Virus record (IMG/VR): IMGVR_UViG_3300042882_001046
Coordinates: 1 to 64,000 of that record
DNA: 64,000 bases
Source of the DNA: a virus
Reading direction: 5' to 3' (one strand)
The notes beneath the pieces were generated by a model. It had not been told where the DNA came from, searched no databases, and was given only the letters and a program-made list of their open reading frames with translations. The translations under genes were made by a program, and so were the position numbers. This document shows, in pieces, positions 1 through 64,000 of the stretch (its first letter is position 1; each line of letters starts with the position of its first letter).

Positions 1-3000
1 GGTTATATCCACCTGTAATATCAAAAACAGTTGTTCCTCCTGAATAACTTGAACTCTCATATGCGTCAAGTTGAATAACCAACCCTGAAGACACAATACT
101 TGGTGTTGTAGATGGTGTTGGTGTTGACGTATTGGTAGGAGTTACAGTATTGGTTGGTGTAGGTGATGGAATATTATCAATTTGAATATTATCATCATTT
201 TCCGCAGTTGCAACTGAATTATCTTCAAACAGTAAGAAATCTAAATCAGGTAAAGTTGGGGTCGGAGTGTTAGTTGTTGTTGGTGTTGAAGTAATAATTG
301 GTGTTTCAGTTGGGGTATTTGTAGGCGTTTCAGTGTTAGTAGGGGTGTTAGTAGGAGTTGCAGTTTGAGTTGGAGTCTCTGTAGGAGTCTCACTACTTGT
401 TGGTGTAGGTGTTTCTGTGTTAGTTGGAGTTACAGTATTGGTTGTAGTCTGAGTTGGTGTTTCCGTAGGTGTTGGAGTTAATGTTGGGCATATTCCAAAT
501 CCACCAACTTCTAACCCATCATTTAATAAAACAATAATTTGTAAATTATTAAAGTATCCTGTTAAGTTTTCTACACTAGGTCCGACGATTGTATCGTAAA
601 ATATTGAATTATTGTCAAATAAACTTTGGTCTCCGTAAATTGTAACAGGAGAATTGAATTGTTCACAGGCCTCTTCTAATGTTATTCCTGAATAAACTAT
701 AAAAGAAAATCTATTTGCTGTAGGTGTTGGAGTACTTGTTAATGTTTCAGTGTTAGTTGGTGTTGGTGAAGGTGTTTGAGTTTCAGTTGCGGTAGGTGTT
801 AGTCCGACTGTTGCGGTTGTAGTTGGTGTTACCGTTTGTGTAGGAGTTTCTGTTGGAGTTACCGTAGGAGTTTCAGTATTAGTTGGTGTGTTAGTCGGTG
901 TGTTAGTCGGTGTTTTTGTTGGTGTTGATGTTGGAGTTTCAGTTGGAGTTTCAGTTGGAGTTTCAGTTGGAGTGTTTGTAGGAGTCTCACTTGGAGTATT
1001 TGTAGGAGTCTCGGTGTTAGTTGGTGTTGGTGTTTCTGTCGCGGTATTTGTTGGTGTATTAGTTGGGGTTGATGTTGGGCAAGGGATTGAATCATAATAT
1101 AAATCATTACACGGTACTGAAATATAATATAAGTCATTACATGGTGTGAATAAGTAAACTAAGTCATTTGTCGGAACGGTAATTCTACAATTTAAACAAT
1201 CAGGGTCTAATAAATTATATCTTAACTTTAATATTCTAAAGTTGTGTTTTATTTGAGAAGCATTCAAAGGCTCTGTGTACATTCTAAATGCACTCACATC
1301 ACCAATCATGCTACCACCAAAGTATTCTTCTAATTTAATATGTGTTGATAACCCTGAATAAATTGTGTGGTCTAAATCATGAGTTGTTAAACACTCAGGG
1401 TCTTGTTGATAAGTAATTCCACTCACAGATTCTGGACAACCACCAGAGAACGTTAAGTTGTCTTTAAGTCCTTGAGTACCTCCACCCACAGAAATGTTGT
1501 ACCCAACCCCAATTTGTTTTTCTCTTTGAACATCTAACAATCTTGGAATTATCTCTTCAAAGTTTTCGGCAACCATGAATAATTTACCATTAACGTAAAG
1601 TTTCAATGTACCCAATCTATATTTCTTTTCTTCAGTCCATCTATCGTTGAAGTGTACTATTTCAGTTGTAGCTGGGTCATAAGGTAGCTCGTGAGTCAAT
1701 GGAGGTTCAATTAAACTAACACTATTGTTTGCTGGTGTTGCGGTATAAATTGTATCGACAATTAAGCCTAACCCTCCTTTTTCCCAAAGGTCACAAGTAT
1801 CTAACCATTCTTTTCTTTGGAATACGGCATCAATTTGAACCCAATGTTCTAAATTAATATACGGAGTATTTTTACAATCATCAAAAATACCTCTTGTTGA
1901 ACACCATTCAGTTACTGATGTTCCTGTTGTATATGTTAACCCTGTAAGACAGTTTCCACTTGTTTCGCATCCCCCAGTTATTGTGTAAGTTTTAATACAC
2001 AATCTTGGATTCCCTGTGTCCCCACTTAATCGTAACGATAAACCATTTGACACTCCATCATACAATGGGTCTTTTTCCGCGTATTTGGCGTTAACAGTAC
2101 AATTACAAGGACAACCACAATTACAGTTGGTTGATGTCCCTCCTGATATTTGATAAACCTGTAAACAAGTTGATGCTGTGTTTGCAGAACTTGCACATCC
2201 GCAAGTTTCCATACAAGTCAAACCAGAAGTAACTCTTGTATAACCCGTATCTTGTTTTGGTGAACCATCGGCGTAATGATAAAACTTGTTCTCAGCTCTG
2301 GAACCCATATAAAAGAATGTACCCTTATTATCGGGATATCTATTGTTCAATCCAACATCAGTATTTCCAGTCCATCTATATCTTAACATGAACTCGGCAG
2401 TCCAACCTAAGGAAGGTCTTTGCGGGAAAACTTGATAATCATATCCAGGAATTTTGTAGAACCCTTGGAAGAATCCTCCACTTAATCTTGCGAAATATCC
2501 GACACTTCCCCCATCAGTTTCGTAGTTTAAATCGTAACTATAAGAATTATCATTCCATAGTCTATTTTGTGTTGTAGTAAATCCTGTGATAGGATGGAGT
2601 TTCATTCTCCTGTCGTATTTGTATCTACTATATTTGTCCGTATTTGAAGTATAAAGACCTGTGGTGATTTGAATTGTTTCACCCGACATTTTTTTAACAA
2701 GACCATTGTCAATACCCGTTAATCCAACATCACAAAGGTCGGTTGTTTTTGGACAAAAGTTAGGGTCAATATCATCAGGGTTCCAATAATTTTCAGATAC
2801 AATAGTATCATTATCAAAAGTACAAGAACCTGATTGGCATATCGTTGTTCCTGTACTATTAAAATCAAATCTAAATGGCATTCTATTCCCATCCAATTCT
2901 CCTATTAATAAAGGTGAAAAAACAACCTCTTGGTCATAGTCCTTCTCATCCGATGCTAAACAGATATCGGTAATTTCGTTGACGGGTTTAATCCCCCAAC

Positions 3001-3037
3001 GTCTAAAATTGTACTGATTAATATTTTGATATGCCAT
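1..3037 (-). CDS. Giant tail-fibre-like protein with LamG-like domains and Thr-Pro stalks (partial, C-terminus outside window)
   Basis: An open frame runs from ATG at 3037 on the minus strand to the window edge without a stop (over 1,010 codons). The first ~600 residues are Cys-, Gly- and Tyr-rich, and residues ~420-610 read like a LamG/concanavalin-type domain ([31 protein letters not shown]). Two long Thr-Pro stalks follow (TPTNTPTET type, about 1080-720 and 480-100), separated by a ~75-residue globular domain. A second LamG-like start ([12 protein letters not shown]) lies at the edge. I infer an elongated adhesin or tail fibre that binds the host surface. The start is supported by a TATTTATC promoter box 8 nt upstream. 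The ORF at 51938-52690 shares the stalk type. Confidence 0.8.
100..480 (-). repeat. Degenerate Thr-Pro coding repeat, stalk 2
   Basis: Plus-strand text made of GTTGGTGT / GTAGGAGT / TCAGTGTTAG-type units. On the minus strand they encode T-P-T-x repeats of the fibre-like gene. The units are imperfect and 6-12 bases long. Similar units recur at 720-1080 and 52130-52470, so slippage or recombination between the three tracts is possible. Confidence 0.85.
720..1080 (-). repeat. Degenerate Thr-Pro coding repeat, stalk 1
   Basis: Same repeat type as 100-480, nearer the N-terminus of the fibre-like protein. It includes four near-perfect copies of an 12-base unit reading GTTGGAGTTTCA. The opposite strand is open too and would read as Val-Gly repeats, which I treat as a shadow. 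Confidence 0.85.
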
Positions 3038-3045
3038 AAACTAAT

Positions 3046-3053
3046 GATAAATA
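3046..3053 (-). promoter_or_regulatory. Late-type promoter box TATTTATC for the fibre-like gene
   Basis: The plus strand shows GATAAATA, so the minus strand reads TATTTATC in gene direction, 8 nt before the ATG at 3037. It belongs to the recurrent TATTTAT(A/T/C) set described in the findings. Promoter activity is inferred from recurrence and position. Confidence 0.55.
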
Positions 3054-3066
3054 CCTTGTGTCATAG

Positions 3067-3074
3067 TATTTATA
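3067..3074 (+). promoter_or_regulatory. Late-type promoter box TATTTATA for the 3090 operon
   Basis: TATTTATA lies 15 nt before the ATG at 3090. Together with the box at 3046-3053 it gives a divergent pair in a 52-nt gap, which would let both operons be switched on together. Confidence 0.6.
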
Positions 3075-3089
3075 GATTAAAAAGAAGCG

Positions 3090-3899
3090 ATGATTCCAAC
3101 AGACACTGAATTTTTTTCATCACCATATTATTTCCTTATGAGAGATAAAGGAAATAAATATTCGTTGTATTTCTCTGTAGAGAATACTTTAACCGAAGCA
3201 CGCAAAAAAGATGAGGTTATTCACTTCGCAAAAGAGAAGGGTGAAAAAGTAAAAAAACATTTAAAAAAAGTTGCCAAAGAAAAGAAAATTAAAGATACTA
3301 AATCTTTAAAATCCGATTTAGAGGAGTTAGTAAACTCTGACGGAGCTATGGGTAATTCTAAAATTCCTATTTTAGACCCAAGATTGCACCCAAGAAAAAC
3401 TATGGACCAAACAGTTGCTGCATCAAGAATTACTAACGACCCAATTTCTCGTGGATATAGAACATATTACGGCGAAAGTGAAGTTAAAGAAATTGATATG
3501 TCAGGAGCATTTGGATATGAAGAAACTGAAGATTTAGATGGTGAAGACACATTTAAATATTTGGTTAAAAAGATGGGAATGGAACCTGATGAAGCAAAAG
3601 AAAGAACTAAACAACAAGGTAAAGACCCTTCAGGTAAAAAAGACAAAAAATCAAAATACTACAAAGACCCTAACTTTATAACAAGGGCTACTTTGTCTGA
3701 AATACAAAAACAAAAAGCAATTAAGGTTGTTGAGGACATGTTGGCAAAAAAGAAAAATTCTGATTCTGCCGACATTGGTAAAAAAGATACTGAGGAATTA
3801 CCATCTTTAATACAGAAAAACATCAAGTCATTAATTAAACAAGCGGAAAAACAAGGGGTTTCTAAAAAAGACCTAATCAAATTAATTCAAGGTGAATAA
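3090..3899 (+). CDS. Unknown Lys-rich phage protein
   Basis: 269 residues with no family I recognise. The N-terminus is hydrophobic/aromatic (FFSSPYYFLM), then comes a very Lys/Glu-rich, probably helical body, and the C-terminal 60 residues (LPSLIQKNIKSLIKQAEKQG) look amphipathic. There is no signal peptide or membrane segment. It heads a five-gene plus-strand group and overlaps the next gene by 8 nt. The late-type promoter box directly upstream and the neighbouring fibre gene suggest a virion or assembly protein, but this is inference only. Confidence 0.7.
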   Translation: MIPTDTEFFSSPYYFLMRDKGNKYSLYFSVENTLTEARKKDEVIHFAKEKGEKVKKHLKKVAKEKKIKDTKSLKSDLEELVNSDGAMGNSKIPILDPRLHPRKTMDQTVAASRITNDPISRGYRTYYGESEVKEIDMSGAFGYEETEDLDGEDTFKYLVKKMGMEPDEAKERTKQQGKDPSGKKDKKSKYYKDPNFITRATLSEIQKQKAIKVVEDMLAKKKNSDSADIGKKDTEELPSLIQKNIKSLIKQAEKQGVSKKDLIKLIQGE

Positions 3900-4371
3900 A
3901 GATTTATATAATTCGGCGAAAGGTGAAATTGAATTTCCTGATACAATGAGGGACCACATGAGAGTGTGTTTTCAAATGGTTAAGGGTGCTGATGAAAATA
4001 CCGAAGGATATAATAGAAACCAAGAACTACAAGGAAAAAACTATATTGAATATAAACAACTAAAAAGAATAAAAAACTTTTTTGACAACTTTACTGGTAA
4101 TCAAAAAGAACCTTCATTTATACTTAATGGTGGTGCCGAAATGAAAAATTGGGTTAACAATGAGTTGAGAAAAATGAGAGATTATACCAAAATGACAAAG
4201 AAAAACAAAATGGATGCTGGTATGATGAACCAATTTTTAAAACCTCACGAAAAGAAAAACTTTAATAATGTTAGACCATCTCAGAGGCACTCCTCAAGTA
4301 CAATTACAAGTTTTACCGAATCAGTAAATGAGAGTGTTAAAAGAATAAACGAAATAATGAAAAAATTATAA
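3892..4371 (+). CDS. Unknown phage protein, basic and helical
   Basis: 159 residues rich in Lys, Asn and Met, without a motif I can assign. The middle (NYIEYKQLKRIKNFFDNF) looks amphipathic helical, and the C-terminal ~30 residues are Ser/Thr-rich followed by a helix (VNESVKRINEIMKKL). Its start lies inside the preceding gene (8-nt overlap), so it is probably translated by coupling. Its role is unknown; it travels with small genes that sit next to virion genes. Confidence 0.65.
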   Translation: MNKDLYNSAKGEIEFPDTMRDHMRVCFQMVKGADENTEGYNRNQELQGKNYIEYKQLKRIKNFFDNFTGNQKEPSFILNGGAEMKNWVNNELRKMRDYTKMTKKNKMDAGMMNQFLKPHEKKNFNNVRPSQRHSSSTITSFTESVNESVKRINEIMKKL

Positions 4372-4373
4372 TT

Positions 4374-4667
4374 ATGGCAAACGAAATTGCAGTCGACTTA
4401 TCGCAAAACGAACCAAACGCTTTAACAGCAATCGCAGATGCGGAAAGAGCTAAACTAATTCCTAAGAATGACTATAACGCAGTTGGTAATGAATATTCAT
4501 CTGTTAATAGAGATGCTGTTGCCGATGGAGATTCTATGGGAAGAGGAACAGGAACATTTTTAGATGTCTATAACGTAAACGCAGGAACAATTGACGACGT
4601 TGTAGAAAGAAAAAACGAAATTAAAATTAACAAATTTAATTCATCAAAAACTTACCCTAACTTTTAA
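4374..4667 (+). CDS. Unknown small phage protein
   Basis: 97 residues, soluble, with no recognised domain. It has a low-complexity polar N-terminus and a repeated Asp/Asn-Ala pattern (DYNAVGNEYSSVNRDAVADG). It begins 2 nt after the previous stop and its TAA shares one base with the next ATG (TAATG), so it sits inside a coupled operon. Function cannot be inferred. Confidence 0.6.
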   Translation: MANEIAVDLSQNEPNALTAIADAERAKLIPKNDYNAVGNEYSSVNRDAVADGDSMGRGTGTFLDVYNVNAGTIDDVVERKNEIKINKFNSSKTYPNF

Positions 4668-5140
4668 TGAAACTACAAAACGCACTTAAAGGGTTAATTT
4701 GTGAAATCGCTTCTGTGGATAGCGTTGTTAATGCTATTAAAGGTAAACAGAGAGTGATTGTCTATTATGATGGTGATGAGCCAGGTGGTAGAGGTATTAG
4801 ACAAATTGAACCAGTGTGTTTGGGAACAAGTAAGGCAGGTAATAAAGTTTTAAGAGCGTGGGATGAAGAAGGTTCGTCTCATACCGCATATACAGGAGAA
4901 CAACCTTTACCAGGGTGGAGATTGTTCAGATTAGACAAAATCTTATCTTTAAAACCAACTGGTGAAGTTTACAATACTCCAAGACCAGGTTATAATTTTA
5001 ACGGAGATAAAAGTATGGTGAGCATTATAATAAATGCAGATTTTGATAATGATGGAGATATAGATACTGTCATTACAAACATACCACCTCAACCTCAACC
5101 ACAACAACCAACCGAACCAACTAACGAACCACAACAGTAA
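4667..5140 (+). CDS. WYL-like domain protein with a C-terminal calcium-loop-like motif
   Basis: 157 residues. Residues ~25-105 resemble a WYL-type fold: a strand RVIVYYDG, then RGIRQIEPVCLG, an RAW strand and a closing FRLDKILSL segment. The order matches the usual pattern of WYL ligand-sensing domains, but no DNA-binding HTH is present. Residues ~125-133 (DFDNDGDID) match a D-x-D-x-D-G-type Ca-binding loop. The C-terminus is a PQPQPQQPTEP tail, likely disordered. The WYL call is tentative. The start overlaps the previous stop by one base. Confidence 0.5.
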   Translation: MKLQNALKGLICEIASVDSVVNAIKGKQRVIVYYDGDEPGGRGIRQIEPVCLGTSKAGNKVLRAWDEEGSSHTAYTGEQPLPGWRLFRLDKILSLKPTGEVYNTPRPGYNFNGDKSMVSIIINADFDNDGDIDTVITNIPPQPQPQQPTEPTNEPQQ

Positions 5141-5151
5141 AAAAAGTTAAC

Positions 5152-5775
5152 ATGAACGAAAACGATTTAATGAGTAGATTAGTGGCATCTAAAGCAATTA
5201 TGGATAGCCCAAAATTTAATAAGAACACAAACTCAATGAACCAAGGATTACCCCCAACTTCATTACAAGAGTTTGATATGCCCAATGTGAAATACAACAT
5301 ACCACAAGAATTTTTACAAGAGTCACCACAAGCACCAATTAATCAACCATATTTGTCCGAGTTACCAAAAGTTAATACAAAACCTGTTGGTGTCCCAACT
5401 GTTGATGCAATCAAAAACTCAAAACTTCCTGATGAGATTAAAAAATTAATGATGGAACATCCGATTGCCCAACCTCAACAACAAAGCCCAACTCTTTCTA
5501 ATGATTTGATTGAAAAAGCATCGAGATTGATGAAAGAGAATCCAGGACAATATGTCCCTGAGTCTGCAAAACCAAAACAACAAACTCAAACCCAACCGTC
5601 AGGTAGTTTTGATTATAAAGTTTTACAAAAAATGATAAATGAGGCAGTTAATAACGCACTAAGAGAAAACGGATTAATTGCTGAATCATCAGAAAAGACT
5701 AACGAGGTATTCAGTTTTAAAGTTGGGAAACACATTTTTGAAGGTAAGGTAACCAAAATTAAAAAGTTGTCCTAA
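5152..5775 (+). CDS. Unknown Pro/Gln-rich phage protein
   Basis: 207 residues. The first ~145 are Pro-, Gln- and Asn-rich and look disordered; a helix follows (VLQKMINEAVNNALRENG), then a compact basic strand-rich tail (FSFKVGKHIFEGKVTKIKKLS). This linker-plus-small-C-terminal-domain build often occurs in virion-associated proteins, but I cannot name a family. It is the last gene of the small plus-strand group; 54 bases without a clear terminator separate it from the glycan operon. Confidence 0.6.
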   Translation: MNENDLMSRLVASKAIMDSPKFNKNTNSMNQGLPPTSLQEFDMPNVKYNIPQEFLQESPQAPINQPYLSELPKVNTKPVGVPTVDAIKNSKLPDEIKKLMMEHPIAQPQQQSPTLSNDLIEKASRLMKENPGQYVPESAKPKQQTQTQPSGSFDYKVLQKMINEAVNNALRENGLIAESSEKTNEVFSFKVGKHIFEGKVTKIKKLS

Positions 5776-5829
5776 CCCCTTTTCTTATTTGACATAAAAC
5801 CTTATATTTTGAGGTATATATCTTAATTT

Positions 5830-7041
5830 ATGTCAAAAATCAAAATTTTAGTTGTACCATCCGACAGGTCGGGAGTTGGTAAATTTAGGTCAGTAGACCC
5901 TCACATTTTCTTGCAAAATCAATACCCAGAAGATTTTCACGTTGATATTGTGTATGAACCACCGTACGACGATTTTAACTTTTGGACACAATATCAAATT
6001 GTTGCTTACCATAGAAGTATTGGTCCTGATTTTGAAAAGGCTCACCGATTAATTCAAATGTTAAATTCATTAGGTATTATTACCGTTTGTGATATTGACG
6101 ATTATTGGATGCCAGGTAAAGAACACCCAATTCATGATATTATTCGTGTTAATAAGATTAACGAAAAAATTATTGCAAATTTAAAAGTTTCAAAATACGT
6201 TACAACTACCACAACTTTGTTTGCCGACGAAATTAAAAAGGCTAATAAAAACGTAGTTGTATTCCCTAACGCAATAAATCCAAACGAACCACAATTTAAA
6301 GAACCAACTGAAGATTCTGATAGATTAAGAATTGGTTGGTTAGGTGGGTCTTCTCACTTGCACGATATTCAATTACTTGATAATGGATTCTCAAAAGTAA
6401 CAAGTTACAAAGATAAAGTTCAATACGTATTATGCGGATTTGATACAAGAGGTACGGTAACTGAAATAAATGCTCAGACTGGTGAACATACTAAAAGAAA
6501 CATATTACCACCTGAAACTGTGTGGGCTCAATATGAAAAAATATTCACACAAAACTTCTCAATAATCTCTGAAGATTATAAAAAACACTTGTTAAAATAC
6601 AATCAAGAATCATACTCAAATGAAATGAATGAATCATATTTGAGAGTTTGGACAAAACCTGTTACATCCTACGCTAAGAATTATTCAAAATTTGATGTAT
6701 CTTTGGCACCAATTAAAAATACAATGTTTAATAGAATGAAATCTCAACTTAAAGTTATTGAGGCAGGATTCTATAAAAAAGCATTAATTGCGTCTGAAAT
6801 TGGTCCATATACAATAGATTTAAAACATTGTTTAGAAAATGGTAACTTTGTTGACGGAAACGCAATGTTGGTTAAAGAAGTTAGAAACCACAGTGATTGG
6901 GCCAAATACATTGAGAAACTAATAAAGAACCCAAATCTTGTTAAAGATATGGGAGAAAGATTATATGAGACAGTTAAAGACAAATACGATTTAAATGTCG
7001 TAACAAAAACAAGAGCAGAATTTTATAAATCAATTATATGA
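5830..7041 (+). CDS. GT-B glycosyltransferase (GT4-like)
   Basis: 403 residues with a two-domain GT-B layout. The N-terminal half has a short Rossmann start (KILVVPSDRSGVGKFR) and DIDDYW; the C-terminal half has the donor-domain start LRIGWLGGSSHLHDI and a late segment with conserved Glu (KSQLKVIEAGFYKKALIAS), which resembles the E-x7-E region of GT4 enzymes. No signal peptide. The expected role is sugar transfer in the cytoplasm onto a glycan or protein acceptor. It opens the 22-kb plus-strand operon and overlaps the next gene by 4 nt (ATGA). The acceptor and sugar cannot be read from sequence. Confidence 0.8.
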   Translation: MSKIKILVVPSDRSGVGKFRSVDPHIFLQNQYPEDFHVDIVYEPPYDDFNFWTQYQIVAYHRSIGPDFEKAHRLIQMLNSLGIITVCDIDDYWMPGKEHPIHDIIRVNKINEKIIANLKVSKYVTTTTTLFADEIKKANKNVVVFPNAINPNEPQFKEPTEDSDRLRIGWLGGSSHLHDIQLLDNGFSKVTSYKDKVQYVLCGFDTRGTVTEINAQTGEHTKRNILPPETVWAQYEKIFTQNFSIISEDYKKHLLKYNQESYSNEMNESYLRVWTKPVTSYAKNYSKFDVSLAPIKNTMFNRMKSQLKVIEAGFYKKALIASEIGPYTIDLKHCLENGNFVDGNAMLVKEVRNHSDWAKYIEKLIKNPNLVKDMGERLYETVKDKYDLNVVTKTRAEFYKSII

Positions 7042-7739
7042 TAAACACCCCACTTACCAAATTATTATTCCTCGATATTGAAACCGTTGGTATTCAACCT
7101 GAATGGGAAGCATTGGAAAACAATAGACCTGAATTAGCGTTTCAGTTTAGAAACTATTTTGATTGGTTTCAAAAAAGATTTCCTGAAGATGCCGATAAAG
7201 GTGTTGAACAAATGTTTGTGAACCGAGCGGCGTTAGTCCCTGAGTTTGCGAAGATTGCTTGTGTTAGTGTTGCCTTTGTAACAGAAAAAGGTGAAACTAA
7301 AATACAATCATTTAGTGATACCGATGAAAAAAAACTTCTTATCGAAGTTCAAAAACTATTAAGAAGAATTGGTGAGCTAGGATTTTTCTTATGTGGTCAC
7401 AACGTAAAAGGATTTGACATCCCAATGTTGGCAAAGAGAATGATTATGAATGGATTACTTCCACCAAAGATATTACCAGGTCATGACACAAAACCTTGGG
7501 AAATTAAAGCTTTGGACACCAAAGAACTTTGGCAATACGGAGGGTACGGTTCTATAGCATCTTTAGAATTAATGTGTGTTTGTATGGGTGTTGAGTCATC
7601 AAAAAACATGGAAGTAACAGGAAATAAAGTACACGAGGCATATTGGGTTAAAAAAGACATCAAAGGTATTGTAGAATACTGTGAAAAAGATGTTTTAGTA
7701 TTAATCGATGTCATAAAAAAAATTACAAATTTAGTATAA
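7038..7739 (+). CDS. PolB-like DEDD 3'-5' exonuclease
   Basis: 233 residues. Motif ExoI is LFLDIET (residues ~10-16), ExoII is CGHNVKGFDIPML (~118-130) and ExoIII is YCEKDVLVL (~216-224), the DEDDy order with Tyr in the last motif. This matches the stand-alone predicted exonucleases related to the proofreading domain of family B polymerases. It would remove 3' nucleotides from DNA during replication or repair. It overlaps both neighbours (4 nt upstream, 1 nt downstream), an odd place for DNA metabolism inside a glycan operon, and it sits beside dUTPase. Confidence 0.85.
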   Translation: MINTPLTKLLFLDIETVGIQPEWEALENNRPELAFQFRNYFDWFQKRFPEDADKGVEQMFVNRAALVPEFAKIACVSVAFVTEKGETKIQSFSDTDEKKLLIEVQKLLRRIGELGFFLCGHNVKGFDIPMLAKRMIMNGLLPPKILPGHDTKPWEIKALDTKELWQYGGYGSIASLELMCVCMGVESSKNMEVTGNKVHEAYWVKKDIKGIVEYCEKDVLVLIDVIKKITNLV

Positions 7740-8359
7740 TGCAACAAATACCAGAAGGGATTGACCCTGAGATTTGGTCTCAAATTCAAGAAACATTTGA
7801 TAAAATTAAAGAAGATGCGGGTATTGAACCTGATGAAGAATATATGTCCGAGTTAGAAGAATTGTTGGGCATGTCTGTTGACGAAATGAATGAAGGTCAC
7901 ATGAAAATGATTAAAACAAGAACTGTAGGTGTTGAATTAGTTCATGACGATGCAAAGTTTCCAACCTACGCATACCCATCAGATTCAGGATTTGATTTAT
8001 ATTCTACAATAGAACATAACTTACCTCCATTTGGTAGAGCATTAATCCCAACAGGATTAAAGTTATCTATTCCTGACGAATATGAAATACAAGTAAGACC
8101 TAAAAGCGGTCTCGCATTAAACCAAGGAATTACAGTATTAAACACACCAGGTACCGTAGATTCAGGGTATGTTGGTGAGATTAAAGTTATTGTTTTTAAT
8201 ACCAATAATGAAACTGTAACAATATCAAAAGGAATGAAAATTGCTCAAGCGGTTCTTTGTCCTGTGGTTAATGGAAAATACGTGTCATTAGAACTTGTTG
8301 AAAAAGTTGAAGATAAAGAAAGGGGTGATAACGGATTTGGAAGTACAGGAATTAAATAA
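7739..8359 (+). CDS. dut: dUTPase with N-terminal extension
   Basis: 206 residues. All five trimeric dUTPase motifs are present: SDSGFDLYS (81-89), RPKSGLAL (120-127), PGTVDSGYVGEIKV (137-150), KGMKIAQAVL (164-173) and RGDNGFGSTG (195-204). It hydrolyses dUTP to dUMP, keeping uracil out of phage DNA and supplying dTMP synthesis. The core is normal in length, but residues 1-60 form an extra acidic helical extension (DEEYMSELEELLG) not usual in the family. It starts on the last base of the exonuclease stop codon, so the two are likely co-translated. Confidence 0.95.
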   Translation: MQQIPEGIDPEIWSQIQETFDKIKEDAGIEPDEEYMSELEELLGMSVDEMNEGHMKMIKTRTVGVELVHDDAKFPTYAYPSDSGFDLYSTIEHNLPPFGRALIPTGLKLSIPDEYEIQVRPKSGLALNQGITVLNTPGTVDSGYVGEIKVIVFNTNNETVTISKGMKIAQAVLCPVVNGKYVSLELVEKVEDKERGDNGFGSTGIK

Positions 8360-8364
8360 TTAAT

Positions 8365-9990
8365 ATGATTACAGTAGGATATTCGACAAGGGAAAGTAAA
8401 CCAGAATTTATTGATTACTTAAAAAAAAGTTCTGGGTTTAAAAAGATTGACGTTATTGAAAAAGTTAATGACGGTAATAAATCTTTATCTCAAGTTTATA
8501 ATGAAATATTGTCGGAAGCTAAAACTGACATTGTTGTTCTTTGTCATGACGACATTTACTTTGATACAAATTCATGGTACAGTAAGTTAATCAAACATTT
8601 TGAAGCCAGTGATTTTGGAATTATAGGAATGGCTGGAACCACATTAATGCCATCAACAGGAATGTGGTGGCAAGACAGAAAAAAAATGGTTGGTATAGTA
8701 AACCACGAAAGTGGTGGAAAAAAATGGGAATCAAAATATGCACCATCTGTCGGAAATTCAATAATAGAAACCGTTATAGTTGACGGTTTGTTTATTGCAA
8801 TACACAAACAAAGAATCAAAAAACAATTCAATGAAGAATTTAAAGGATTCCATTTTTATGATATTCCATTTTGTTTTGAAAATCATTTAGAGGGGGTTAA
8901 GGTTGGTGTTATAACTAATATCAGAATTACTCACAAATCTATTGGACAAACAAATCAACAATGGGAAGAAAATAGAAAACTTTTTGAAGAAAAATACAAA
9001 TCAAATCTCCCTATAAAACTACCTTTCGACCCGAAGAAAAGAATCAAAGTTTTATTAAGTTGTTTGTTCTTCAGGACTTTTACTGGTTCAGAGCTTTACG
9101 TTTATGAACTTGCCAAAAATTTAATGAAACAAAACTGTGACGTTACTGTCCTATCTCAAATAGGAGGCCCGTTAACAGATATGGCAAAAAGACAAGGTAT
9201 TAAATGTCTACCATTTGAGCAATCTCCAGGATTTAAACTTGGCGATGGTAAGTGGGGAATGAACACCGACAAAGGGTTTCAACCATCACAACCAAACGTA
9301 ATGTATCGTGTATCCGAAGTTGATTTTGATGTTATACATATGCAACACAAACCAATTGCGGAAAGAATGATTCAATTTTACCCTGAAATAGATAAAGTGT
9401 ATTCTATACATTCTGAAGTAATCGAATTAGAAGACCCGATTAAACACGACTCAATTAAAAAATACATCGCAATCAGACCAGAAATTAAAGAACATATTAT
9501 TAATAAGTTTGAAATTCCTAAAGAAATGATTGAAGTTATCTATAATCCAATAGATAATGAAAAATTTAAATCCAAGCAAGTTAAAGAAGAAAACTATGTG
9601 TTATTTGTTGGAACCATAGATTACTTAAGAAAAGAAACAATTATGGATTTAATTGACTATACAAGTGAAAATAACAAAGAATTATGGTTAGTTGGTGAAG
9701 ATAAATCAAATTATCTTCCCGCAATTCTAACTAACTCTCACGTTAAACATTTTCCACCAACATGGAATGTTGAACCTTACGTACAAAAATGTTCTGAAAC
9801 CGCAGGGATACAATTAGGAAGAACAACCATTGAAGGATGGATGTGCGGTAAACCAAGTTGGATTTATAAAGTTGATTCTGGTGGGTTTATTTTATCTAAA
9901 GAAAAATTCAACCCTCCGTCCGACATTGAAAAATATTACGCATCAAATGTTGCGTCACAAATAAAAGAAGAATATAAAAAAGTTTTATAA
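8365..9990 (+). CDS. Two-domain glycosyltransferase (GT2-like plus GT4-like)
   Basis: 541 residues that look like two enzymes fused. Residues 1-215 are a GT-A/GT2-type domain: YSTRESKPEF start, acidic metal-site candidate LCHDDIYFD at ~52-60, and a CFENHLEG / TNIRITHKSIGQ end. Residues ~225-541 are GT-B: IKVLLSCLFFRTFTGSELYVYELAK, then YVLFVGTIDYLRKE for the donor domain and GRTTIEGWMCGKP as the acid-rich donor-binding segment. A bifunctional enzyme adding two sugars in sequence is the simplest reading. It precedes the NAD synthetase gene with a one-base overlap. Confidence 0.8.
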   Translation: MITVGYSTRESKPEFIDYLKKSSGFKKIDVIEKVNDGNKSLSQVYNEILSEAKTDIVVLCHDDIYFDTNSWYSKLIKHFEASDFGIIGMAGTTLMPSTGMWWQDRKKMVGIVNHESGGKKWESKYAPSVGNSIIETVIVDGLFIAIHKQRIKKQFNEEFKGFHFYDIPFCFENHLEGVKVGVITNIRITHKSIGQTNQQWEENRKLFEEKYKSNLPIKLPFDPKKRIKVLLSCLFFRTFTGSELYVYELAKNLMKQNCDVTVLSQIGGPLTDMAKRQGIKCLPFEQSPGFKLGDGKWGMNTDKGFQPSQPNVMYRVSEVDFDVIHMQHKPIAERMIQFYPEIDKVYSIHSEVIELEDPIKHDSIKKYIAIRPEIKEHIINKFEIPKEMIEVIYNPIDNEKFKSKQVKEENYVLFVGTIDYLRKETIMDLIDYTSENNKELWLVGEDKSNYLPAILTNSHVKHFPPTWNVEPYVQKCSETAGIQLGRTTIEGWMCGKPSWIYKVDSGGFILSKEKFNPPSDIEKYYASNVASQIKEEYKKVL

Positions 9991-10784
9991 TGAACCGAAT
10001 TATTGATTATGAAAATTTATCAAATCAAATACAAACTTGGGTACAAAACTACGTTGAAGAAAACAATATAAAAACATTAGTAGTTGGTGTTTCAGGTGGA
10101 ATTGATTCTGCAGTAGTGTCAACATTATGTGCTAAAACAGGAATACCAACCATAGTTGTTGGAATGCCGTTAAACTCAACCCCAAAAAATACCGAGCTTT
10201 CAGAAAAACATATTTCTGAATTATCATCGAAGTATAAACAAAATGTTATTGGTCTACACGTTGACCTATCAAAAACATTTGAAGAATTTAAATCTCACCC
10301 TGTTTTCCGTAAAGATTATAATTCTGAATTAGGATTTGCTAACACCAAATCAAGATTAAGAATGATTACTTTATATCAAATTGCATCATCTAAAGGAGGT
10401 ATCGTTGTTGGTACTGGAAATAAAGTTGAGGATTTTGGTGTTGGTTTTTATACAAAATATGGCGACGGTGGTGTAGACATTTCTCCAATTGCCGACCTAT
10501 ACAAAACAGAGGTTAGAAACTTAGGTCGTTATTTAGGGGTTTGTGAAGAAATAGTCAACGCCGAACCAACGGATGGGTTATGGGATGACAACCGAGTTGA
10601 TGAAACCCAAATTGGAGCGACATATGAAGAACTTGAATGGGCTATGGAGTATGGTGTGGATAAGTTATCATACAGTGAAAAAGAATACAATATTGTAGAA
10701 ATTTATTTAAACTTTAATAAAAAGAATAAACACAAAATGGTATCCATACCAGTTTTTGATTTAAAAGAGAACGAAATTATATGA
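9990..10784 (+). CDS. nadE: NAD synthetase, ammonia-type
   Basis: 264 residues, the length of the ammonia-dependent form, with no glutaminase domain. It has the ATP-pyrophosphatase loop SGGIDSAV (35-42), GTGNKVEDFGVGFYTKYGDGG (~143-163), which matches the NaAD/ATP site, and PIADLYKTEV (~167-176). It amidates nicotinic acid adenine dinucleotide to NAD. Neighbouring genes encode NAD-using sugar enzymes (10781, 19265, 22752), so NAD supply for glycan building is one explanation; restoring NAD depleted by host defence is another. It overlaps the next gene by 4 nt. Confidence 0.9.
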   Translation: MNRIIDYENLSNQIQTWVQNYVEENNIKTLVVGVSGGIDSAVVSTLCAKTGIPTIVVGMPLNSTPKNTELSEKHISELSSKYKQNVIGLHVDLSKTFEEFKSHPVFRKDYNSELGFANTKSRLRMITLYQIASSKGGIVVGTGNKVEDFGVGFYTKYGDGGVDISPIADLYKTEVRNLGRYLGVCEEIVNAEPTDGLWDDNRVDETQIGATYEELEWAMEYGVDKLSYSEKEYNIVEIYLNFNKKNKHKMVSIPVFDLKENEII

Positions 10785-11941
10785 AAATAGGAGTTATTGG
10801 TGCGGGAAGGCTAGGATTAACTTTTGCACTTCTTTGTGAAAAGGCGGGTTATTCTGTAATAGTATCTGATAAAAGAGAGGATTACGTATACAATTTAAAC
10901 AAAGGTATTTGTGACACTAACGAACCTTTAATACAAAAAATGTTATTTGAAGTTTATGAGTTTAGTGCAACAACAAATAATATTGAAATTATTGAGAATT
11001 GTGATGTTATATTCACATTTGTTGCAACTCCATCAACAACTGACGGAAGTTATGATACATCCGCAGTGTTTGAAGTTGCCAATGATTTTTACGAAGCATC
11101 TAAATTAGAGATACCAATATTCAATAAAAAATTTATAGTTGGATGCACAACCAATCCTGGAGATGTTGAGCAAATTCAGAAAAAACTTTCTATGTTCAGT
11201 ATACAGGTTGCGTATAACCCAGAGTTTATCGCTCAAGGGGAAATAGTAAAAGGTCTTGAAGAATCGGACATAGTTTTGATAGGTACTGAATATCAAGAAC
11301 TTGCTAACGAATTAATTCAAATTTATGGTAAAGTACAGACTACACCCGTCAATGCTCATGTAATGTCTTGTAAAGCCGCGGAAATTACTAAAATAGGTAT
11401 TAACTGTTTTTTAACAACTAAAATTAGTTATGCAAATATGATGGGTGACATTCTAACAAAATCAAATTTAGAGTATGAAATTGACTCAGTATTAAACGCA
11501 ATTGGTGGTGACACAAGAGTTGGTAAAAAATACATGAAATATGGTTTTGGGTTTGGTGGACCTTGTCTGCCAAGAGATAATAGGGCGTTAGGACACTACG
11601 CTAAAGAACTTGGAATGGAGTTAAACTTACCTTTAACTGTAGATGAATTTAATAAAGAACACTCTTTGTTTTTGAAAAACATTTTCATTAAACAAAACCC
11701 AGATAAGACTATCCCATTTGTTATGAATTACGTAACCTATAAAAGGGGCACCGATATTTTAGAAGAGTCTCAACAATTTAAATTATGTTTAGACCTATTA
11801 GAAGAAGGGTATTATTTGAATGTTATTGAAATTGACCCAGTGGTTAAACAACTATCCGACCTAAGTGAAAAATACAATGGTAAACTTAAGTTCTATAAAC
11901 CAGGCACAACCCCTGAAGGGTTTGTTATTAATTTACAATGA
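10781..11941 (+). CDS. Nucleotide-sugar dehydrogenase (UDP-glucose 6-dehydrogenase type)
   Basis: 386 residues with the three-part build of this family. The Rossmann start is IGVIGAGRLGLTFA (3-16). Central motifs are VATPST, YNPEFIAQGEI and the catalytic-Lys region SCKAAEITKIGINCF. The catalytic Cys lies in GFGFGGPCLPRDN (~257-269). The C-terminal UDP-binding domain ends the protein. It oxidises the C6 alcohol of a nucleotide sugar to a carboxylate with two NAD. Substrate (UDP-Glc, UDP-GlcNAc/ManNAc or GDP-Man) cannot be fixed from motifs. Coupled to nadE by a 4-nt overlap. Confidence 0.88.
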   Translation: MKIGVIGAGRLGLTFALLCEKAGYSVIVSDKREDYVYNLNKGICDTNEPLIQKMLFEVYEFSATTNNIEIIENCDVIFTFVATPSTTDGSYDTSAVFEVANDFYEASKLEIPIFNKKFIVGCTTNPGDVEQIQKKLSMFSIQVAYNPEFIAQGEIVKGLEESDIVLIGTEYQELANELIQIYGKVQTTPVNAHVMSCKAAEITKIGINCFLTTKISYANMMGDILTKSNLEYEIDSVLNAIGGDTRVGKKYMKYGFGFGGPCLPRDNRALGHYAKELGMELNLPLTVDEFNKEHSLFLKNIFIKQNPDKTIPFVMNYVTYKRGTDILEESQQFKLCLDLLEEGYYLNVIEIDPVVKQLSDLSEKYNGKLKFYKPGTTPEGFVINLQ

Positions 11942-12666
11942 TAAAATTTGTTGTTTGCGTTTGGAACGCAGAAAAGTATATTAAAAATTGCATTAGAACT
12001 TTAAAGTCTCAACAAGACACAAATTTTAAAGTTTATATTATTGATGACGTATCTACTGACACTTCGGTAGATGTAATTAAATCTTTAATTCAAGAGGACG
12101 AAAGATTTAATTTAATCATTAATGAAGAAAAAAAATTCAAACTAAAAAACCTTGATGAGTTAATCACCACTTTTGATGATGAAGATATTGTTATTGAATT
12201 AGATGGGGATGATTTTTTATTGAATTCAAATGTTGTTGGGGATATTCGTAAAGTATATTCCGACAAAAAGGTTTGGTTAACCAACGGGTCTTTTATGTAT
12301 ACAAACGGTGACTCAGGTTTTTCACAAAAATGCAACCCAAACACAGTACGTAAAGACGCATTTAGATTTTCTCACCTAAGAACTTGGAAATCGTTTCTTT
12401 GGAAATCAATCCCAAAGAATTATTTAAAAGACGATAATGGAGAATACTTCAAATCCGCCGCGGATGTTGCATACACCTTTTCGCTTTTAGAATTAGCAGG
12501 TGAAGAAAATTATAGATTCTTACCCGAATTGTATTATGTTTATAATGCAGAATCACCATACAATGACCACAAACCAGGTAGTGCTACTGGAGGAGGTCAT
12601 CAAGAACAGGAAAGATGTGCGAACATAATCAGAAATAAAACAAAATTAAACAAGTTAATTAGATGA
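11938..12666 (+). CDS. Family 2 glycosyltransferase
   Basis: 242 residues with the GT-A start FVVCVWNAEKYIKNCIRTL and VYIIDDVSTDTSVDVI, followed by the metal-binding segment IVIELDGDDFLL (~82-93). This is a standard inverting GT2 fold that uses a nucleotide-diphospho-sugar. There are no membrane helices, so it acts in the cytoplasm. It overlaps both neighbours by 4 nt. The acceptor is unknown. Confidence 0.87.
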   Translation: MIKFVVCVWNAEKYIKNCIRTLKSQQDTNFKVYIIDDVSTDTSVDVIKSLIQEDERFNLIINEEKKFKLKNLDELITTFDDEDIVIELDGDDFLLNSNVVGDIRKVYSDKKVWLTNGSFMYTNGDSGFSQKCNPNTVRKDAFRFSHLRTWKSFLWKSIPKNYLKDDNGEYFKSAADVAYTFSLLELAGEENYRFLPELYYVYNAESPYNDHKPGSATGGGHQEQERCANIIRNKTKLNKLIR

Positions 12667-13472
12667 GTAACTTAATATCATGTAATTTAATGGGAGGATT
12701 GGGTAATCAGATTTTTCAAGCCGCTCACGCAATTGCACAAGGAATTACACATAACAGAGAAGTGGTATTTGTACCAAGGTCTTGGACTCCAATGCAAGGT
12801 AGACAAACTGAAAACTACCTAAAAAACATTTTCAGAAATATGAAATTTGTTGATAATATAGATGGATTTGAAAAAGTTAGCGAAGGTCCTTGGGAATACA
12901 TTGATGTGTTTGTTAAAGAAGGGAATACCGTTTTTGACGGATACTTTCAAAGTTCAAAAAACTTCTTAGGTCATGATGATAGAATCAGAAACATATTCTC
13001 ACCTACAGAAGAATTCATAAGTGAAATGATGGAAAAACACCCTGAATTAAAACAAGAAAATACACTGTCTGTTCACATTAGAAGAGGTGATTGTTTTATG
13101 AATCCTGATATCCACCCAATCGCAACTGAAAAATATATTGAGAGAGCCGTTAAAGAAATCGGAGAATATTCTCACGTTTTTGTTTTCAGTGATGACAAAG
13201 AATGGGTAAAACAAAACCTTAAGTTTGAAAACGTAACTTACGTTGAGGATGAAGATTATAAAGAAATGTGGTTGATGTCGTTGTGTAAAAACAACATTAT
13301 TGTTAACTCCACATTTTCATGGTGGGGAAGTTTCTTAAATAAAACCCCTAATAAAAAAATAGTAGCACCTTCAATATGGTTTGGACCAAGGGGACCAAGA
13401 AATTATAAAGATATTTATGAACCATACTGGACTGTTTTAGAAGTTAAATACGAAGACGGATGGTTAAATTAA
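12663..13472 (+). CDS. GT11 fucosyltransferase-like (alpha-1,2 type)
   Basis: 269 residues. It begins with the GT11 signature MGGLGNQIFQ (10-19), carries the donor motif HIRRGD (138-143), and has the later STFSWWGSFLN segment (~218-228) typical of alpha-1,2-fucosyltransferases. These enzymes use GDP-L-fucose; closely related donors such as GDP-L-galactose can also be used by some members. The full-length cytosolic form has no membrane anchor, as in bacteria. A GDP-mannose 3,5-epimerase gene in the same operon (22752) could supply the L-galactose donor. Confidence 0.9.
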   Translation: MSNLISCNLMGGLGNQIFQAAHAIAQGITHNREVVFVPRSWTPMQGRQTENYLKNIFRNMKFVDNIDGFEKVSEGPWEYIDVFVKEGNTVFDGYFQSSKNFLGHDDRIRNIFSPTEEFISEMMEKHPELKQENTLSVHIRRGDCFMNPDIHPIATEKYIERAVKEIGEYSHVFVFSDDKEWVKQNLKFENVTYVEDEDYKEMWLMSLCKNNIIVNSTFSWWGSFLNKTPNKKIVAPSIWFGPRGPRNYKDIYEPYWTVLEVKYEDGWLN

Positions 13473-14278
13473 ACATGTTATCAAGGAACTTTGCTCACGA
13501 CAAAGGTTCTACAGCAAACAAAGCACCTCAATTGATTGAATGGTGTTTTAATAGTTACGACAACCCAATTTCAGTATATTTGGATAACGACCTATTCAAG
13601 GGAATCGAAGACCATAAAGTTGACAATGGTGCAAAGAAAAAATTCCTTTGGGTTATTGAATCAAGAAAGTTTGACGGTGGAGCAATTGATAACATCAAAT
13701 CAAATTTAGATGATGTACTTAACACATTTGAACAGATTTGGACTCACAATGACGAATTACTTTCATTACATCCGAAGTTCAAATGGACACCAGCTTACGG
13801 TAGTTATATCAAAGATTTTGGTATTCACCCAAAAACAAAGATGGCGTCTATGATTACATCTAATAAAAGATGGACTCGTCAACACGAAATCAGACACGAT
13901 TTTGCAATGAACAACATTGATAAGATTGATGTATTCGGTAGAGGTATTAAAGAAATACCAAACAAAGAGGTTGGGTTGAAAGATTATATGTTTTCATTCG
14001 CGGTTGAGAACGATACATATGATACCTACTTTACTGAAAAAATATTGGATTGCTTTGCAACAGGAACTATACCAGTTTATATGGGAACGAAGAAAGTTGT
14101 AGAATATTTTAACCCTGATGGGATAATATTTTTTGACGGTACGTTTGACCTTTCTAAACTAACGGAAGAGTTGTATCAGTCAAAAATGGACGCAATCAAA
14201 GACAACTACGATAGAGTTCAAAAGTATAGTGTGTTGGATGATTGGATTTTTGAAAACTATTTAAAAGAATATGTCTAA
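13460..14278 (+). CDS. GT10 fucosyltransferase-like (alpha-1,3/1,4 type)
   Basis: 272 residues. The C-terminal half has the GT10 donor-site pattern: SFAVENDTYDTYFTEKILDCF followed by TGTIPVYMG and a PDGIIFFD segment (roughly 170-220). This closely follows the bacterial alpha-1,3-fucosyltransferase motif. The N-terminal acceptor domain is short. It overlaps the GT11 gene by 13 nt and the next gene by 8 nt. Having GT11 and GT10 side by side suggests a branched, Lewis-like or L-Gal-bearing glycan, though linkage is inferred. Confidence 0.85.
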   Translation: MVKLNMLSRNFAHDKGSTANKAPQLIEWCFNSYDNPISVYLDNDLFKGIEDHKVDNGAKKKFLWVIESRKFDGGAIDNIKSNLDDVLNTFEQIWTHNDELLSLHPKFKWTPAYGSYIKDFGIHPKTKMASMITSNKRWTRQHEIRHDFAMNNIDKIDVFGRGIKEIPNKEVGLKDYMFSFAVENDTYDTYFTEKILDCFATGTIPVYMGTKKVVEYFNPDGIIFFDGTFDLSKLTEELYQSKMDAIKDNYDRVQKYSVLDDWIFENYLKEYV

Positions 14279-14975
14279 AATTTGTTTGATAAGGCAACCC
14301 GCTGGAATTGGTGATATTTTTTTCACACAAAAAATAGCTAAGGATTATATCTCAAAAGGATATCTTGTGATATGGCCAGTAATCCCTCAGTTTGAGTTCA
14401 TTAAAGATTATATCAAAATTGATAATTTAATCTTCGTGAATGAAAATGCAGATTTTCCACACAGAAATATCTACATGGAAGGTTATTCTAAACCTATGAT
14501 GATTAACGTAAATGATGTTTATTTACCTATTCAACATTTCGATAGACATTATAACGGTCCTGTAATGCACGCTAAGTATAAATTACTTGATATTGATTTT
14601 AGTGACTGGGTTGAACATTTCACGTTTGAAAGAAATTTGGAGAGAGAACAAAAGTTAATTGACCATTTTGGTGTTAACGATAAAGAATTTGTTTTTGTTA
14701 ATAGAATGTTTGGGTCTCCGCCAGATTCTAAACCTTGTCCACACATGGGTGAATATGAAAACTCTGTAGAGATGTCGTATCTTGGGTGGGACAACCTATT
14801 TGATTGGATAGGATTGTTATTAAAAGCCAAACATATCTATACGGTTGAAACTTCGATATTGTACATCATAAATAAACTAGGATTGAAAAACGTAACCGTT
14901 TATTCAAGGCACAATCCTCCGAGTTTTCATCAGGTGGAACATATGTTTGATAAAGATTTAACTTATATAAAATGA
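14271..14975 (+). CDS. GT9/heptosyltransferase-like protein
   Basis: 234 residues. The start ICLIRQPAGIGDIFFTQKIA resembles the GxGD entry of ADP-heptose transferases (GT9), and a late segment AKHIYTVETSILYIINKLGL resembles the donor-domain region where GT9 enzymes carry a conserved Asp/Ser. It is shorter than full GT-B enzymes (usually ~320-350), so it may be a reduced form or a binding protein. It overlaps the next gene by 4 nt. The family call is moderate. Confidence 0.6.
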   Translation: MSKICLIRQPAGIGDIFFTQKIAKDYISKGYLVIWPVIPQFEFIKDYIKIDNLIFVNENADFPHRNIYMEGYSKPMMINVNDVYLPIQHFDRHYNGPVMHAKYKLLDIDFSDWVEHFTFERNLEREQKLIDHFGVNDKEFVFVNRMFGSPPDSKPCPHMGEYENSVEMSYLGWDNLFDWIGLLLKAKHIYTVETSILYIINKLGLKNVTVYSRHNPPSFHQVEHMFDKDLTYIK

Positions 14976-15355
14976 TTTACGTACCAGTTAGTGTTGGAGA
15001 ATTAATTGACAAATTATCAATCCTACACGTAAAAAAAACAAAAATAACTAACGAAGAAAAGTTAGTTTTAGTAAATAAAGAATTTGAACTATTGTATAAT
15101 TTATCCTCAATTTATTTAGATAGTCCAGACATTGAAGCATTGTATCACCAGTTATGTGATATTAATGAAAAATTGTGGGATGTTGAAGATAGATTAAGAG
15201 TCATTGAAACTGAAAAAAGATTTGAAGGTGAATTTATAGACCAAGCAAGAAAAGTATATTTCACAAACGATGAAAGATTCAGATTAAAGAATGAAATTAA
15301 CGCAATCACCGATTCTGAAATTAGAGAGGTGAAAGAATATGTAAAATACCAATAA
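14972..15355 (+). CDS. DUF6165-like small protein
   Basis: 127 residues. The start VPVSVGELIDKLSILHVKK and a body of charged helices match my recollection of the DUF6165 family, small proteins that commonly sit next to glycosyltransferase genes in surface-glycan clusters. No catalytic motif is visible. It is separated from the next gene by a single base (TAA-T-ATG). Biochemical role unknown. Confidence 0.65.
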   Translation: MIYVPVSVGELIDKLSILHVKKTKITNEEKLVLVNKEFELLYNLSSIYLDSPDIEALYHQLCDINEKLWDVEDRLRVIETEKRFEGEFIDQARKVYFTNDERFRLKNEINAITDSEIREVKEYVKYQ

Positions 15356-15356
15356 T

Positions 15357-16028
15357 ATGATACACAACATTAAAGAAGCATTAAAAAATTATTTTGAAGA
15401 CGAAAGTTTGATTAACCCTGAAGGAACCCCTGGTTCTGAAACAGGTTACCCAGAAAGAAACGTCAGTTGGATGAAAGAAAATTTAATTCCAAAAATTAAA
15501 AACTTAATAGATAAAAATGTTAATAAGAATTGTTTAGACGTTGGATGTGCTCAAGGATATTTCACCAGAGTTTTAAGTGAAACTTTTGATAAGACTTATG
15601 GAATCGATTTATCTAATAATAGAATTAATTATGCTAAACAATATGAGACTGAAAATTTAAAATTTATTCAATCGGACTTAACTGAAAGTTTTGAAAATAA
15701 GTTTCCAATTAAATTTGATTTCATGTTTACGAACGCAGTCCTTCCTCACATACCTTTAGAATTTAAGTCAGATGTTTTTAAAAATTTAGCGGAAGTGGCA
15801 AATCCAGGATGTATTTTTGTGATGTATGATGGAATGTTAAATGACGATAATAAACATAAACATGACGGGAACGAACAAGCTAATTTTGAAAATTGGAACG
15901 GTAGAGAAATAATTAGAGTTGTTTTTATAAGTGAAAAATGGATACGTGAAAATGCGACGGATTGGGAAATCGTACAAATTACTAACGTTGGTCACGCAAC
16001 TGAAGAAATAATATTAAAAAGAAAATAA
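15357..16028 (+). CDS. Class I SAM-dependent methyltransferase
   Basis: 223 residues. SAM-binding motif I is CLDVGCAQGYFTRVL (~59-73), motif II GIDLSNNRINYA (~82-93), and the post-motif QSDLTESF and FDFMFTNAVLPHI are present. It is expected to methylate a small molecule or sugar intermediate. Its place between DUF6165 and an FkbM-type gene suggests a sugar hydroxyl or carboxyl as target, but substrate cannot be read. Confidence 0.82.
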   Translation: MIHNIKEALKNYFEDESLINPEGTPGSETGYPERNVSWMKENLIPKIKNLIDKNVNKNCLDVGCAQGYFTRVLSETFDKTYGIDLSNNRINYAKQYETENLKFIQSDLTESFENKFPIKFDFMFTNAVLPHIPLEFKSDVFKNLAEVANPGCIFVMYDGMLNDDNKHKHDGNEQANFENWNGREIIRVVFISEKWIRENATDWEIVQITNVGHATEEIILKRK

Positions 16029-16029
16029 C

Positions 16030-16683
16030 ATGAGCTTATTTGGAGCGTTTTGGGATAAAGACCCCAATCCAGTTGGAACTGAAAATTTTGGAAACAATAA
16101 AGGTTTGTTTCATAATTTAGATTGGACACCTAAAGGTGTTTTACATATTGGTGCTTGGGATGCTTGGGAAGCAAAACAATACTCTCATTATTGTGGTGAT
16201 AATTCTATTTTCTTGGAGGCGAACCCAAATTCGTACCAAAGGTTTAAAAATGAGATTGAACAGTTTGGTCAAAAGATATACAACTTAGCTGCATGGAATG
16301 AAGACGATTTGGAAATGAATCTTTATTGTCCGTCATCAAATCCTGATTCAAGTTCACTAATAGAACAAAGTGGTAATATTGTTAAAACAAAAACAATAAC
16401 AATTAAAACCTTGTTTGAAAGAGAAAGGTTTGATTTCAAAAACTACGATTTATTAAACATAGATACTGAAGGTGCTGAATTACAGGTATTAGAGGGTATT
16501 GGAGATGAGATTAAAAATTTTACCTACATTATTATTGAAGTATCCGATTTAGGGTCTGACTTTGATAGAAAGGTAAACGAATACATAGTTTCAAAAGGAT
16601 TTGAGTTTATTAAAGACAGTACTCACCATAGAAGTTCGGTGACAGGTAAAATGTTTTGTGATAAATTATATAAGAAAATTTAA
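16030..16683 (+). CDS. FkbM-type methyltransferase
   Basis: 217 residues. The N-terminal half has VLHIGAWDAWEA and SIFLEANPNSYQRF, which fit the FkbM motif I/II order, and the middle carries the family hallmark LLNIDTEGAELQVLEGIG (~140-157). FkbM enzymes O-methylate sugars and polyketides. It lies in the glycan operon and its TAA overlaps the next ATG by one base. Sugar O-methylation is the natural inference. Confidence 0.85.
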   Translation: MSLFGAFWDKDPNPVGTENFGNNKGLFHNLDWTPKGVLHIGAWDAWEAKQYSHYCGDNSIFLEANPNSYQRFKNEIEQFGQKIYNLAAWNEDDLEMNLYCPSSNPDSSSLIEQSGNIVKTKTITIKTLFERERFDFKNYDLLNIDTEGAELQVLEGIGDEIKNFTYIIIEVSDLGSDFDRKVNEYIVSKGFEFIKDSTHHRSSVTGKMFCDKLYKKI

Positions 16684-17513
16684 TGAAGAGTTCTGTTGTA
16701 CTATCATCAAGAAACGATAACTATGGTGGAAATTTACATAAAAGAACCACCATGGCATTAACCTCCCTGATTGAAAATCATGATGAGGTTATTTTTGTTG
16801 ATTGGAAGACCGTTAATGGTGAAGGTGTTATTTCAAACATAAAACATAATATACCCCACACAGGTAAATTAAAACACATACAAGTTCCAAAAGAACTATT
16901 AAAAGAAAAGTACCCCGAACTTAATCAATATAACATGATTGAATCAATCAGTCGTAATGTAGGGGTTAGACGAGCTCAGAATGACTTTATTGTATCTACT
17001 AACATAGACATAGTGACAACTCCACTGGATTTTAATACTCTTGACACAGGTTCGTTTTATACAGTACAAAGAAGGGACGTGGATGAAAAACTTCATTTAT
17101 CATTCAACGATTATCAATCACTATATAATCACCTTAATAGTCGTAGAGATTCATTTAGGGCTAAAGAACTATTTGAAAGTGAAAACGACCGTTGGTCTTT
17201 AATTAATTGTTGTGGAGATTATCAGATTGGACATAGAGATATTTGGTTTAAAATGAAAGGGTTTGAAGAATCAGTTTTATTTGGATGTGGTATTGACACA
17301 AACGTAATGAAGAAATCGTCATTCTATTCAGACATTAAAATTTTAGACCATTACATTTTTCATTTAAATCACGGTAAAGGTGGCGATAGAGATGAGGACG
17401 AATCAGTTCCTCCAATGTCTGACCAAAACGAAATTATTCGAGATTTCACACAAACCTCTAATTCAGAAAATTGGGGTATGTATAACGAAGATTTACCAAT
17501 AGAAATTATATGA
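16683..17513 (+). CDS. GT-A glycosyltransferase-like protein
   Basis: 276 residues. The start SSVVLSSRNDNYGGN and ISRNVGVRRAQNDFIVSTNIDIV (~80-103) fit a GT2/GT-A fold in which NID replaces the usual DxD. A second conserved block, NCCGDYQIGHRDIWFKMKGF, matches the galactosyltransferase-like C-terminal region, and a metal-binding His follows in FHLNHGKGG. Role: sugar transfer to a glycan. It overlaps the downstream NeuD-type gene by 4 nt. Confidence 0.75.
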   Translation: MKSSVVLSSRNDNYGGNLHKRTTMALTSLIENHDEVIFVDWKTVNGEGVISNIKHNIPHTGKLKHIQVPKELLKEKYPELNQYNMIESISRNVGVRRAQNDFIVSTNIDIVTTPLDFNTLDTGSFYTVQRRDVDEKLHLSFNDYQSLYNHLNSRRDSFRAKELFESENDRWSLINCCGDYQIGHRDIWFKMKGFEESVLFGCGIDTNVMKKSSFYSDIKILDHYIFHLNHGKGGDRDEDESVPPMSDQNEIIRDFTQTSNSENWGMYNEDLPIEII

Positions 17514-18148
17514 GCGAACCAAAATCAATAATAATTGTCGGTGGCTCGGCAGGTGCAAAAATTGCAACAAACATTTTTAAAATAACTCACCCGAGACACG
17601 TACTATATTATGTCGAATGTTATGCCGACGAAATTATAACCAACCGTTTATATTCAACGGTTGAAAAATCCTTAGAACATCTTAAGTCCCCTAACATAGA
17701 ATATTTTATTGCAACGGGAGACAATTTGTTAAGAAAAAAACATTACGAGTTAATCAAAGAACATACAAAGAAAGAACCAATAAATTGTATTCACCCAACT
17801 GCTGTTGTCGAATCCAAAAGGTTTGGACATGGTAATTTGGTTTGTCCCAACGCGGTTGTTCACATCGACTCTCATATTGGAGATTGTACAATTATTAATA
17901 CGGGTTCTGTTGTAGAACACGATTGTCATGTTGGGGATTATTCACAAATATCTCCAAATACAACTCTATGTGGTTATGTTCATATTGGTGAGAATTGTTT
18001 TATTAGTGCGGGAAGTACTATAATTCCTAAAGTTACAGTTGGTGATAACTCTATTGTTGCCGCGGGTTCAGTTGTAATAACTGATGTCCCACCAAATGTT
18101 ATGGTTGCAGGTATACCATCAAAAGTTAAAAAAGTTTATAAATTATGA
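17510..18148 (+). CDS. NeuD/PglD-type sugar O/N-acyltransferase
   Basis: 212 residues. Residues 1-80 form the small Rossmann-like domain typical of this family (SIIIVGGSAGAKIA). From ~95 on, left-handed beta-helix hexapeptide repeats are visible (NAVVHIDSHIGD, GSVVEHDCHVGD, NTTLCGYVHIGENCFISAGS). The His of EHDCHVGD is the expected catalytic base. It transfers an acyl group from acyl-CoA to an amino or hydroxyl group of a sugar. It overlaps the downstream DegT aminotransferase by 4 nt, the classic pairing for acylated amino sugars. Confidence 0.9.
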   Translation: MSEPKSIIIVGGSAGAKIATNIFKITHPRHVLYYVECYADEIITNRLYSTVEKSLEHLKSPNIEYFIATGDNLLRKKHYELIKEHTKKEPINCIHPTAVVESKRFGHGNLVCPNAVVHIDSHIGDCTIINTGSVVEHDCHVGDYSQISPNTTLCGYVHIGENCFISAGSTIIPKVTVGDNSIVAAGSVVITDVPPNVMVAGIPSKVKKVYKL

Positions 18149-19308
18149 GAAAATTAAGTATTCCAATTTTTAGATTGAAATTTGATTTCAAATCCAAAGT
18201 TAAATTCCTAAGAGGTTCTTGGGATATATTGTCTTCTGACAGACCATTAGGTGAATCCAAATACGTTAAAGAGTTTGAAGATAAATTTGCCAAGATGAGT
18301 GATGCAAAATATGCGTTAGCCTGTTCAAATGGTACCACCGCTATTGAGTTAGCGTTAAAGTCTCTTGGAGTATATGGTAAAAAAGTTTTGATGCCGTCAA
18401 ATACATTTTTCGCAACTAGTGTTGCAGTTACAAATGCTGGAGGTATTGTTGAATTATTAGATATGGAATCGCAATCATTTTCAATTTGTCTGAAAGATTT
18501 GGAATCTAAAATAACTTCGGAAACAGGTGCGGTTATTATTGTTCACATTGGTGGTATCATATCACACGATATTAATAAGATTGTTCAGTTATGTAAAAAA
18601 CATAATGTTCCATTAGTTGAAGACGCGGCCCACGCCCACTTTTCTTTAAAAGGTACTCAACGAGCAGGAGTTATTGGTGATGTAGGTACCTTCTCATTCT
18701 TCCCAACAAAAGTTATGACAACAGGTGAAGGTGGTATGATTACTACAAATAACAAAGAACTTTATGAAAAAATGAAATCATTAAAGAACTTTGGTAGACA
18801 TCTTGAGGATGCGGGTGTTATTGTCGCACCAAATGGAAACAACTTTAAGATTAACGAATTTACTGGATTATTAGGTAGTATAGAATGTGATAGAGTTCAT
18901 GACAGAATTGAACAAAGAAGTTATCTTTTAGAGAGATACCGAAAAAATTTAGAAAAGACCAAATACACAGTTATCAAACAAAAAGGTAAGGGTATTTGTG
19001 CGAACTATAAGGCAATTGTTATTACCCCTATGGACGGTGCTTGGTTAAAAAAATATTGTAAAGAAAGAGGTATTTCATTAACGGGAGAGGTATATAGAAT
19101 CCCCGTTCATCAACAACCTTTATATAAAGAGCAATTTTCCTCTGTAAATTTACCAAATACTGATTATTATTGTAAACATCACGTATGCCCTCCTCTATAC
19201 CCTGAGTTATCAATAAAAGAGGTCGATTACATTTGTGATGTTTTAAAACAAGCTTTAATCGATTATGAAGAACAGAGTAGCAAAACTAACTCAGATAAGA
19301 AAGATTGA
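18145..19308 (+). CDS. DegT/DnrJ/EryC1-type PLP sugar aminotransferase
   Basis: 387 residues, normal family length. Key parts: ALACSNGTTAIELAL near 55-70 (phosphate binding), VPLVEDAAHAHFS (~151-163) with the PLP-contacting Asp, and GTFSFFPTKVMTTGEGGM (~177-194) with the Schiff-base Lys. It aminates a keto nucleotide sugar using glutamate or glutamine. With NeuD it implies an N-acylated amino-deoxy sugar, but no 4,6-dehydratase lies in this window, so the keto-sugar donor must come from the host or from genes outside. Its 3' end overlaps the next gene by 44 nt. Confidence 0.92.
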   Translation: MRKLSIPIFRLKFDFKSKVKFLRGSWDILSSDRPLGESKYVKEFEDKFAKMSDAKYALACSNGTTAIELALKSLGVYGKKVLMPSNTFFATSVAVTNAGGIVELLDMESQSFSICLKDLESKITSETGAVIIVHIGGIISHDINKIVQLCKKHNVPLVEDAAHAHFSLKGTQRAGVIGDVGTFSFFPTKVMTTGEGGMITTNNKELYEKMKSLKNFGRHLEDAGVIVAPNGNNFKINEFTGLLGSIECDRVHDRIEQRSYLLERYRKNLEKTKYTVIKQKGKGICANYKAIVITPMDGAWLKKYCKERGISLTGEVYRIPVHQQPLYKEQFSSVNLPNTDYYCKHHVCPPLYPELSIKEVDYICDVLKQALIDYEEQSSKTNSDKKD

Positions 19309-20293
19309 GATTTTTGAGGAAGAAATTCCAAAATTAAAGGAAGGTCAAATACTTGTCGCAATGAAATCTGTTGGAATCTGTGGTTCCGACATGCATTACT
19401 TTAAAGAAGGAGGATTAGGCTCCTTTAAAAATCCTCTCCCAATGTATATGGGACATGAACCTGCGGGGGTCATAGTTGACGCCAACGGGTCTAAAAAATT
19501 CAAAGATGGTGATAGAGTCGCAGTTGAACCTGGGATGCCTTGTATCACATCTTATTGGTCTTTAAGAGGTAAACATAACTTATGTGATAAGGGAACTTTC
19601 ATGGGAGCAAATTCTCAAGGAGCGTTTGCCGATTATGTTGTGGTTGAAGAACTACAATTGGCAAAGATACCCGATTCAATGTCATTCAACTTGGCAAGTT
19701 TACTTGAACCTCTTGGAGTTTGTCTTCACACCGCAAATTTAATTGAACCTAAATTTACTGAATCTGCAACCATCTTTGGTGCGGGTCCAATTGGTTTATG
19801 TATGTTTTCAATTTTAAAGAAGGCAGGAGTTAAAGATATTTTCATGATTGACAAACTACCTTACCGAACCAAATTCGCAAAAGATTTCGGAGCAACCGAA
19901 TCATTTTTACTTGCCGATGACTACGCAAGAAAAATCAAAGAACTTACTGGTGGAATGGGAACAACCATGGCTATCGACACAGGAGGTACAACAGAATCTA
20001 TTGATGGTTGTATTAATGTGGCAGCGGTTAATGGTAAAGTTGCATTAATCGGGATACCTGAAGCGGATTTTGTAACCTACAACCCACACAGAATGAGAAC
20101 CAAAGAATTAACAATCAAAAACGTAAGAAGGTCGAATCAAACTTTGGATGACTGTGTTAAGAACTACACAGGAGACAAAGAGATTGAGGGTATTATTTCC
20201 CATGAATTTGAATTTAACGATATTCAAAAAGCATTTGATACTGTTGCGGATTATAAAGACCAAATCCTAAAATGTATTATAAAAAATAACTAA
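19265..20293 (+). CDS. Zinc-type MDR alcohol/polyol dehydrogenase
   Basis: 342 residues. Catalytic zinc ligands are visible in GICGSDMHYF and MGHEPAG, and the NAD-binding turn is ATIFGAGPIGLCMF (~165-178). It resembles sorbitol/threonine dehydrogenases. In the structural-zinc loop (PGMPCITSYWSLRGKHNLC) only two of the usual four Cys remain, so the structural zinc is probably absent, as in some polyol dehydrogenases. It may oxidise or reduce a sugar or polyol precursor. The ATG lies 44 nt inside the aminotransferase gene. Confidence 0.85.
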   Translation: MKNRVAKLTQIRKIEIFEEEIPKLKEGQILVAMKSVGICGSDMHYFKEGGLGSFKNPLPMYMGHEPAGVIVDANGSKKFKDGDRVAVEPGMPCITSYWSLRGKHNLCDKGTFMGANSQGAFADYVVVEELQLAKIPDSMSFNLASLLEPLGVCLHTANLIEPKFTESATIFGAGPIGLCMFSILKKAGVKDIFMIDKLPYRTKFAKDFGATESFLLADDYARKIKELTGGMGTTMAIDTGGTTESIDGCINVAAVNGKVALIGIPEADFVTYNPHRMRTKELTIKNVRRSNQTLDDCVKNYTGDKEIEGIISHEFEFNDIQKAFDTVADYKDQILKCIIKNN

Positions 20294-20294
20294 T

Positions 20295-20903
20295 ATGAAA
20301 TTAAATTTAGATTATACAGGTGACAGTAGATGGGAACAAATGTCCGACATACATAAGACATCATTACCAATACCTAACTTATTTGTTAGTTTACTTTACC
20401 AGTACCAAGACAAAATCCCAAACTTAAACGAAATAAATTTTGCAATTGAAACAGGAACTCATGACGCAAGAACTTCAATATTCTTGGCTGAACATTTTGA
20501 TGTTACATTCACAGTAGAATTATTTCCTGACCGTAATCCTTACGATGGAAAAAGTTATAGAGAATCATATCAAAAACTTTCTGAACAATACGGTAACCTT
20601 ACTTTCTTGGAAGGTAATTCAGGAGATGTATTAAAATCTGTATTAGAAGAATTACCTGATGAAAGATTCTTTATTCTATTAGATGCTCACAGTATGTTAG
20701 AAGGTCCATTAAGAGAAGAATTAGGCGCGATTAAAGAGGCAAGCAATCGTAACGACCACGTTATGTTAATTGACGACTGTAAAGATTTAGGACAAGGAAA
20801 CTTCCCAACCTTACAGGAATTTAAAGATGCTCTTCATAGTATCAATCCAAATTATACAATCATAAACACAGAACAAGGAAACCACATTTATTTGGTTTAT
20901 TAA
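20295..20903 (+). CDS. SAM-dependent methyltransferase-like protein
   Basis: 202 residues. INFAIETGTHDARTSIFLAE (~48-67) looks like a degenerate SAM motif I, TVELFPDRNPYDG takes the place of motif II, and FFILLDAH plus VMLIDDC follow the usual strand order. It resembles cephalosporin-hydroxylase/FkbM-type methyltransferases found in glycan clusters. Separated by one base from both neighbours (TAA-T-ATG). Substrate unknown, and a non-enzymatic role cannot be excluded. Confidence 0.6.
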   Translation: MKLNLDYTGDSRWEQMSDIHKTSLPIPNLFVSLLYQYQDKIPNLNEINFAIETGTHDARTSIFLAEHFDVTFTVELFPDRNPYDGKSYRESYQKLSEQYGNLTFLEGNSGDVLKSVLEELPDERFFILLDAHSMLEGPLREELGAIKEASNRNDHVMLIDDCKDLGQGNFPTLQEFKDALHSINPNYTIINTEQGNHIYLVY

Positions 20904-20904
20904 T

Positions 20905-21840
20905 ATGAAAAAATATATAATTACAACTACGATTAACGAACCAACCGAAGCAACCATAAAATTTTGTGAGATTGCAGATAAAAAAGATTTTACATTTGTA
21001 ATTGTTGGAGATACAAAAACTCCTCACCAATCATACGTTGATTTAACTGAAAAATATAACAACGTAATTTACCTTAATCCTGAAGCTCAAGACAGATTAT
21101 ATCCTGAGTTATCTGAGGTTATTGGATGGAAAACAATACAAAGAAGAAATATTGGATTAGTTTACGCATATCAAAGTGGTGCAGAAATTATTGCAACAGT
21201 TGATGATGACAACATACCTTATGATTTCTGGGGTGACAATATATTACTGGGTCAAGAAATTGAAGTAGATGAATACGAAAATTTGTCGTGTCCTTATTTT
21301 GACGCGATTTCAACAACAGAACATAACGACTTGTGGCATAGAGGATTTCCAATCGAATACCTTCAAGTAAAAAATAACATTGAATACAAAGGTAAAACAA
21401 AAATTAGACCGATGATTCAAGCAGAATTCTGGGATGGTGACCCAGACATCGACGCAATTTGTCGATTAAGTAAAAAACCAATCGTAAAATTTAACTCATT
21501 TGAACCTTTCACAACAAAACAACTTACACCGTTTAACTCACAAAATACATTTATTCACAGAGATGTTCTTAAACATTACTCTGTCTTTCCTTATACAGGT
21601 AGAATGGATGACATTTGGGGGTCCTATGTCTTACAACATCATTTTCCGAACTCTGTTATATTTGCAAAAGCATCGGTATATCAAGCAAGAAACCCTCAAG
21701 ACTTGGTTAGAAACTTGGAGAATGAGGTAATTGGATATAGAGGAACACTAAACTTATTAGAGAACTTATCAGACTATAGAAATATCCTACCTGAAAAGAC
21801 GGTTGAATATTTTGACATCTACCAAAAATATTTCAATTAA
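20905..21840 (+). CDS. STELLO-like (DUF288-type) glycosyltransferase
   Basis: 311 residues. The start IITTTINEPTEATIKFCEIA, FVIVGDTKTPHQSY, then IGWKTIQRRNIGLVYAYQSGAEIIATVDDDNIP give a GT-A-like order with a DDDN metal site (~95-99). This pattern recalls the STELLO/DUF288 family, known from plants and some microbes. The last third contains RDVLKHYSVFPYTGRMDDIWGSY, a likely acceptor region. It would act in the cytoplasm on a nucleotide-sugar donor. The family call comes from motif memory and is moderate to good. Confidence 0.72.
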   Translation: MKKYIITTTINEPTEATIKFCEIADKKDFTFVIVGDTKTPHQSYVDLTEKYNNVIYLNPEAQDRLYPELSEVIGWKTIQRRNIGLVYAYQSGAEIIATVDDDNIPYDFWGDNILLGQEIEVDEYENLSCPYFDAISTTEHNDLWHRGFPIEYLQVKNNIEYKGKTKIRPMIQAEFWDGDPDIDAICRLSKKPIVKFNSFEPFTTKQLTPFNSQNTFIHRDVLKHYSVFPYTGRMDDIWGSYVLQHHFPNSVIFAKASVYQARNPQDLVRNLENEVIGYRGTLNLLENLSDYRNILPEKTVEYFDIYQKYFN

Positions 21841-22742
21841 TGAAAACAGTTGCGGTTTGTATTTCAGGGCAATTCAGAAGTTTTGACAAATGCCTTCCTT
21901 CAATTTTTAAGAATTTGATTTTAACTAACTCAAACTATAAGTTAAAATTTTTCACATCCTTTGCAAAAGAAGAAGACAAACCCATTAATATACCCGCAGA
22001 TTTTTTTAAAATATCATCAGTAATTAAAATCGAGGAGGACTCAGTTCTCCCCGATTTAAGTTACCAAAAATCAAAATACAAATACCAAGATTATCAACTT
22101 GATAGTGAAAACGACCCAAAGTTAATTTACTATCAATTAAAACAATTCCAATCTGTATTCAATATGGTTAAGGAATATGAGAAAGATAATAACATGACAT
22201 TTGATTATGTTATGAGATTAAGACCTGACTTGGAGTTTAAAAGTATTTTTAATTGGAAATCCTTGGGAGAATTTATAATAACTCCGTCAGAGGACCACTT
22301 TGGAGGATGTAACGATAGGTTTGCAATTGGACCTCGAAATCTAATGGAGGTATATATGAACCGATTAGATTATTGGATGTCTGAAAATGATGACATTAAT
22401 TTTACAACTCAAAATGAAGTTAACTTAAAACATCATTTAGATAATCACAATATATCGGTTAATAAAATACCAATTGATTTACAATACATTAGGTATAATG
22501 ATTTCACTAAACCTAAATTGAAGATTACATCTATAACAAACGATGAGGCACATTTCATCAATATAACTAAAGAGGAATTACCTTTAAAACTTAAAATATG
22601 TTGTGGTAAAGAAGTGATTTATTCTAAGTCACTTAACGTACCACCAAACTTAGGATGGTTCGTTGGAAGTCCAAATAAATGTACAAATAAGAAAGTTATT
22701 TTTCAAGGAAATGACCTATACTTAGAATATAAAATGAATTAA
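21840..22742 (+). CDS. Glycosyltransferase-like protein (SGQFR type)
   Basis: 300 residues. It begins VAVCISGQFRSFDKCLPSI, typical of a group of capsule/LPS-associated transferase-like proteins, and has the putative acidic site DYVMRLRPDLEF (~121-132) followed by GGCNDRFAIGP. The last ~70 residues are a beta-rich add-on (KLKITSITNDEAHF) of unknown role. It starts on the stop codon of the preceding gene. Likely sugar transfer; exact family unknown. Confidence 0.65.
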   Translation: MKTVAVCISGQFRSFDKCLPSIFKNLILTNSNYKLKFFTSFAKEEDKPINIPADFFKISSVIKIEEDSVLPDLSYQKSKYKYQDYQLDSENDPKLIYYQLKQFQSVFNMVKEYEKDNNMTFDYVMRLRPDLEFKSIFNWKSLGEFIITPSEDHFGGCNDRFAIGPRNLMEVYMNRLDYWMSENDDINFTTQNEVNLKHHLDNHNISVNKIPIDLQYIRYNDFTKPKLKITSITNDEAHFINITKEELPLKLKICCGKEVIYSKSLNVPPNLGWFVGSPNKCTNKKVIFQGNDLYLEYKMN

Positions 22743-22751
22743 AATTAAACA

Positions 22752-23843
22752 ATGAAAAAAATAGTAGTATTAGGCGGAGGAGGGTTCATAGGTGGACACC
22801 TTGCCAAAAGATTAAAAGAAGAAGGAAATCACGTAAGAGTATGTGATATTAAAAAACACGAATACTTCTTTCAAGACGAGTTCTGTCATGAATTTATTTT
22901 AGGAGATTTAACAGACCCTAAAGTTGTAGAACTTGTAATTGAAGAAGGTGTTGATGAAGTATATCAACTTGCTGCCGATATGGGTGGAGCATTGTATATC
23001 TTTACAGGTGAACACGATGCAGATGTTATGTATAATTCAGCAACAATTAATCTTAACGTAGTAAGAGAATGTGTTAAGAAAAAAGTGGGTAAAGTATTCT
23101 ATTCATCATCAGCATGTATGTACCCTGAACACAATCAGTTAGACCCTGAAAATCCAAATTGTGAGGAATCATCGGCTTACCCTGCTAACCCTGATTCTGA
23201 ATATGGATGGGAGAAACTATTTTCAGAAAGATTATACTTGGCTTTTAATAGAAACTACGGTTTAGATGTTAGAGTTGCAAGATTCCACAATATCTTTGGA
23301 CCTCAAGGTACATGGACAGGTGGTAGAGAAAAATCACCAGCGGCAATGTGTAGAAAAGCTGCTGAAGCTAAAGACGGAGACGTTATTGAGGTTTGGGGTA
23401 GCGGAATGCAAACTCGTTCTTTCTTATACGTTGATGAATGTGTTGAAGCGGTATTGAGATTAATGGAGAGTGATTTTGTTGGTCCTGTTAATATTGGTAG
23501 TGAAGAAATGGTTACAATTAATCAATTAGCAGGAATGGCAATTGCAATTTCAGATAAAGATATAGAAATCAAAAATATTGAAGGACAACAATTTATTGAT
23601 AAGTATGGTTTCAAATGTCCATTAGGTGTTCAAGGAAGAAATTCAGATAACAAACTTTATAGAGAAAAAGTTGGTTGGGAAGTTAGTCAACCACTTTCTA
23701 TAGGACTTAAAAAAACATATCAATGGATTAAATCACAAGTTGATAAAAAAGAATTAGAAACTAAATGGATTTATGAAAGTCCAGATGGAGAAACGATTTA
23801 CAAAAGAGAGATTGGAAATGTTGAAAGACATAAAATTAAATAA
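22752..23843 (+). CDS. GDP-mannose 3,5-epimerase-like SDR
   Basis: 363 residues. The NAD-binding start is VVLGGGGFIGGHLA (5-18). The family-specific active-site set of plant GME is present: Cys122 in SSACMYPE, Tyr151/Lys155 in EYGWEK, and Lys194 in GGREKSPAAM. GxMQTRSFLYVDECVEAV and GRNSDNKLYREKVGW complete the match. GME turns GDP-D-mannose into GDP-L-galactose (and GDP-L-gulose). The only departure is ADMGGALYIF where plants have MGGMGF. It is the last sugar enzyme in the main block, 6 nt before phoH. Confidence 0.88.
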   Translation: MKKIVVLGGGGFIGGHLAKRLKEEGNHVRVCDIKKHEYFFQDEFCHEFILGDLTDPKVVELVIEEGVDEVYQLAADMGGALYIFTGEHDADVMYNSATINLNVVRECVKKKVGKVFYSSSACMYPEHNQLDPENPNCEESSAYPANPDSEYGWEKLFSERLYLAFNRNYGLDVRVARFHNIFGPQGTWTGGREKSPAAMCRKAAEAKDGDVIEVWGSGMQTRSFLYVDECVEAVLRLMESDFVGPVNIGSEEMVTINQLAGMAIAISDKDIEIKNIEGQQFIDKYGFKCPLGVQGRNSDNKLYREKVGWEVSQPLSIGLKKTYQWIKSQVDKKELETKWIYESPDGETIYKREIGNVERHKIK

Positions 23844-23849
23844 TTAAAA

Positions 23850-24584
23850 ATGGGTAAAGTATTAAAACCTAAACCTACCTCAACTTTGTCAAGTGACGAA
23901 GTTCCAGTTAGAAATAAGAAACAGCAAATCTGTTCAATAATTAAACGAAAAACAAAAGAAAAATTTTTATCAGAAAGTCAAAAAGAATATTATAGTAAAT
24001 TATCTTCAAATCAAATTACAATATGTTCAGGTCCAGCAGGTGTTGGTAAAAGTTATATCGCAATGAAATGTGCGGTAGATTTATTAGCCGACCCAAACAC
24101 ACCATATGAAAAAATAATCATAGTAAGACCAGCGGTTGAAGCTGAAGAAAAATTAGGTAGTTTACCTGGTGGTGTTGAAGAAAAATTAGACCCATATATT
24201 TTCCCATCATATTATTTGTTAAATAAAATAATTGGAAAAGAATCTAGAGAAAAATTAAAAGAGATTGAGGCAATCGAAGTTTTTGCCTTGGCTTACATGA
24301 GAGGGATGAATATTGATAATTCAATATTAATATTTGAGGAAGCTCAAAATTCAACCCCGAGTCAAATGAAACTTTTATTAACAAGAATTGGATTTAATTC
24401 TAAATTTTTTATCTCGGGTGATTTGGAACAATTTGATAGACACAAAGATAAAACTCACACAGGATTGTGGGACGCACTACAAAAATTTCAAAATATGAAT
24501 GATGTTGGCGTATTTGAATTTAAATCTACAGACATTGTTAGAAATCCATTAATTTCAAAAATATTAGAAAGATACGAAGAATGA
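23850..24584 (+). CDS. phoH: PhoH-like ATPase
   Basis: 244 residues. Walker A is CSGPAGVGKSYIA (~58-70), then IIVRPAVEAEEKLGSLPGGVEEKL, the PhoH family block, Walker B NSILIFEEAQNSTPSQMK (~151-168), and the sensor region FFISGDLEQFD. PhoH-like proteins are frequent in T4-like and marine phages; the exact role (RNA-linked ATPase/helicase activity) is uncertain. It overlaps the next gene by 4 nt. Confidence 0.92.
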   Translation: MGKVLKPKPTSTLSSDEVPVRNKKQQICSIIKRKTKEKFLSESQKEYYSKLSSNQITICSGPAGVGKSYIAMKCAVDLLADPNTPYEKIIIVRPAVEAEEKLGSLPGGVEEKLDPYIFPSYYLLNKIIGKESREKLKEIEAIEVFALAYMRGMNIDNSILIFEEAQNSTPSQMKLLLTRIGFNSKFFISGDLEQFDRHKDKTHTGLWDALQKFQNMNDVGVFEFKSTDIVRNPLISKILERYEE

Positions 24585-25177
24585 AAATAGGTATTGAATT
24601 AAATGGAGTACTTAGAGACACTTTAAAAAAAATCCAACAAGAGTACGAAAAATGGTACATTGAAAATCCTTTCAAAGAAGAAGAGGAAGATGATTTCAAA
24701 TATGAGGTCATTTCTGAATTAACTTCATTAGATATTTCCAAACATTTAAAATTTAGAGATAGTAATGAGTTATACGATTTTTTGTATAAAGAACACACAA
24801 TGGAAATATTTGGTCACGCGGGTTCGGTTGAACCATCTGGTCTTTTAGATTTTAATGATTTTTATTTGGACATGAGAGAAGAACACGACATTCTTATTGT
24901 TTCAGATGAAATAGGTAAATCAAAACCAGCTTCGTTATTTTTTATTTCTAAGTTTGGATGCTTGGTTGAGTCTGTAAAATTTTATAGTGAAAGCACAATT
25001 AATTCTTTATGGGATTCAGTAGACGTTTTACTTACTGCTAATCCTAACCTATTATTAAACCATCCCAAAGATAAAGTGGTTATTAAGTTTAACACAGTTT
25101 ATAATAAGGATATTGAATTTGAACACAAAATTTCAAGTTTAAAAGAACTTAAATTAAAAATACAAGAAATACTATGA
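24581..25177 (+). CDS. HAD-like fold protein with altered catalytic motif
   Basis: 198 residues. The start IGIELNGVLRDT mimics HAD motif I (DxDGVxxDT), but the nucleophile Asp is Glu6 and the acid/base Asp is Asn8. HDILIVSDE (~104-112) fits motif II, and the later VDVLLTANPNLL stands where motif IV acids would be. The layout recalls small phage 5'-deoxynucleotidase-like HAD proteins, but the key residues are replaced, so phosphatase activity is doubtful. It overlaps both neighbours by 4 nt. Confidence 0.6.
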   Translation: MKIGIELNGVLRDTLKKIQQEYEKWYIENPFKEEEEDDFKYEVISELTSLDISKHLKFRDSNELYDFLYKEHTMEIFGHAGSVEPSGLLDFNDFYLDMREEHDILIVSDEIGKSKPASLFFISKFGCLVESVKFYSESTINSLWDSVDVLLTANPNLLLNHPKDKVVIKFNTVYNKDIEFEHKISSLKELKLKIQEIL

Positions 25178-25458
25178 TACCAGTGTTAGGCGAAAATTAT
25201 TTTATCGATTTAGATAAAATTGAAGGTTACTTAGATATGGGTCAGGATGATAACACATCTGATTCATTGACAGGGGTTACAGAAACAAGAATTAATATTA
25301 TTAAATTTGAAATGGTTAAAATGTTATTAGAAACCGTTTTAACTGAACAGGAAATTATGGACGAAAAACTTGGAATGAAGTCAAACTCAAACACCAGTAT
25401 TCCTTTCAGAATAGCATTTAATAGCTTACTAAATAAAAAACTAATCAATCATTATTAA
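25174..25458 (+). CDS. Unknown small phage protein
   Basis: 94 residues, soluble, mostly helical after a short N-terminal strand region (YFIDLDKIEGYLDM). The pattern ETRINIIKFEMVKMLLETVLTEQEIMDEKLG looks like a dimerising helix. No family is recognised. It overlaps the HAD-like gene by 4 nt and lies one base before the next gene. Its place between phoH/HAD and two transferases tells nothing firm about its role. Confidence 0.6.
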   Translation: MIPVLGENYFIDLDKIEGYLDMGQDDNTSDSLTGVTETRINIIKFEMVKMLLETVLTEQEIMDEKLGMKSNSNTSIPFRIAFNSLLNKKLINHY

Positions 25459-25459
25459 T

Positions 25460-26512
25460 ATGGAAAACCAATTGCAAGACAAAGTAAAACAATCCATTAA
25501 GGTATTGAGAGACAAACAAGCCAGAATCTATTTTTTAGTGCAAGACACTAAAGGTAATGCTAAGGCTTCTGTTAGACTTATATACCAAATGGCAAAAACA
25601 TTAAAAGATAACGGATTCAACCCAATTATACTACACGAAAAGGCAGACTACGCTGGTGTGATTGCGTGGTTGGATGAAGAATATATGTCATTACCACACA
25701 AAGCCATCGAAGGTCAAAATTTAGAAATCTCACCTGAAGACTTTTTAGTTATTCCTGAAGTTTTTGGATTTGTTATGGACCAAGTTAAACAATTACCATG
25801 TGCAAAAATAGTGTTAACACAACAATATGCACACATGTTAGAAACACTTCAACCAGGACAAACTTGGAATCAATTTGGATTTTTAAAATGCATTACAACA
25901 TCAAACAAACAAAAAGAATATATTGAGAGAGTAATGAGACAAATATCATTTGATATTGTGGAACCTTTAATAGGTGAAGAATTTACCCCAAAGTCAACTC
26001 CATCAATGCCAATTATTGGTATTCATACTAAAGAACAAAGCGATGCCATTAACATTATTAAAACATTTTATTTAAAGTTCCCACAATACAGATGGTTTAC
26101 CTTTAGAGATTTAAGAGGTCTATCTGAAAAAGAATTTGCAAATTCACTTAGAGATTGTTTTTTAAGTGTTTGGATTGATGACCACAGTGGTTTTGGTACA
26201 TTCCCATTAGAGTCTATGAAATCTAATGTTCCTGTAATTGGTAAAGTACCAAATTTATCACCTGATTGGATGACGGAAGACAATGGTATTTGGATTACAG
26301 ACCAAACATTATTCCCTGACCTTATTGCCGATTATGTACAGAATTGGTTAGAAGATAACATTGACCCTAAAATATTTGGGGAAATGAAGACCACAGTTGA
26401 AAGATATTCAGATAAACCAAAATTCGAATCTTCAATAGTTTCACTATTTGAGGGGTACTTGAACACAAGAGCAGACTCATTCGAAAATCAAATTTCTAAA
26501 ACAGAAGAATAA
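25460..26512 (+). CDS. GT-B glycosyltransferase-like protein
   Basis: 350 residues. N-terminal Rossmann-type half (ARIYFLVQDTKGNAKASVRL, ADYAGVIAWLDEEY) and C-terminal half with MPIIGIHTKEQSDAIN and the donor-site-like GFGTFPLESMKSNVPVIGKVP (~250-270), a typical E-containing loop of GT4-like enzymes. This class of gene is common beside GT2 genes and the late sigma gene in T4-like phages. No signal peptide. Acceptor unknown; virion or host glycan are both possible. Confidence 0.68.
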   Translation: MENQLQDKVKQSIKVLRDKQARIYFLVQDTKGNAKASVRLIYQMAKTLKDNGFNPIILHEKADYAGVIAWLDEEYMSLPHKAIEGQNLEISPEDFLVIPEVFGFVMDQVKQLPCAKIVLTQQYAHMLETLQPGQTWNQFGFLKCITTSNKQKEYIERVMRQISFDIVEPLIGEEFTPKSTPSMPIIGIHTKEQSDAINIIKTFYLKFPQYRWFTFRDLRGLSEKEFANSLRDCFLSVWIDDHSGFGTFPLESMKSNVPVIGKVPNLSPDWMTEDNGIWITDQTLFPDLIADYVQNWLEDNIDPKIFGEMKTTVERYSDKPKFESSIVSLFEGYLNTRADSFENQISKTEE

Positions 26513-26513
26513 T

Positions 26514-27320
26514 ATGAACAATACATTATCATTATCAGTTATATTACCAATAAAATCAGCAAAGGCAAAAGATTTTACTGAGTACTTTGAAAAAGCAATC
26601 ACATCTTTAAAGAACCAACAAATTGTATTTGAAGAATTAGTTATTGTTCACACTCAAGAACAATCGTTAGTTGAAATTTTAGACACTTACGATTTTGGAG
26701 AATTAAACGTCACAAAACTTCTATGGGACAAAGAATCTAATTATGCGGACCAAGTTAATCACGGTATTAAAAACGCTAAAGGAACTTGGGTTTCTCTTTT
26801 TGAATTTGATGACGAATATTCTTCTATTTGGTTTAAGAATGTAAAAAACTATATTGACTCATATCCAGAAGTTCAAATGTTTTTACCCGTGGTTGTTGAA
26901 ACGGATGAAAAAGGATTGTTTGCTGGTTTTACAAATGAAGCAACATTCGCAGCAAATTTCTCACAGGAAATGGGAATTTTAACAAACGACACATTACAAG
27001 AATATCAAAATTTTCAAACCGCAGGTTCAGTATTTAAAAAATCGATTATAGAAGATTTTGGAGGATTTAAACCTTCCATCAAGTTAACTTTCATCTACGA
27101 GTTCTTATTAAGATTGACGTACAACTCAATTTCAATTATGACAATCCCTAGACTTGGATACAAACACGTAAACTTGAGAGAGGGTTCTATTTTTTGGAAC
27201 TACAAGTATGGTGAAAACAAAATGGTTGAAGACGAAGTAAAATTTTGGATTCAAACCGCAAAACGAGAATATTTCTTCACTGACGACAGAGTCATAAAAT
27301 ATCAATCTGAAAATGCGTAA
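26514..27320 (+). CDS. Family 2 glycosyltransferase-like protein
   Basis: 268 residues. The GT-A start SLSVILPIKSAKAKDFTEYFEKA, the nucleotide-binding VNHGIKNAKGTWVSLFEFDDEY (~82-103) with an acidic FDDEY in the DxD position, and a late TAGSVFKKSIIEDFGGF block are those of GT2 enzymes. Cytoplasmic. It follows the GT-B gene by one base (TAA-T-ATG) and ends directly before the sigma factor gene, so both may share one mRNA with it. Confidence 0.75.
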   Translation: MNNTLSLSVILPIKSAKAKDFTEYFEKAITSLKNQQIVFEELVIVHTQEQSLVEILDTYDFGELNVTKLLWDKESNYADQVNHGIKNAKGTWVSLFEFDDEYSSIWFKNVKNYIDSYPEVQMFLPVVVETDEKGLFAGFTNEATFAANFSQEMGILTNDTLQEYQNFQTAGSVFKKSIIEDFGGFKPSIKLTFIYEFLLRLTYNSISIMTIPRLGYKHVNLREGSIFWNYKYGENKMVEDEVKFWIQTAKREYFFTDDRVIKYQSENA

Positions 27321-28067
27321 ATGCAAGAAACACTCTCTGCCACAACAGAAGATGTTTTATCTAAAAAAAGAGGAAGAAAAGCGGTTAACTTAAATTATTT
27401 TGATGTAAGAGAAGAGGAGGCGGTAAGAAATTTTCTAATCGCCGAAACATCATACGAAAAGAATAAGATTTATAACGAATTTTTAAGAGGCCCTCTTGAT
27501 AAGATGATTTCATCTATTATTAGGCGATATAAATTATATCGAAAGGATATGGACTTCAATGAAATTCATACGGATACCCATTCCTTTTTAATGACCAAAG
27601 TTGACAAGTTTAAGCCTGACAAAAACAAAAAGGCTTATTCTTATTTTGGGACTATTTGCAAGAACTACTTGATGGGTCAAATCATTAAGGACCAAAAAGA
27701 AACTAATAGAAAAATATCTTACGAAGACATTTCATCTAGCCTTGAGGAAAGGGCTGACATGTCTTATAGAATAGATGATGACGTAATTGAAACTCATGTT
27801 ATTATTAATGAATATCTTAAAGAGTTAAAGGAATTCATTGAATCTGAACAGTTAAATGATAATGAACGAAAATTAGGTTATGCCTTAATTGATTTGTTTG
27901 ATAACTACGAAAGCATATTCTCAGGTGCGGATAATAACAAATTTAATAAAAATGTTATTCTATTATCACTACGAGAAATGACAAATTTAAGTACAAAAGA
28001 GATTCGTAGTTCTATCAAAAGATTCAAAAAATTATATACAATCATTCAGGTTAAAATGAAAAACTAA
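27321..28067 (+). CDS. gp55-like late-transcription sigma factor
   Basis: 248 residues. The basic N-terminus (KKRGRKAVNLNYFDV) is followed by IYNEFLRGPLDKMISSIIRRYKLYRK and a sigma region-2-like block, HTDTHSFLMTKVDKFKPDKNKKAYSYFGTICKN (~92-124), which matches T4 gp55 and related phage late sigmas. A C-terminal HTH-like helix pair (LREMTNLSTKEIRSSIKRFKKL) may contact DNA. It should direct host RNA polymerase to phage late promoters. The recurrent TATTTAT(A/T/C) boxes in this window are the best candidates. Confidence 0.85.
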   Translation: MQETLSATTEDVLSKKRGRKAVNLNYFDVREEEAVRNFLIAETSYEKNKIYNEFLRGPLDKMISSIIRRYKLYRKDMDFNEIHTDTHSFLMTKVDKFKPDKNKKAYSYFGTICKNYLMGQIIKDQKETNRKISYEDISSSLEERADMSYRIDDDVIETHVIINEYLKELKEFIESEQLNDNERKLGYALIDLFDNYESIFSGADNNKFNKNVILLSLREMTNLSTKEIRSSIKRFKKLYTIIQVKMKN

Positions 28068-28075
28068 TAAAAAAG

Positions 28076-28083
28076 TATTTATA
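28076..28083 (+). promoter_or_regulatory. Late-type promoter box TATTTATA
   Basis: TATTTATA sits only 3 nt before the ATG at 28087, at the start of the baseplate gene group and right after the late sigma gene. The short distance suggests a leaderless or nearly leaderless mRNA. Confidence 0.6.
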
Positions 28084-28086
28084 GGT

Positions 28087-28455
28087 ATGCCAAGACCACA
28101 GAGAAAAGAAATTAATTTTACTAAAGATTCTATATTATCGCTTATGCAAGAAATCTATAATGAGCTTGTCGAGCAAAGACAGACTGCAATTAGAATTCAA
28201 AATAAAATGTTAGCAATGTTGAAAGACCCTGCTGATATGACAACTATTGGCCCTGTAATTGAAAAACAACAAAAAATTGTTAATGATTGTGTTGAGAAAA
28301 AAATCAGTTTGTCAAAATTACAATCCAGCATTTGGGAAAAATCAAACAATAACAAAGAAGAATCATTTTCAATTGCAGATTTGGATGACGATTTAATACA
28401 GAATCTTATTGAAAAAGATGTTTCCAACGATGAGGAATCATATAAAATGAGATAA
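28087..28455 (+). CDS. Unknown phage protein, helical
   Basis: 122 residues, almost all predicted helix with Gln/Glu/Lys-rich stretches (LMQEIYNELVEQRQTAIRIQNKML, VIEKQQKIVNDCVEKKISL), so a coiled coil is likely. The C-terminus is acidic (DLDDDLIQNLIEKD). No family is recognised. It is the first gene of the baseplate-type group, 3 nt before the next gene, so a role in tail or baseplate assembly is plausible but inferred. Confidence 0.65.
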   Translation: MPRPQRKEINFTKDSILSLMQEIYNELVEQRQTAIRIQNKMLAMLKDPADMTTIGPVIEKQQKIVNDCVEKKISLSKLQSSIWEKSNNNKEESFSIADLDDDLIQNLIEKDVSNDEESYKMR

Positions 28456-28458
28456 GAT

Positions 28459-30558
28459 ATGCCATTAGATTTAAATTCTACTCAACAATCGATATCAAGC
28501 AAACTTGATGCATTTAAAACCTATACAGACGTATCAAGGTCTGAAAAAGGTTTTTTAGGCAAGTTGGCAAATTCTGCATCAGAGGCAAATTCACAAATTA
28601 CAAGTCAGTTAGACAAGGTAAAAGATTTACAAAAAAGATTTCAGAGAGACCCAAAAAACTCAATGGACCAACTTCTTGGGTTTTTAGGTCAAACACAGGG
28701 AAATGGGTCTGGTACTTTAACATATTTAAGAAAAAAAATATTAGAGGCCGCGGCAAAAATTGAGCCCAAGTTATCTGGCATAATGAAAGAAGAAACAATC
28801 AAAGCCCTTGGTTGTTCTGTTGAACAGACGTATAATGGTACTTCTTCCGCTAGTTTATCTATCCAACCTTTACCTTTAAGGCCTCAACAAGAAGGAATAT
28901 ATATTCCCGTAAATTCTATAGATTTTTTTTCAAATTTAAAACAATCGCCAGAAACAAAATTTGGTAAGGTTTATTACGAAAAACCAGAACCATCAGGTAG
29001 TCTTACATTCAAACCATTTGGAGGAAGCGTTCCTTTCCCAATGAACAAACAGTTATATAACTTAATGACCTCAGATAACGAAAATAGGTCTTTTAGTCAA
29101 ATAAATGGTAAAAATTATTTAGGTAAATCAGGTCAAAATCTTTTTGATATTCAGTATTCCAAAACAAATAGTTTTGGAGTTACTGGCGATTATTATAGAA
29201 TTATTTTAGTTGATAGGGAAGATGGTTCGGGAAATTTAACTAATAATGTTGGTGAATTTATATCCGATTATTATAGCACAATTAAATTGATTGATACAGT
29301 TGATATTGGAGCTCAAATTGTGAATTTAATATCAGGTGCAATAAATATACAAGCACAAGTTGGGTACGGAGCATTAGATAACCAAAGTAGATTTAGTTTA
29401 ATTGCTGCAAGAATACTTGGACTTTGTTTTGACGATAGAAGAGAAATTGATGTAAGCGGAGTTGCCAAAGTTGCAGAATTGGACGGCGTTGACGATTCTT
29501 TTTTCGAATTAAATGAAATTGATTTACGAAACATTGAAGTTCAGATTTCAAACATTCAAAAAGGAATAATAGAATTTCAAGATTGTGATAATATAAAGTT
29601 ACCTGTAGATTCTGAAGTTTTAGTTGATGAATTGATTGACTTTAGGGATACCGAAAGCGGTACTACGGTTGAAGAACAAGTTGCAGTTTTAGAAACAATT
29701 ATTGATTCAATATCAAATAATCCTGATTGGTCTTTGAATGGTCCTAACAGTTTAAATGTTAAAGTATCAATAGATACAAACGTAATTAAAAAAATTCCTT
29801 TAGCGGTAGCCGCGGGAGTTTTAACACCTAAAAATCTATTACCACTATACACTTTATTATCTGTTGTACAATCAGGCGCAACATACACATATAATCAAGC
29901 AGTATCAAGCGCAAACACTTTTATAAATTCCGCAAACACAATAAGTACTAATGTCGGTAACGCAGGTGCAAACATTGGTAAACAGGGTAGTAATATTGTT
30001 AACGACGGAGCGGACTTTTTAAAAAAATATAAAACATTTTCAATTCAGGTAATTTCAAAAATAAATGCTGAGTTTTTAAAAGTTTTATATGAAATACTAA
30101 AAAAAGATATTATAAATTTAGTTTCTATTATTATTCAAGATGCGGTAAAATCTAAGATTCTAAAAAAATATGCCATTATTTTAAGATTAGTTCAATTAGC
30201 ACTTATTATATCTCAATTAATTAATGACTATAGAAAGTGTAAAAGTCTTTTAGATAATATTTTACTATTGTTAAATTTGGTTGGTCAATTTGTTAAAAAA
30301 CCAGGAAATGAAATACCTCTTCCTTTATTGGCATTGGCAAGTTTGTTACCTGGTACTTCTCCCGAAAGAACAACAACAAATGCAATTGAAGGTCTTCAAG
30401 GATTAGGAATTCCAACAGGTACCTTACCTGATGGTTCACCAAATTTGATGTTATTATATAATCTTGTTTCAAATAAAGCAATTGATAGGGAAGAAGCTGA
30501 AAATGGTAAAATTGAGGTTGTTACTTTATCAGGACCAGGATTCGGTAAAAAATTATAA
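28459..30558 (+). CDS. Large baseplate/virion structural protein (putative)
   Basis: 699 residues. N-terminal ~110 residues are helical (SEASEANSQ-type, Gln/Lys-rich). A beta-rich middle with GSLTFKPFGGSVPFPMN and Tyr/Asn-rich segments follows. From ~470 to 640 there are long hydrophobic helices (VISKINAEFLKVLYEILKKD, YAIILRLVQLALIISQLI) that could be membrane-active or buried. It lies two genes before the gp5-like gene and shares the late promoter, so I infer a baseplate or tail-tip protein. No exact family recognised. Confidence 0.6.
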   Translation: MPLDLNSTQQSISSKLDAFKTYTDVSRSEKGFLGKLANSASEANSQITSQLDKVKDLQKRFQRDPKNSMDQLLGFLGQTQGNGSGTLTYLRKKILEAAAKIEPKLSGIMKEETIKALGCSVEQTYNGTSSASLSIQPLPLRPQQEGIYIPVNSIDFFSNLKQSPETKFGKVYYEKPEPSGSLTFKPFGGSVPFPMNKQLYNLMTSDNENRSFSQINGKNYLGKSGQNLFDIQYSKTNSFGVTGDYYRIILVDREDGSGNLTNNVGEFISDYYSTIKLIDTVDIGAQIVNLISGAINIQAQVGYGALDNQSRFSLIAARILGLCFDDRREIDVSGVAKVAELDGVDDSFFELNEIDLRNIEVQISNIQKGIIEFQDCDNIKLPVDSEVLVDELIDFRDTESGTTVEEQVAVLETIIDSISNNPDWSLNGPNSLNVKVSIDTNVIKKIPLAVAAGVLTPKNLLPLYTLLSVVQSGATYTYNQAVSSANTFINSANTISTNVGNAGANIGKQGSNIVNDGADFLKKYKTFSIQVISKINAEFLKVLYEILKKDIINLVSIIIQDAVKSKILKKYAIILRLVQLALIISQLINDYRKCKSLLDNILLLLNLVGQFVKKPGNEIPLPLLALASLLPGTSPERTTTNAIEGLQGLGIPTGTLPDGSPNLMLLYNLVSNKAIDREEAENGKIEVVTLSGPGFGKKL

Positions 30559-30560
30559 AA

Positions 30561-30773
30561 ATGAAAGACGAAAAATTTGAAGAAATTATAAATGGGATAT
30601 CCAATCTAAAGGATTTACCTAATACTAAATTAGTTGAGTATTTAGACTTATTGTCGTCAGATTTTGAGTCAACAAAAGAATCGATTATAAAAGGTACTCT
30701 TTATTTAGATAAAGTAGAAGAGATGTATAACAGAATATTAAAAACATATCAAGAAAGAAATAATGGAAAATAA
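30561..30773 (+). CDS. Unknown small helical protein
   Basis: 70 residues, helical and acidic (EEIINGISNLKDLPNTKLVEYLDLL). Its 3' end overlaps the gp5-like gene by 11 nt, so translation is likely coupled. It could be a small chaperone or baseplate subunit for the neighbour; this is inferred from position only. Confidence 0.6.
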   Translation: MKDEKFEEIINGISNLKDLPNTKLVEYLDLLSSDFESTKESIIKGTLYLDKVEEMYNRILKTYQERNNGK

Positions 30774-32298
30774 CTCAATATTTTTTCAGTGTAGGGTATT
30801 AAATACAGAAGACCCAATGATGCTTGGTAGAATCAGGGGTGTTCGACTTATTGACAATTACGATGACATTCTTAAAGGTATTAGTGACCCTCCATGGAAT
30901 GAGGAGAAAGACATTTGGACATCTAGAGACCCATTTGTTTTTAACACATTACTCCCATATTTTGTATACTCAGTTCCAAAAGTTGACGAGTTAGTACAGG
31001 TTATTTATGTAAACAAAGATTTTCAATACCAAAATCAGTACTACGTACAAAATACTTTTTCTAGTCCCACCGCAACCTTTAAAGAATTTTATTTCGGAGG
31101 AAATAAATTTACAGGTACGGGTATGCAAATTAAAAACCCAAAACCATTAAAAAATCAAGACGGTACTTTAACAGACCAATCTGTACATAAAGGTGTGTTT
31201 CCTCAACCTGGGGATAACGCTCTTATGGGTAGAGGTAGTGCTGATGTTGTGGTTAAACAAGATGAAATTTTAATTAGAGCTGGAAAATTCAAAGGAGCAC
31301 AACTTCAACCAAACGTAATTCCTGTCGCCAATCAACAAAGAGGATTTCTTCAGTTATCAAAATTTCAAAGTGTATTACAAAATTTAGAACCTAAAGTTTA
31401 CTACGAATTGAGGGATGATGTTTTGATGACAAAATATCTTATCGAATGGGTTATTGTTAATCCTGAAAACGCTCAAGATAAATTTACTGGTTCTGTGTAT
31501 TTGTACCAACTAAAACCTGACGTAACAGTAAACTCAAAAAACATTACAGTTGATAGTGTTGTTGCGGATAATTTAAAAAAATTAGTTGCAACCGAAACAT
31601 TTACGTCACTATCAAAACAAGACGTTATAAGATTTATTAATAATTTTATAAAAACGTGTAACTCTAAAAATGTTACCGAAAGTGGAATTAAATTATTTGA
31701 TGACAATAACGCGTCATCTAAATTTCCAATGTATTACAGACCAAGTACGTTGATGTATTCTAAATTAAGTCCATCAACTAATATGGGTTCTTCCGCAACC
31801 GCAATAGAAGTAAAAAACATTAGTGAAATTTATAAAGGAATTAAATTAAACCCAGCACTTAAAGGAGGGTTTGGATTAATTTATTCCAAAGGTAAAGTTG
31901 GTATTCCAAGGACCCCAATTAAAAAAGTTGCCAAACAACAAAAATATGTAAATCAAGAGTCTTCATATGGTGCATTAGGAAGTGACATATTATTTTTAGT
32001 TTCTCATAATTCACAAATTCCAGGTAAAGGAAAAATTAATTTTGACGATACTTTATATGGAATTTCACCTGAAAAATTTACAAATGAATTTTTACCAAAA
32101 ACATCAAGTATGGTTAGAGGTGAAGAATTAATTGAATTGATTTCACTTATTGTTAGGTTCTTAGTTACACACACTCACGCATATCCTGGATTACCACCAG
32201 TACCTGTTACACAAGATGGGACATCCGCACAAGGCATACTTACAGAACTTCAAAACGCAGCAAATAAGATTCTAAACGGAAATATCCGACTTAATTGA
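30763..32298 (+). CDS. gp5-like baseplate hub/spike protein with OB-fold
   Basis: 511 residues. The N-terminus (FFQCRVLNTEDPMMLGRIRGVRL) follows the OB-fold start of T4 gp5/VgrG-type proteins, and VPKVDELVQVIYVNKDFQYQNQYYV continues it. Near the C-terminus THTHAYPGLPPVPVTQDG matches the conserved His/Pro segment of T4-like gp5 proteins. A lysozyme domain like that of T4 gp5 is not visible, and there is no obvious beta-helix repeat. It should form part of the tail hub that punctures the envelope. Confidence 0.75.
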   Translation: MENNSIFFQCRVLNTEDPMMLGRIRGVRLIDNYDDILKGISDPPWNEEKDIWTSRDPFVFNTLLPYFVYSVPKVDELVQVIYVNKDFQYQNQYYVQNTFSSPTATFKEFYFGGNKFTGTGMQIKNPKPLKNQDGTLTDQSVHKGVFPQPGDNALMGRGSADVVVKQDEILIRAGKFKGAQLQPNVIPVANQQRGFLQLSKFQSVLQNLEPKVYYELRDDVLMTKYLIEWVIVNPENAQDKFTGSVYLYQLKPDVTVNSKNITVDSVVADNLKKLVATETFTSLSKQDVIRFINNFIKTCNSKNVTESGIKLFDDNNASSKFPMYYRPSTLMYSKLSPSTNMGSSATAIEVKNISEIYKGIKLNPALKGGFGLIYSKGKVGIPRTPIKKVAKQQKYVNQESSYGALGSDILFLVSHNSQIPGKGKINFDDTLYGISPEKFTNEFLPKTSSMVRGEELIELISLIVRFLVTHTHAYPGLPPVPVTQDGTSAQGILTELQNAANKILNGNIRLN

Positions 32299-32306
32299 TA
32301 TTTATT
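32299..32306 (+). promoter_or_regulatory. Late-type promoter box TATTTATT
   Basis: TATTTATT lies 13 nt before the ATG at 32320, in the 21-nt gap after the gp5-like gene. It may give the next gene an extra late transcript. Confidence 0.5.
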
Positions 32307-32319
32307 GAATAAAAGATAA

Positions 32320-33828
32320 ATGTCGATTTTAAGGTCTTACATAAATAAAAATAACACCATCATTTCTAACTCATATGTTAACACGGGAAGAAACCCTGTT
32401 ATTGAGTTAAATTTTGGTGCTTCGGATTTAATAGTTCCGAATTACGGTTACACAAGATTTATCTTTGATTTGGATTTATCTTTACTGCGCCAGAATATTT
32501 CTTCGGGAGTTATTTCTACAGGTTGCACCTCAGCAATGACTCATACATTAAAAATGACTAACACATCTTCGTTTGACAATGAACTATTAAATTCATTTAT
32601 GTCTAACGAAAGAAGAAGAGCAACATCATTTGATTTAATTCTTTTTAGAATTCCACAAATATCAGGAGACACAGGTGGTCCACAATATTGGGACGAAGGA
32701 GTTGGATACGATTATAATGATTTTAACATTGCACAAAACAGTGCAAATGGTGGGGCGTCTCCCTTAACATATGTTGATAGTAGAGCATATTCTACAAGAC
32801 CTTCAAACTGGTATCAAACAACAACAATATCAGGTTGGTCTCAAAACGGTATCTACAACAATAAGAATGAGGGCACTGTAAACTATTCAGGGTTAACAAT
32901 CGTAGCAAGACAACATTTTGAACTTGGTAACGAAGACCTTAATATGGATATGAGTAGTGAAATTAACGGTGTATTGAATGGTTCTATTACAGGTGTAACA
33001 GGATGGGGATTGGCATATCTTCCTCAGATAGAAAACATTACAGGTCTTACCGACAGTTATAGTGTGGCGTTTTTCTCAAGACAAACTCAAACATTCTATC
33101 AACCTTTTTTACTTACAGATTATAATGATTTAATTCAAGATAATAGAAACCAATTTTTAAAGAACCAAGAAAACAAATTGTTTTTATACGTTTATCAGAA
33201 TGGTGATTTAGTTAATTTAGATTCCGACCCATACGTTAGAATTGAAGATAGAAATGGGGATGCTGTTAGTGGTATGTCTTCTTTGAATACTTGTTTAAGG
33301 ACTAAAGGGGTTTACGAAGTTGTTGTTCCTAACGGATTTTCAAATTATCCAACGCCATGTTTATTTTATGATGTTTGGTCAGGTTTAACAATCAATGGAC
33401 AATCTATTCCTAATGTAACAAATCAATTCACATTACAACCATATAGTGCGGGTATTCAAATTGGTTCAATGTCAAAAGAACCTCAAATTTATGGATTTGA
33501 TTTTTACGGTATTTTACAAAACGAAAAAATATTAAACACAGATATTCGTAAAGTTGGTGTAACAATCAAACAGGCATATACAGGTCAACAACTATTATTA
33601 GATGTTTCTGGATTCTATAGAGTGTATGTTATGGAAGGAACAACAGAGGTTCTTGTTCAAGATTGGACTCCAATTAACAGAACACCAAATGAGTATTATT
33701 TTATATTTGACATGAGAGACAAAATTCCAAATCAATATTATGTCGACATTCAAGTGAATACTTCAGGAGAAAAAGATACTTATAAAAGACAATTAACATT
33801 TTCAATTGTAAATACGAAACAATCATGA
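32320..33828 (+). CDS. Large beta-rich virion protein (unknown family)
   Basis: 502 residues, rich in Tyr, Asn, Gly, Ser and Thr with many short strands (NPVIELNFGASDLIVPNYGYTRFIFDL, YQTTTISGWSQNG). No signal peptide or membrane helix. Composition fits a tail, baseplate or fibre-attachment protein, and it lies next to the gp5-like gene. The C-terminal ~100 residues (GVTIKQAYTGQQLLLDVSGFYRVYVMEG) look like an Ig- or bacterial-Ig-like beta-sandwich. No family recognised with certainty. Confidence 0.6.
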   Translation: MSILRSYINKNNTIISNSYVNTGRNPVIELNFGASDLIVPNYGYTRFIFDLDLSLLRQNISSGVISTGCTSAMTHTLKMTNTSSFDNELLNSFMSNERRRATSFDLILFRIPQISGDTGGPQYWDEGVGYDYNDFNIAQNSANGGASPLTYVDSRAYSTRPSNWYQTTTISGWSQNGIYNNKNEGTVNYSGLTIVARQHFELGNEDLNMDMSSEINGVLNGSITGVTGWGLAYLPQIENITGLTDSYSVAFFSRQTQTFYQPFLLTDYNDLIQDNRNQFLKNQENKLFLYVYQNGDLVNLDSDPYVRIEDRNGDAVSGMSSLNTCLRTKGVYEVVVPNGFSNYPTPCLFYDVWSGLTINGQSIPNVTNQFTLQPYSAGIQIGSMSKEPQIYGFDFYGILQNEKILNTDIRKVGVTIKQAYTGQQLLLDVSGFYRVYVMEGTTEVLVQDWTPINRTPNEYYFIFDMRDKIPNQYYVDIQVNTSGEKDTYKRQLTFSIVNTKQS

Positions 33829-34295
33829 GCAGAATAGTAAAGTTAACAGAAAAAGATATAACTAAGTTAGTTAATAAAGTTTTGAAGGAACAAGAACAAG
33901 AAACTGAAAACTATATGTTTTTTAGTAATCTAAAACAAATGGCAAGACAATGTCAAATGTTATTAGATATGGACCCACAAATGCTTGATGAAATCATTAA
34001 GGATGGTCACGATTGGGCGGATGACCACGTAACAGAAGCCAAAACGAATATGGACCAAGTTTTTGACTTTTTTATGAATGAAAAAAATAAAAGAGAACAA
34101 TATGTTGATTACGAAGACATTAGTGAAGGAAGAAAAAAAACTGGTACCAAACTTTGTTCAAGAGGAAAAGCAGCCGCGAAATCAAAATTCAAGGTTTATC
34201 CATCCGCTTATGCTAATGGATACGCAGTCCAAGTTTGTAAAGGTAAAATGCCAGGTTTAGACGGTAAGAAACATTGTTCAGGCACCTATTGTTAA
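33825..34295 (+). CDS. Phage protein with N-terminal targeting-like helix and Cys/Lys C-terminal domain
   Basis: 156 residues. The N-terminus (VKLTEKDITKLVNKVLKEQ) is an amphipathic helix ending in L-K-E-Q, a possible gp21-type cleavage site. The C-terminal part (TKLCSRGKAAAKSKFKVYPS, GYAVQVCKGKMPG) is a short Cys/Lys-rich module I have seen repeatedly in phage proteins; it is basic and might bind DNA. It overlaps the previous gene by 4 nt. I infer a capsid-internal or virion-associated protein. Confidence 0.65.
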   Translation: MSRIVKLTEKDITKLVNKVLKEQEQETENYMFFSNLKQMARQCQMLLDMDPQMLDEIIKDGHDWADDHVTEAKTNMDQVFDFFMNEKNKREQYVDYEDISEGRKKTGTKLCSRGKAAAKSKFKVYPSAYANGYAVQVCKGKMPGLDGKKHCSGTYC

Positions 34296-34319
34296 TCCAA
34301 AATTTTTGCCTTAAATTTG
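34289..34319 (+). promoter_or_regulatory. Bacteroidetes-type promoter, leaderless arrangement
   Basis: TTG at 34289-34291, a 20-nt spacer and TAAATTTG at 34312-34319 match the Bacteroidetes consensus TTTG/TAnnTTTG. The ATG at 34324 follows after exactly 4 nt, so the mRNA probably begins at or next to the start codon. It reads the gene at 34324. Confidence 0.65.
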
Positions 34320-34323
34320 CCAT

Positions 34324-34743
34324 ATGGAAAAGAAAGACAAGAGGACATTGGGGTATTTTACAAAAATACTATATAAATTCTATTTAAAACTTAAAGATAA
34401 ATTTGACCCTTCACCAAAAATTACGGACGAAGAAAGATATTGTGTTCAAATTTGTATGAAGTTGTTGGATAATTATCTATCCAAATTGACATTTGCTCCT
34501 GTGTCCGAAAGTAGATATATTGTTAATGAAGACAAACAAATGTTTGTTGTAATTAACAACCACACAATCAACATTACAAATCATGTATATTCATACACCA
34601 TTTATATTCAAGACCATTCATCGTATTCAAGACTAACTAAAAAATTTGATTCAATTCTTGAAGAGGAAAGACAAAATATTCAAGATGAAATAAGACGTAA
34701 CATTAAACATTCGTTACAAACTATTTTGGACGGACTTGATTAA
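34324..34743 (+). CDS. Unknown phage protein under host-type promoter
   Basis: 139 residues, soluble and mixed alpha/beta: a basic start (KKDKRTLGYFTKILYKFYLKLKDKF), a central strand pair (RYIVNEDKQMFVVINNHTINITNHVYSYTIYI) and a C-terminal helix (DEIRRNIKHSLQTILDG). I do not recognise a family. A strong host-type promoter and an isolated position between virion genes suggest early or constitutive expression. Its 3' end overlaps the convergent gene by 23 nt. Confidence 0.65.
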   Translation: MEKKDKRTLGYFTKILYKFYLKLKDKFDPSPKITDEERYCVQICMKLLDNYLSKLTFAPVSESRYIVNEDKQMFVVINNHTINITNHVYSYTIYIQDHSSYSRLTKKFDSILEEERQNIQDEIRRNIKHSLQTILDGLD

Positions 34744-35413
34744 TATGTTCTCTTAATACCTTACGTATCGTATTTGTTATTGATTCATTTTTAGGTTTGT
34801 ACGATACCATTTTTGGTTTGTTGCCAGTACCCACTTTTGAGTGGGTTTTTTCTGCCTTTCTTTTTTGAGCACAAGCCGCTCTTTTCTGACTATCAGACAT
34901 TTTTGATGCAACTCCCGCGGCTCTACATTTAGGATATCCTTTATCTGTTGCATTTGGTCTACCACACGGAGGATGACCACCACCTTCTTTTTTTCTACAA
35001 ATATTTACCCACGGACCTTTTGGTTGTTTTGAACCTTTAGGTTTTTTCTTAGTGCCAAACCAAACCGCCAAGTCTTCTTTTAAAAGAGATTCTTTTAAGG
35101 GCTCCCCACTTATTGTTGGGTTAATCGCAGAACCTTCTTCATCGTTCTGCCCTGTATAGAATTGTTTTAAATAATCGTCAACTTTACTAATCTTTTTGGT
35201 TCTTTTTTCAATTCTTTCTCTTTCTTCAGGAGATTCAAGATAATCTCCGTCGGCTTCTTGATATGCTAACTGAGCGTTTGTGTATTTGTAAACAGGGTTT
35301 ATAAAAGGACCCAATTCTTCCTCAGTCCAATCTTGTGGAGCTAAAATGATTGGAACTTTAAATTTTCCAGAACTACCTGAACTAGTTGCCTCTTTTAGTG
35401 TATTTTTTTTCAT
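34721..35413 (-). CDS. DUF5872-like phage protein
   Basis: 230 residues. Residues ~130-200 (GPWVNICRKKEGGGHPPCGR, YPKCRAAGVASKMSDSQKRAA) match a Cys/Lys/Gly module recalled as DUF5872, common in phages. The first half is acidic and probably disordered. The protein ends with a helix (NTIRKVLREH) that resembles the N-terminal helix of the 33825 protein. A zinc- or DNA-binding role is possible. It is convergent with the 34324 gene (23-nt overlap) and has a TATTTATT box upstream. Confidence 0.7.
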   Translation of the reverse strand: MKKNTLKEATSSGSSGKFKVPIILAPQDWTEEELGPFINPVYKYTNAQLAYQEADGDYLESPEERERIEKRTKKISKVDDYLKQFYTGQNDEEGSAINPTISGEPLKESLLKEDLAVWFGTKKKPKGSKQPKGPWVNICRKKEGGGHPPCGRPNATDKGYPKCRAAGVASKMSDSQKRAACAQKRKAEKTHSKVGTGNKPKMVSYKPKNESITNTIRKVLREHINQVRPK

Positions 35414-35425
35414 ATTATTTACTAT

Positions 35426-35433
35426 AATAAATA
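35426..35433 (-). promoter_or_regulatory. Late-type promoter box TATTTATT for the DUF5872-like gene
   Basis: The plus strand reads AATAAATA, so TATTTATT points toward the minus-strand ATG at 35413, 12 nt away. Confidence 0.5.
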
Positions 35434-35451
35434 TACAAACAGATTAGAATT

Positions 35452-35685
35452 ATGACAGAGAAACAACCAATAGGATTACTTTTTGATAGTGTTGCTTATT
35501 ACACGCCAAATGATGTGAATAGATTATGTGATGATATGAACTTAGAACAGGCTTATTACATGATGATTAAAGCGTTAGAATTTGCACACAACGCAAGAAT
35601 TTTTACACTACAAGAATCAGAATTAGTTTCTAAATCTTTGAGAGTAATGAACACCCATTTTACAGAACAACCAAATGAAGAATAA
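35452..35685 (+). CDS. Unknown small helical phage protein
   Basis: 77 residues, helical (LFDSVAYYTPNDVNRLCDDMNLEQAYYMMIKALEFA), no recognised motif. It stands alone on the plus strand between two minus-strand genes and ends at a strong hairpin terminator. Promoter not obvious; the AT-rich 38-nt gap upstream holds the divergent late box for the other strand. Confidence 0.65.
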   Translation: MTEKQPIGLLFDSVAYYTPNDVNRLCDDMNLEQAYYMMIKALEFAHNARIFTLQESELVSKSLRVMNTHFTEQPNEE

Positions 35686-35714
35686 AAAAGAGGTCTCACG
35701 GGACCTCTTTTATT
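35684..35714. terminator. Bidirectional hairpin terminator
   Basis: Stem AAAAGAGGTC / GACCTCTTTT around a TCACGG loop, with A-run before and T-run after, so it works in both directions. It lies exactly between the convergent genes at 35452-35685 and 35715-36485. Confidence 0.88.
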
Positions 35715-36485
35715 TTATAATTTGTTTCCACAAGAAGGACAAAACTTAAAATTTCTTTTAATTTTTGTACCACACTCGGTACAATACTGTCTTATTTCTT
35801 CAACATTAATATTCTTAGTACCCAACGGAAGTATTTTAAATTTAACCGTATGAGAGGTGTGGTAGTTAAACTGCTCATAAGAATTAGTAAAGTTTTGGTT
35901 TGACTTTTCTCCCTTTTCAATTCTTCCAGTCTCAATTGATTTTTTTGATTTTAAAGACCTTATGTTTGGTCCTGTAGGTGTTGATGTTGAAGAATAAAAT
36001 GAGGTTGATGTGGAGCCAACAATATTACTATTACTTGTGGTAAATGTCATGTTACCGTAATAAGGTGACCCTGTATTAATAGTTGTCCAACCAGTACCCC
36101 AATTTCCACCTGAAAGGTGAGGGTAAACCCTAACTTCTTGTTCATCATAGAACTCAACCAATACATCCCCATTTAAGTCAATTGCAGACCTATTCTCGGA
36201 CGTATCTTTTACTTTGTAGGTAGAGAACTCAAACTTGTTATTTGTGTCAAGGAAACGTTCTAAAAACACTCTCTGACCAGGTCTTAATACAACACCTGAG
36301 GTTGAGATGTAATTTCCGTTTAACTTAATCTTACAGAGAACAGATTTGTGAGTTGGGTTATGAAGTTCAAATTCAAAATTGTCTTTATCAGTTAGAAAGA
36401 CATTGTGGCCGTTGTAGACCTTAAGACGTGACTTTTTCTTTGTGATGTGCGCAGTCGGTTTGCCCACTTGTGTTGTGTAATACAT
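35715..36485 (-). CDS. Zinc-ribbon phage protein
   Basis: 256 residues from the ATG at 36485; a TTG six codons further upstream is possible but less likely. The N-terminal ~100 residues are beta-rich (KKKSRLKVYNGHNVFLTDKD, GVVLRPGQRVFLERF) and look like a small beta-sandwich. A Gly/Ser/Thr/Asn-rich linker follows. The last 25 residues form a clear zinc ribbon, YCTECGTKI and KFCPSCGNKL (two CxxC). Zinc ribbons of this type often sit at the end of regulatory or virion proteins. Function unknown. Confidence 0.75.
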   Translation of the reverse strand: MYYTTQVGKPTAHITKKKSRLKVYNGHNVFLTDKDNFEFELHNPTHKSVLCKIKLNGNYISTSGVVLRPGQRVFLERFLDTNNKFEFSTYKVKDTSENRSAIDLNGDVLVEFYDEQEVRVYPHLSGGNWGTGWTTINTGSPYYGNMTFTTSNSNIVGSTSTSFYSSTSTPTGPNIRSLKSKKSIETGRIEKGEKSNQNFTNSYEQFNYHTSHTVKFKILPLGTKNINVEEIRQYCTECGTKIKRNFKFCPSCGNKL

Positions 36486-36586
36486 TTGTTTTAGTTTTAA
36501 CAATAGTTTTATGACTATGTTACCAATACCTTTGTATCCGTGAATACTCTACAGTCGTTAAAACTGGGGACTGATAAACTTAAATC

Positions 36587-36594
36587 TATTTATA
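36587..36594 (+). promoter_or_regulatory. Late-type promoter box TATTTATA upstream of 36644
   Basis: TATTTATA in the AT-rich gap, 49 nt before the ATG at 36644. A host-type promoter also precedes the same gene, so it may be expressed both early and late. Confidence 0.4.
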
Positions 36595-36606
36595 ATTATA
36601 ATTTAA

Positions 36607-36639
36607 TTTGGAAAATTGAAAATAATTTCCTTATCTTTG
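36607..36639 (+). promoter_or_regulatory. Bacteroidetes-type promoter, leaderless arrangement
   Basis: TTTG at 36607-36610, a 21-nt spacer and TATCTTTG at 36632-36639. The ATG at 36644 follows after exactly 4 nt. This is a near-perfect TTTG/TAnnTTTG promoter with no room for a 5' leader. Confidence 0.75.
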
Positions 36640-36643
36640 TTCT

Positions 36644-36994
36644 ATGAAAAAAATATTATTTGTTTTTTTGTTATTAATTTCATCAGTTTCTTTTGGACAA
36701 AAGAAAACTGAGGGTAGTCCTTTGGTTAAATACCTTTCAGAAAAAATTAATCAAGACATAACTTTTGTTGTGTGGGAAGAAAAAATGGACTCATTTAGAG
36801 TCCATGAAATAACTTATTATGACTTTAAAAAAGAAAATTACATTACTTTAGGCGAATCAGAAATAAAATTAATGTATCCTGAATTATTAAATTGGTTTAC
36901 AATTAAAAAAAATCTTCCACGACGTAGAACCAACAGGGCAAACATTAATAACCTTAATACTATCAAGACCGTCGACTTTGGGAATCGGCCCTAA
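36644..36994 (+). CDS. Small exported protein with signal peptide
   Basis: 116 residues. A clear signal peptide, KKILFVFLLLISSVSFGQ, of flavobacterial style is followed by a soluble domain (SPLVKYLSEKINQDITFVVWEEKMDS). Export to the periplasm is expected, unusual for a phage gene unless it modifies the infected cell (for example superinfection exclusion); this is inference. The last ~36 codons overlap the 3' end of the convergent gene at 36887-38113 (108 nt antisense), and they are Arg/Asn-rich and odd, which suggests a shifted or truncated end. Confidence 0.75.
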   Translation: MKKILFVFLLLISSVSFGQKKTEGSPLVKYLSEKINQDITFVVWEEKMDSFRVHEITYYDFKKENYITLGESEIKLMYPELLNWFTIKKNLPRRRTNRANINNLNTIKTVDFGNRP

Positions 36995-38113
36995 GTTTTT
37001 AACAATATTACCGCCAATTTCGGATGTCACAATTCCCCAAGGAAAATCTGGTCCCAATTTTTTAAAAAGTTTACCTTTTCGACCGTCATCATCAAACTCA
37101 CTAAACGCTTTCATATAATTTTCATTACCTAAAGGTGGAAATCTAAAAGTATTTTTGAAACTATCCTCTAGTTTCCAATCTTTCATTGCTGGTAATGCTG
37201 CGGACAATCTTGGGTCATCCATACTTATTCTTTCATAAGTTGTGTCCCCGTATTGAGATGGTAATGGTCCTCCTCCATATTTTGCCATTAATGCGGTTCC
37301 TAAAAATATTCTATACTCATCTGAAGAATCTCCTCTAAACATGGCGTCTCCATATGTTTTTCCATTATACTCAAAGTATATTATGTCAGGTTGATAATAA
37401 GTTTCATATGAAATGAAAACATTACCCTCACCAGCACCTAATGTCTTATCATAAATTTTCGTATAATCATTTTTAGGTAGTAGGTATCCCCCTCCAGCAT
37501 TTAACGGAGTCGTATTACAGAGTAATTTTGTTTTTGTACTTGTTGTAGTTTTAGTACCCTGTCCAACTATATCAAAATCTACAAATTGTTCTTTAGAATA
37601 CGCTTCAGCATATTTTTGTTTAAATTCTTCTGATTTGGCTCTATTATATGGCGTTTGACCAATCTTAACTTCTTTTACGTCCTTAGGGGCATTAATAACT
37701 AATGTCCCACTTTTAATCAAATCAGGGAATAACTCCTCAAAATAATTTTTTATACTGTTAGCTCTAGCTAAAGCTAAACTACCTTTTTCTTCAAAACCTT
37801 TTGGGTTTGTTACTAGTGATTCTCCCGCACTAATATTAACTGTAAATTTTGAAGAATCTGAATCTTTAATAAAATTTTCAATTTGAGGCTTTAAGTCGGA
37901 TAATGATTTTTTTACAGCGTCTGATTCATATTTACCAAACCCAAACTTATCACCTAATTTTGTTGTTGGGAAATTTTTATTTTCAGTTTTAGTTTCGGTA
38001 CCAACAACAACAGATGTTTGTTCTGACAAATATAAATTTTTTGTTGCAGACTCGTGTAAATTAAGAATTCTTAATCTTTCACTTTCAACTATATTCCAAT
38101 TTTGTTTAATCAT
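36887..38113 (-). CDS. Virion-associated protein with OmpA-like domain
   Basis: 408 residues from the ATG at 38113, chosen because a TATTTATT box ends 3 nt upstream; the longer form from 38128 would start inside the box. The N-terminus (RILNLHESATKNLYLSEQ) ends in L-S-E-Q, a candidate prohead-protease site. Residues ~85-170 resemble an OmpA-type peptidoglycan-binding domain (NISAGESLV, LALARANSIKNYFEELF, PYNRAKSEEFKQKY). The C-terminal half is unknown and Tyr/Gly-rich. It is encoded downstream of the capsid gene beyond a terminator. Confidence 0.68.
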   Translation of the reverse strand: MIKQNWNIVESERLRILNLHESATKNLYLSEQTSVVVGTETKTENKNFPTTKLGDKFGFGKYESDAVKKSLSDLKPQIENFIKDSDSSKFTVNISAGESLVTNPKGFEEKGSLALARANSIKNYFEELFPDLIKSGTLVINAPKDVKEVKIGQTPYNRAKSEEFKQKYAEAYSKEQFVDFDIVGQGTKTTTSTKTKLLCNTTPLNAGGGYLLPKNDYTKIYDKTLGAGEGNVFISYETYYQPDIIYFEYNGKTYGDAMFRGDSSDEYRIFLGTALMAKYGGGPLPSQYGDTTYERISMDDPRLSAALPAMKDWKLEDSFKNTFRFPPLGNENYMKAFSEFDDDGRKGKLFKKLGPDFPWGIVTSEIGGNIVKNLGPIPKVDGLDSIKVINVCPVGSTSWKIFFNCKPI

Positions 38114-38116
38114 ATT

Positions 38117-38124
38117 AATAAATA
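38117..38124 (-). promoter_or_regulatory. Late-type promoter box TATTTATT
   Basis: The plus strand reads AATAAATA; TATTTATT points to the ATG at 38113 with 3 nt between, the same spacing seen at 28076, 53493 and 57904. Confidence 0.6.
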
Positions 38125-38131
38125 TCATATA

Positions 38132-38166
38132 ATAAAAAAAAGGGTCCCATTGGGACCCTTTTTAAT
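38132..38166. terminator. Hairpin terminator after the capsid gene
   Basis: Stem AAAGGGTCCC / GGGACCCTTTT with an ATT loop, A-run on one side and T-run on the other. It ends the capsid transcript (minus strand) and insulates the next gene's own promoter. Confidence 0.9.
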
Positions 38167-38183
38167 ATTGGTTAGACCATAGA

Positions 38184-39974
38184 TTATCTCAATTCTCTCA
38201 AGTCAAATGTTCTAACACCATCAACTGTGATTCTTCCGTAGAATCTGTTGTTCACCATTTTCTTAGCGTATCTAGTCATGATACCTTTGATTGGTGTAAA
38301 GTTGAATGGGTTGTACATTGTTGGAGTTAATTGTAGAGGTACGTATGGTGCGTAGATGTAACCTGTGTCAAGTAAAGATGTACCTTTGTGACCCATTAAC
38401 ACTTGGTTAGGTGGGAAGTAAGGGTCTCTATACACTTGGTAACGACCTGCTAATGTACCAACTCTCTCAATACCCATGTTGTATTGGTCTTGCTCAGGAG
38501 CTGCGTTTGATACGTGGAAATATTCCAAGTCATCAAAAATTGCACTGATTTCAGAAGATACAACAATCCAGTTAGCTCCACCTCTCAAGGTAGATTTGTG
38601 GATTTGAGCTGAAATTTGGTTAATCGCTGTGATAAGCGTTTGGTTCCAGTCTTTCTGAGTATAAGGTACTGCAGAAGAACCTAATCTCTTCCAACCGTTG
38701 TAATCCCATCTTAAGTTCCAAGCCGCACCTTTTCTAAGGTCTCTCAAGATTTCTCTATCGATTTCAGCCGCAACTTGCTCAGATAATAAAGCTGTTAATT
38801 CAGCTTCAGCATCGATGTTGTGGAATGCCGCAACGTCTTGTGCCATTTCTGGAGACCATTGTGCTCTTAATTTTCTTTCAGTTACAGAAACTGTTACTGA
38901 CATAAGGTCGAAAGAAACCTCACCGATTCTATCTTCGAATTCTAAGTTCTTATAGATTCTATAAGTTGCTGTGAATGCGTTTGATGTATCAACTGTTGAT
39001 ACGAATGTAGAACCTGTGTAACCGTCTAATGAACCACCACAAGTGATACATACTGGTACCTGTAAATCAACTTCTAAATAGATTTTTCCTTCAGCATCAC
39101 ATAAGTTGTCATATTGACCACCATCAGTTTTACTGTTAGGGAATACTAACGTAGCGTTGTTGTTACCGTACTGTACAATACCTTTACCATATCTTTGAGT
39201 TACAACTCTGAATAAATAAGGGTTAGTTGTGTTAGCAGAAGTTGTTGTGTTTCCAGAAACACCATAGATTGTCAAATCAGATAAGAAAGCTTCGTTATCC
39301 ATTGGTTGACCATCAGGACCGATTAATTTACCTGCTCCATCAGATGCGAAACCTGACATAACTACTAATACTTTTCTGTAATCAGATTGAGTATAAGCAG
39401 AAGGAACTAAATTATCAGCTAACCAAGCAACTGTAGTTACAGGAGCTGTGATTGCAGAAAACTGTCCTTTTGAATAGTCGAATAAACCTGGTGGGTCTAA
39501 CGCTGGTTCGTTACCTTCATAGAATCTATCGTAAAGGTCTTTTGTGTTGTTATAGTCATAACCTGAGTTTGGAGTTTGGTTAGCAGCTGCGTTTGGTGAA
39601 CCGTAAGGTGCCCAGTGCTGATTTTGTGCATTCTCATAAGACTGAATGTTAGGTACGAAGTAGAATAATTTACCGATTGGTAAGTTCATAGCTTGTACTG
39701 AAACGATATCGTTTGCTAATAATTTAGAGAAAACTCTTCTAACGATAGGGAAAACAACTGTTTCAAATGCACCTGTATCAGATGTAGATGATGCTTCGTT
39801 AATTAAGTGTGAAGCTTGGTTTTCGTAAAGTTGAGCTACGTTCTCTCTCATGTGACCTTTAAGACCCTCTAAGAATCCTAATTTGTCCCATTTGTTGATT
39901 GTATCTTCTTTGATAACTTTAAGGTGCTTAAGACCGATGTTACCAACAAGACCTGATTCTAATAATGCTCCCAT
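38184..39974 (-). CDS. Major capsid protein (T4 gp23-like)
   Basis: 596 residues, near the size of T4-type capsid proteins. The N-terminal 60 residues are a helical propiece ending in HLINE60, followed by Ala61, an I-x-E-Ala site for the gp21-type protease. Then comes FPIVRRVFSKLLANDIVSVQAMNLPIGKLF, the typical gp23 block, and later ERKLRAQWSPEMAQDVAAFHNIDAEAELTALLSEQVAAEIDREIL, also characteristic. It builds the head shell. Codon use is more regular than in its neighbours, as expected for a highly expressed gene, and a strong terminator follows. Confidence 0.95.
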   Translation of the reverse strand: MGALLESGLVGNIGLKHLKVIKEDTINKWDKLGFLEGLKGHMRENVAQLYENQASHLINEASSTSDTGAFETVVFPIVRRVFSKLLANDIVSVQAMNLPIGKLFYFVPNIQSYENAQNQHWAPYGSPNAAANQTPNSGYDYNNTKDLYDRFYEGNEPALDPPGLFDYSKGQFSAITAPVTTVAWLADNLVPSAYTQSDYRKVLVVMSGFASDGAGKLIGPDGQPMDNEAFLSDLTIYGVSGNTTTSANTTNPYLFRVVTQRYGKGIVQYGNNNATLVFPNSKTDGGQYDNLCDAEGKIYLEVDLQVPVCITCGGSLDGYTGSTFVSTVDTSNAFTATYRIYKNLEFEDRIGEVSFDLMSVTVSVTERKLRAQWSPEMAQDVAAFHNIDAEAELTALLSEQVAAEIDREILRDLRKGAAWNLRWDYNGWKRLGSSAVPYTQKDWNQTLITAINQISAQIHKSTLRGGANWIVVSSEISAIFDDLEYFHVSNAAPEQDQYNMGIERVGTLAGRYQVYRDPYFPPNQVLMGHKGTSLLDTGYIYAPYVPLQLTPTMYNPFNFTPIKGIMTRYAKKMVNNRFYGRITVDGVRTFDLRELR

Positions 39975-40006
39975 TTTAGTATTTGTTTGTTTTAATTTAT
40001 TTTTTA

Positions 40007-41626
40007 TTACCCAATTTTACTCATTAAATCCTTCATTCTCATGAACTGAGGATTTTCGTAAGTTTTTGATTCAATTAAGGTAGTTGATGAACCTGTTGAA
40101 ACGTTTTTGTTTAATTTTGTTTCAACTGATTCGTTAATTGGTGTTGATTCAGTTTTAGATAATTCATCTTTAATTGACTTGTAAAGATTTTTTGATTCTT
40201 TCAAAGTTTCTACATTATCAAATCTTCTAAGAATATTTATTTTTTCTTTTTTAGTAGTCGAATGTTCTGTGAATAATCTAGTTGCATATGCTAAGTTTGA
40301 GTTGAAGATTGCAACTTCGTTAAGCTTTTCTCTGAAAATATTTAACGCTTTTCTGTATTCTTCATTCTTTTCTCTCAACATATTAACTTCTTCTTGAGTA
40401 GATTCTACTTTAACACCACTTTTACCATAAACATAGTTTCTGTTATTTGTGATGCCTTTTCTTAGACCTCTACCTTCTTTTGAACCCATGCCATAAGTTC
40501 TAGCAGCTTCTTTGGTTTCTCTTTTTTCAAAACCTGCGTCATCTCTACGAGCTTTAGTCGTTTTAAGGTTTTTTGGAGCAATTTTACCGTGCTTCATTGA
40601 TAACCTTTCATCTTCCTTGTCTTTGTATCCTTGACCTTCTTTTGTTTCTGCTTTAACAACTTTTGACTTGCCTTCCATATTTGCGCCTTTCTTGTATTCG
40701 AATTTTGCTTTACCAGTACCTACTGATTTAGGACCTTCTTTTTTGTCCTCTTTAAATCCACCTGCAGCTTTATCTTTGTAAGTGAATTTAGGTCCTGAGC
40801 CAATTCCAACACCTTTAGGTTTTACTGTCGATTTACCTTCTCTAACAGCTCTTCTATGGTTGTAAGATTCGTCCAAATCTTCTTCGTCGTCTTCTTCCAT
40901 CATGTCTTCATCTTCTGATTCCATCATGTCTTCATCATCTGATTCCATCATGTCTTCGTCTTCTGATTCCATCATGTCGTCTTCATCTTCTTCTTCCATC
41001 ATGTCCTCATCATCTGATTCCATCATGTCGTCTTCTGAATCAAACTCGATTTCATACATAACTTCTTCGTCTTGGTCAACGTCGATATCTTCAACGTCTC
41101 CGTCTTTTGAGAAAATTGCGTTGATTACATCTTCAGTATCAACATCCATTTCATCGATTTCATCTATCATAGTTTCATCCATTTCTTCCTCAGACTCACC
41201 AAGCTTAACTAAATATTCTGCATCAGCGTCGTTGTCAGTTAAGTGAATATCTTCACCATCTTTTTTAACGATGATTCCGTCTTCTTCACCCATAGCCTTA
41301 AACACCTTAAGAATTTCTTCGTCAGAAGCGTCAGTCAAATCTATTGGACTTTCTTCAGAATCCATATCCATGTCCATGTCAAATTCCATGTCCATTTCCA
41401 TATCATCCTCATTATCAGTATCCATGTCAACGTCTTCGTCGTCCATGTCTACATCTAATTCAACCTCATCTTCCATATCTTGTTCTGATAGAGATTCTTT
41501 TACTAACTGATTGATTTCTTCCTTCATAGTTGAAGCAAGTATTCCTTTTGCATTCTCGGCGATAGCCTCCTCAACATTTTTCATTTGAATGAGCGCCTCT
41601 TGTACTAAGTTTTTATTTTCTTGCAT
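40007..41626 (-). CDS. Prohead scaffold/core protein, acidic (gp22-like position)
   Basis: 539 residues, strongly acidic in the first half: D/E/M runs such as ELDVDMDDEDVDMD and a six-fold repeat of ESDDEDMM type (about residues 195-245). The second half is basic and helical, with a coiled coil (VNMLREKNEEYRKALNIFREKLNEVAIF). The C-terminus ends FMRMKDLMSKIG. It lies between protease and capsid genes, the T4 place of scaffold gp22. Possible protease sites include SLSEQ near residue 53. It should form the removable inner core of the prohead. Function is by position and composition. Confidence 0.8.
   Translation of the reverse strand: MQENKNLVQEALIQMKNVEEAIAENAKGILASTMKEEINQLVKESLSEQDMEDEVELDVDMDDEDVDMDTDNEDDMEMDMEFDMDMDMDSEESPIDLTDASDEEILKVFKAMGEEDGIIVKKDGEDIHLTDNDADAEYLVKLGESEEEMDETMIDEIDEMDVDTEDVINAIFSKDGDVEDIDVDQDEEVMYEIEFDSEDDMMESDDEDMMEEEDEDDMMESEDEDMMESDDEDMMESEDEDMMEEDDEEDLDESYNHRRAVREGKSTVKPKGVGIGSGPKFTYKDKAAGGFKEDKKEGPKSVGTGKAKFEYKKGANMEGKSKVVKAETKEGQGYKDKEDERLSMKHGKIAPKNLKTTKARRDDAGFEKRETKEAARTYGMGSKEGRGLRKGITNNRNYVYGKSGVKVESTQEEVNMLREKNEEYRKALNIFREKLNEVAIFNSNLAYATRLFTEHSTTKKEKINILRRFDNVETLKESKNLYKSIKDELSKTESTPINESVETKLNKNVSTGSSTTLIESKTYENPQFMRMKDLMSKIG
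40898..41044 (-). repeat. 24-bp in-frame tandem repeat in the scaffold gene
   Basis: CATCATGTC starts at 40898, 40922, 40946, 40970, 40997 and 41021, so the unit is 24 bp (one of 27). On the coding strand it encodes D-E/D-D-E-D-M-M-E-S repeats. Copy number may vary by slippage. Confidence 0.9.
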
Positions 41627-41648
41627 GAAAAAATTATTTAATTTATCA

Positions 41649-41656
41649 TATAAATA
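41649..41656 (-). promoter_or_regulatory. Late-type promoter box TATTTATA for the scaffold gene
   Basis: The plus strand reads TATAAATA; TATTTATA points to the ATG at 41626, 22 nt away. Confidence 0.6.
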
Positions 41657-41685
41657 GTGTCAAAATGAAAAAAAATTCATTTTGA

Positions 41686-42009
41686 TTATACCACTACGTA
41701 AGATTTATTTGATTGTTGTACTGATTTAACTAATTGATATCCTTGTGAATCCAACCAAGATGTGAGTGAATCAAAATTGGTTTCCCAAACTATGCATATT
41801 ATTGGGGTACCTAATGCATCCAATGCGGTAACCTGATAAGAATTTGTTCCAACAACATTATAGTGAATTGTAGCTTGAGGAATCAATTGTATTGAGTTAA
41901 TACTTAAACCAGTACCTTCACAATACGCCAAACAAGATGACCAAGTATTGGCAGAAATAACATGTTGTTGTTGAGATGGGGTAGTCCCTAATATTGCTAA
42001 GAAATTCAT
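41686..42009 (-). CDS. Unknown small protein in head module
   Basis: 107 residues, beta-rich (IHYNVVGTNSYQVTALDALGTPIICIVWETNF) with a C-terminal LTSWLDSQGYQLVKSV. No signal peptide or known motif. It lies between protease/DUF4494 and scaffold genes with its own TATTTATA box, so a head decoration or accessory protein is possible. That is inference from position. Confidence 0.6.
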   Translation of the reverse strand: MNFLAILGTTPSQQQHVISANTWSSCLAYCEGTGLSINSIQLIPQATIHYNVVGTNSYQVTALDALGTPIICIVWETNFDSLTSWLDSQGYQLVKSVQQSNKSYVVV

Positions 42010-42021
42010 ATATTTTTTTTA

Positions 42022-42029
42022 TATAAATA
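42022..42029 (-). promoter_or_regulatory. Late-type promoter box TATTTATA
   Basis: The plus strand reads TATAAATA, 12 nt from the minus-strand ATG at 42009. Confidence 0.58.
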
Positions 42030-42045
42030 TCCCCCAAACAAAAAA

Positions 42046-42068
42046 AGTGGTCATTAAGACCACTTTTA
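42046..42068. terminator. Hairpin terminator
   Basis: Stem AAAAGTGGTC / GACCACTTTT with ATTAA loop and A/T runs. It lies after the minus-strand gene 42091-42300 and before the next promoter box, so it separates two head transcripts. Confidence 0.85.
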
Positions 42069-42090
42069 AATTAATTAACGTTTAAGTCAA

Positions 42091-42300
42091 TTATTCAATA
42101 ACTTCATCGATTTTACTTTCAGACACCGCAGTGATTCTCCAATCATGTGTGAACCCCTCGTATTTTTTTGTTACTTTCGCTTCAACGTCTGTAACTGAAA
42201 AACCTTTTACAAGTTTTTCTTCTCTGATTTTTTTAATCTTTCCTGAATTTTCATCAGGGAAATCGTACTGAATTTTTGCTACAAAATATTTTTCTTCCAT
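42091..42300 (-). CDS. DUF4494-like small protein
   Basis: 69 residues. Pattern YFVAKIQYDFPDENSGKIKK, then EEKLVKGFSVTDVEAKVTKKYEGF, matches my recollection of DUF4494, a small family found in Bacteroidetes and their phages. No catalytic residues are apparent. It begins 4 nt after the protease gene, so it is translated from the same mRNA and is probably involved in late functions. The family call is moderate. Confidence 0.6.
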   Translation of the reverse strand: MEEKYFVAKIQYDFPDENSGKIKKIREEKLVKGFSVTDVEAKVTKKYEGFTHDWRITAVSESKIDEVIE

Positions 42301-42304
42301 AATT

Positions 42305-43021
42305 TTATTTTCCTAAAAAATCGTTCAATTTTTTCATTAAGTCAACTGATTTTTCAACATAATCATTTCCTTGTTTTGTTTTTATTTCTTCGTCTAAATT
42401 TTCCTCATACTTATTTCTGTCATCAGGATTTGAAAACAAATAAGCTCCTGGTGTAGATGGTGACGAAACTAAGTCAAAACATATAAGTTCAAAATCATCT
42501 TGAACTTCATTTCTTTCTCCAACTTTTTTAAGTGAACCAACCCCTCTTGATGATACTCCCATAGTAACACCTTGTCTCATTAAATTTGCTGCAATGTCTC
42601 CTTTTGTTGAAACAATTCCTCTTTCATGAAACCCTGGAGAAGTTAATAATTTTAACTTACCCATTAAGATATTTTTGTCCCACCAAATATCTGTGATAAT
42701 GTGAGACACTCTATCTAAGTCAATAAGTGATGATTCAGGGTGATTTAATTCTGAAGTTGATAATCCTTTAGCAATGGATTGTTTATATCTTTCGGCTTCT
42801 CTTTTTAATATTCTTTCAGGATAAGTTCTACCGTTTCTATTTGGTGTATCGTATTTCTGAAGTACCGCGTAAAATTCGAAAGGATTTCTATAATCAAGAT
42901 TTGTTGCTTCTTTTAATACCTCGATGTTACGAACATCGGTTGGGGAAACAAATCCAGCATCCATTTCAATCAATATACCATGACCAATCTCGCTGGCCTC
43001 TAAAATTCTTAAATTTTTCAT
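42305..43021 (-). CDS. Prohead core protease (T4 gp21-like)
   Basis: 238 residues. NRNGRTYPERILKREAERY, SELNHPESSLIDLDRVSHII (catalytic His candidate) and VTMGVSSRGVGSLKKV (catalytic Ser candidate), then LVSSPSTPGAYLF, follow the conserved blocks of T4-type prohead proteases. It cleaves scaffold, capsid propiece and internal proteins after (L/I)-x-E during head maturation. In this window I-N-E-A in the capsid protein and several L-x-E-Q sites fit this. It has a TATTTATC box 12 nt upstream. Confidence 0.92.
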   Translation of the reverse strand: MKNLRILEASEIGHGILIEMDAGFVSPTDVRNIEVLKEATNLDYRNPFEFYAVLQKYDTPNRNGRTYPERILKREAERYKQSIAKGLSTSELNHPESSLIDLDRVSHIITDIWWDKNILMGKLKLLTSPGFHERGIVSTKGDIAANLMRQGVTMGVSSRGVGSLKKVGERNEVQDDFELICFDLVSSPSTPGAYLFSNPDDRNKYEENLDEEIKTKQGNDYVEKSVDLMKKLNDFLGK

Positions 43022-43033
43022 CTAATCTTTTAA

Positions 43034-43041
43034 GATAAATA
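43034..43041 (-). promoter_or_regulatory. Late-type promoter box TATTTATC for the protease gene
   Basis: The plus strand reads GATAAATA, 12 nt from the ATG at 43021. Confidence 0.52.
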
Positions 43042-43057
43042 TACCGTTTTGAATAGT

Positions 43058-43498
43058 TTATTGAGTAACTTCTTTTTTTGAGTTTGAAAATTCAAAGTAT
43101 TTGTTTTGTATTACGTTATTTTTGTATACCGATTTTACTATAGTTTTTACTGAATCTTTAATTTCATTACATTTAAAATCCATTTCACATAAGGTATATA
43201 AGTTAATTTCTAAATTAAAAAAAGATTTTTTTCCTTTTGATATTCCACTTGTCCTTAGGTCTAAATCAACAATACTTTTTTCTTTAAATAGTTTTGGGTT
43301 TATGGATTCGAAAACAGAATGTTTTATTTCTCTTCCTAAGTTTGAAACAACTCTGTTCCAATTATCGTAGTCATCTTTTGGTGTTACCCACGATTGAATG
43401 TTAATGTATACCGATTTTAAATTTTTAGAATCAACAGTTCCATACACAGACTTAATGGGATTGAATAGGTTAAGCTTTACACTTTTTCCTTTTTTCAT
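43058..43498 (-). CDS. Unknown protein in head module
   Basis: 146 residues, mixed alpha/beta, basic, with a central GREIKHSVFESINPKLFKEKSIVDLDLRTSGISKGKKSFFNLEINLYTL block. No recognised family. It lies between the protease gene and the divergent bS21 gene. A role near the portal or core is suggested only by location. ATG at 43498; no TATTTAT box is seen in front. Confidence 0.6.
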   Translation of the reverse strand: MKKGKSVKLNLFNPIKSVYGTVDSKNLKSVYINIQSWVTPKDDYDNWNRVVSNLGREIKHSVFESINPKLFKEKSIVDLDLRTSGISKGKKSFFNLEINLYTLCEMDFKCNEIKDSVKTIVKSVYKNNVIQNKYFEFSNSKKEVTQ

Positions 43499-43596
43499 TA
43501 ATGTTCATATTATATACGTTTATTTTGTTAATCAAAAAATACGACATATATACCTAATTGTCAAAATTTTTTTTAAATCGGAGATATTTCTAGAAT

Positions 43597-43788
43597 ATGT
43601 TAATAGTAAAAATCAACCAAGGGGAAAATCTTGAGAGAGCTCTTAAGACCCTAAAATCAAAAGTAATCAAAACAAAACAAACTCAAAAGTTGTTTGAGAA
43701 AAAAGAGTATACAAAAAAATCTGTACTTAGAAGAGCACAGATTTTAAAGGCAAAATACATACAACGCAAAAATTCAGAATTAAATTGA
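43597..43788 (+). CDS. rpsU: Ribosomal protein bS21
   Basis: 63 residues, full length. MLIVKINQGENLERALKTL, the KTKQTQKLFEKKEYTKKSV middle and RRAQILKAKYIQ tail follow bacteroidete bS21 closely (small-subunit protein near the 3' end of 16S rRNA). In flavobacteria bS21 helps hide the anti-Shine-Dalgarno sequence. A phage copy can replace or compete with the host protein on the 30S subunit. It is the only plus-strand gene inside the minus-strand head block. A GGAG at 43580-43583, 13 nt before the ATG, is notable because such sites are rare here. Confidence 0.9.
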   Translation: MLIVKINQGENLERALKTLKSKVIKTKQTQKLFEKKEYTKKSVLRRAQILKAKYIQRKNSELN

Positions 43789-44478
43789 TTCTTCTAAATT
43801 CTTTAATTTTAAAAAGTTAAGTTGGTCAAACTTCTCGAGTTTAACTTTGTCTATAGTTTCAGAAATTCTTGTTTTCATTTCTTCAGCTTCTTCTTTTTCT
43901 AAAATATTATTTAATTTAGAAATTGCACTTTCACGAATAGTTTCAAATTTAGTTTCTAAAACTTTTGTATCTTCAGACACTAATTGAAAAAATTCTTTTT
44001 TAGAGTTTTCATCTAATGTTTCTATATAATTTCTAATGGTTTGGTTTGCAACCGTAACCATAGAACTTATTGGAATATTCACACTTTCCTTAATTGATTC
44101 TTTATTAGATGTTAGAATTTTAATTAGGTTCTTTTTAGCATTAACCCTTTCAACTAAATTAATTCTTTGGCTATAAACTAAAGTATCAATATCCGAATAA
44201 TTATTTTCAGTTTTTTCAGAAACGTTTGACGGAAGTTTTACTGTTGGTAACACTTTGTTTAAAATATTGATTCCCTCTTCAATAAAATATTTAGCGTCCT
44301 GTTCACTTAAACCTTGTGGAGTACTTAACTGGTCGTATATAGTATACGCCTTAGACATAGATTTATTACTCAAAACATTGTGTTTGAATTCTCTCAATGT
44401 CTTCTTGAATTCCTTTTCATTTTTGTAGGACTCCAAAAGATTTTTTTCAATAAGGGATTTTACGGCTCCAAAGGTCAT
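43780..44478 (-). CDS. Helical head-module protein, possible core/portal accessory
   Basis: 232 residues from the ATG at 44478. A TTG at 44493 lies inside the promoter box and is therefore rejected as start. The whole protein is Lys/Glu/Asn-rich helix (KEFKKTLREFKHNVLSNKSM, ENSKKEFFQLVSEDTKVLETKFETI), likely coiled coil. It directly follows the portal gene, where T4 places small core proteins, so a prohead core role is a reasonable guess. Its end overlaps bS21 by 9 nt (convergent). Confidence 0.65.
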   Translation of the reverse strand: MTFGAVKSLIEKNLLESYKNEKEFKKTLREFKHNVLSNKSMSKAYTIYDQLSTPQGLSEQDAKYFIEEGINILNKVLPTVKLPSNVSEKTENNYSDIDTLVYSQRINLVERVNAKKNLIKILTSNKESIKESVNIPISSMVTVANQTIRNYIETLDENSKKEFFQLVSEDTKVLETKFETIRESAISKLNNILEKEEAEEMKTRISETIDKVKLEKFDQLNFLKLKNLEESI

Positions 44479-44492
44479 TTTGTTCTTTTTCA

Positions 44493-44500
44493 AATAAATA
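44493..44500 (-). promoter_or_regulatory. Late-type promoter box TATTTATT
   Basis: The plus strand reads AATAAATA. TATTTATT points to the ATG at 44478, 14 nt away, and starts right after the portal stop codon. Confidence 0.55.
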
Positions 44501-46351
44501 TTATGAATTTAATAACTTATCCAATTCTTTTGAAATTTCTCCTAAAGAATCTTGTCCGTGACCTAAATTTATCATTTCCGCCCCCTCAATTAGATTATTT
44601 TCAACCAAAATATTAAGGTCTTTCATTTTTGATTCTGGTGTTACTTCTCCTCCTGCTGGTGGAGCTTCAGCTGGTGGGGCTTCAGGTAATGGAGGTTCTC
44701 CTCCTGATAAATCACCTCCACCAAATGATGGTGGTGGTGCCAATTCTTCACCTCCATCAGGAGTTGTTGCCGCTCCTGCACTTGGTGTTGCACCTGTTGC
44801 ACTTCCATAAAGTTTATCAATATTATCAAATAAACCTGTCTTGGTAATAACAGTAGGTGTTGCCTTAAGTTCTTCCCCAACCGCTCTTTCAATTCTTTGT
44901 TGTTGTAAGTCAAGACGAACTTCTTCATCAGACCAACCAAAGATATGTTTCTTAGCCCATGTAGATGAAGTTGCCTGAATACCGTTTCCTGGGTCAGCAA
45001 CCAAATCTTTGTATAACAATACCTTTTCTTTCCAAACATCAATTTTTAATAAATCCGCTTGAGTTGATGGATTTGTTAATCCTATTGTAAAGTTTGATAA
45101 TTCATCTTCAAATCCTAATAAAAATAAGTGAACGATTGCAATTTTGTTCAACTCTGCTAACATACTCTTTTGGATTCTGTTGATTGTACGAGCGAATCTA
45201 ATGTCTTGTAGTGCCAAGTTTTTACCATCACCAACAACTTCCTCAAATCCTAAGAATGCCTTAGGTACACGAAGAGCAGTTAATAGTTTCTTTTGGATAT
45301 ATTCAATATCTGCAATTTCAGATAGGTTAGTTGCACCAGGTAATGTTGTAATTGGGTCTGGTGCTGCTGGGTCACGTACAGGGATGAAGTAATCTTGGTC
45401 AACCGCCATTTGGTTGAATCTCATATCTACATTACCTGTCTTACTATCTACAATTTGCTCTCTTTTAAATTTGTTGGCAACACGTTGTACATATGCTTCA
45501 ACATCATCGTCATTCATATTTCCAACAAATACCTTGAACATTCTTCTTTCAGGTGCTCTTGATGTACGATAAATCAACATCGCGTCTTCCGATAATAAAA
45601 GTTGTTTCCAAATTCTTCTTGCTTTTTCCAACATAGAAGTACCATAAGGAAGTTTTCTATCATCACCCAATAATCTAAAGTGAGCAATTTCCCATGATTG
45701 GAATTCCATGTTTTTGTTCTTCCAAGTGAAATGTAGAGCCTTTCTATCCTTATCAACTTCTTGTTTTACGTCCGTTGCAATTTTACCACTTGCACCTACC
45801 TCATGTCTTTCAATTTCAATTGTAGGTAATTGTTGTACTCCAACAATTCCTTTTTCAGGGTCTAATTTTAAATAAACAAAGTTATCACCGTACTTACAAG
45901 TGTTTCTAGTCCACATTGGTAAGTTAGTGTTGATGTCTAAGGCGTTGTTAAATAAGTCGGCCAACACACCTTTAATTCTTTTTGATTCTGAATATATCTG
46001 TAAGATGAATCCATCTTCATTAGTGGTTGTTGATTCCTCAGCGTAGATATCTAATGCGGCAGAAATCTCAGGAGTATACTCCATTGATTCATAATCATAC
46101 TGAGCCGATAATCTTGTTGGTTCATAATAAATTGCTTGTGAATAAAGGTTGTTTTCTACCTTTGTCCACTGATTAGTAAGATAATAAGTTTGTTGTGCCT
46201 GAAGTTTTTCTTTCTCGTATTCTTCTCTACTTTTTGTGCGTAGAAGTTCCTTTTTATCAAACTTGAATGTTGGATAATCCTGTTGTAAAAGTGAGTTCGG
46301 TCCAAATGTTTGTGACAGTCGTTGCCAAACCGTCATATTCTGTTCTGCCAT
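44501..46351 (-). CDS. Portal protein (T4 gp20-like)
   Basis: 616 residues. Blocks typical of T4-type portals: SRAPERRMFKVFVGNM, FIPVRDPAAPDPITTLPGATNLSEIADIEYIQKKLLTALRVPKAFLG and the RTINRIQKSMLAELNKIAIVHL segment. The C-terminal ~120 residues add a Gly/Pro/Ala-rich linker (PPSFGGGDLSGGEPPLPEAPP) and an acidic tail, longer than in T4. It forms the twelve-fold ring at the head vertex through which DNA enters. It follows the terminase gene and has a TATTTATA box ~28 nt upstream. Confidence 0.93.
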   Translation of the reverse strand: MAEQNMTVWQRLSQTFGPNSLLQQDYPTFKFDKKELLRTKSREEYEKEKLQAQQTYYLTNQWTKVENNLYSQAIYYEPTRLSAQYDYESMEYTPEISAALDIYAEESTTTNEDGFILQIYSESKRIKGVLADLFNNALDINTNLPMWTRNTCKYGDNFVYLKLDPEKGIVGVQQLPTIEIERHEVGASGKIATDVKQEVDKDRKALHFTWKNKNMEFQSWEIAHFRLLGDDRKLPYGTSMLEKARRIWKQLLLSEDAMLIYRTSRAPERRMFKVFVGNMNDDDVEAYVQRVANKFKREQIVDSKTGNVDMRFNQMAVDQDYFIPVRDPAAPDPITTLPGATNLSEIADIEYIQKKLLTALRVPKAFLGFEEVVGDGKNLALQDIRFARTINRIQKSMLAELNKIAIVHLFLLGFEDELSNFTIGLTNPSTQADLLKIDVWKEKVLLYKDLVADPGNGIQATSSTWAKKHIFGWSDEEVRLDLQQQRIERAVGEELKATPTVITKTGLFDNIDKLYGSATGATPSAGAATTPDGGEELAPPPSFGGGDLSGGEPPLPEAPPAEAPPAGGEVTPESKMKDLNILVENNLIEGAEMINLGHGQDSLGEISKELDKLLNS

Positions 46352-46379
46352 ATTATAAGTTTACTTATTACCTTGATAA

Positions 46380-46387
46380 TATAAATA
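46380..46387 (-). promoter_or_regulatory. Late-type promoter box TATTTATA for the portal gene
   Basis: The plus strand reads TATAAATA, just beyond the terminase stop codon and 28 nt from the portal ATG at 46351. Confidence 0.58.
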
Positions 46388-46388
46388 G

Positions 46389-48149
46389 TTATTTGGCACC
46401 AAATAACCACCCATATTTTTGGTAATCGGCTTTGGACGCCCCGTTATTCGTAAGGTGGGGGTCTCTTCCCATTTGGGGAACCATCGGATTAAAAAATTCT
46501 GACGTGTTTTTATTTTCACTCATAACAGTAGACCATGAATTCAACATTGCCTTTGTATGATTAACAACTTTACTTAAAGACGCAAATGATTTTTCTGCAA
46601 TGTATATTGCCATAGATAAACCCATTATACAGTCATCGTGTTGTCCTTTTTGGTGGTCAGGTCTTCCGTTTATGTAAACAAAAGTATTCATTTCGTTGTA
46701 AGTCCTATGAGAATATATTTTAAACCCGTGTCTAACCGCTTCCTCAAATGCCGCAATAATTTGAACCCTTTTTGTGTTAAAATTAATACCAGGTATTTTG
46801 TCATTAATTTTTGGGTCCCATTTCCATTTGTTTGTTGTATCAACACCATCAACATATAATCCCCCTTCGTATTGAAGTTCTTGCATTTTTCTTGCGGTTG
46901 AAACTCCCATACCACCTGTAATATCAATTACACAATAAGCATTATACATTGTACCCCACTTGTAGGCAATTTCAGCTAATATATCTGGAGGTATTTTTCC
47001 AACATATTCAAAAACTTGTTCTCTATCGTCAAAATCAATAATTTCTATTGATGAAAAATCTTCTGAATCTCCTCTTGAAACGTCGACACCCATTACGTAC
47101 TTATGTCCATTAACTGGTTCTTTAAAAATCCACAAGGAATTACCCATCAATTTTGCTTGAGGGTCTCTTAATTGATTTTTAGAAATATTCTGCATTAACT
47201 CAGAATCAAATACGTTATCCCCTGAACCCAAGAAATTACATTCCAACTCCTGAGCCACTTTACGTCTATCGTATTTAAGTTTTTTTACCATACTCTCAAA
47301 CCATGAAGAACACGGTTTGTACCCTTGCTCAACATAATTTTTTACAACACTATGGTCTCTCTCATATGGATTATCCATAGATAAGTCTATCAAAACATCA
47401 ACTGGATAATCTTCCCTGTTCAATAGATAATGAACTAAATCATTTGTCTTAACCATGTAAAGGTCTTTTGTATATCGAGGGTCTCTGAACCAAAACATTT
47501 CAGAGATTTTGAAATCGTTCATACCTCGTAAGGCTTGGTCATAAATTTCGTAATAGATTGGGTCGTAACCGTTTGGTGTGGATACAACAATAACTTTACC
47601 TCCCGTTGATAGTGAGGCCATACACGCTGACCAGAAATCTCCGTCAGCCTCGATAAACGCCGCCTCATCAAAAATAAGAATGGTTGGGGTATATCCCCTC
47701 AAAGCATCTTTTGAAGTTGCAACCGCCTTAACTTCACATCCGTTGTTAAGTTTAAAGTGTCTTTGTGAATTTTTTTCCACAGAGAATCCAATACCAACCC
47801 AAGCAGGCCATTGTTCTGTAAAACTTCTAACCTTATTTGCCATCTCCATGGAGGTATCCAACTTGTTGGCAATGATTAGAATTTTTTCAGGTTTTTCTTT
47901 TCTTGCAAATGCAAGTTTTTTTGACGCCCAAGCGGCTGTAACTGTAGATACACCTGCCTGACGATACTTCAAGGCGATGTTTTCGTTGTAGTTTTCGTAA
48001 TCTTCTAATAGGGAAACTTGGTCTGGAAATAAATCCAATGGAACATACTTAGAGACTGTGTTGTCGTATGTTTGTAAATAAGTACGAAGTGCGTAAGGAG
48101 TACTCCTCATACACTTCGTATATTCTATAATTAATTGTTCTTTAGTCAC
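46389..48149 (-). CDS. Large terminase subunit (T4 gp17-like)
   Basis: 586 residues. ATPase part: Walker A-like ALKYRQAGVSTVTAAW (59-74) and Walker B TILIFDEAAF (156-165). Nuclease part: KYVMGVDVSRGDSEDFSSIEIID (RNase H-like, first Asp ligand), VIDITGGMG and DDCIMGLSMAIYIAE with later acidic ligands. It powers DNA packaging and cuts concatemers. The frame begins with GTG at 48149, 8 nt after the upstream gene's stop; no ATG in frame is close by. The Walker A departs from the classic GxxGxGK form, as is common in T4-like terminases. Confidence 0.95.
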   Translation of the reverse strand: MTKEQLIIEYTKCMRSTPYALRTYLQTYDNTVSKYVPLDLFPDQVSLLEDYENYNENIALKYRQAGVSTVTAAWASKKLAFARKEKPEKILIIANKLDTSMEMANKVRSFTEQWPAWVGIGFSVEKNSQRHFKLNNGCEVKAVATSKDALRGYTPTILIFDEAAFIEADGDFWSACMASLSTGGKVIVVSTPNGYDPIYYEIYDQALRGMNDFKISEMFWFRDPRYTKDLYMVKTNDLVHYLLNREDYPVDVLIDLSMDNPYERDHSVVKNYVEQGYKPCSSWFESMVKKLKYDRRKVAQELECNFLGSGDNVFDSELMQNISKNQLRDPQAKLMGNSLWIFKEPVNGHKYVMGVDVSRGDSEDFSSIEIIDFDDREQVFEYVGKIPPDILAEIAYKWGTMYNAYCVIDITGGMGVSTARKMQELQYEGGLYVDGVDTTNKWKWDPKINDKIPGINFNTKRVQIIAAFEEAVRHGFKIYSHRTYNEMNTFVYINGRPDHQKGQHDDCIMGLSMAIYIAEKSFASLSKVVNHTKAMLNSWSTVMSENKNTSEFFNPMVPQMGRDPHLTNNGASKADYQKYGWLFGAK

Positions 48150-48157
48150 ACATTTAG

Positions 48158-49489
48158 TTATTTAGGTCTCGATATACCTAAACCGCTAAAGAAATCATCA
48201 AGTCCATCGTCCTCGTCATCATCGTCTGAATCACCAGGTCCTAAACTACCTAAGAAATCACTCATTTCTTCATCGTCATTACTTTGTTTGTAGTCGTCGT
48301 ACTCGGTTTTAAGTTGTTGAGCTTCTCTCATAATTTCTTTGAATTTTGAAGTTGCTTTTCTAACTTTTGATTCATCCTCTGAAATTGCAAGTCCGATTAA
48401 TTCTAAAAACTCTTCGGCTGGTATCTGGTATAATACAGTGTGAAACCAGTTTATCAGGCCCTTGTTTGATTCTGAATACATTTCATCAGGTAATGCAAAC
48501 CTGATTTTTTCAACAATCTCAGGACCTATTCTAAGTTGCATAGGTTCGTTTGACAGGAGGTCTGTTTGACCCATAACTCTTTGAGCCATTTCAGGGTCTT
48601 GAGGTAATCCATATCTACCTTTTGCTTCTTCAATACCTTTAATAATTTCATGACATAGGATAGGAAAAATCATACCGTCGGCAATAATTTTAGTGTTTGA
48701 AGATTCTCCTCCCTCATCATCGCCACTTTCTTCTTCATCATCATTGTCTTCAAGTTTAACTTTTCCAGCAACACCTTGACCACTTTGACTCATCATTTCA
48801 ATCATTTGTTCCATACTAAAATACATGAAATCGTTGATTGCCATAATACCCAAATAATCTCTGTACAAAGAAGGGTTGATTGCGTCTAATCTTGCTTTGA
48901 CATCAGGTTTTTGAAAAATATAATGTCCTTTCTTTGCAGCTCCTTGAACAATTGCGTTGATGATATTTCTCTTATGTTTTTCTAATTCTAAAATTTCCTC
49001 GTCGGTCAAATCTTCAACATCGAACGATGGAATTTCTGGCATCTCAGGTTTTTCTTTTTTCTCAGGTTTTTCTTCTTGATATCTAAAGTCAGAAGTATCG
49101 ATACCATCTCTATTCAATCTAGCCTCAATTTCAAACCAATCCTCAGGAACCTCAGTTTCTTCTAATGAAGCCTCCTTTGCTAAATCTTCCAACTCTTCTC
49201 TATGTGCCGCCTCAATTCTCATAATTGCAGGAAGTTTTCTCATCATTTCTTGGTAAACCATACCTTGAACTTGTTGAGAACTAATATCTTCTATACCTGT
49301 AACTTGTTTTAATTTGTCCGCAACTTTTCCAAATCTTGAACTAACTAATCTTTGTACATCCTGTGCACCTTTTTTCATGGCAGGATTCTGAGCGTATAAA
49401 CTTTCAGGGCTAGCTAATTTTCTTTCTAACCTTGGGTCCATTCTTTCAGGTCTGTCCCCGTAATTTATTTGTTCTTTAATCTTTGCCAT
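48158..49489 (-). CDS. Acidic structural/assembly protein upstream of terminase
   Basis: 443 residues. Helical, with acidic tails (DNDDEEESGDDEGGE in the middle, DSDDDDEDDGLDDFF at the end) and a conserved-looking core (NPSLYRDYLGIMAINDFMYF, GMIFPILCHEIIKGIEEAKGRYGL). I cannot name the family, but similar long acidic proteins sit just upstream of terminase and portal in T4-like phages of Bacteroidetes. A neck, vertex or packaging accessory role is inferred. Starts one base after the previous gene. Confidence 0.65.
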   Translation of the reverse strand: MAKIKEQINYGDRPERMDPRLERKLASPESLYAQNPAMKKGAQDVQRLVSSRFGKVADKLKQVTGIEDISSQQVQGMVYQEMMRKLPAIMRIEAAHREELEDLAKEASLEETEVPEDWFEIEARLNRDGIDTSDFRYQEEKPEKKEKPEMPEIPSFDVEDLTDEEILELEKHKRNIINAIVQGAAKKGHYIFQKPDVKARLDAINPSLYRDYLGIMAINDFMYFSMEQMIEMMSQSGQGVAGKVKLEDNDDEEESGDDEGGESSNTKIIADGMIFPILCHEIIKGIEEAKGRYGLPQDPEMAQRVMGQTDLLSNEPMQLRIGPEIVEKIRFALPDEMYSESNKGLINWFHTVLYQIPAEEFLELIGLAISEDESKVRKATSKFKEIMREAQQLKTEYDDYKQSNDDEEMSDFLGSLGPGDSDDDDEDDGLDDFFSGLGISRPK

Positions 49490-49490
49490 T

Positions 49491-50309
49491 TTATTTTTTC
49501 AATAGGTTTAAAATTACGTCAATCACTTTATCCTTAGCGTCTTCAGGAGAAATCTTTCCTGCCTTAGGTGCTGGGTTTACTCCAGGGTTTGGATTTTGAC
49601 CAGGATGTTTTGGTCTTGGTCTTGTACCTGGTTTTGTAGTTGGTTTTGTTGCTGGTTTTGTTGGTGCCGTAGCAGGACCTTGTTCAGACAAATGTCTTAT
49701 CAAATCACCCTTGGTGATTCTTGGAGGTAAGTTTTTTTCTACTATTTTCATAATTTGAGATTCAATAAACAAAGATACAGGATTTTTTCCTTCTCCCAAC
49801 TGTTTTTTTACTTCTTTTACACATCTTTCCCATTTTCTAGATTTTTTTGGTCCAACTTGGGAATGACAAATAGCCCATGGGTTTGGTTTGTTTTTCTTTG
49901 CTTCAGACATTCCCATCATATTTCTGTTATCATCCGAATCATCATCCATTCCATCAGGTGCCATATCATTAGCATCATGAGGGGCTTCTTGACCTGTAAG
50001 ATTTTGTAGTGCGTCTGCACCTAAAGCGTTTTTGTCTGTAACATCATCTGTTTCAGTTTCTTTCATTTCACCCTCTTCCGCAGTAACCATAACTTCTTTT
50101 GTGTTAGGGTCTTGTGAAACAACAACATTACCTATTTTACCACCTTTAGGTCCTACTTTATAAGTTTTTTTAGCGGGTATTTCAGTAACTTGTTCTGATA
50201 TGAACAATTTTGTGTGAAGAGTTTCGACTTGTGATTCTGTTAACTTACTAACAGTTTTTGATGACAATCCCTTTTCAATTAACTCAAGGGCTTTTTTATT
50301 AATTTTCAT
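49491..50309 (-). CDS. Phage protein with WAIC-type Cys module and possible cleavable N-terminus
   Basis: 272 residues. Residues 1-39 form a helix ending in LFISEQ, a candidate (L/I)-x-E protease site. In the middle, KPNPWAICHSQVGPKKSRKWERCVKEVK is a Cys/Lys module widespread in phage proteins. HLSEQGP is another L-x-E-Q, followed by a PTKPATKPTTKPGTRPRPKHPG linker, which is Pro/Thr/Lys-rich and probably disordered. Likely a head-internal or virion protein; it overlaps the next upstream gene by 11 nt. Confidence 0.65.
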   Translation of the reverse strand: MKINKKALELIEKGLSSKTVSKLTESQVETLHTKLFISEQVTEIPAKKTYKVGPKGGKIGNVVVSQDPNTKEVMVTAEEGEMKETETDDVTDKNALGADALQNLTGQEAPHDANDMAPDGMDDDSDDNRNMMGMSEAKKNKPNPWAICHSQVGPKKSRKWERCVKEVKKQLGEGKNPVSLFIESQIMKIVEKNLPPRITKGDLIRHLSEQGPATAPTKPATKPTTKPGTRPRPKHPGQNPNPGVNPAPKAGKISPEDAKDKVIDVILNLLKK

Positions 50310-50694
50310 ATACTACTTTCTTTTCGAATTCTAATATCAAATCTCTCTCGTAGAGTTTGTCTTTTATTTCTTGTTCTGACATTCCGAATCTAAAAACCAT
50401 TCTTTTTTGATTTTCTAATTCTTCTGTTTCCCAGGCTAATGCAACAACATCATCCATCGCATCTATCATACAAAAAAAATCGGAGTTCTGAATCAATTCC
50501 AATTTTACATCAGTATTCCTCAGAACTCCTACCTTTTTGATATATTGTATTTCAGGAGGACTAGGATAACCGTTTGACGGTTTACTTTCCCAAGAATCTC
50601 CCCACACATCAAGACTATTAGAGAAAATGAACTCGTAAAGATTGTCCCCTTTATAATTGGGTCCTAAACCATTTACGTATATCAATTGACTCAT
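50299..50694 (-). CDS. Unknown protein of head module
   Basis: 131 residues, soluble, alpha/beta. YVNGLGPNYKGDNLYEFIFSN, then VWGDSWESKPSNGYPSPPEIQYI, and an acidic middle (SDFFCMIDAMDDVVALAWE). The strand/helix order could be a small T4-like neck or completion protein, but I recognise no signature. It overlaps both neighbours (4 nt upstream, 11 nt downstream), so it is made in step with them. Confidence 0.6.
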   Translation of the reverse strand: MSQLIYVNGLGPNYKGDNLYEFIFSNSLDVWGDSWESKPSNGYPSPPEIQYIKKVGVLRNTDVKLELIQNSDFFCMIDAMDDVVALAWETEELENQKRMVFRFGMSEQEIKDKLYERDLILEFEKKVVYEN

Positions 50695-51914
50695 ACTAAT
50701 AATCCTTCAGGTGATATTTTTACTTCTTTTCCTTTATTTTCAAACACCAAATTTTTCTTGTTAGTTTTTCCAACAATTTTAGCTGAGATGTTTTCTTCTA
50801 AAAATTTTTGAGCCGCTAATTCTTGTTCAACTGTTTCAGTAAGTTTGATAACGGATTTCATTTGTTTTCTAACTTCAGAAACAACCGCAAGTTTTTTATT
50901 AGCATACTTTTCTTTGTTTTCAAGAATTTCTTTTTTAGTTAATTCAAAATATTTTGAAATTACTTTATCTACTGGTGATTCCGAAAAAATACTGTCAATA
51001 ATTGCCCCGTTTCCGTAATCTTCTTCATCCATTTCACTTTCAACTGGAATATCCATATCCGCTTGGATGTCTTCAACTTCAGTATCATCTGTAAAATCCT
51101 CTCCATCCATATCATCACCACCTAAATCTTCAGCATCTTCTTCAAATTTTGCTAAGATGTCTTCTTTGTCTTCTTCAGATAAAATTTTAAGGTCTAATGC
51201 AGATATCACCATGTTGATAACATACTTCACATCTTCAGATGTCATACCTTCTTGGTTATCTAAAGTTCTGATTTTTTGGGTTAACTTTCCTGTAAGTTTT
51301 TGAATCGTTCTAAAAGTTACTGTTTCTTCTCCGTCCATTTCAGGTGCTTCAATATCCATTTCCGCATCAACTTCAACATCTCCTTCAGGTCCCATGTCTT
51401 CCATACCCATATCTAAATTCATTTCATCTTCTCCCGAAGGCATTTCTGCATTAGGTGATGGTGGTAAAGATGGTGCAGGTACCGCTGGTGGTGCCGCAGG
51501 AACTTCAGCCATTGGAGCTGGTTCCGCCTTAGGTTTAGGAGTTTTTAAGACAAACTTTTTTTGTTCTCCAAATAAAGAAATACCTTCTTCATTTTCATTA
51601 AGTCTGTTTAATTCTCCAGCAACTAAATTTAATCTTTTGAATGCTTGAGAATATGAAGAATAGTATTTTCTATTTTTCATTGGCTCAATGTACTCAGTTT
51701 CAGATTCGGAAATAGTTTTTTTAATAATATATCCTTGTCTTTCTTTAACAATTTCATATTTGTTGCCGTCTGCAAGACCGATAGAATATTCAGTTTTGGC
51801 AGTTTCATTTATATTCGATGGAACTACTTCGTTAAAACGTGCAATTTCCATGATTCTTTTTAATTTATCTTGGCCAGTTAATTTTTCACTACCAATTGGT
51901 TTTAAATCTCCCAT
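50691..51914 (-). CDS. Acidic coiled-coil phage structural protein (unknown)
   Basis: 407 residues. The N-terminal ~110 residues are a compact alpha/beta region (TEYSIGLADGNKYEIVKERQGYIIKK). A Pro/Ala linker (PAPSLPPSPNAEMPSGEDE) and a long Asp/Glu/Met region follow. C-terminal helices (VISKYFELTKKEILENKEKYANKKLAVVSEVRKQMKSVIKL) end the protein. It resembles the scaffold gene in acidity and sits at the start of the head operon. Role unknown; possibly head morphogenesis. Confidence 0.6.
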   Translation of the reverse strand: MGDLKPIGSEKLTGQDKLKRIMEIARFNEVVPSNINETAKTEYSIGLADGNKYEIVKERQGYIIKKTISESETEYIEPMKNRKYYSSYSQAFKRLNLVAGELNRLNENEEGISLFGEQKKFVLKTPKPKAEPAPMAEVPAAPPAVPAPSLPPSPNAEMPSGEDEMNLDMGMEDMGPEGDVEVDAEMDIEAPEMDGEETVTFRTIQKLTGKLTQKIRTLDNQEGMTSEDVKYVINMVISALDLKILSEEDKEDILAKFEEDAEDLGGDDMDGEDFTDDTEVEDIQADMDIPVESEMDEEDYGNGAIIDSIFSESPVDKVISKYFELTKKEILENKEKYANKKLAVVSEVRKQMKSVIKLTETVEQELAAQKFLEENISAKIVGKTNKKNLVFENKGKEVKISPEGLLV

Positions 51915-51937
51915 ATTACGATTTATTTATTTTTACT

Positions 51938-52690
51938 TTAGTTGTTTAATCCTTGGAATCCTCCTAAAGATATTGCGTTTAGTTGGACAATAACCTCATC
52001 ACCATCTTCACTTGTCATAACTGAATATGGTACTGTAGAACCAGATGGTGCAGTACCTCCACTAAATGACCCTAACATACCAATAGTGTATTGATATTGT
52101 TGGTTTACTTCAATAACAAATCCAATAGTTACACTTGGAGTTGGTGTAGATGTTGGTGTAGATGCTGGAGTTCCAGTTGGTGTTGGTGTTACTCCCGCAG
52201 TTCCTGTTGGAGACGCGGTAATACTTGGTGTTGGTGTTTTAGTTGCCGTGTTTGTTGGCGTTTGAGTTTGAGTATTTGTTACACTTGGTGTTGGTGTATT
52301 TGTTGTGGTTGCCGTGTTTGTTGGCGTTTGAGTGTTAGTTGCGGTATTTGTTGGCGTTTGAGTATTAGTTGGTGTAGGTGTTGGTGTTTTAGTTGCCGTA
52401 TTAGTTGGTGTTTGTGTTTGAGTTGTAGTAGGTGTTGGTGTTGAAGTGTTAGACGCTGTTGGGGTTGGAGTTACGTCTCCTAAACATTCAATACAAGTAT
52501 TCCATGGTCCATTAAATATTGTTGCCGTAAAGGCCAATGGAGTATCAAATCCAGGTGCAATTGTATAACAACCGTTGGCACCAGGAATTACAAGGTCATA
52601 AATTTTTCCCTCTATTAAGTCTGTTTCTATCTTTATGTAATAGTTCGTAGACGAACTACACGAAGAAGCTATATAATAATTAAGCGCCAT
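51938..52690 (-). CDS. Small stalk protein with Thr-Pro repeats
   Basis: 250 residues. Residues 1-72 form a small Cys-containing globular domain ([29 protein letters not shown]). Residues ~74-185 are Thr-Pro-Asn-rich repeats ([17 protein letters not shown]), the same stalk type as in the giant fibre-like gene at 1-3037. The C-terminal ~60 residues are a beta-strand domain ([23 protein letters not shown]). I infer a virion surface stalk or head fibre. It is the first gene after a TATTTATA box, upstream of the head operon. Possible acceptor for O-glycans. Confidence 0.75.
52130..52470 (-). repeat. Thr-Pro coding repeat, third copy
   Basis: Plus-strand text of GTTGGCGTTTGAGT / GTTGGTGTTTTAGTTGCC units, clearly related to the tracts at 100-480 and 720-1080. 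Several units repeat nearly perfectly, for example GTTGCCGTGTTTGTTGGCGT at two places. Confidence 0.85.
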
Positions 52691-52703
52691 CTAATTTTTT
52701 CTT

Positions 52704-52711
52704 TATAAATA
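52704..52711 (-). promoter_or_regulatory. Late-type promoter box TATTTATA at the start of the head cluster
   Basis: The plus strand reads TATAAATA, 13 nt from the ATG at 52690. Confidence 0.6.
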
Positions 52712-52745
52712 TACGATTATTCACATTTATTTAAAGTAATGAAGG

Positions 52746-53489
52746 TTACTCTTCTATTTTTCTCTCAACAGACAATTCTTTATCCAAGGCTTTATTTGAA
52801 CTATCAAACAATCTTTGAATATGTTCTGACCTTCTTAAGAATTTAAAAACCAAATTTTCATACGAAAGTTCTCCTTCTTTTTCTAATCCAGATTTTCTAT
52901 AATCTTTCAATTTTTCTTTAATGGAATCGATTAGTTTTTGATTATCTTCAGATTCTTCCGAATCTAAAACCTTGTCAATTTTTTCGGTCCAGTTTTTAAT
53001 TTTCTTTTCAAGAACTGATTTATCTATTTCGTTTTTAAACTTTTTTGGGTTTGTAACCCACTCATCATTCATTACTGAATAAACTCCTGTGGCAAAATGA
53101 GGTTCCTCATTGTCTTGAGCATATAACTCAACATCATATCCGTAAATCTTGATGTCGTGTTTATCATTAAAAACTTGTTTTTTTAAATTATATAATTCTT
53201 TATACAATGGAGCCTCATCTTCATATTGTTGTAAGTCAACAATGATGTGTAAATCAAAATCCGAAAACTCGGACCAGTTAAAATTGGCCAAAGAACCTGT
53301 TAAAACAATGTCCTCAACAAATACATCCTCACCTAAATAATTAATAAATTCTTCGGAAATTCGCATAAGAGCTTTCCTAACTTTAGGAACCATTGTTGCC
53401 TTTTCGGGGTCATTAGGATTTTCCCAAACTTTAGGGTTTAATGTTTTTTTTACCAAAAAACTATTAAGAATTTGTTGGAATTTACTCAT
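52746..53489 (-). CDS. Nucleotidyltransferase-fold protein
   Basis: 247 residues. IVLTGSLANFNWSEFSDFDLHIIVDL (~43-68) gives the Gly-Ser plus Asp-x-Asp pattern of the Pol-beta/MNT nucleotidyltransferase superfamily, and DVELYAQD supplies the third carboxylate. The C-terminal half is helical (ENLVFKFLRRSEHIQRLF). It could transfer an NMP to a protein or RNA; such genes recur in T4-like phages with unknown targets. It starts 3 nt after a TATTTATA box. Confidence 0.8.
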   Translation of the reverse strand: MSKFQQILNSFLVKKTLNPKVWENPNDPEKATMVPKVRKALMRISEEFINYLGEDVFVEDIVLTGSLANFNWSEFSDFDLHIIVDLQQYEDEAPLYKELYNLKKQVFNDKHDIKIYGYDVELYAQDNEEPHFATGVYSVMNDEWVTNPKKFKNEIDKSVLEKKIKNWTEKIDKVLDSEESEDNQKLIDSIKEKLKDYRKSGLEKEGELSYENLVFKFLRRSEHIQRLFDSSNKALDKELSVERKIEE

Positions 53490-53492
53490 TTA

Positions 53493-53500
53493 TATAAATA
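53493..53500 (-). promoter_or_regulatory. Late-type promoter box TATTTATA
   Basis: The plus strand reads TATAAATA next to the end of the KTSC gene, 3 nt before the ATG at 53489; a leaderless mRNA is expected. Confidence 0.6.
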
Positions 53501-53740
53501 CTATAGTTTTTTGTACTTAAACGCTTTTGAAATATCGGTGGTAAAGAATTTACCTTGAGATTCCGCCATTCTGAATTTGGTATAAATTTGGTGAGGTACT
53601 TCATCATATTCATACTTAAATCCGTTATTGAATTCAACAACAAGTTTTTTTGTCTCGGTGTCGTATTCGCTTTTTTTAATGTTTGAAGATTTTATCTCGT
53701 TAATAATCTTCGTTCCCTGAATCGTCTCTTTTACTATCAT
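53501..53740 (-). CDS. KTSC-domain protein
   Basis: 79 residues. The sequence SSNIKKSEYDTETKKLVVEF, FKYEYDEVPHQIYTKF and AESQGKFFTTDISKAFKY follows the KTSC domain pattern (strand-loop-strand plus helices), found in many phages and some bacteria. Function is unclear, with links to nucleic-acid enzymes in some proteins. Its start lies 41 nt inside the upstream gene, so it is probably co-translated. Confidence 0.85.
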   Translation of the reverse strand: MIVKETIQGTKIINEIKSSNIKKSEYDTETKKLVVEFNNGFKYEYDEVPHQIYTKFRMAESQGKFFTTDISKAFKYKKL

Positions 53741-54041
53741 ATAATTTCCAATCTTTGAGCGGCGTTAATTCATTTATTTTTTGAAGAAGTGGCATTACAT
53801 AATCCTGTACTTCTTTTTTAGTTGCATCGAATCCGTAATCTTTAACCGATGCAATGACTTTATTTAGTTTGTTTTGGAATCTTTCTTGTAAGTTCATCAT
53901 TTTCATCGTGTAAGTTGGAGGACTTTCTAAATCTGATTCACTAAATCCTAATTCTTGTAAATGTTGTCTAAGCTCCAAATATATGTCTAAAAGCTCTCTT
54001 AGTATAGACGCAGTTGCCAAAAATTTCTCAAACGGTTTCAT
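53700..54041 (-). CDS. Unknown helical protein
   Basis: 113 residues from the ATG at 54041, chosen because a TATTTATT box ends 4 nt upstream; a longer frame from 54104 would run through the box. Mostly helix (ASILRELLDIYLELRQHLQELGF, RFQNKLNKVIASVKDYGFDATKKEVQDYV). No motif. It is divergent from the hydroxylase-like gene at 54053, with only 11 nt between the two ATGs, and overlaps the KTSC gene by 41 nt. Confidence 0.6.
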   Translation of the reverse strand: MKPFEKFLATASILRELLDIYLELRQHLQELGFSESDLESPPTYTMKMMNLQERFQNKLNKVIASVKDYGFDATKKEVQDYVMPLLQKINELTPLKDWKLYDSKRDDSGNEDY

Positions 54042-54045
54042 ATTT

Positions 54046-54053
54046 AATAAATA
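54046..54053 (-). promoter_or_regulatory. Late-type promoter box TATTTATT
   Basis: The plus strand reads AATAAATA, 4 nt from the minus ATG at 54041. It touches the ATG of the divergent gene at 54053, which has no own box this close. Confidence 0.5.
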
Positions 54054-54628
54054 TGGACTACACCGATACTTTTCTATTACACGGTAAAATTGATGTTGAC
54101 CCAATCATAAAAATCATTACTGATAATAATTTGGATTGGGATGAATACACCGAAAGACAAAATAAATGGGGTACAGAACATCTATACACCAAAACAATAC
54201 CAATAATTTTTGACAAGTCTTTTAATTTTAATCATTTAAAAATTATTCCAACCGAAAATTATCCATTGTTTATTGACGAAATTTCAAAAATAGAAGAACA
54301 AATTAAATCAAACACAGGTGAAAGCGGAAAAATTATGAGAGCCCTATTGGTTAAATTAACGGCAGGTAAATTAATTAGACCTCACGTTGATACCGTAGGG
54401 TTTAGTTTAGTTGTTTGTAGAAGAATCCATATTCCAATTCAAACTAATGATGAATGTTTCTTTACTGTCGGTGATGATAAAAGAAATTTAAAGATTGGTG
54501 AAATGTGGGAAATCAACAACGACAAAAAAATGCACTCGGTTGAAAATTTTGGAAGTACTGACAGAATACATTTGATTGTAGATTGGGTTGAGGAATCATT
54601 ATTTGAAAAATATGATAGACAAAACTAA
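54053..54628 (+). CDS. Aspartyl/asparaginyl beta-hydroxylase-like 2OG oxygenase
   Basis: 191 residues from ATG at 54053; a frame from 54014 adds 13 residues but runs through the divergent gene. The iron/2OG pattern is visible: RPHVDTVGFSLVVCRRIHIPI (H-x-D and basic residue), then GEMWEINNDKKMHSVENFG with the second His, and RIHLIVDW at the end. This fits the Asp/Asn hydroxylase family (2-oxoglutarate, Fe(II), O2). The target could be a protein residue or glycan. It overlaps the sulfotransferase gene by 17 nt. Confidence 0.82.
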   Translation: MDYTDTFLLHGKIDVDPIIKIITDNNLDWDEYTERQNKWGTEHLYTKTIPIIFDKSFNFNHLKIIPTENYPLFIDEISKIEEQIKSNTGESGKIMRALLVKLTAGKLIRPHVDTVGFSLVVCRRIHIPIQTNDECFFTVGDDKRNLKIGEMWEINNDKKMHSVENFGSTDRIHLIVDWVEESLFEKYDRQN

Positions 54629-55277
54629 AAAACTTATTGTTTTGATGCCGCCCAAAACCGCATCAAATTCTATACGAGTCTTATTGGAGCAACATGGTTA
54701 CTTTTTTTCTAAAGACTCTAAAAAAACAAATTACCCCCAAATACATTTAAGGTTAAGTGAAATTGTGGATTTCTACAATATCAATAATTTAGACGAATAT
54801 AGAATAATACAAATTACCAGAAACCCATATCATCGGTACGTCTCGTCTTTTTACTTTCAAAAAAAAATTATCCCTCAAAACTTCTCTGTTAAATTTAAAG
54901 ATTATACTTTAGAACAATTTTCAAACCATTTATTGGAATCAAAAAAAACAAATAATTTTATTGATAATTTTTATGGTGATTCGTCATTTGTTAATCACAC
55001 AATTAATAATGGTATTAGTTGGGGTGGGACCAGATTTTATGATAAACAATTTGATTGGAATGATTTGGGGATGGACGTAAAATATTTTAAGTTAGAAAAC
55101 ATAATTGATGATATAAGTGAATTAGAAAATTTTTTAAATCTACCTATTAAAACTTTACCATTAATAAATTCACAAGGATTGAATGTTGATTATCTATCTT
55201 TAATAACACCAAAAATTCAAGATATTATTATTGAATTATTTGGAGAAGATTTTGATAAACTTAACTACTCAAAATAA
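54612..55277 (+). CDS. Sulfotransferase family protein
   Basis: 221 residues from the ATG at 54612 (a start at 54588 is also possible). The PAPS 5'-phosphosulfate loop is IVLMPPKTASNSIRVLL (~8-24) and the 3'-phosphate region is ITRNPYHRYVSSFYFQ (~67-82), both typical of carbohydrate sulfotransferases. It would move sulfate from PAPS to a sugar hydroxyl or Tyr. It is coupled to the hydroxylase-like gene and ends at a terminator. It may decorate glycans built by the 5830-27320 operon; this is inference. Confidence 0.83.
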   Translation: MIDKTKKLIVLMPPKTASNSIRVLLEQHGYFFSKDSKKTNYPQIHLRLSEIVDFYNINNLDEYRIIQITRNPYHRYVSSFYFQKKIIPQNFSVKFKDYTLEQFSNHLLESKKTNNFIDNFYGDSSFVNHTINNGISWGGTRFYDKQFDWNDLGMDVKYFKLENIIDDISELENFLNLPIKTLPLINSQGLNVDYLSLITPKIQDIIIELFGEDFDKLNYSK

Positions 55278-55303
55278 AAAACCCCCGATATGTCGAGGGT
55301 TTA
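55276..55303. terminator. Hairpin terminator between convergent genes
   Basis: Stem AACCCCCGA / TCGAGGGTT (one mismatch) with a TATG loop, flanked by an A-run and TTTAATTTT. It serves the sulfotransferase gene and the UVR-protein gene on the other strand. Confidence 0.8.
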
Positions 55304-55306
55304 ATT

Positions 55307-55687
55307 TTACTTTTTCAAGTTTTTAATTTGGTCTCTAAGCTCAATTGATTTTTCAAACTCTTGGTTTTCAATTGACTTCTTTAATTCCAATTCAAGTTTC
55401 TCAATAGATTTTTGATTTTTTTCAAAGCCTTTGATTTGGTCTCTAAGTTTAACTGCCGATTCAAAATCTTCGTTCTCAATTGCTCTTTCAAGTTGATACT
55501 TTAAAGATTCTAATCCTCCTGTTTCTTTAGATGAGTCTCCTCCTCTATAATAAGTTGTTACTTTTATTGTACCATCATCAGATACTCTACTTTGCGATTT
55601 CCATTCCCCTTGGGTTAAATCAAAATGAGAGAACATTTCATCAAACGCTCTAAAGATGTCATTGTAGTTTTTTCTGTTTCCAAACAT
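55307..55687 (-). CDS. Double-UVR-motif protein (McsA-like C-terminal part)
   Basis: 126 residues. The first 55 residues are a small domain (NDIFRAFDEMFSHFDLTQGEW, VTTYYRGG). Two UVR helix-pairs follow, LERAIENEDFESAVKLRDQI (~82-101) and LKKSIENQEFEKSIELRDQI (~113-122 on). UVR motifs occur in UvrB/UvrC, in ClpC and in its adaptor McsA. McsA's zinc fingers are missing here. Because the divergent neighbour encodes a ClpC-like ATPase that has its own UVR-like helix, an adaptor or regulator role is a reasonable inference. DNA-repair binding to UvrB is the alternative. Confidence 0.75.
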   Translation of the reverse strand: MFGNRKNYNDIFRAFDEMFSHFDLTQGEWKSQSRVSDDGTIKVTTYYRGGDSSKETGGLESLKYQLERAIENEDFESAVKLRDQIKGFEKNQKSIEKLELELKKSIENQEFEKSIELRDQIKNLKK

Positions 55688-55736
55688 AATTTTATTTTTT
55701 TAATTCAGATTTATTAATTACCTTTGTGGTATTCAA

Positions 55737-55765
55737 ATAATATACCAACTGAATCTTAATGTCAA
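55737..55765 (-). promoter_or_regulatory. Possible promoter of the UVR gene
   Basis: On the minus strand TTGACA (55760-55765) is followed after 17 nt by TATTAT (55737-55742), a sigma-70-like pair, and the same stretch contains ATTATTTG, which is close to the Bacteroidetes -7 box. It lies ~50 nt before the ATG at 55687. Weak evidence. Confidence 0.35.
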
Positions 55766-55767
55766 GA

Positions 55768-55795
55768 TGTCAGGTAAAATAATTATAACCTGACA
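55768..55795. promoter_or_regulatory. Inverted repeat, candidate operator
   Basis: TGTCAGGT (55768-55775) and ACCTGACA (55788-55795) form a perfect 8-bp inverted repeat with a 12-nt AT-rich spacer, located between the divergent UVR and clp promoters. Further TGTCA copies lie at 55760 and 55799. A dimeric repressor site is the likely reading; no T-run follows, so it is not a terminator. Confidence 0.5.
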
Positions 55796-55808
55796 ATTTG
55801 TCAAAAGA

Positions 55809-55840
55809 TTTGGAGAAGTCCAATATTTGATATTACTTTG
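55809..55840 (+). promoter_or_regulatory. Bacteroidetes-type promoter of the clp-like gene
   Basis: TTTG at 55809-55812, spacer of 20, then TTACTTTG at 55833-55840 (one mismatch to TAnnTTTG). The ATG at 55858 follows after 17 nt, giving a short leader. No Shine-Dalgarno sequence is seen. Confidence 0.6.
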
Positions 55841-55857
55841 TAAAAAATTAGAAACAT

Positions 55858-57873
55858 ATGAACGACTTAATGGACGATGACGACAAAATGATGAGTAAGA
55901 AACAGAAATCGACTGGCGACAGTACGACTCCTGTGTTAGACAACTTCAGTCGAGATTTGAATAAACTTGCTGAGGAAGGTAAATTGGACCCTGTCATTGG
56001 ACGTGACAGAGAGATTTTGAGAATAGCTCAAATTTTATCTCGTAGAAAAAAGAACAACCCAATCATCGTTGGTGAACCTGGTTGTGGTAAGACCGCAATT
56101 GTGGAAGGTTTGGCGATGAAGATTGTTAGTGGTGAATGTCCACGTAATCTTTTGGATAAACGTTTAGTCAATCTTGACTTAACTTCTGTTGTTGCTGGTA
56201 CAAAATACCGTGGACAATTTGAAGAGAGAATGAAGGTAATTATCGAAGAACTTCAAGCAAATCCTAACATCATTGTATTCATTGATGAAATCCATACTCT
56301 TGTAGGTTCTGGTAATTCTGCAGGTTCTATGGATGGTTCAAACATTTTTAAACCCGCACTTGCTCGTGGTGAAGTCCAAGTAATTGGTGCCACCACATTG
56401 GATGAGTTCCGTAAGAATATTGAAAAAGACGGAGCGTTAGAACGTAGGTTTCAAAAAGTTGTGGTTGAACCTTCAACTGTTGTTGAGACAATTCAAATCT
56501 TGAAAAACGTTCGCGACAAATATGAGTCTTATCATAAAGTCACGTATTCTGACGAGGTTATTGAAACTTGTGTTAAGTTGGCAGACCGTTATATCACGGA
56601 CCGTGAGTTCCCTGATAAAGCATTTGACATCTTAGATGAAGTTGGAGCTCGTATGCAAACAGAACTTAAAGTTCCTGAAGTTGTTGAAGAGTTAAAACGT
56701 AAAGCGGCTGAAATCAAACAACAAAAAATTGATGTTGTTAAGAAACAAAACTACGAACAAGCTGCTCAGTTAAGAGACAAAGAGAAAAAGGTATTGGATA
56801 AATTGGAGGATGAAAAACGTAAGTTTGAAGAACAGATGTCAAAAGACAAACAAAAAGTTACATTAGAGGATGTGTACGATGTTGTTTCAAACATGACCAA
56901 AATTCCTGTAAACAAAATGTCTGTTGATGATACCAAAGCTTTGTTGAACTTGGATAAACACATTGTTGGTACCGTAATCGGTCAGGACGCCGCTGTTATT
57001 AAAGTGGCTAAATCTATCAAAAGAAATAGATTGGGTATTAAAGACCCGAACCGTCCGATTGGTTCATTTGTGTTCCTTGGTTCAACAGGTGTTGGTAAAA
57101 CTCACTTGGCAAAACAATTGGCTAAGGAAATGTTTGGTAGCGAAGATTCATTAATTCGTGTGGATATGTCCGAGTACCAAGAGAAACACACCGTATCTAA
57201 ATTGGTTGGAGCCCCTCCAGGTTATGTTGGATACGAAGAAGGTGGATTGTTAACTGAAAAAGTTAAAAACAAACCATATTCAGTGATTTTATTTGATGAG
57301 GTTGAAAAAGCTCACAAAGATGTATTCACAGTATTACTACAAATCTTGGACGATGGTCACGTTACAGATAGTTTAGGTAGAAAGATTAACTTCAAAAATA
57401 CCTTAATTATCTTAACCTCAAACCTTGGGGTTAAAAAATTACAGGACTTTGGAACGGGTATTGGATTCGGTACAAACTCTTACAGTAATGAAGAGGCAAA
57501 AAAAGACATTTTGATGAAAGAGATGAAGAACTTCTTCTCTCCTGAGTTTATCAACCGTATTGACGATACTATTGTTTTTAACTCACTTTCTCAAGAAGAT
57601 ATCAAAAAGATTACGGATATCGAACTTAAAAAATTGATGAAACGTCTTGAAGATATGAAGTACAAGATTAATTATGACGATAGTTTAGTTGAGTACATTG
57701 CAAAAATTGGATATGATGAAAGTTATGGGGCAAGACCTATGAAAAGAGCAATCCAAGACAAAGTGGAGGACTTACTATCCGAAGAAGTTCTAACCGACAA
57801 AATTGTGGAAGGTAAATCTTACGTGATTAAGGTTGAGGACGAAACGGTAAAGGTCGTTAAAAAAGGACGATAA
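55858..57873 (+). CDS. ClpC/ClpA-like double AAA+ unfoldase without N-domain
   Basis: 671 residues. First AAA+: Walker A VGEPGCGKTAIVE, Walker B IIVFIDEIHTLVG, GALERRFQKV. A linker with UVR-like helix (KKQNYEQAAQLRDKEKKVLDKL) follows. Second AAA+: FLGSTGVGKTHLAKQ, VILFDEVEKAHKDVF, and SPEFINRIDDTIVF. An IGF tripeptide (FGTGIGFGTN) is placed where ClpC/ClpA have the ClpP-docking loop. The usual Clp N-terminal domain is missing; only ~35 residues precede the first AAA+. It should unfold proteins for host ClpP. Bacterial ClpC is about 820 residues. A strong terminator follows. Confidence 0.93.
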   Translation: MNDLMDDDDKMMSKKQKSTGDSTTPVLDNFSRDLNKLAEEGKLDPVIGRDREILRIAQILSRRKKNNPIIVGEPGCGKTAIVEGLAMKIVSGECPRNLLDKRLVNLDLTSVVAGTKYRGQFEERMKVIIEELQANPNIIVFIDEIHTLVGSGNSAGSMDGSNIFKPALARGEVQVIGATTLDEFRKNIEKDGALERRFQKVVVEPSTVVETIQILKNVRDKYESYHKVTYSDEVIETCVKLADRYITDREFPDKAFDILDEVGARMQTELKVPEVVEELKRKAAEIKQQKIDVVKKQNYEQAAQLRDKEKKVLDKLEDEKRKFEEQMSKDKQKVTLEDVYDVVSNMTKIPVNKMSVDDTKALLNLDKHIVGTVIGQDAAVIKVAKSIKRNRLGIKDPNRPIGSFVFLGSTGVGKTHLAKQLAKEMFGSEDSLIRVDMSEYQEKHTVSKLVGAPPGYVGYEEGGLLTEKVKNKPYSVILFDEVEKAHKDVFTVLLQILDDGHVTDSLGRKINFKNTLIILTSNLGVKKLQDFGTGIGFGTNSYSNEEAKKDILMKEMKNFFSPEFINRIDDTIVFNSLSQEDIKKITDIELKKLMKRLEDMKYKINYDDSLVEYIAKIGYDESYGARPMKRAIQDKVEDLLSEEVLTDKIVEGKSYVIKVEDETVKVVKKGR

Positions 57874-57874
57874 T

Positions 57875-57903
57875 AAAAAGGGGGATTATTCCCCCTTTTT
57901 TTG
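57875..57903 (+). terminator. Rho-independent terminator after the clp-like gene
   Basis: Stem AAAAGGGGG / CCCCCTTTTT with ATTATT loop followed by T-run. The next promoter box begins right at its end. Confidence 0.92.
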
Positions 57904-57911
57904 TATTTATA
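57904..57911 (+). promoter_or_regulatory. Late-type promoter box TATTTATA for the metallopeptidase gene
   Basis: TATTTATA ends 3 nt before the ATG at 57915 and follows the T-run of the previous terminator directly. Leaderless arrangement. Confidence 0.65.
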
Positions 57912-57914
57912 ATC

Positions 57915-58523
57915 ATGAGTAATTTTTCAAAACTATTAGACCATTTTAGACAAAGTTTCCCAGACGAATTAAAGTCCAAGGTTGACGTTATTGAAAAATT
58001 TGTTGTTAACTATATTAAAAAACACAACATTACAGTTAAGTTTTTAAATTCGTGTGGTACTGGTTTTAGTGGGGTTAGAACAAGAGACCAAGTAATTATT
58101 TGCTCACCAGCAAACATGAGAACTATCGGTGATTTTTTATACACCATATTTCATGAAATTCGGCACGAACAACAAGTTAGGGATATAAAAATGGATAACC
58201 CACTTACTGATTACGATTTAGAAGATTTTGAAAAATTATATCAGCAATATTGGGAAATGGAGTTGGATGCCGACCAGTTTGCAAAAAATATGATTGCTAA
58301 ATTAGTTATTAAATTAAACATACCCATTTGGTTTGCAAAAGGTCAATTCGGACTATCTTATTATATTGAACAATATCCTTCTATGTCAAAATCAGTTGAG
58401 ATGTCTTTGAGGTCAATTGTGTCAACAATTCAACACCTAAAAAAATCGGGGGCCGAGTATGAAGACATACAAGACCACCCGATGGTTAAAAGGTTTATAG
58501 ATAAGTTAGAAAATTTTATCTAA
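57915..58523 (+). CDS. HExxH zinc metallopeptidase-like protein
   Basis: 202 residues. IFHEIRHEQQ (~78-87) gives the HExxH zinc site, and WEMELDADQFAKN (~115-127) provides the third Glu plus a nearby Asp, a gluzincin-like layout similar to small M48/SprT-like or ImmA-like peptidases. No signal peptide, so it acts in the cytoplasm. Substrate unknown. Neighbours are a ClpC-like unfoldase upstream and a convergent M20-type peptidase directly downstream (ends touch). Confidence 0.75.
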   Translation: MSNFSKLLDHFRQSFPDELKSKVDVIEKFVVNYIKKHNITVKFLNSCGTGFSGVRTRDQVIICSPANMRTIGDFLYTIFHEIRHEQQVRDIKMDNPLTDYDLEDFEKLYQQYWEMELDADQFAKNMIAKLVIKLNIPIWFAKGQFGLSYYIEQYPSMSKSVEMSLRSIVSTIQHLKKSGAEYEDIQDHPMVKRFIDKLENFI

Positions 58524-59369
58524 TTAGAATAACAAATCTCTATTGTTATAACTGTATTGTTTTGCTTCTTTAAAGTGTAGGGTGTGTCCCAAATCCTGAA
58601 TCATTTTTCTACCCATTTCAATCCCATTGAACACGTCATCAATAACGACATATTCATTTGGAGTGTGATAATCATAATACCCAATCGAGAAGTTAATACA
58701 AGAGAAGTCAAATTTACCTCTTAAGGCATAAACGTCAGTATATGGGTGAACCATGTATCTCATATCTTCATTAACCATTCCTTCGGTTAGGACTTTATCA
58801 ATTTTTTGGAAGAAGTCTGAATCTCTATCAAACAAAACTTGACCAAAACATTTTTCAGTAATCATCCAGTTTTCAGGGGCATCAAATTGGATTCCGTATC
58901 CAACATTTTCAAAAAACTTTGGGTCGGCAACTCTTGAGCCATGACATCCTGTTTCTTCAGATACAAAAAATGCTGCTTTTAGATATGGTAATTCTTTTAA
59001 TAATGTTAAACAAGCAAATACACCACATTTGTCATCACCACCAATACCAGTTGGTTTCCCCTCATTGTTATAGGCTTTGAGGGATGGTTTTAACACGTCT
59101 TGTGCGTTTGGTAACATCATTTCTTTGATGTTAATTGTATCAATATTGTGAACGGTGTCTGTGTGAGAAATTACACACGGGAAATAAAAATCTTCAGGTA
59201 GTTCTGAATTTTCTTGTTTTGTTGCATAGACATTCATTTTGTCATCAACATAATGGTCTATATTGTTTTCAGTCAACCAATTAACCAAGAATTCCACCAT
59301 TTGGTGTTCTTGATAGGTTTTTGTGGGTACACTTAAAACTTCTTTTAGAAGTGCTATTTTTTCTGTCAT
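58524..59369 (-). CDS. M20/M28-type zinc exopeptidase (tripeptidase-like)
   Basis: 281 residues. Di-zinc pattern: VISHTDTV (His, Asp), GIGGDDKCGVFA (bridging Asp), FVSEETGCHGS (catalytic Glu-Glu), GIQFDAP (Asp) and YHTPNEY (His). This matches aminopeptidases of the M20/M28/M42 group; it is shorter than PepT (about 400) and lacks most of the lid domain. It would trim small peptides in the cytoplasm. It has a host-type promoter with leaderless spacing, so early or constitutive expression is likely. Confidence 0.82.
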   Translation of the reverse strand: MTEKIALLKEVLSVPTKTYQEHQMVEFLVNWLTENNIDHYVDDKMNVYATKQENSELPEDFYFPCVISHTDTVHNIDTINIKEMMLPNAQDVLKPSLKAYNNEGKPTGIGGDDKCGVFACLTLLKELPYLKAAFFVSEETGCHGSRVADPKFFENVGYGIQFDAPENWMITEKCFGQVLFDRDSDFFQKIDKVLTEGMVNEDMRYMVHPYTDVYALRGKFDFSCINFSIGYYDYHTPNEYVVIDDVFNGIEMGRKMIQDLGHTLHFKEAKQYSYNNRDLLF

Positions 59370-59373
59370 AGCA

Positions 59374-59405
59374 CAAAGATAAGAATAATTTATATTTCAT
59401 CCAAA
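59374..59405 (-). promoter_or_regulatory. Bacteroidetes-type promoter, leaderless arrangement
   Basis: On the minus strand TTTG (59402-59405), a 20-nt spacer and TATCTTTG (59374-59381) precede the ATG at 59369 with exactly 4 nt between. This is the third promoter in the window with this spacing. Confidence 0.75.
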
Positions 59406-60436
59406 TTAAATAATGTTGGTTGATATAATAAATTATAAAAATTATCCTCAGACAATTTAACTTTTTTCTGTTGGAATCCTTTTTGTAGTATTACCACTAC
59501 TTTCATACCAGGGTATTCAAATCCTTCGATTTTGAATCTGGTTTCTTTTTTTGGGTCTTTAGGTAGATTATAAAATTTGTCTTGTTCAAATTTTTTAGTA
59601 ATTCTATCAGTCATTTCAGTGAAGTCGTGAACAGTAACTCCGTCTTCTCCTGGACCGTCTTCCAATTTTTCTAAAATATCATCTAATTTTCTCGAAGTAT
59701 AATTATTGAAACTTTCTGTGTCAAAATTATCGTCGTTCATATATTGATACGTGTCATCGGCCCAACCTCCTGGAGATGTTACGTTTCGTATTATATCATC
59801 AATCAAATCTTCAAGAGATAAGTGTATTTTATTTTCTTTTAAATACAACATTATCAGGTTAGCAACCGTGGTTCTGAATCCGTCACCATAAGATTCAAAC
59901 CCAAGTTGGTCCAAGAATTCATCAAATTCTTTATTAACCGAGTCTCTAGCACTTGTCCGAGCCTCACTGTTTCTTTCTGATTGATAATCTGAAATTATAT
60001 CTTCCGTTTCACGTCTAAAGTTAGTTAATAGTTTTTCTGAAAGTTGGTTTCTAAATTGTTCACTGTCAAAATCTACTTTAATTGGTAGAATTATCTTTGA
60101 AATTTGTGCGAGTTTTTCTTTATTATCATCATTCAAATTATAATATAGTCCCCAACCATTCTCAAAATCTTCTTTAGCCGAATGCCAATCCATAAATTCG
60201 TAATCACTATATGGAGAATTGATTACACGATAGAACCAACTGTCATCATCACTAAGACCCATCGCCTCTAAAAACTTTTCCTCGTTTTTAAACTCAACGT
60301 TAATCTTACTTTGACCTCTGTTCTGTCTATCTTCCCTTACTTCAGTGAATAACTCGTCCGCGTTTTCAAGTTCGTAAGCATTTATCTTACCTCTAACGTA
60401 GTTCCTTAAAGCAATGAATGTGTCTAATACCGCCAT
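59390..60436 (-). CDS. Unknown acidic phage protein
   Basis: 348 residues, acidic, with FIALRNYVRGKINAYELENADELF at the start and Asp/Glu/Asn-rich helices through the middle. A C-terminal beta-like stretch (KKETRFKIEGFEYPGMKVVVILQKG) precedes a helical end. No motif or family recognised. The promoter of the downstream peptidase gene lies within its 3' end. Start ATG at 60436, 5 nt after a TATTTATA box. Role unknown. Confidence 0.65.
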   Translation of the reverse strand: MAVLDTFIALRNYVRGKINAYELENADELFTEVREDRQNRGQSKINVEFKNEEKFLEAMGLSDDDSWFYRVINSPYSDYEFMDWHSAKEDFENGWGLYYNLNDDNKEKLAQISKIILPIKVDFDSEQFRNQLSEKLLTNFRRETEDIISDYQSERNSEARTSARDSVNKEFDEFLDQLGFESYGDGFRTTVANLIMLYLKENKIHLSLEDLIDDIIRNVTSPGGWADDTYQYMNDDNFDTESFNNYTSRKLDDILEKLEDGPGEDGVTVHDFTEMTDRITKKFEQDKFYNLPKDPKKETRFKIEGFEYPGMKVVVILQKGFQQKKVKLSEDNFYNLLYQPTLFNLDEI

Positions 60437-60441
60437 ATGAA

Positions 60442-60449
60442 TATAAATA
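60442..60449 (-). promoter_or_regulatory. Late-type promoter box TATTTATA
   Basis: The plus strand reads TATAAATA, 5 nt from the minus ATG at 60436, back to back with the tmRNA promoter region. Confidence 0.58.
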
Positions 60450-60459
60450 CAACTTCCAC

Positions 60460-60490
60460 TTGGATTTAAACATATTTATACTTACCTTTG
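60460..60490 (+). promoter_or_regulatory. Promoter region of the tmRNA, two overlapping types
   Basis: TTG at 60460-60462, 20-nt spacer, TACCTTTG at 60483-60490 (Bacteroidetes type). A TATTTATA box lies at 60473-60480 between the two elements. Transcription would start about 10-15 nt before the mature 5' end at 60510. Both an early and a late input seem possible. Confidence 0.6.
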
Positions 60491-60509
60491 TAATGTTCTT
60501 TGAAAATAT

Positions 60510-60932
60510 GGGGATGAAATGGTATCGATTGGCATTGTTGGGGATAAGTGGCACGTAGTCAGAATTCATCTATGACTTTAATCTATGGTGAAGACAATTA
60601 GCTGGCAATACTTTTGCTAAGATGGCGACTTTAGGTTTAACTAGAGAAGCTTCTGTTGTAGCTGCCTAAGAGGTAGTCACAACCGTTACTCCAACCAAGT
60701 TGGTGTAACCTCGGGTCGATTAGGACGTTAACCTAGGAACAGAAGTCCAATATACGGGTCACAGGTCAGAGCTCGTTTAAAATAATTCTGAGACCAGGTT
60801 GTTTGTAAGTTTGGTTCCCACATACATCAAACTTAATATTTCGGAACGTTGAGAAACAACGTTGTACTAAACGTGTAGTCATTTATTGTCAAAGTGAGCA
60901 AGACGCGGGTTCGACTCCCGCCATCTCCACCA
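60510..60932 (+). ncRNA. ssrA: Transfer-messenger RNA (tmRNA) with long tag
   Basis: The 5' GGGGATG pairs with 3' CATCTCC, giving the G3-U70 wobble of alanine-type tmRNA; the T arm is GCGGG-TTCGACT-CCCGC (60905-60921) and ACCA is encoded at 60929-60932. A tag reading frame from GGC at 60604 runs to TAA at 60667: 21 codons starting GNTFAK and ending ASVVAA. A hairpin with CCAAC/GTTGG follows. tmRNA with SmpB rescues stalled ribosomes and adds a degradation tag. The tag is about twice the usual length. A cysteine-cluster gene begins 12 nt downstream. Confidence 0.95.
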
Positions 60933-60943
60933 ATTTAAATTTT

Positions 60944-61336
60944 ATGGGAGTAGATTGTAATATATGTAGCAACAAGTGTTTCGGGGTACCAGGGTACCAC
61001 GGAAGTTGTTGCACCATAGAGGACCGTGATTATATCATAGGTTCTCATCACGACACCCAAGAATTTATTGACTCTCTATCTAATAAATTTGGTAGAGAAG
61101 TTTCCTATAATGAAGTGTTTGTTGATTACGAAGAGGGAAAAACTTTATTCCCAAACAAATCAACTTGGCAAAATCCAAATAGCTATCCCGCACTTCGAGT
61201 TGATTTTTACAACCCAAGATTCCCATGTATTTTTTATAACACAAAAATTAAGGCGTGTTCTGTATACGACATACGTCCTAAAACCTGTAGAGAATACGAG
61301 TGTGATTATTTAAAGGAGCACACAACCAACATTTAA
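60944..61336 (+). CDS. YkgJ-type cysteine-cluster protein
   Basis: 130 residues. Cys pattern CNICSNKCFG near the start and FPCIFYNTKIKACSVYDIRPKTCREYECDY at the end, the CxxxC...RPxxCRxYxC layout of the YkgJ/Fe-Zn-chelating family. The metal-bound role is unclear. No promoter is visible; the ATG lies 12 nt after the tmRNA 3' end, so it is most likely read through from the tmRNA promoter. A weak hairpin with TTAATAAT/ATTATTAA follows the stop. Confidence 0.82.
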   Translation: MGVDCNICSNKCFGVPGYHGSCCTIEDRDYIIGSHHDTQEFIDSLSNKFGREVSYNEVFVDYEEGKTLFPNKSTWQNPNSYPALRVDFYNPRFPCIFYNTKIKACSVYDIRPKTCREYECDYLKEHTTNI

Positions 61337-61411
61337 TAATTTCATAATACATTATTAATACACTTACAGACATACTTTCATAGTTATTGGGGAACTAATT
61401 TAAATAATTTT

Positions 61412-63889
61412 ATGAAGTATTTTCTTTTATTTTTATTGCTACTTCCAACATTAGCAATTGGACAAATAACCGTAAACGGTTTAACAAAATCAAAATCCGA
61501 AAACATATATTTTTCACATATAAGTTTTAAACACTCAGACGGTGCCACATATTCAACAATTTCAAATGAAAACGCGGAATATAAATTAAACCTTAAATCT
61601 GGTTTATATACAATAAAAGCGTCATACATTGGATATAAAGAATTCACAAAAGAATTAAATGTAACGTCCGACTTAACCTTTGATATAATATTTGAAGAAA
61701 CTGAAACTCAGTTGTCAGAAGTTGTTGTAAGGGCGGCTCCACAAAAAGTAACCGAAGCATCAATTGTTAGGTCAATACGAAATAATAATGTCGTATCCGA
61801 TGGACTATCAATTGAATTTATTAAGAAAACTCCTGACAGAAACGTTGGTGACGCACTTAAAAGAGTTGGTGGGGTAACCATCCAAAACGATAAATTTGTA
61901 TTGGTAAGAGGTTTGGCAGACCGTTATAATTCTGCATTATTAAATAAAACCCCACTACCGTCAACTGAACCAGATAAAAGAGCGTTTTCTTTTGACATAA
62001 TCCCAACTTCTTTAATTGACAACATTATTGTTGCTAAATCATCGTCAGCAAATTTGCCTGGTGATTGGAGTGGGGGATTAGTTCAAATAACAACAAAAGA
62101 AGTTTCTGATAAATTTTTTAATCTGTCATTGGGAAGTGGTTGGGGTTCGGTTTCAACCTTTAGAGATTTTAAGTTAGTTCAAGCTACCGATTTCCCTTCC
62201 ACATTCCCTTCAACTTATAGATACCGTATATCATCAAACGGAGATAAAAGGGCGTATACTAAATTAATTGGTAATCCATCAGTTGAACAGACTAAATCAA
62301 CCCCTAATTTAAATGGAGGATTATCATTTGGTCACGCAAATGGAAAATGGAATTCATTATTTAGTTCTACAATTAGAAATTCATATACACTAAACAATAT
62401 TGAAAGAAAAGATTATCAATCATCAACAGAGTTAGCTTATGACTATAAAGATGTTTTATTTACAAAAAGATTTTCAACAAACAGTTTGTTTAATTTAACT
62501 TACTTGGGTGAAAATAGATACAGTTGGAAAACTTTAGTAAACTACCAAATTGAAGATTCATATCTAAACCGTAATGGCGATAATTTTGATAACGTTCAGA
62601 ATGTTTTAACAACGTCTTCGAATCATGTTAACAACGTTGTAATTAGTTCTCAATTTGACGGTAAAATTAAAACATTAAATTTTAATTTAGGATACAATTA
62701 TACGTTTAGAGAACAACCAGATTATAGGATTAATCCAATCACAAAATCATTAGGTGTTAACGAACCTTACGCAACTGCGTGGAGAGACACATATCGTTTT
62801 TGGAGTGTAATGGATGAAAACTCATTTAACGGTAACATAAATAAAGAACTCAATAATATTAAAATTGGTGGTGGGTACATTAAAAGGTTTAGAGGTTTTA
62901 ACGCTAGAATATTTCGTTATCTATCAACAGACATGATGGATGAAATAACAAACAACACCGACAGATATACTGCCGATTTTGATTTGGGGTCTCTTTACTC
63001 GATGTATGAAAACGAATTTGGTAAATGGAAAATAAATGGTGGAATAAGAGGTGAATATAATTTATTTAATGTTCAAACCGCAGATTTTAGTGGTACGGAA
63101 GTGAATGTTAACAGAAAATATTTAGACCTTTTACCTTCGTTAAATCTCTCATACAACGAAGAAAAAACAAAGTATAGATTCTCAGTAAGTAAAACATTGG
63201 CAAGACCTGAATTCAGAGAAGTTGCTAATTTTGCTTATTATGATTTTGTAAGAAATGCTCAAATATTGGGAAATTCAAAGTTAGAAAAATCTGACATATA
63301 TAATTTAGACCTTAAATACGAATGGTACCCAAAGACAGGTGAAAACATTTCGGTTTCTTTATTTGGTAAAAATTTCATTAAACCAATTGAACAAATTGTT
63401 GCAGACGGCTCAGTTCCTTCAAATCTTCTTTTAACTTACACAAACCCTAATTCAGCAATCTTATACGGTATTGAATTTGAAGTTCGTAAAAAGATAAGTG
63501 ATTGGTTTGATGTTTATACAAATGCTTCGGTAATGAATTCAGAAGTAGAAGTTAATGGTATCAAAAGACAATTACAGGGTCAATCAAACTATGTTTTAAA
63601 CGGAGGAGTAAACATACATAAAAAGAAAAACACCCTTAATTTAACTTATAATAGAGTTGGTGATAGAATATCATCTGTAGGGTTTCAGGGGTATCCTGAT
63701 ATATTCGAAAATAGTAGAGATGTATTAGACATTACATTCTTACATAAACTTTCAAAAGGAGAAATAAAATTGGCAATAGGTGATGTATTTGCTCAACCAT
63801 CAATTTATTACCAAAAGGTACAAAACCGAAATCTAATAAAAATAAACAATGAGCAAACAATTTCATTAACATTAAATCTAACATTATGA
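61412..63889 (+). CDS. TonB-dependent outer-membrane receptor
   Basis: 825 residues. Signal peptide KYFLLFLLLLPTLAIGQ; residues ~20-95 form a CarboxypepD_reg-like beta domain (YKLNLKSGLYTIKASYIGYKEF); the plug domain spans ~105-230 with TPDRNVGDALKRVGGV, FVLVRGLADRYNSALL and GGLVQITTKE; the rest is a beta-barrel with Tyr/Asn-rich strands, ending TISLTLNLTL. Such receptors import glycans, siderophores or peptides in Bacteroidetes. Length and blocks are complete, so it looks functional. No TATTTAT or TAnnTTTG promoter precedes it. The ATG of a lipoprotein gene overlaps its stop. Confidence 0.93.
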   Translation: MKYFLLFLLLLPTLAIGQITVNGLTKSKSENIYFSHISFKHSDGATYSTISNENAEYKLNLKSGLYTIKASYIGYKEFTKELNVTSDLTFDIIFEETETQLSEVVVRAAPQKVTEASIVRSIRNNNVVSDGLSIEFIKKTPDRNVGDALKRVGGVTIQNDKFVLVRGLADRYNSALLNKTPLPSTEPDKRAFSFDIIPTSLIDNIIVAKSSSANLPGDWSGGLVQITTKEVSDKFFNLSLGSGWGSVSTFRDFKLVQATDFPSTFPSTYRYRISSNGDKRAYTKLIGNPSVEQTKSTPNLNGGLSFGHANGKWNSLFSSTIRNSYTLNNIERKDYQSSTELAYDYKDVLFTKRFSTNSLFNLTYLGENRYSWKTLVNYQIEDSYLNRNGDNFDNVQNVLTTSSNHVNNVVISSQFDGKIKTLNFNLGYNYTFREQPDYRINPITKSLGVNEPYATAWRDTYRFWSVMDENSFNGNINKELNNIKIGGGYIKRFRGFNARIFRYLSTDMMDEITNNTDRYTADFDLGSLYSMYENEFGKWKINGGIRGEYNLFNVQTADFSGTEVNVNRKYLDLLPSLNLSYNEEKTKYRFSVSKTLARPEFREVANFAYYDFVRNAQILGNSKLEKSDIYNLDLKYEWYPKTGENISVSLFGKNFIKPIEQIVADGSVPSNLLLTYTNPNSAILYGIEFEVRKKISDWFDVYTNASVMNSEVEVNGIKRQLQGQSNYVLNGGVNIHKKKNTLNLTYNRVGDRISSVGFQGYPDIFENSRDVLDITFLHKLSKGEIKLAIGDVFAQPSIYYQKVQNRNLIKINNEQTISLTLNLTL

Positions 63890-64000
63890 AAAAATTATTA
63901 ATTGCTATTTTAGCATTAGGATTATTGAGTTGCGAAAAAGATTTAGGTGGTGGAGAAGATGGACCAATTAACATTCCAACTTCAACAACACTTTCAGGTA
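63886..64000 (+). CDS. Lipoprotein, partial (runs past window end)
   Basis: ATG at 63886 overlaps the receptor stop (ATGA). The first 38 codons give a lipoprotein signal, KKLLIAILALGLLSCEKD, with the lipobox LLSC at residues 13-16, then a polar Gly/Asp/Pro/Thr-rich stretch. Pairing with a TonB-dependent receptor suggests a surface or periplasmic partner protein, as in glycan or peptide uptake pairs of Bacteroidetes. The rest is outside the window. Confidence 0.8.
   Translation, partial: MKKLLIAILALGLLSCEKDLGGGEDGPINIPTSTTLSG

Follow-up and report, generated by a model that had tools for sequence, protein, structure and literature searches.

Genes for the ribosomal protein bS21 are common in phages and their purpose is unsettled. 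The closest described examples are those of the freshwater Bacteroidetes jumbo phages of Chen et al. (2022; PMC9723584). According to the main text of that paper, bS21 sits within the TerL-portal-protease-MCP module but on the opposite strand, carries Tyr54 or another aromatic residue at this position, and forms a clade apart from the bacterial proteins. The metatranscriptomes presented there indicate late expression and separate transcripts for these genes. No analysis of Shine-Dalgarno (SD) sequences upstream of phage bS21, of promoter boxes, of antisense terminators or of tmRNA was found in the main text.

Two further systems are relevant. In Flavobacterium johnsoniae, rpsU is autoregulated by ribosomes that lack bS21, a process that needs an extended SD with a pairing energy below -13 kcal/mol (McNutt et al. 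2023; PMC9976891). The bS21 of the Pelagibacter phage HTVC008M enters E. coli 70S ribosomes, and in assays in vitro with E. coli components these ribosomes show almost no activity (Mizuno et al. 2019; PMC6375957).

The window analyzed here is a stretch of 64,000 nucleotides from a viral record of 118,268 bases. The source virus is large, comes from freshwater and has Bacteroidota bacteria as hosts. The record is a 118-kb fragment, related contigs are 317-326 kb long, and the genomes in the main text of Chen et al. (PMC9723584) measure 293-331 kb. Judged from its sequence, the bS21 in the window is the phage bS21 of the Bacteroidetes jumbo-phage clade already described, and its kind is not new. 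The new element is a conserved hairpin of the intrinsic-terminator type on the antisense strand of the gene. We consider it probable that the gene specifies a late-expressed phage bS21 that has no SD, is free of the host feedback and likely resides in the 30S subunit, while its antisense strand acts as an operon terminator.

The bS21 gene and its phage clade

The open reading frame at 43597-43788 on the plus strand encodes a complete bS21 of 63 amino acids with an ATG start. It matches the Pfam family Ribosomal_S21 (PF01165) with 35.2 bits, as a full-length domain above the curated cut-off of 27, and its alignment with F. johnsoniae bS21 (PDB 7jil; E=2e-10) runs end to end, beginning at residue 1 with an identical start. 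The original prediction of a full-length bS21 is thus borne out. The gene calls were made with a simple script, leaving some start codons uncertain, and the start of bS21 is secured by homology. The description of the protein as flavobacterial-type holds as far as its Bacteroidota character is concerned, but the protein is only about 49% identical to the Flavobacterium-type protein (28/57 aligned residues) and belongs to a separate phage clade.

For the phylogeny against host bS21, proposed earlier as a check, a tree was built of 51 phage proteins together with 60 from bacteria and 3 from huge phages. All of the phage set falls into one clade, supported at 100/100 and set apart by a long stem of 2.41 changes per column, in agreement with the separate phage clade in the main text of Chen et al. 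(PMC9723584). The finer branching is not resolved because the alignment is short. The aromatic residue 54 also agrees with that account. Tyr54 of the window protein occupies the equivalent position in F. johnsoniae bS21 (PDB 7jil), and the 51 distinct phage proteins have Tyr (37), His (13) or Phe (1) here, so that an aromatic-type residue is present in 51/51. The phage and host proteins belong to one family, in which residue 54 has been implicated in hiding the anti-SD (PMC9976891), and the feature expected for such hiding is therefore kept in the phage proteins.

The genes on either side of bS21 are all on the minus strand, making it the sole plus-strand gene among the head genes, as had been noted from the sequence at the outset. 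The order is large terminase (TerL, T4 type; 46389-48149), T4-type portal protein (44501-46351), a conserved hypothetical protein (43780-44493), bS21, a second conserved hypothetical protein (43058-43498), prohead protease (Peptidase_S77; 42305-43021) and DUF4494. The first hypothetical gene is convergent with bS21 and overlaps its 3' end by 9 bases; the second is divergent from it. The small DUF4494 protein next to the protease (42091-42300, minus strand) is conserved across the whole phage group. Related contigs with a flank long enough to judge have the identical gene order, again with bS21 on the opposite strand. The same placement, between two hypothetical genes within the TerL-portal-protease-MCP module, is given for clades a-e in the main text of Chen et al. 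(PMC9723584), where the occurrence of bS21 in large phages, mentioned in the original prediction, was already published.

The region upstream of bS21

The sequence GGAG is situated at 43580-43583 on the plus strand, 13 nt before the bS21 ATG, exactly where it had been seen originally. It had been regarded as rare in the window and as a hint of autoregulation through the anti-SD tail. Its pairing turns out to be unexceptional, and the hint of autoregulation is not upheld. In a duplex calculation its pairing with the 16S tail amounts to -6.6 kcal/mol, seventh in rank among 150 genes; of 150 mock windows, 22 pair with -6.5 kcal/mol or more strongly. GGAG is present in only 2 of the 40 distinct bS21 upstream sequences of the clade, and single-base differences remove it in close relatives (L011; L053 compared with L044). 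Over these 40 sequences the pairing energy has a median of -0.6 kcal/mol and a best value of -7.2, with none at or below -8. The energies refer to one 16S tail and one alternative, taken in place of the tail of the true host. For 43 further, more distant phage bS21 upstream sequences the median is -0.8 kcal/mol, and a strong SD is found in 1/43.

The host genes behave differently. A profile search with the phage bS21 alignment returned only 4 bacterial loci, and the set of host rpsU genes was collected by a separate genome search. With the same duplex calculation, 11 close flavobacterial rpsU genes (L161-L171) gave -17.5 to -19.7 kcal/mol. Two hosts with an altered type of anti-SD gave -11.9 kcal/mol for rpsU when the altered tail was used. 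Unlike host rpsU (PMC9976891), the phage gene has no extended SD, which would place phage bS21 outside the SD-dependent feedback that controls the host gene.

It is highly improbable that GGAG pairs with the 16S tail so that phage bS21 autoregulates its own translation in the manner of host rpsU. The motif does occur in the window and in near-identical relatives, host rpsU is itself autoregulated through its SD (PMC9976891), and an unrelated phage lineage carries a more strongly pairing sequence before bS21. However, the pairing of GGAG is too weak compared with the published threshold of below -13 kcal/mol, its spacing is 13 nt, and it sits immediately beside a conserved promoter-like box. 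As an autoregulatory SD, GGAG was rejected for its non-conservation, which the original prediction had itself named as a ground for refutation, and for its weak pairing compared with host rpsU.

The unrelated lineage is that of a 735-kb phage (L202 3001-3198, LR756501; L208), in which AAAGGAGG just upstream of bS21 pairs with -12.1 kcal/mol. It is an exception and, from its sequence, a candidate for an SD-controlled phage bS21. In an IMG/VR contig of 72 kb (L244), bS21 matches the host type with the altered anti-SD (UCUCA) and has the cognate TGAGATG upstream; this contig is perhaps of bacterial and not of phage origin.

Weak pairing is a general property of the genes in this phage. The SD windows of the 150 called phage genes are weaker than mock windows, with means of -2.07 and -3.39 kcal/mol, respectively, and this avoidance was repeated in two related genomes. 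SD windows weaker than mock windows are also reported for Flavobacteriales hosts. The bS21 mRNA would thus be translated without an SD, as are most genes of the phage and of its hosts.

The conserved element upstream of bS21 is a different one. Of all 7-mers, TATTTAT shows the greatest excess in the region 5-36 bases before the genes of this genome (27 genes, 2.5 expected), and it is also the top upstream 7-mer in two related genomes (45 compared with 4.4 expected, and 39 compared with 3.4). Although intergenic sequence makes up only 11% of this genome, 45 of the 66 occurrences are intergenic. The box is invariant, at near-fixed positions, in the distinct orthologous upstream sequences of the portal gene (39/39; 46381-46387, minus strand, in the window), the protease gene (48/48; 43035-43041, minus strand) and the scaffold gene (31/31); a further example in the window is at 41650-41656. 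The bS21 version, TATTTCTA, at 43585-43592 on the plus strand and at -12 from the ATG, is one base off TATTTAT. Among bS21 relatives 38/46 fit a TATTTnTA-type pattern and 8/46 are weaker matches; some have a perfect TATTTATA at about -36.

By its distribution, TATTTAT is probably the late promoter of this phage group. It resembles the late promoters of T4 (PMC2988020) in being a single AT-rich, TATA-like box with no conserved -35 element, placed at late genes on either strand, whereas its sequence is not that of T4. We infer the transcription starts, and hence the leader lengths, by analogy with T4-type late promoters, for which the box is expected about one helical turn upstream of mapped starts. 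Measured from the start codon, the boxes group at -11 to -13 and again at around -20 to -30, with few between. Going by this spacing, the late mRNAs could be of two sorts, leaderless and with a short leader; the leaderless sort is suggested by the many start codons that have a box 11-13 nt in front of them. GGAG directly abuts the upstream side of the bS21 box and would therefore lie outside the mRNA if the box is the promoter. Accepting the box as a probable promoter, bS21 would be a late transcript, read from a box of its own close before the ATG and convergently to the head operon. Sharing a promoter-like box with the late structural genes agrees with high transcription of bS21 alongside them, a trait of the bS21 jumbo phages of Chen et al. 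(PMC9723584). With this box, late transcription units could be predicted in these uncultured phages.

Several other elements were considered. As a window-wide motif AGATATTTNTARNAT was rejected, having 22 matches compared with 18 expected; the shorter core TATTTAT is the enriched element. A crude expectation-maximization (EM) motif search gave no clean motif, and it was the 7-mer enrichment that found TATTTAT. The host-type two-part promoter TTTG-N18-21-TAnnTTTG has no match upstream of bS21. GTCAAAA on the plus strand (TTTTGAC on the minus strand; 43560-43566) is unchanged in 49/50 distinct intergenic sequences. Together with a T-tract it was considered as a phage-wide promoter and dismissed, showing no enrichment in the window; it is better read as the probable -35/-33 box of the promoter of the divergent gene, with TATTTT at 43536-43541. 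A second enriched upstream element, TATCTTTG, occurs 7 times compared with 0.08 expected in the upstream regions of the window and of L191-L193. It resembles the host -7 box TAnnTTTG and, on this likeness, probably marks promoters read by a host sigma factor.

The antisense strand of bS21

At 43716-43745, inside bS21, the minus strand can form a hairpin of 12 bp with a run of T behind it. This hairpin faces the operon of TerL, portal and hypothetical protein, which converges on bS21 and overlaps it. Such a hairpin is present antisense to 59 of 66 distinct bS21 regions, compared with 1 of 120 antisense control stretches of other genes; in the other 7 bS21 regions the scan misses it. Synonymous recodings of the bS21 peptide fold much less stably than the hairpin (mean z -3.85), and the named structure is 90.1% paired, compared with 22-60% in slid controls. 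Double-sided covariation is modest, being seen at 3 pairs, a count that 50 of 500 shuffles reach. These sequence properties make the hairpin a probable intrinsic terminator of the convergent operon, so that the antisense strand of the bS21 coding sequence would end TerL-portal transcription.

The same bases form a hairpin in the sense bS21 mRNA as well, with a mean of -8.87 kcal/mol, and the conserved structure could in principle serve there for stability or as a regulatory site. This hairpin is the weaker one, the minus strand being the more stable in 32 of 38 cases. Read as minus-strand RNA, 411/456 cells are paired, 53 of them as G.U; read as plus-strand RNA, 361/456 are paired, with 3 G.U. 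Most of the 53 minus-strand G.U pairs correspond to A.C mismatches in the plus-strand RNA. Moreover, the T-run lies downstream on the minus strand only. Several more distant relatives in which bS21 is likewise oriented have their hairpin instead immediately behind bS21, between it and the convergent gene, with A and T runs on its flanks. A function in the sense mRNA in place of termination of the opposite operon is accordingly improbable.

Termination of the TerL-portal operon, which we prefer, would help to explain the fixed position and orientation of bS21. It would provide a concrete reason for the gene to stay in an otherwise odd orientation.

Phage bS21 and the ribosome

The residues expected to contact the 30S platform and the 3' tail of 16S rRNA are kept, residue 54 being the one compared, and the phage protein most likely supplements or replaces host bS21. 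It would join the 30S subunit in place of or beside the host protein and keep the anti-SD hidden. The period in which it tops up or replaces host bS21 would most likely be that of late, SD-less translation. We infer this entry into 30S from knowledge of the family and from the behavior of HTVC008M bS21 in E. coli (PMC6375957). HTVC008M is similar to the present virus in being a large myovirus that encodes bS21; it differs in that its host belongs to a different phylum and in that its ribosome entry was shown in E. coli. The near inactivity of the resulting ribosomes implies that incorporation need not mean useful translation.

A function outside translation, for instance as a virion or RNA-binding protein, is suggested by the position of bS21 in the head module, and packaging into the virion is raised in the main text of Chen et al. 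(PMC9723584). We attach little probability to it, as the protein is a full-length member of its family with a conserved ribosome-contact residue 54, and the bS21 of another phage enters 70S ribosomes in E. coli (PMC6375957).

A ribosomal role can be carried one step further. Because host rpsU requires ribosomes free of bS21 as well as a strong SD (PMC9976891), a phage bS21 made without an SD and retaining the aromatic residue 54 could fill bS21-free 30S subunits, hide the anti-SD again, switch off the SD-dependent translation of host rpsU and gradually replace the host protein. This extends the preferred reading rather than competing strictly with it, and is possible but doubtful. Ten positions that are nearly fixed in phage bS21 differ in close hosts (13, 18, 21, 23, 24, 27, 28, 30, 41 and 50, mostly in the N-terminal half), and the phage protein may consequently not hide the anti-SD in the manner of the host. 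A combined form, in which the phage takes over the host bS21 loop by converting the ribosome pool to phage bS21, and the gene doubles as a two-strand element terminating the capsid operon, is, as far as the sequences indicate, unlikely. The near-universal lack of a strong SD in Bacteroidota-phage bS21 genes leads to the prediction that the phage protein is made independently of the host feedback and should repress host rpsU.

Other components related to translation are encoded by the virus. A complete tmRNA gene is located at 60510-60932 on the plus strand of the window (Rfam RF00023, 98.6 bits), for which ARAGORN gives the tag GNTFAKMATLGLTREASVVAA. Phage tmRNAs are already known and occur in about 2% of the genomes of phages (PMC9004378). 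The present record is one of 8, out of 12 related phage records, with a tmRNA match that exceeds the gathering score, and the tags of the phage group, where readable, end in -VAA, -VGA or -VTA. A single cluster outside the window (G000:C1 72299-80840; L191 8299-16840) contains 23 tRNA genes that cover all 20 amino acids.

What the first reader, a model, noticed from the sequence alone, without database searches (positions are those of the whole stretch)
55307..60932. Possible phage protein-turnover module: UVR protein, ClpC-like unfoldase, two peptidases and a tmRNA
Within 5.6 kb lie a double-UVR protein, a ClpC-like ATPase, an HExxH metallopeptidase, an M20/M28-type exopeptidase and a tmRNA with its own tag. 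Each family is linked to protein quality control: tmRNA tags stalled products, ClpC unfolds them for ClpP, UVR proteins act as ClpC partners, and exopeptidases recycle peptides. I know of no described phage locus with this set. The functional link is inferred from neighbourhood; the families are established knowledge.
Basis: partly seen in the sequence, partly recalled or inferred. Interest (0 to 1): 0.82.

Follow-up and report, generated by a model that had tools for sequence, protein, structure and literature searches.

The report
Phage-borne protein tagging and disposal locus
A family of large viruses of Bacteroidota-type bacteria carries, in a fixed gene order, its own kit for tagging stalled proteins and probably destroying them: a tagging RNA with a private 21-letter tag, a protein-unfolding motor with a swappable partner gene, a peptide-trimming enzyme, and elsewhere in the genome the matching protease.

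Summary
The window is part of a 118-kb T4-like phage contig. The ATPase is an N-domain-less ClpC with an intact ClpP-binding IGF loop. The phage also encodes its own ClpP outside the window; 19 of 22 large relatives have one. In 50 of 50 non-redundant relatives with enough downstream sequence, ClpC is followed by the M20 peptidase and the tmRNA. The tmRNA tag (GNTFAKMATLGLTREASVVAA type, about 67 distinct versions, none ending LAA) matched nothing in 84,980 bacterial and archaeal species but matched 59 viral contigs; all of those holding enough upstream sequence carry ClpC there. The UVR gene occupies a slot divergent from ClpC. In other relatives that slot holds a small heat-shock protein or nothing; UVR and Hsp20 never co-occur in 22 large records, and the states need at least 12 changes on the ClpC tree. 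A 13-bp palindrome lies between slot gene and ClpC when the slot is filled (59/80), never when empty (0/18). The HExxH gene is optional. Best reading: a phage trans-translation and ClpCP disposal module with an exchangeable ClpC partner. Its parts are known singly in jumbo phages; I found no description of this arrangement. The biochemistry is untested.

The parts
55307..55687 (-). Double-UVR protein, 126 aa; occupant of the ClpC-adjacent slot, replaced by Hsp20 in other relatives
   Evidence: Pfam PF02151 E=1.3e-15; alignment of 35 homologues; slot exchange
55791..55803 (.). Palindrome TGACAATTTGTCA between UVR and ClpC, probable operator
   Evidence: Only match to TGACAnnnTGTCA in the 118-kb contig; in 59/98 ClpC upstream regions against 0.05 expected; 0/18 when the slot is empty
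55858..57873 (+). N-domain-less ClpC-type AAA+ unfoldase, 671 aa
   Evidence: PDB ClpC E=3e-221 over D1-M-D2; 664-691 aa in all complete relatives; no Clp_N in 22 records
56752..56778 (+). UVR-like motif YEQAAQLRD in the ClpC middle domain
57457..57471 (+). GIGFG, the ClpP-docking IGF loop
   Evidence: [IV]GF, with one LGF, in every relative whose loop was printed
57915..58523 (+). HExxH putative metallopeptidase, optional member
   Evidence: HExxH in 37/37 homologues; gene in 22 of 50 loci; weak Pfam matches to DUF6782 and DUF3920 only
58524..59369 (-). M20 (PepT-like) exopeptidase, 281 aa
   Evidence: Pfam and PHROG; active-site motifs conserved; 50/50 loci
59374..59404 (-). Host-type promoter TTG-N-TAnnTTTG just upstream of the M20 gene
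   Evidence: TAnnTTTG in 71/88 M20 upstream regions against about 6 expected
59390..60436 (-). Conserved protein of unknown function, 348 aa
   Evidence: 44 of 50 loci by tblastn; confident fold, pLDDT 90.6, without a match in PDB or BFVD
60460..60490 (+). Host-type promoter TTG-N20-TACCTTTG of the tmRNA
   Evidence: TAnnTTTG in 27/31 tmRNA upstream regions against 3.0 expected
60473..60480 (-). TATAAATA, T4-late-type promoter motif facing the 348-aa gene
   Evidence: TATAAATA in 22/71 upstream regions of this gene against 2.2 expected
60510..60932 (+). One-piece tmRNA with encoded CCA and the G3-U70 alanine identity pair
   Evidence: Rfam 98.6 bits; G3/U70 in 29/29 tmRNAs
60604..60669 (+). 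Tag reading frame GNTFAKMATLGLTREASVVAA, stop included
   Evidence: ARAGORN; tag conservation; none in 84,980 species genomes, 59 viral contigs

Best explanation
This is a phage-encoded ribosome-rescue and protein-disposal module. The tmRNA, charged with alanine, enters stalled ribosomes with SmpB (usually the host's, sometimes the phage's) and adds a private tag of 21-22 residues. The N-domain-less ClpC unfolds client proteins and feeds them to the phage's own ClpP. [quoted passage not shown] The M20 exopeptidase trims the peptides for reuse. Shown here: gene content, order, conservation, tag conservation, slot exchange, promoter and palindrome patterns. Inferred: physical binding, that the tag is read by this ClpC, and peptide recycling.
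For: ClpC keeps both Walker A/B sets, pore loops and the IGF loop, and relatives keep the [IV]GF loop. Phage ClpP with an intact triad is in 19 of 22 large, mostly partial records. M20 and tmRNA lie downstream of ClpC in 50/50 relatives while other genes in the same interval come and go. Contigs found only by the tag sequence carry ClpC, M20 and the 348-aa gene upstream. The tag is conserved at the peptide level (pN/pS about 0.48), is absent from 84,980 species genomes, and none of about 67 distinct tags ends in LAA. Bacterial tags end ALAA except in Mycoplasma, which lacks ClpXP and ClpAP (PMC3985003). SmpB sits beside the tmRNA in three contigs. The slot next to ClpC alternates between UVR and Hsp20, with no co-occurrence in 22 records and at least 12 state changes on the ClpC tree. 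The palindrome appears only when the slot is filled. UVR proteins are trapped by ClpC1, and the ClpC1 adaptor CLPF has a UVR domain (PMC8889267).
Against: No binding or degradation data. The neighbouring head genes are equally conserved (terminase 72/73; KTSC and nucleotidyltransferase genes 73/73), so conserved order alone could be vertical inheritance. ClpP lies about 28 kb from ClpC. Most records show no phage SmpB (20 of 22). Slot genes are absent in 18 of 91 non-redundant ClpC loci. Huge phages at 57-58% ClpC identity have an N-less ClpC without these neighbours.
Confidence: 0.55

Rival explanations
1. The slot gene plus ClpC is a chaperone pair for building the phage head or protecting virion proteins; it sits next to terminase and portal genes for that reason. 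The tmRNA and peptidase are independent neighbours kept by vertical inheritance.
For: Terminase, portal and major head genes lie just beyond and share the conserved order. Hsp20 has been suggested to help capsid maturation in cyanophages (cited in PMC7674155).
Against: tmRNA and M20 stay with ClpC while cargo genes turn over. tmRNA and M20 carry host-type promoters and lack the late-type motif seen before the 348-aa gene. The IGF loop is retained and ClpP is encoded.
Confidence: 0.2
2. The module acts on the host: ClpC, its partner and ClpP remove host or defence proteins early in infection, and the tmRNA mainly frees ribosomes stalled on degraded host mRNA.
For: SPO1 Gp53 is a phage adaptor-like protein that reprograms host ClpCP (PMC6873191). 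Jumbo-phage ClpP and ClpS were proposed to target host proteins (PMC7824862). Host-type promoters on tmRNA and M20 suggest early expression.
Against: The N-less ClpC cannot use adaptors that bind the N-domain. No host target can be named from sequence.
Confidence: 0.17
3. No functional module: a conserved block of the genome containing unrelated housekeeping genes.
For: Synteny extends to structural genes. N-less ClpC occurs elsewhere without these neighbours.
Against: Repeated UVR/Hsp20 exchange at one slot, mutual exclusion and the slot-dependent palindrome are not expected from passive synteny. SmpB is found beside the tmRNA in some relatives.
Confidence: 0.07
4. The tmRNA is a host ssrA gene marking a prophage integration site.
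For: ssrA genes are common attachment sites (general knowledge).
Against: Mid-contig position with phage tRNAs and phage genes beyond it; same place in 50/50 relatives; tag found in no bacterial genome.
Confidence: 0.01

Closest known systems
Bacterial ClpC/ClpP (Bacillus, Staphylococcus)
   Same: D1-M-D2 architecture, UVR-like middle domain, [IVL]GF ClpP loop; E=3e-221 to PDB 6em8 ClpC
   Different: No N-domain, which is where MecA, McsB and ClpS bind other ClpC/ClpA proteins (general knowledge); a phage partner gene sits in a divergent slot
McsA, and plant CLPF/EXE UVR proteins
   Same: UVR motifs; UVR proteins physically associate with ClpC in plastids (PMC8889267); best PDB sequence match is McsA, E=0.0094
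   Different: No McsA zinc-finger region seen; short N-terminal helix and beta hairpin, then two UVR motifs (model pLDDT 65); far below the NCBIfam McsA cut-off
Jumbo-phage Clp suites (Atu_ph07, AP-J-162)
   Same: Phage-encoded Clp ATPases with ClpP and ClpS in Atu_ph07 (PMC6102473); AP-J-162 has six Clp ORFs, Hsp20 and a tmRNA (PMC11242549)
   Different: No linked ClpC-M20-tmRNA locus or UVR/Hsp20 slot is reported in the passages read
Phage tmRNA and SmpB (Bxz1, phage G, Melnitz, huge phages)
   Same: Phage-encoded tmRNA (PMC4131195; PMC9004378) and SmpB in huge phages (PMC7162821)
   Different: Here a 21-22-residue private tag not ending LAA, linked to a ClpC gene
SPO1 Gp53
   Same: A phage protein working through ClpC (PMC6873191)
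   Different: Gp53 acts on host ClpC; here ClpC itself is phage-encoded

Membership tests
ClpC unfoldase | Two AAA+ modules with Walker A/B and pore loops | tested here: met
ClpC unfoldase | Short UVR-like middle domain | tested here: met
ClpC unfoldase | ClpP-docking [IVL]GF loop | tested here: met
ClpC unfoldase | N-terminal Clp_N domain | tested here: not met
   Starts at D1; no Clp_N in 22 records; hence 'N-less ClpC-like'
ClpP protease | Ser-His-Asp triad and ClpP fold family | tested here: met
   GMAASMG, MLHQ, RDLWLD; PDB ClpP E=3e-49
tmRNA | tRNA-like domain, tag frame, Rfam model match | tested here: met
   98.6 bits, full model length; G3-U70 in 29/29
tmRNA | Tag ending in ALAA (usual in bacteria, not universal) | tested here: not met
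   0 of about 67 distinct tags end in LAA
McsA | Whole-protein match above the curated cut-off | tested here: not met
   46 bits against 210; only the UVR part matches
UVR-motif protein | PF02151 above gathering score | tested here: met
   57 bits against 21.5, two stretches
Hsp20 (slot occupant in relatives) | Alpha-crystallin domain PF00011 | tested here: met
   E about 1e-12 to 1e-14 for four examples
M20 peptidase | HxD, bridging Asp and catalytic Glu motifs | tested here: met
   92/92, 89/92, 89/92
M20 peptidase | Peptide hydrolysis | not testable with these tools
   Needs an assay
HExxH metallopeptidase | Assignment to a curated peptidase family | tested here: inconclusive
   Only sub-threshold Pfam matches

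The most novel reading that the evidence does not exclude
An orthogonal viral degradation pathway: the phage writes its own degron with its tmRNA, reads it with its own ClpCP rather than host ClpXP, and regulates or retargets the machine by exchanging the ClpC partner (UVR or sHSP) under a shared operator.
Probability: 0.35. Interest if true: 0.88.

Novelty: new variant of a known kind. Interest (0 to 1): 0.74.

Why it matters
Phage tmRNAs and phage Clp proteins have been noted separately for years without a clear purpose. A locus that binds them together, with a tag unlike any found in sequenced bacteria and a partner gene repeatedly swapped between a UVR protein and a small heat-shock protein, makes the purpose testable: does the virus run its own quality control, separate from the host's? 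The swap also suggests that a UVR protein and a small heat-shock protein can serve interchangeably beside a ClpC, which bears on how ClpC is loaded in general, and the private tag could be a useful degron tool.

Tried and rejected
Prophage-at-ssrA reading: rejected. Dependence on host ClpP: made less likely by the phage ClpP. A separate N-domain or ClpS as missing adaptor: none found. Origin of the tag in a bacterium: no match with two degenerate patterns. The 348-aa protein: no Pfam family and no Foldseek match although the model is confident. UVR model: low confidence, no convincing fold match. HExxH family: not resolved. TAnnTTTG hits before ClpC are partly explained by motifs inside the slot gene region, so I do not rest on them; the palindrome is the stronger signal there. 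The UVR protein has no match in 50,697 phage records.

Full report
WHAT IS THERE. The window is bases 1-64000 of a 118,268-base virus record. Its large terminase, portal and major head proteins match PHROGs, and the closest portal proteins include Flavobacterium phage immuto, 38% identical, and Rhodothermus phage RM378, so a Bacteroidota host is likely. The contig also has 23 tRNA genes at about 72-81 kb. The ClpC-like protein aligns with ClpC from residue 146 on, that is without the N-domain. It keeps Walker motifs, pore loops, a UVR-like middle domain and a GIGFG loop of the kind that docks on ClpP. Complete relatives are 664-691 aa long and keep the [IV]GF loop.

THE PHAGE HAS ITS OWN ClpP. 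An ORF at contig 86174-86854 matches solved ClpP at E=3e-49 with its Ser, His and Asp motifs in place. ClpP is found in 19 of 22 large records of relatives, all of them possibly incomplete.

DO THE GENES STAY TOGETHER? A search with ClpC found at least 596 viral loci, of which 80 were kept; a search with the UVR protein found 67. After removing near-copies, 50 loci hold at least 7.5 kb downstream of ClpC: M20 in 50, tmRNA in 50 (nhmmer model trained on tmRNAs from this group), the 348-aa gene in 44, HExxH in 22, TonB-type receptor in 9. An independent search, seeded only with the tag sequence, found 59 viral contigs; those holding enough upstream sequence carry ClpC, M20 and the 348-aa gene there. 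Genes on the other side of ClpC (terminase 72/73; KTSC and nucleotidyltransferase 73/73) are as constant, so order alone does not prove a functional link. The loci were chosen by ClpC similarity of about 68% or more, or by UVR similarity; in more distant huge phages at 57-58% identity the N-less ClpC has other neighbours.

THE SLOT BESIDE ClpC. In relatives without the UVR gene, the same divergent position about 0.5-0.65 kb upstream of ClpC often holds a gene of the same size for a small heat-shock protein (Pfam HSP20 E about 1e-12 to 1e-14). In 22 large records, 17 have a stand-alone double-UVR protein beside ClpC, four have Hsp20, one has neither and none has both. On a tree of 91 non-redundant relatives plus the window ClpC, slot states (55 UVR, 19 Hsp20, 18 empty) need at least 12 changes (a quick tree, several weak branches; a ClpC tree need not be the phage tree). 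A 13-bp palindrome TGACAnnnTGTCA lies upstream of ClpC in 49/61 UVR loci and 10/19 Hsp20 loci, never in 18 empty-slot loci, against 0.05 expected in total; in the window contig it occurs once only, at 55791. The simplest reading is that either protein can serve as the partner of this ClpC and is co-regulated with it. That UVR pairs with the UVR-like middle domain is inference, supported by plastid ClpC1, which traps UVR proteins and works with the UVR-domain adaptor CLPF (PMC8889267).

THE TAG. Twenty-nine tmRNAs carry the G3-U70 pair that makes tmRNA an alanine acceptor. Among 23 distinct 21-residue tag frames, G1, G11, L12 and A21 are invariant and pN/pS is about 0.48. Some 67 distinct tags were read from the wider set; none ends in LAA (of 69 strings parsed, a few are an evident misparse or frame-start variants). 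Bacterial tags end ALAA except in Mycoplasma, which lacks ClpXP and ClpAP (PMC3985003). Two degenerate patterns for this tag family found nothing in 84,980 bacterial and archaeal species. SmpB lies beside the tmRNA in three contigs (L020/L252, L084, L089) and in two of 22 large records overall.

EXPRESSION. The Bacteroidota-type promoter element TAnnTTTG (consensus from general knowledge) precedes the tmRNA in 27/31 cases (3.0 expected) and M20 in 71/88 (about 6 expected), but not the KTSC, nucleotidyltransferase, HExxH or terminase genes. The 348-aa gene instead has a T4-late-like TATAAATA in 22/71 (2.2 expected). So tmRNA and M20 are probably read by host polymerase early, the 348-aa gene late. 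The shuffles do not remove relatedness among the sequences, so these counts are not probabilities.

MECHANISM. Most likely the phage rescues stalled ribosomes with its own tmRNA, marks the products with a private tag, and destroys clients with its own ClpC-ClpP, helped by a UVR or Hsp20 partner; M20 trims the peptides. Shown: parts, integrity of active sites, linkage, exchange, tag conservation. Inferred: binding, tag reading, recycling. The 348-aa protein (confident model, pLDDT 90.6, no fold match) is a candidate sixth component of unknown role, and HExxH is optional cargo.

WHAT IS KNOWN. Jumbo phages with several Clp proteins (PMC6102473, PMC11242549, PMC7824862), with tmRNA and SmpB (PMC7162821, PMC4131195, PMC9004378), with Hsp20 (PMC7674155), and a phage modulator of host ClpC (PMC6873191) are described. 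I found no description of this linked arrangement, of the slot exchange, or of this tag family in the open-access papers searched; subscription journals were not searchable.

Noticed in passing
59390-60436 (-): 348-aa protein conserved between M20 and tmRNA in 44 of 50 loci, evolving fast (24-70% identity), confidently folded model without any match in PDB or BFVD.
   Followed up: partly
61412-63889 (+): 825-aa TonB-dependent-receptor/outer-membrane barrel protein encoded by a phage; relatives carry it in either orientation or not at all.
   Followed up: partly
54014-55277 (+): Aspartyl/asparaginyl hydroxylase and sulfotransferase genes inserted as a pair between the KTSC gene and the UVR gene in a minority of relatives.
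   Followed up: partly
L020, L084, L089 beside the tmRNA; G003:C1:23555-23968: Phage-encoded SmpB, adjacent to the tmRNA in three contigs and remote from it in one 309-kb record.
   Followed up: yes
L197 and L198 (LR756502, LR745206): Huge phages of 634-642 kb also carry an N-domain-less ClpC (57-58% identical) but in a glycosyltransferase neighbourhood; stand-alone UVR proteins lie elsewhere in those genomes.
   Followed up: partly
5830-27320 (+): Long run of genes that look like glycosyltransferases and sugar-nucleotide enzymes.
   Followed up: no
51938-52690 (-) and contig 116954-118267: Two proteins with Pro/Thr-rich tandem repeats ([15 protein letters not shown]...), possibly fibre stalks.
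   Followed up: no
L021 at 12025-12663 and several contig ORFs (75262, 87639, 107911): Several proteins begin with a similar short amphipathic stretch (such as MK.L...IKEE), reminiscent of T4 capsid-targeting sequences; a crude pattern did not recover it as a clear family.
   Followed up: no
contig 82261-85522: Two adjacent genes of about 530-555 aa that look like carbamoyltransferases, shortly before the ClpP gene; possible DNA-base or cell-surface modification.
   Followed up: no
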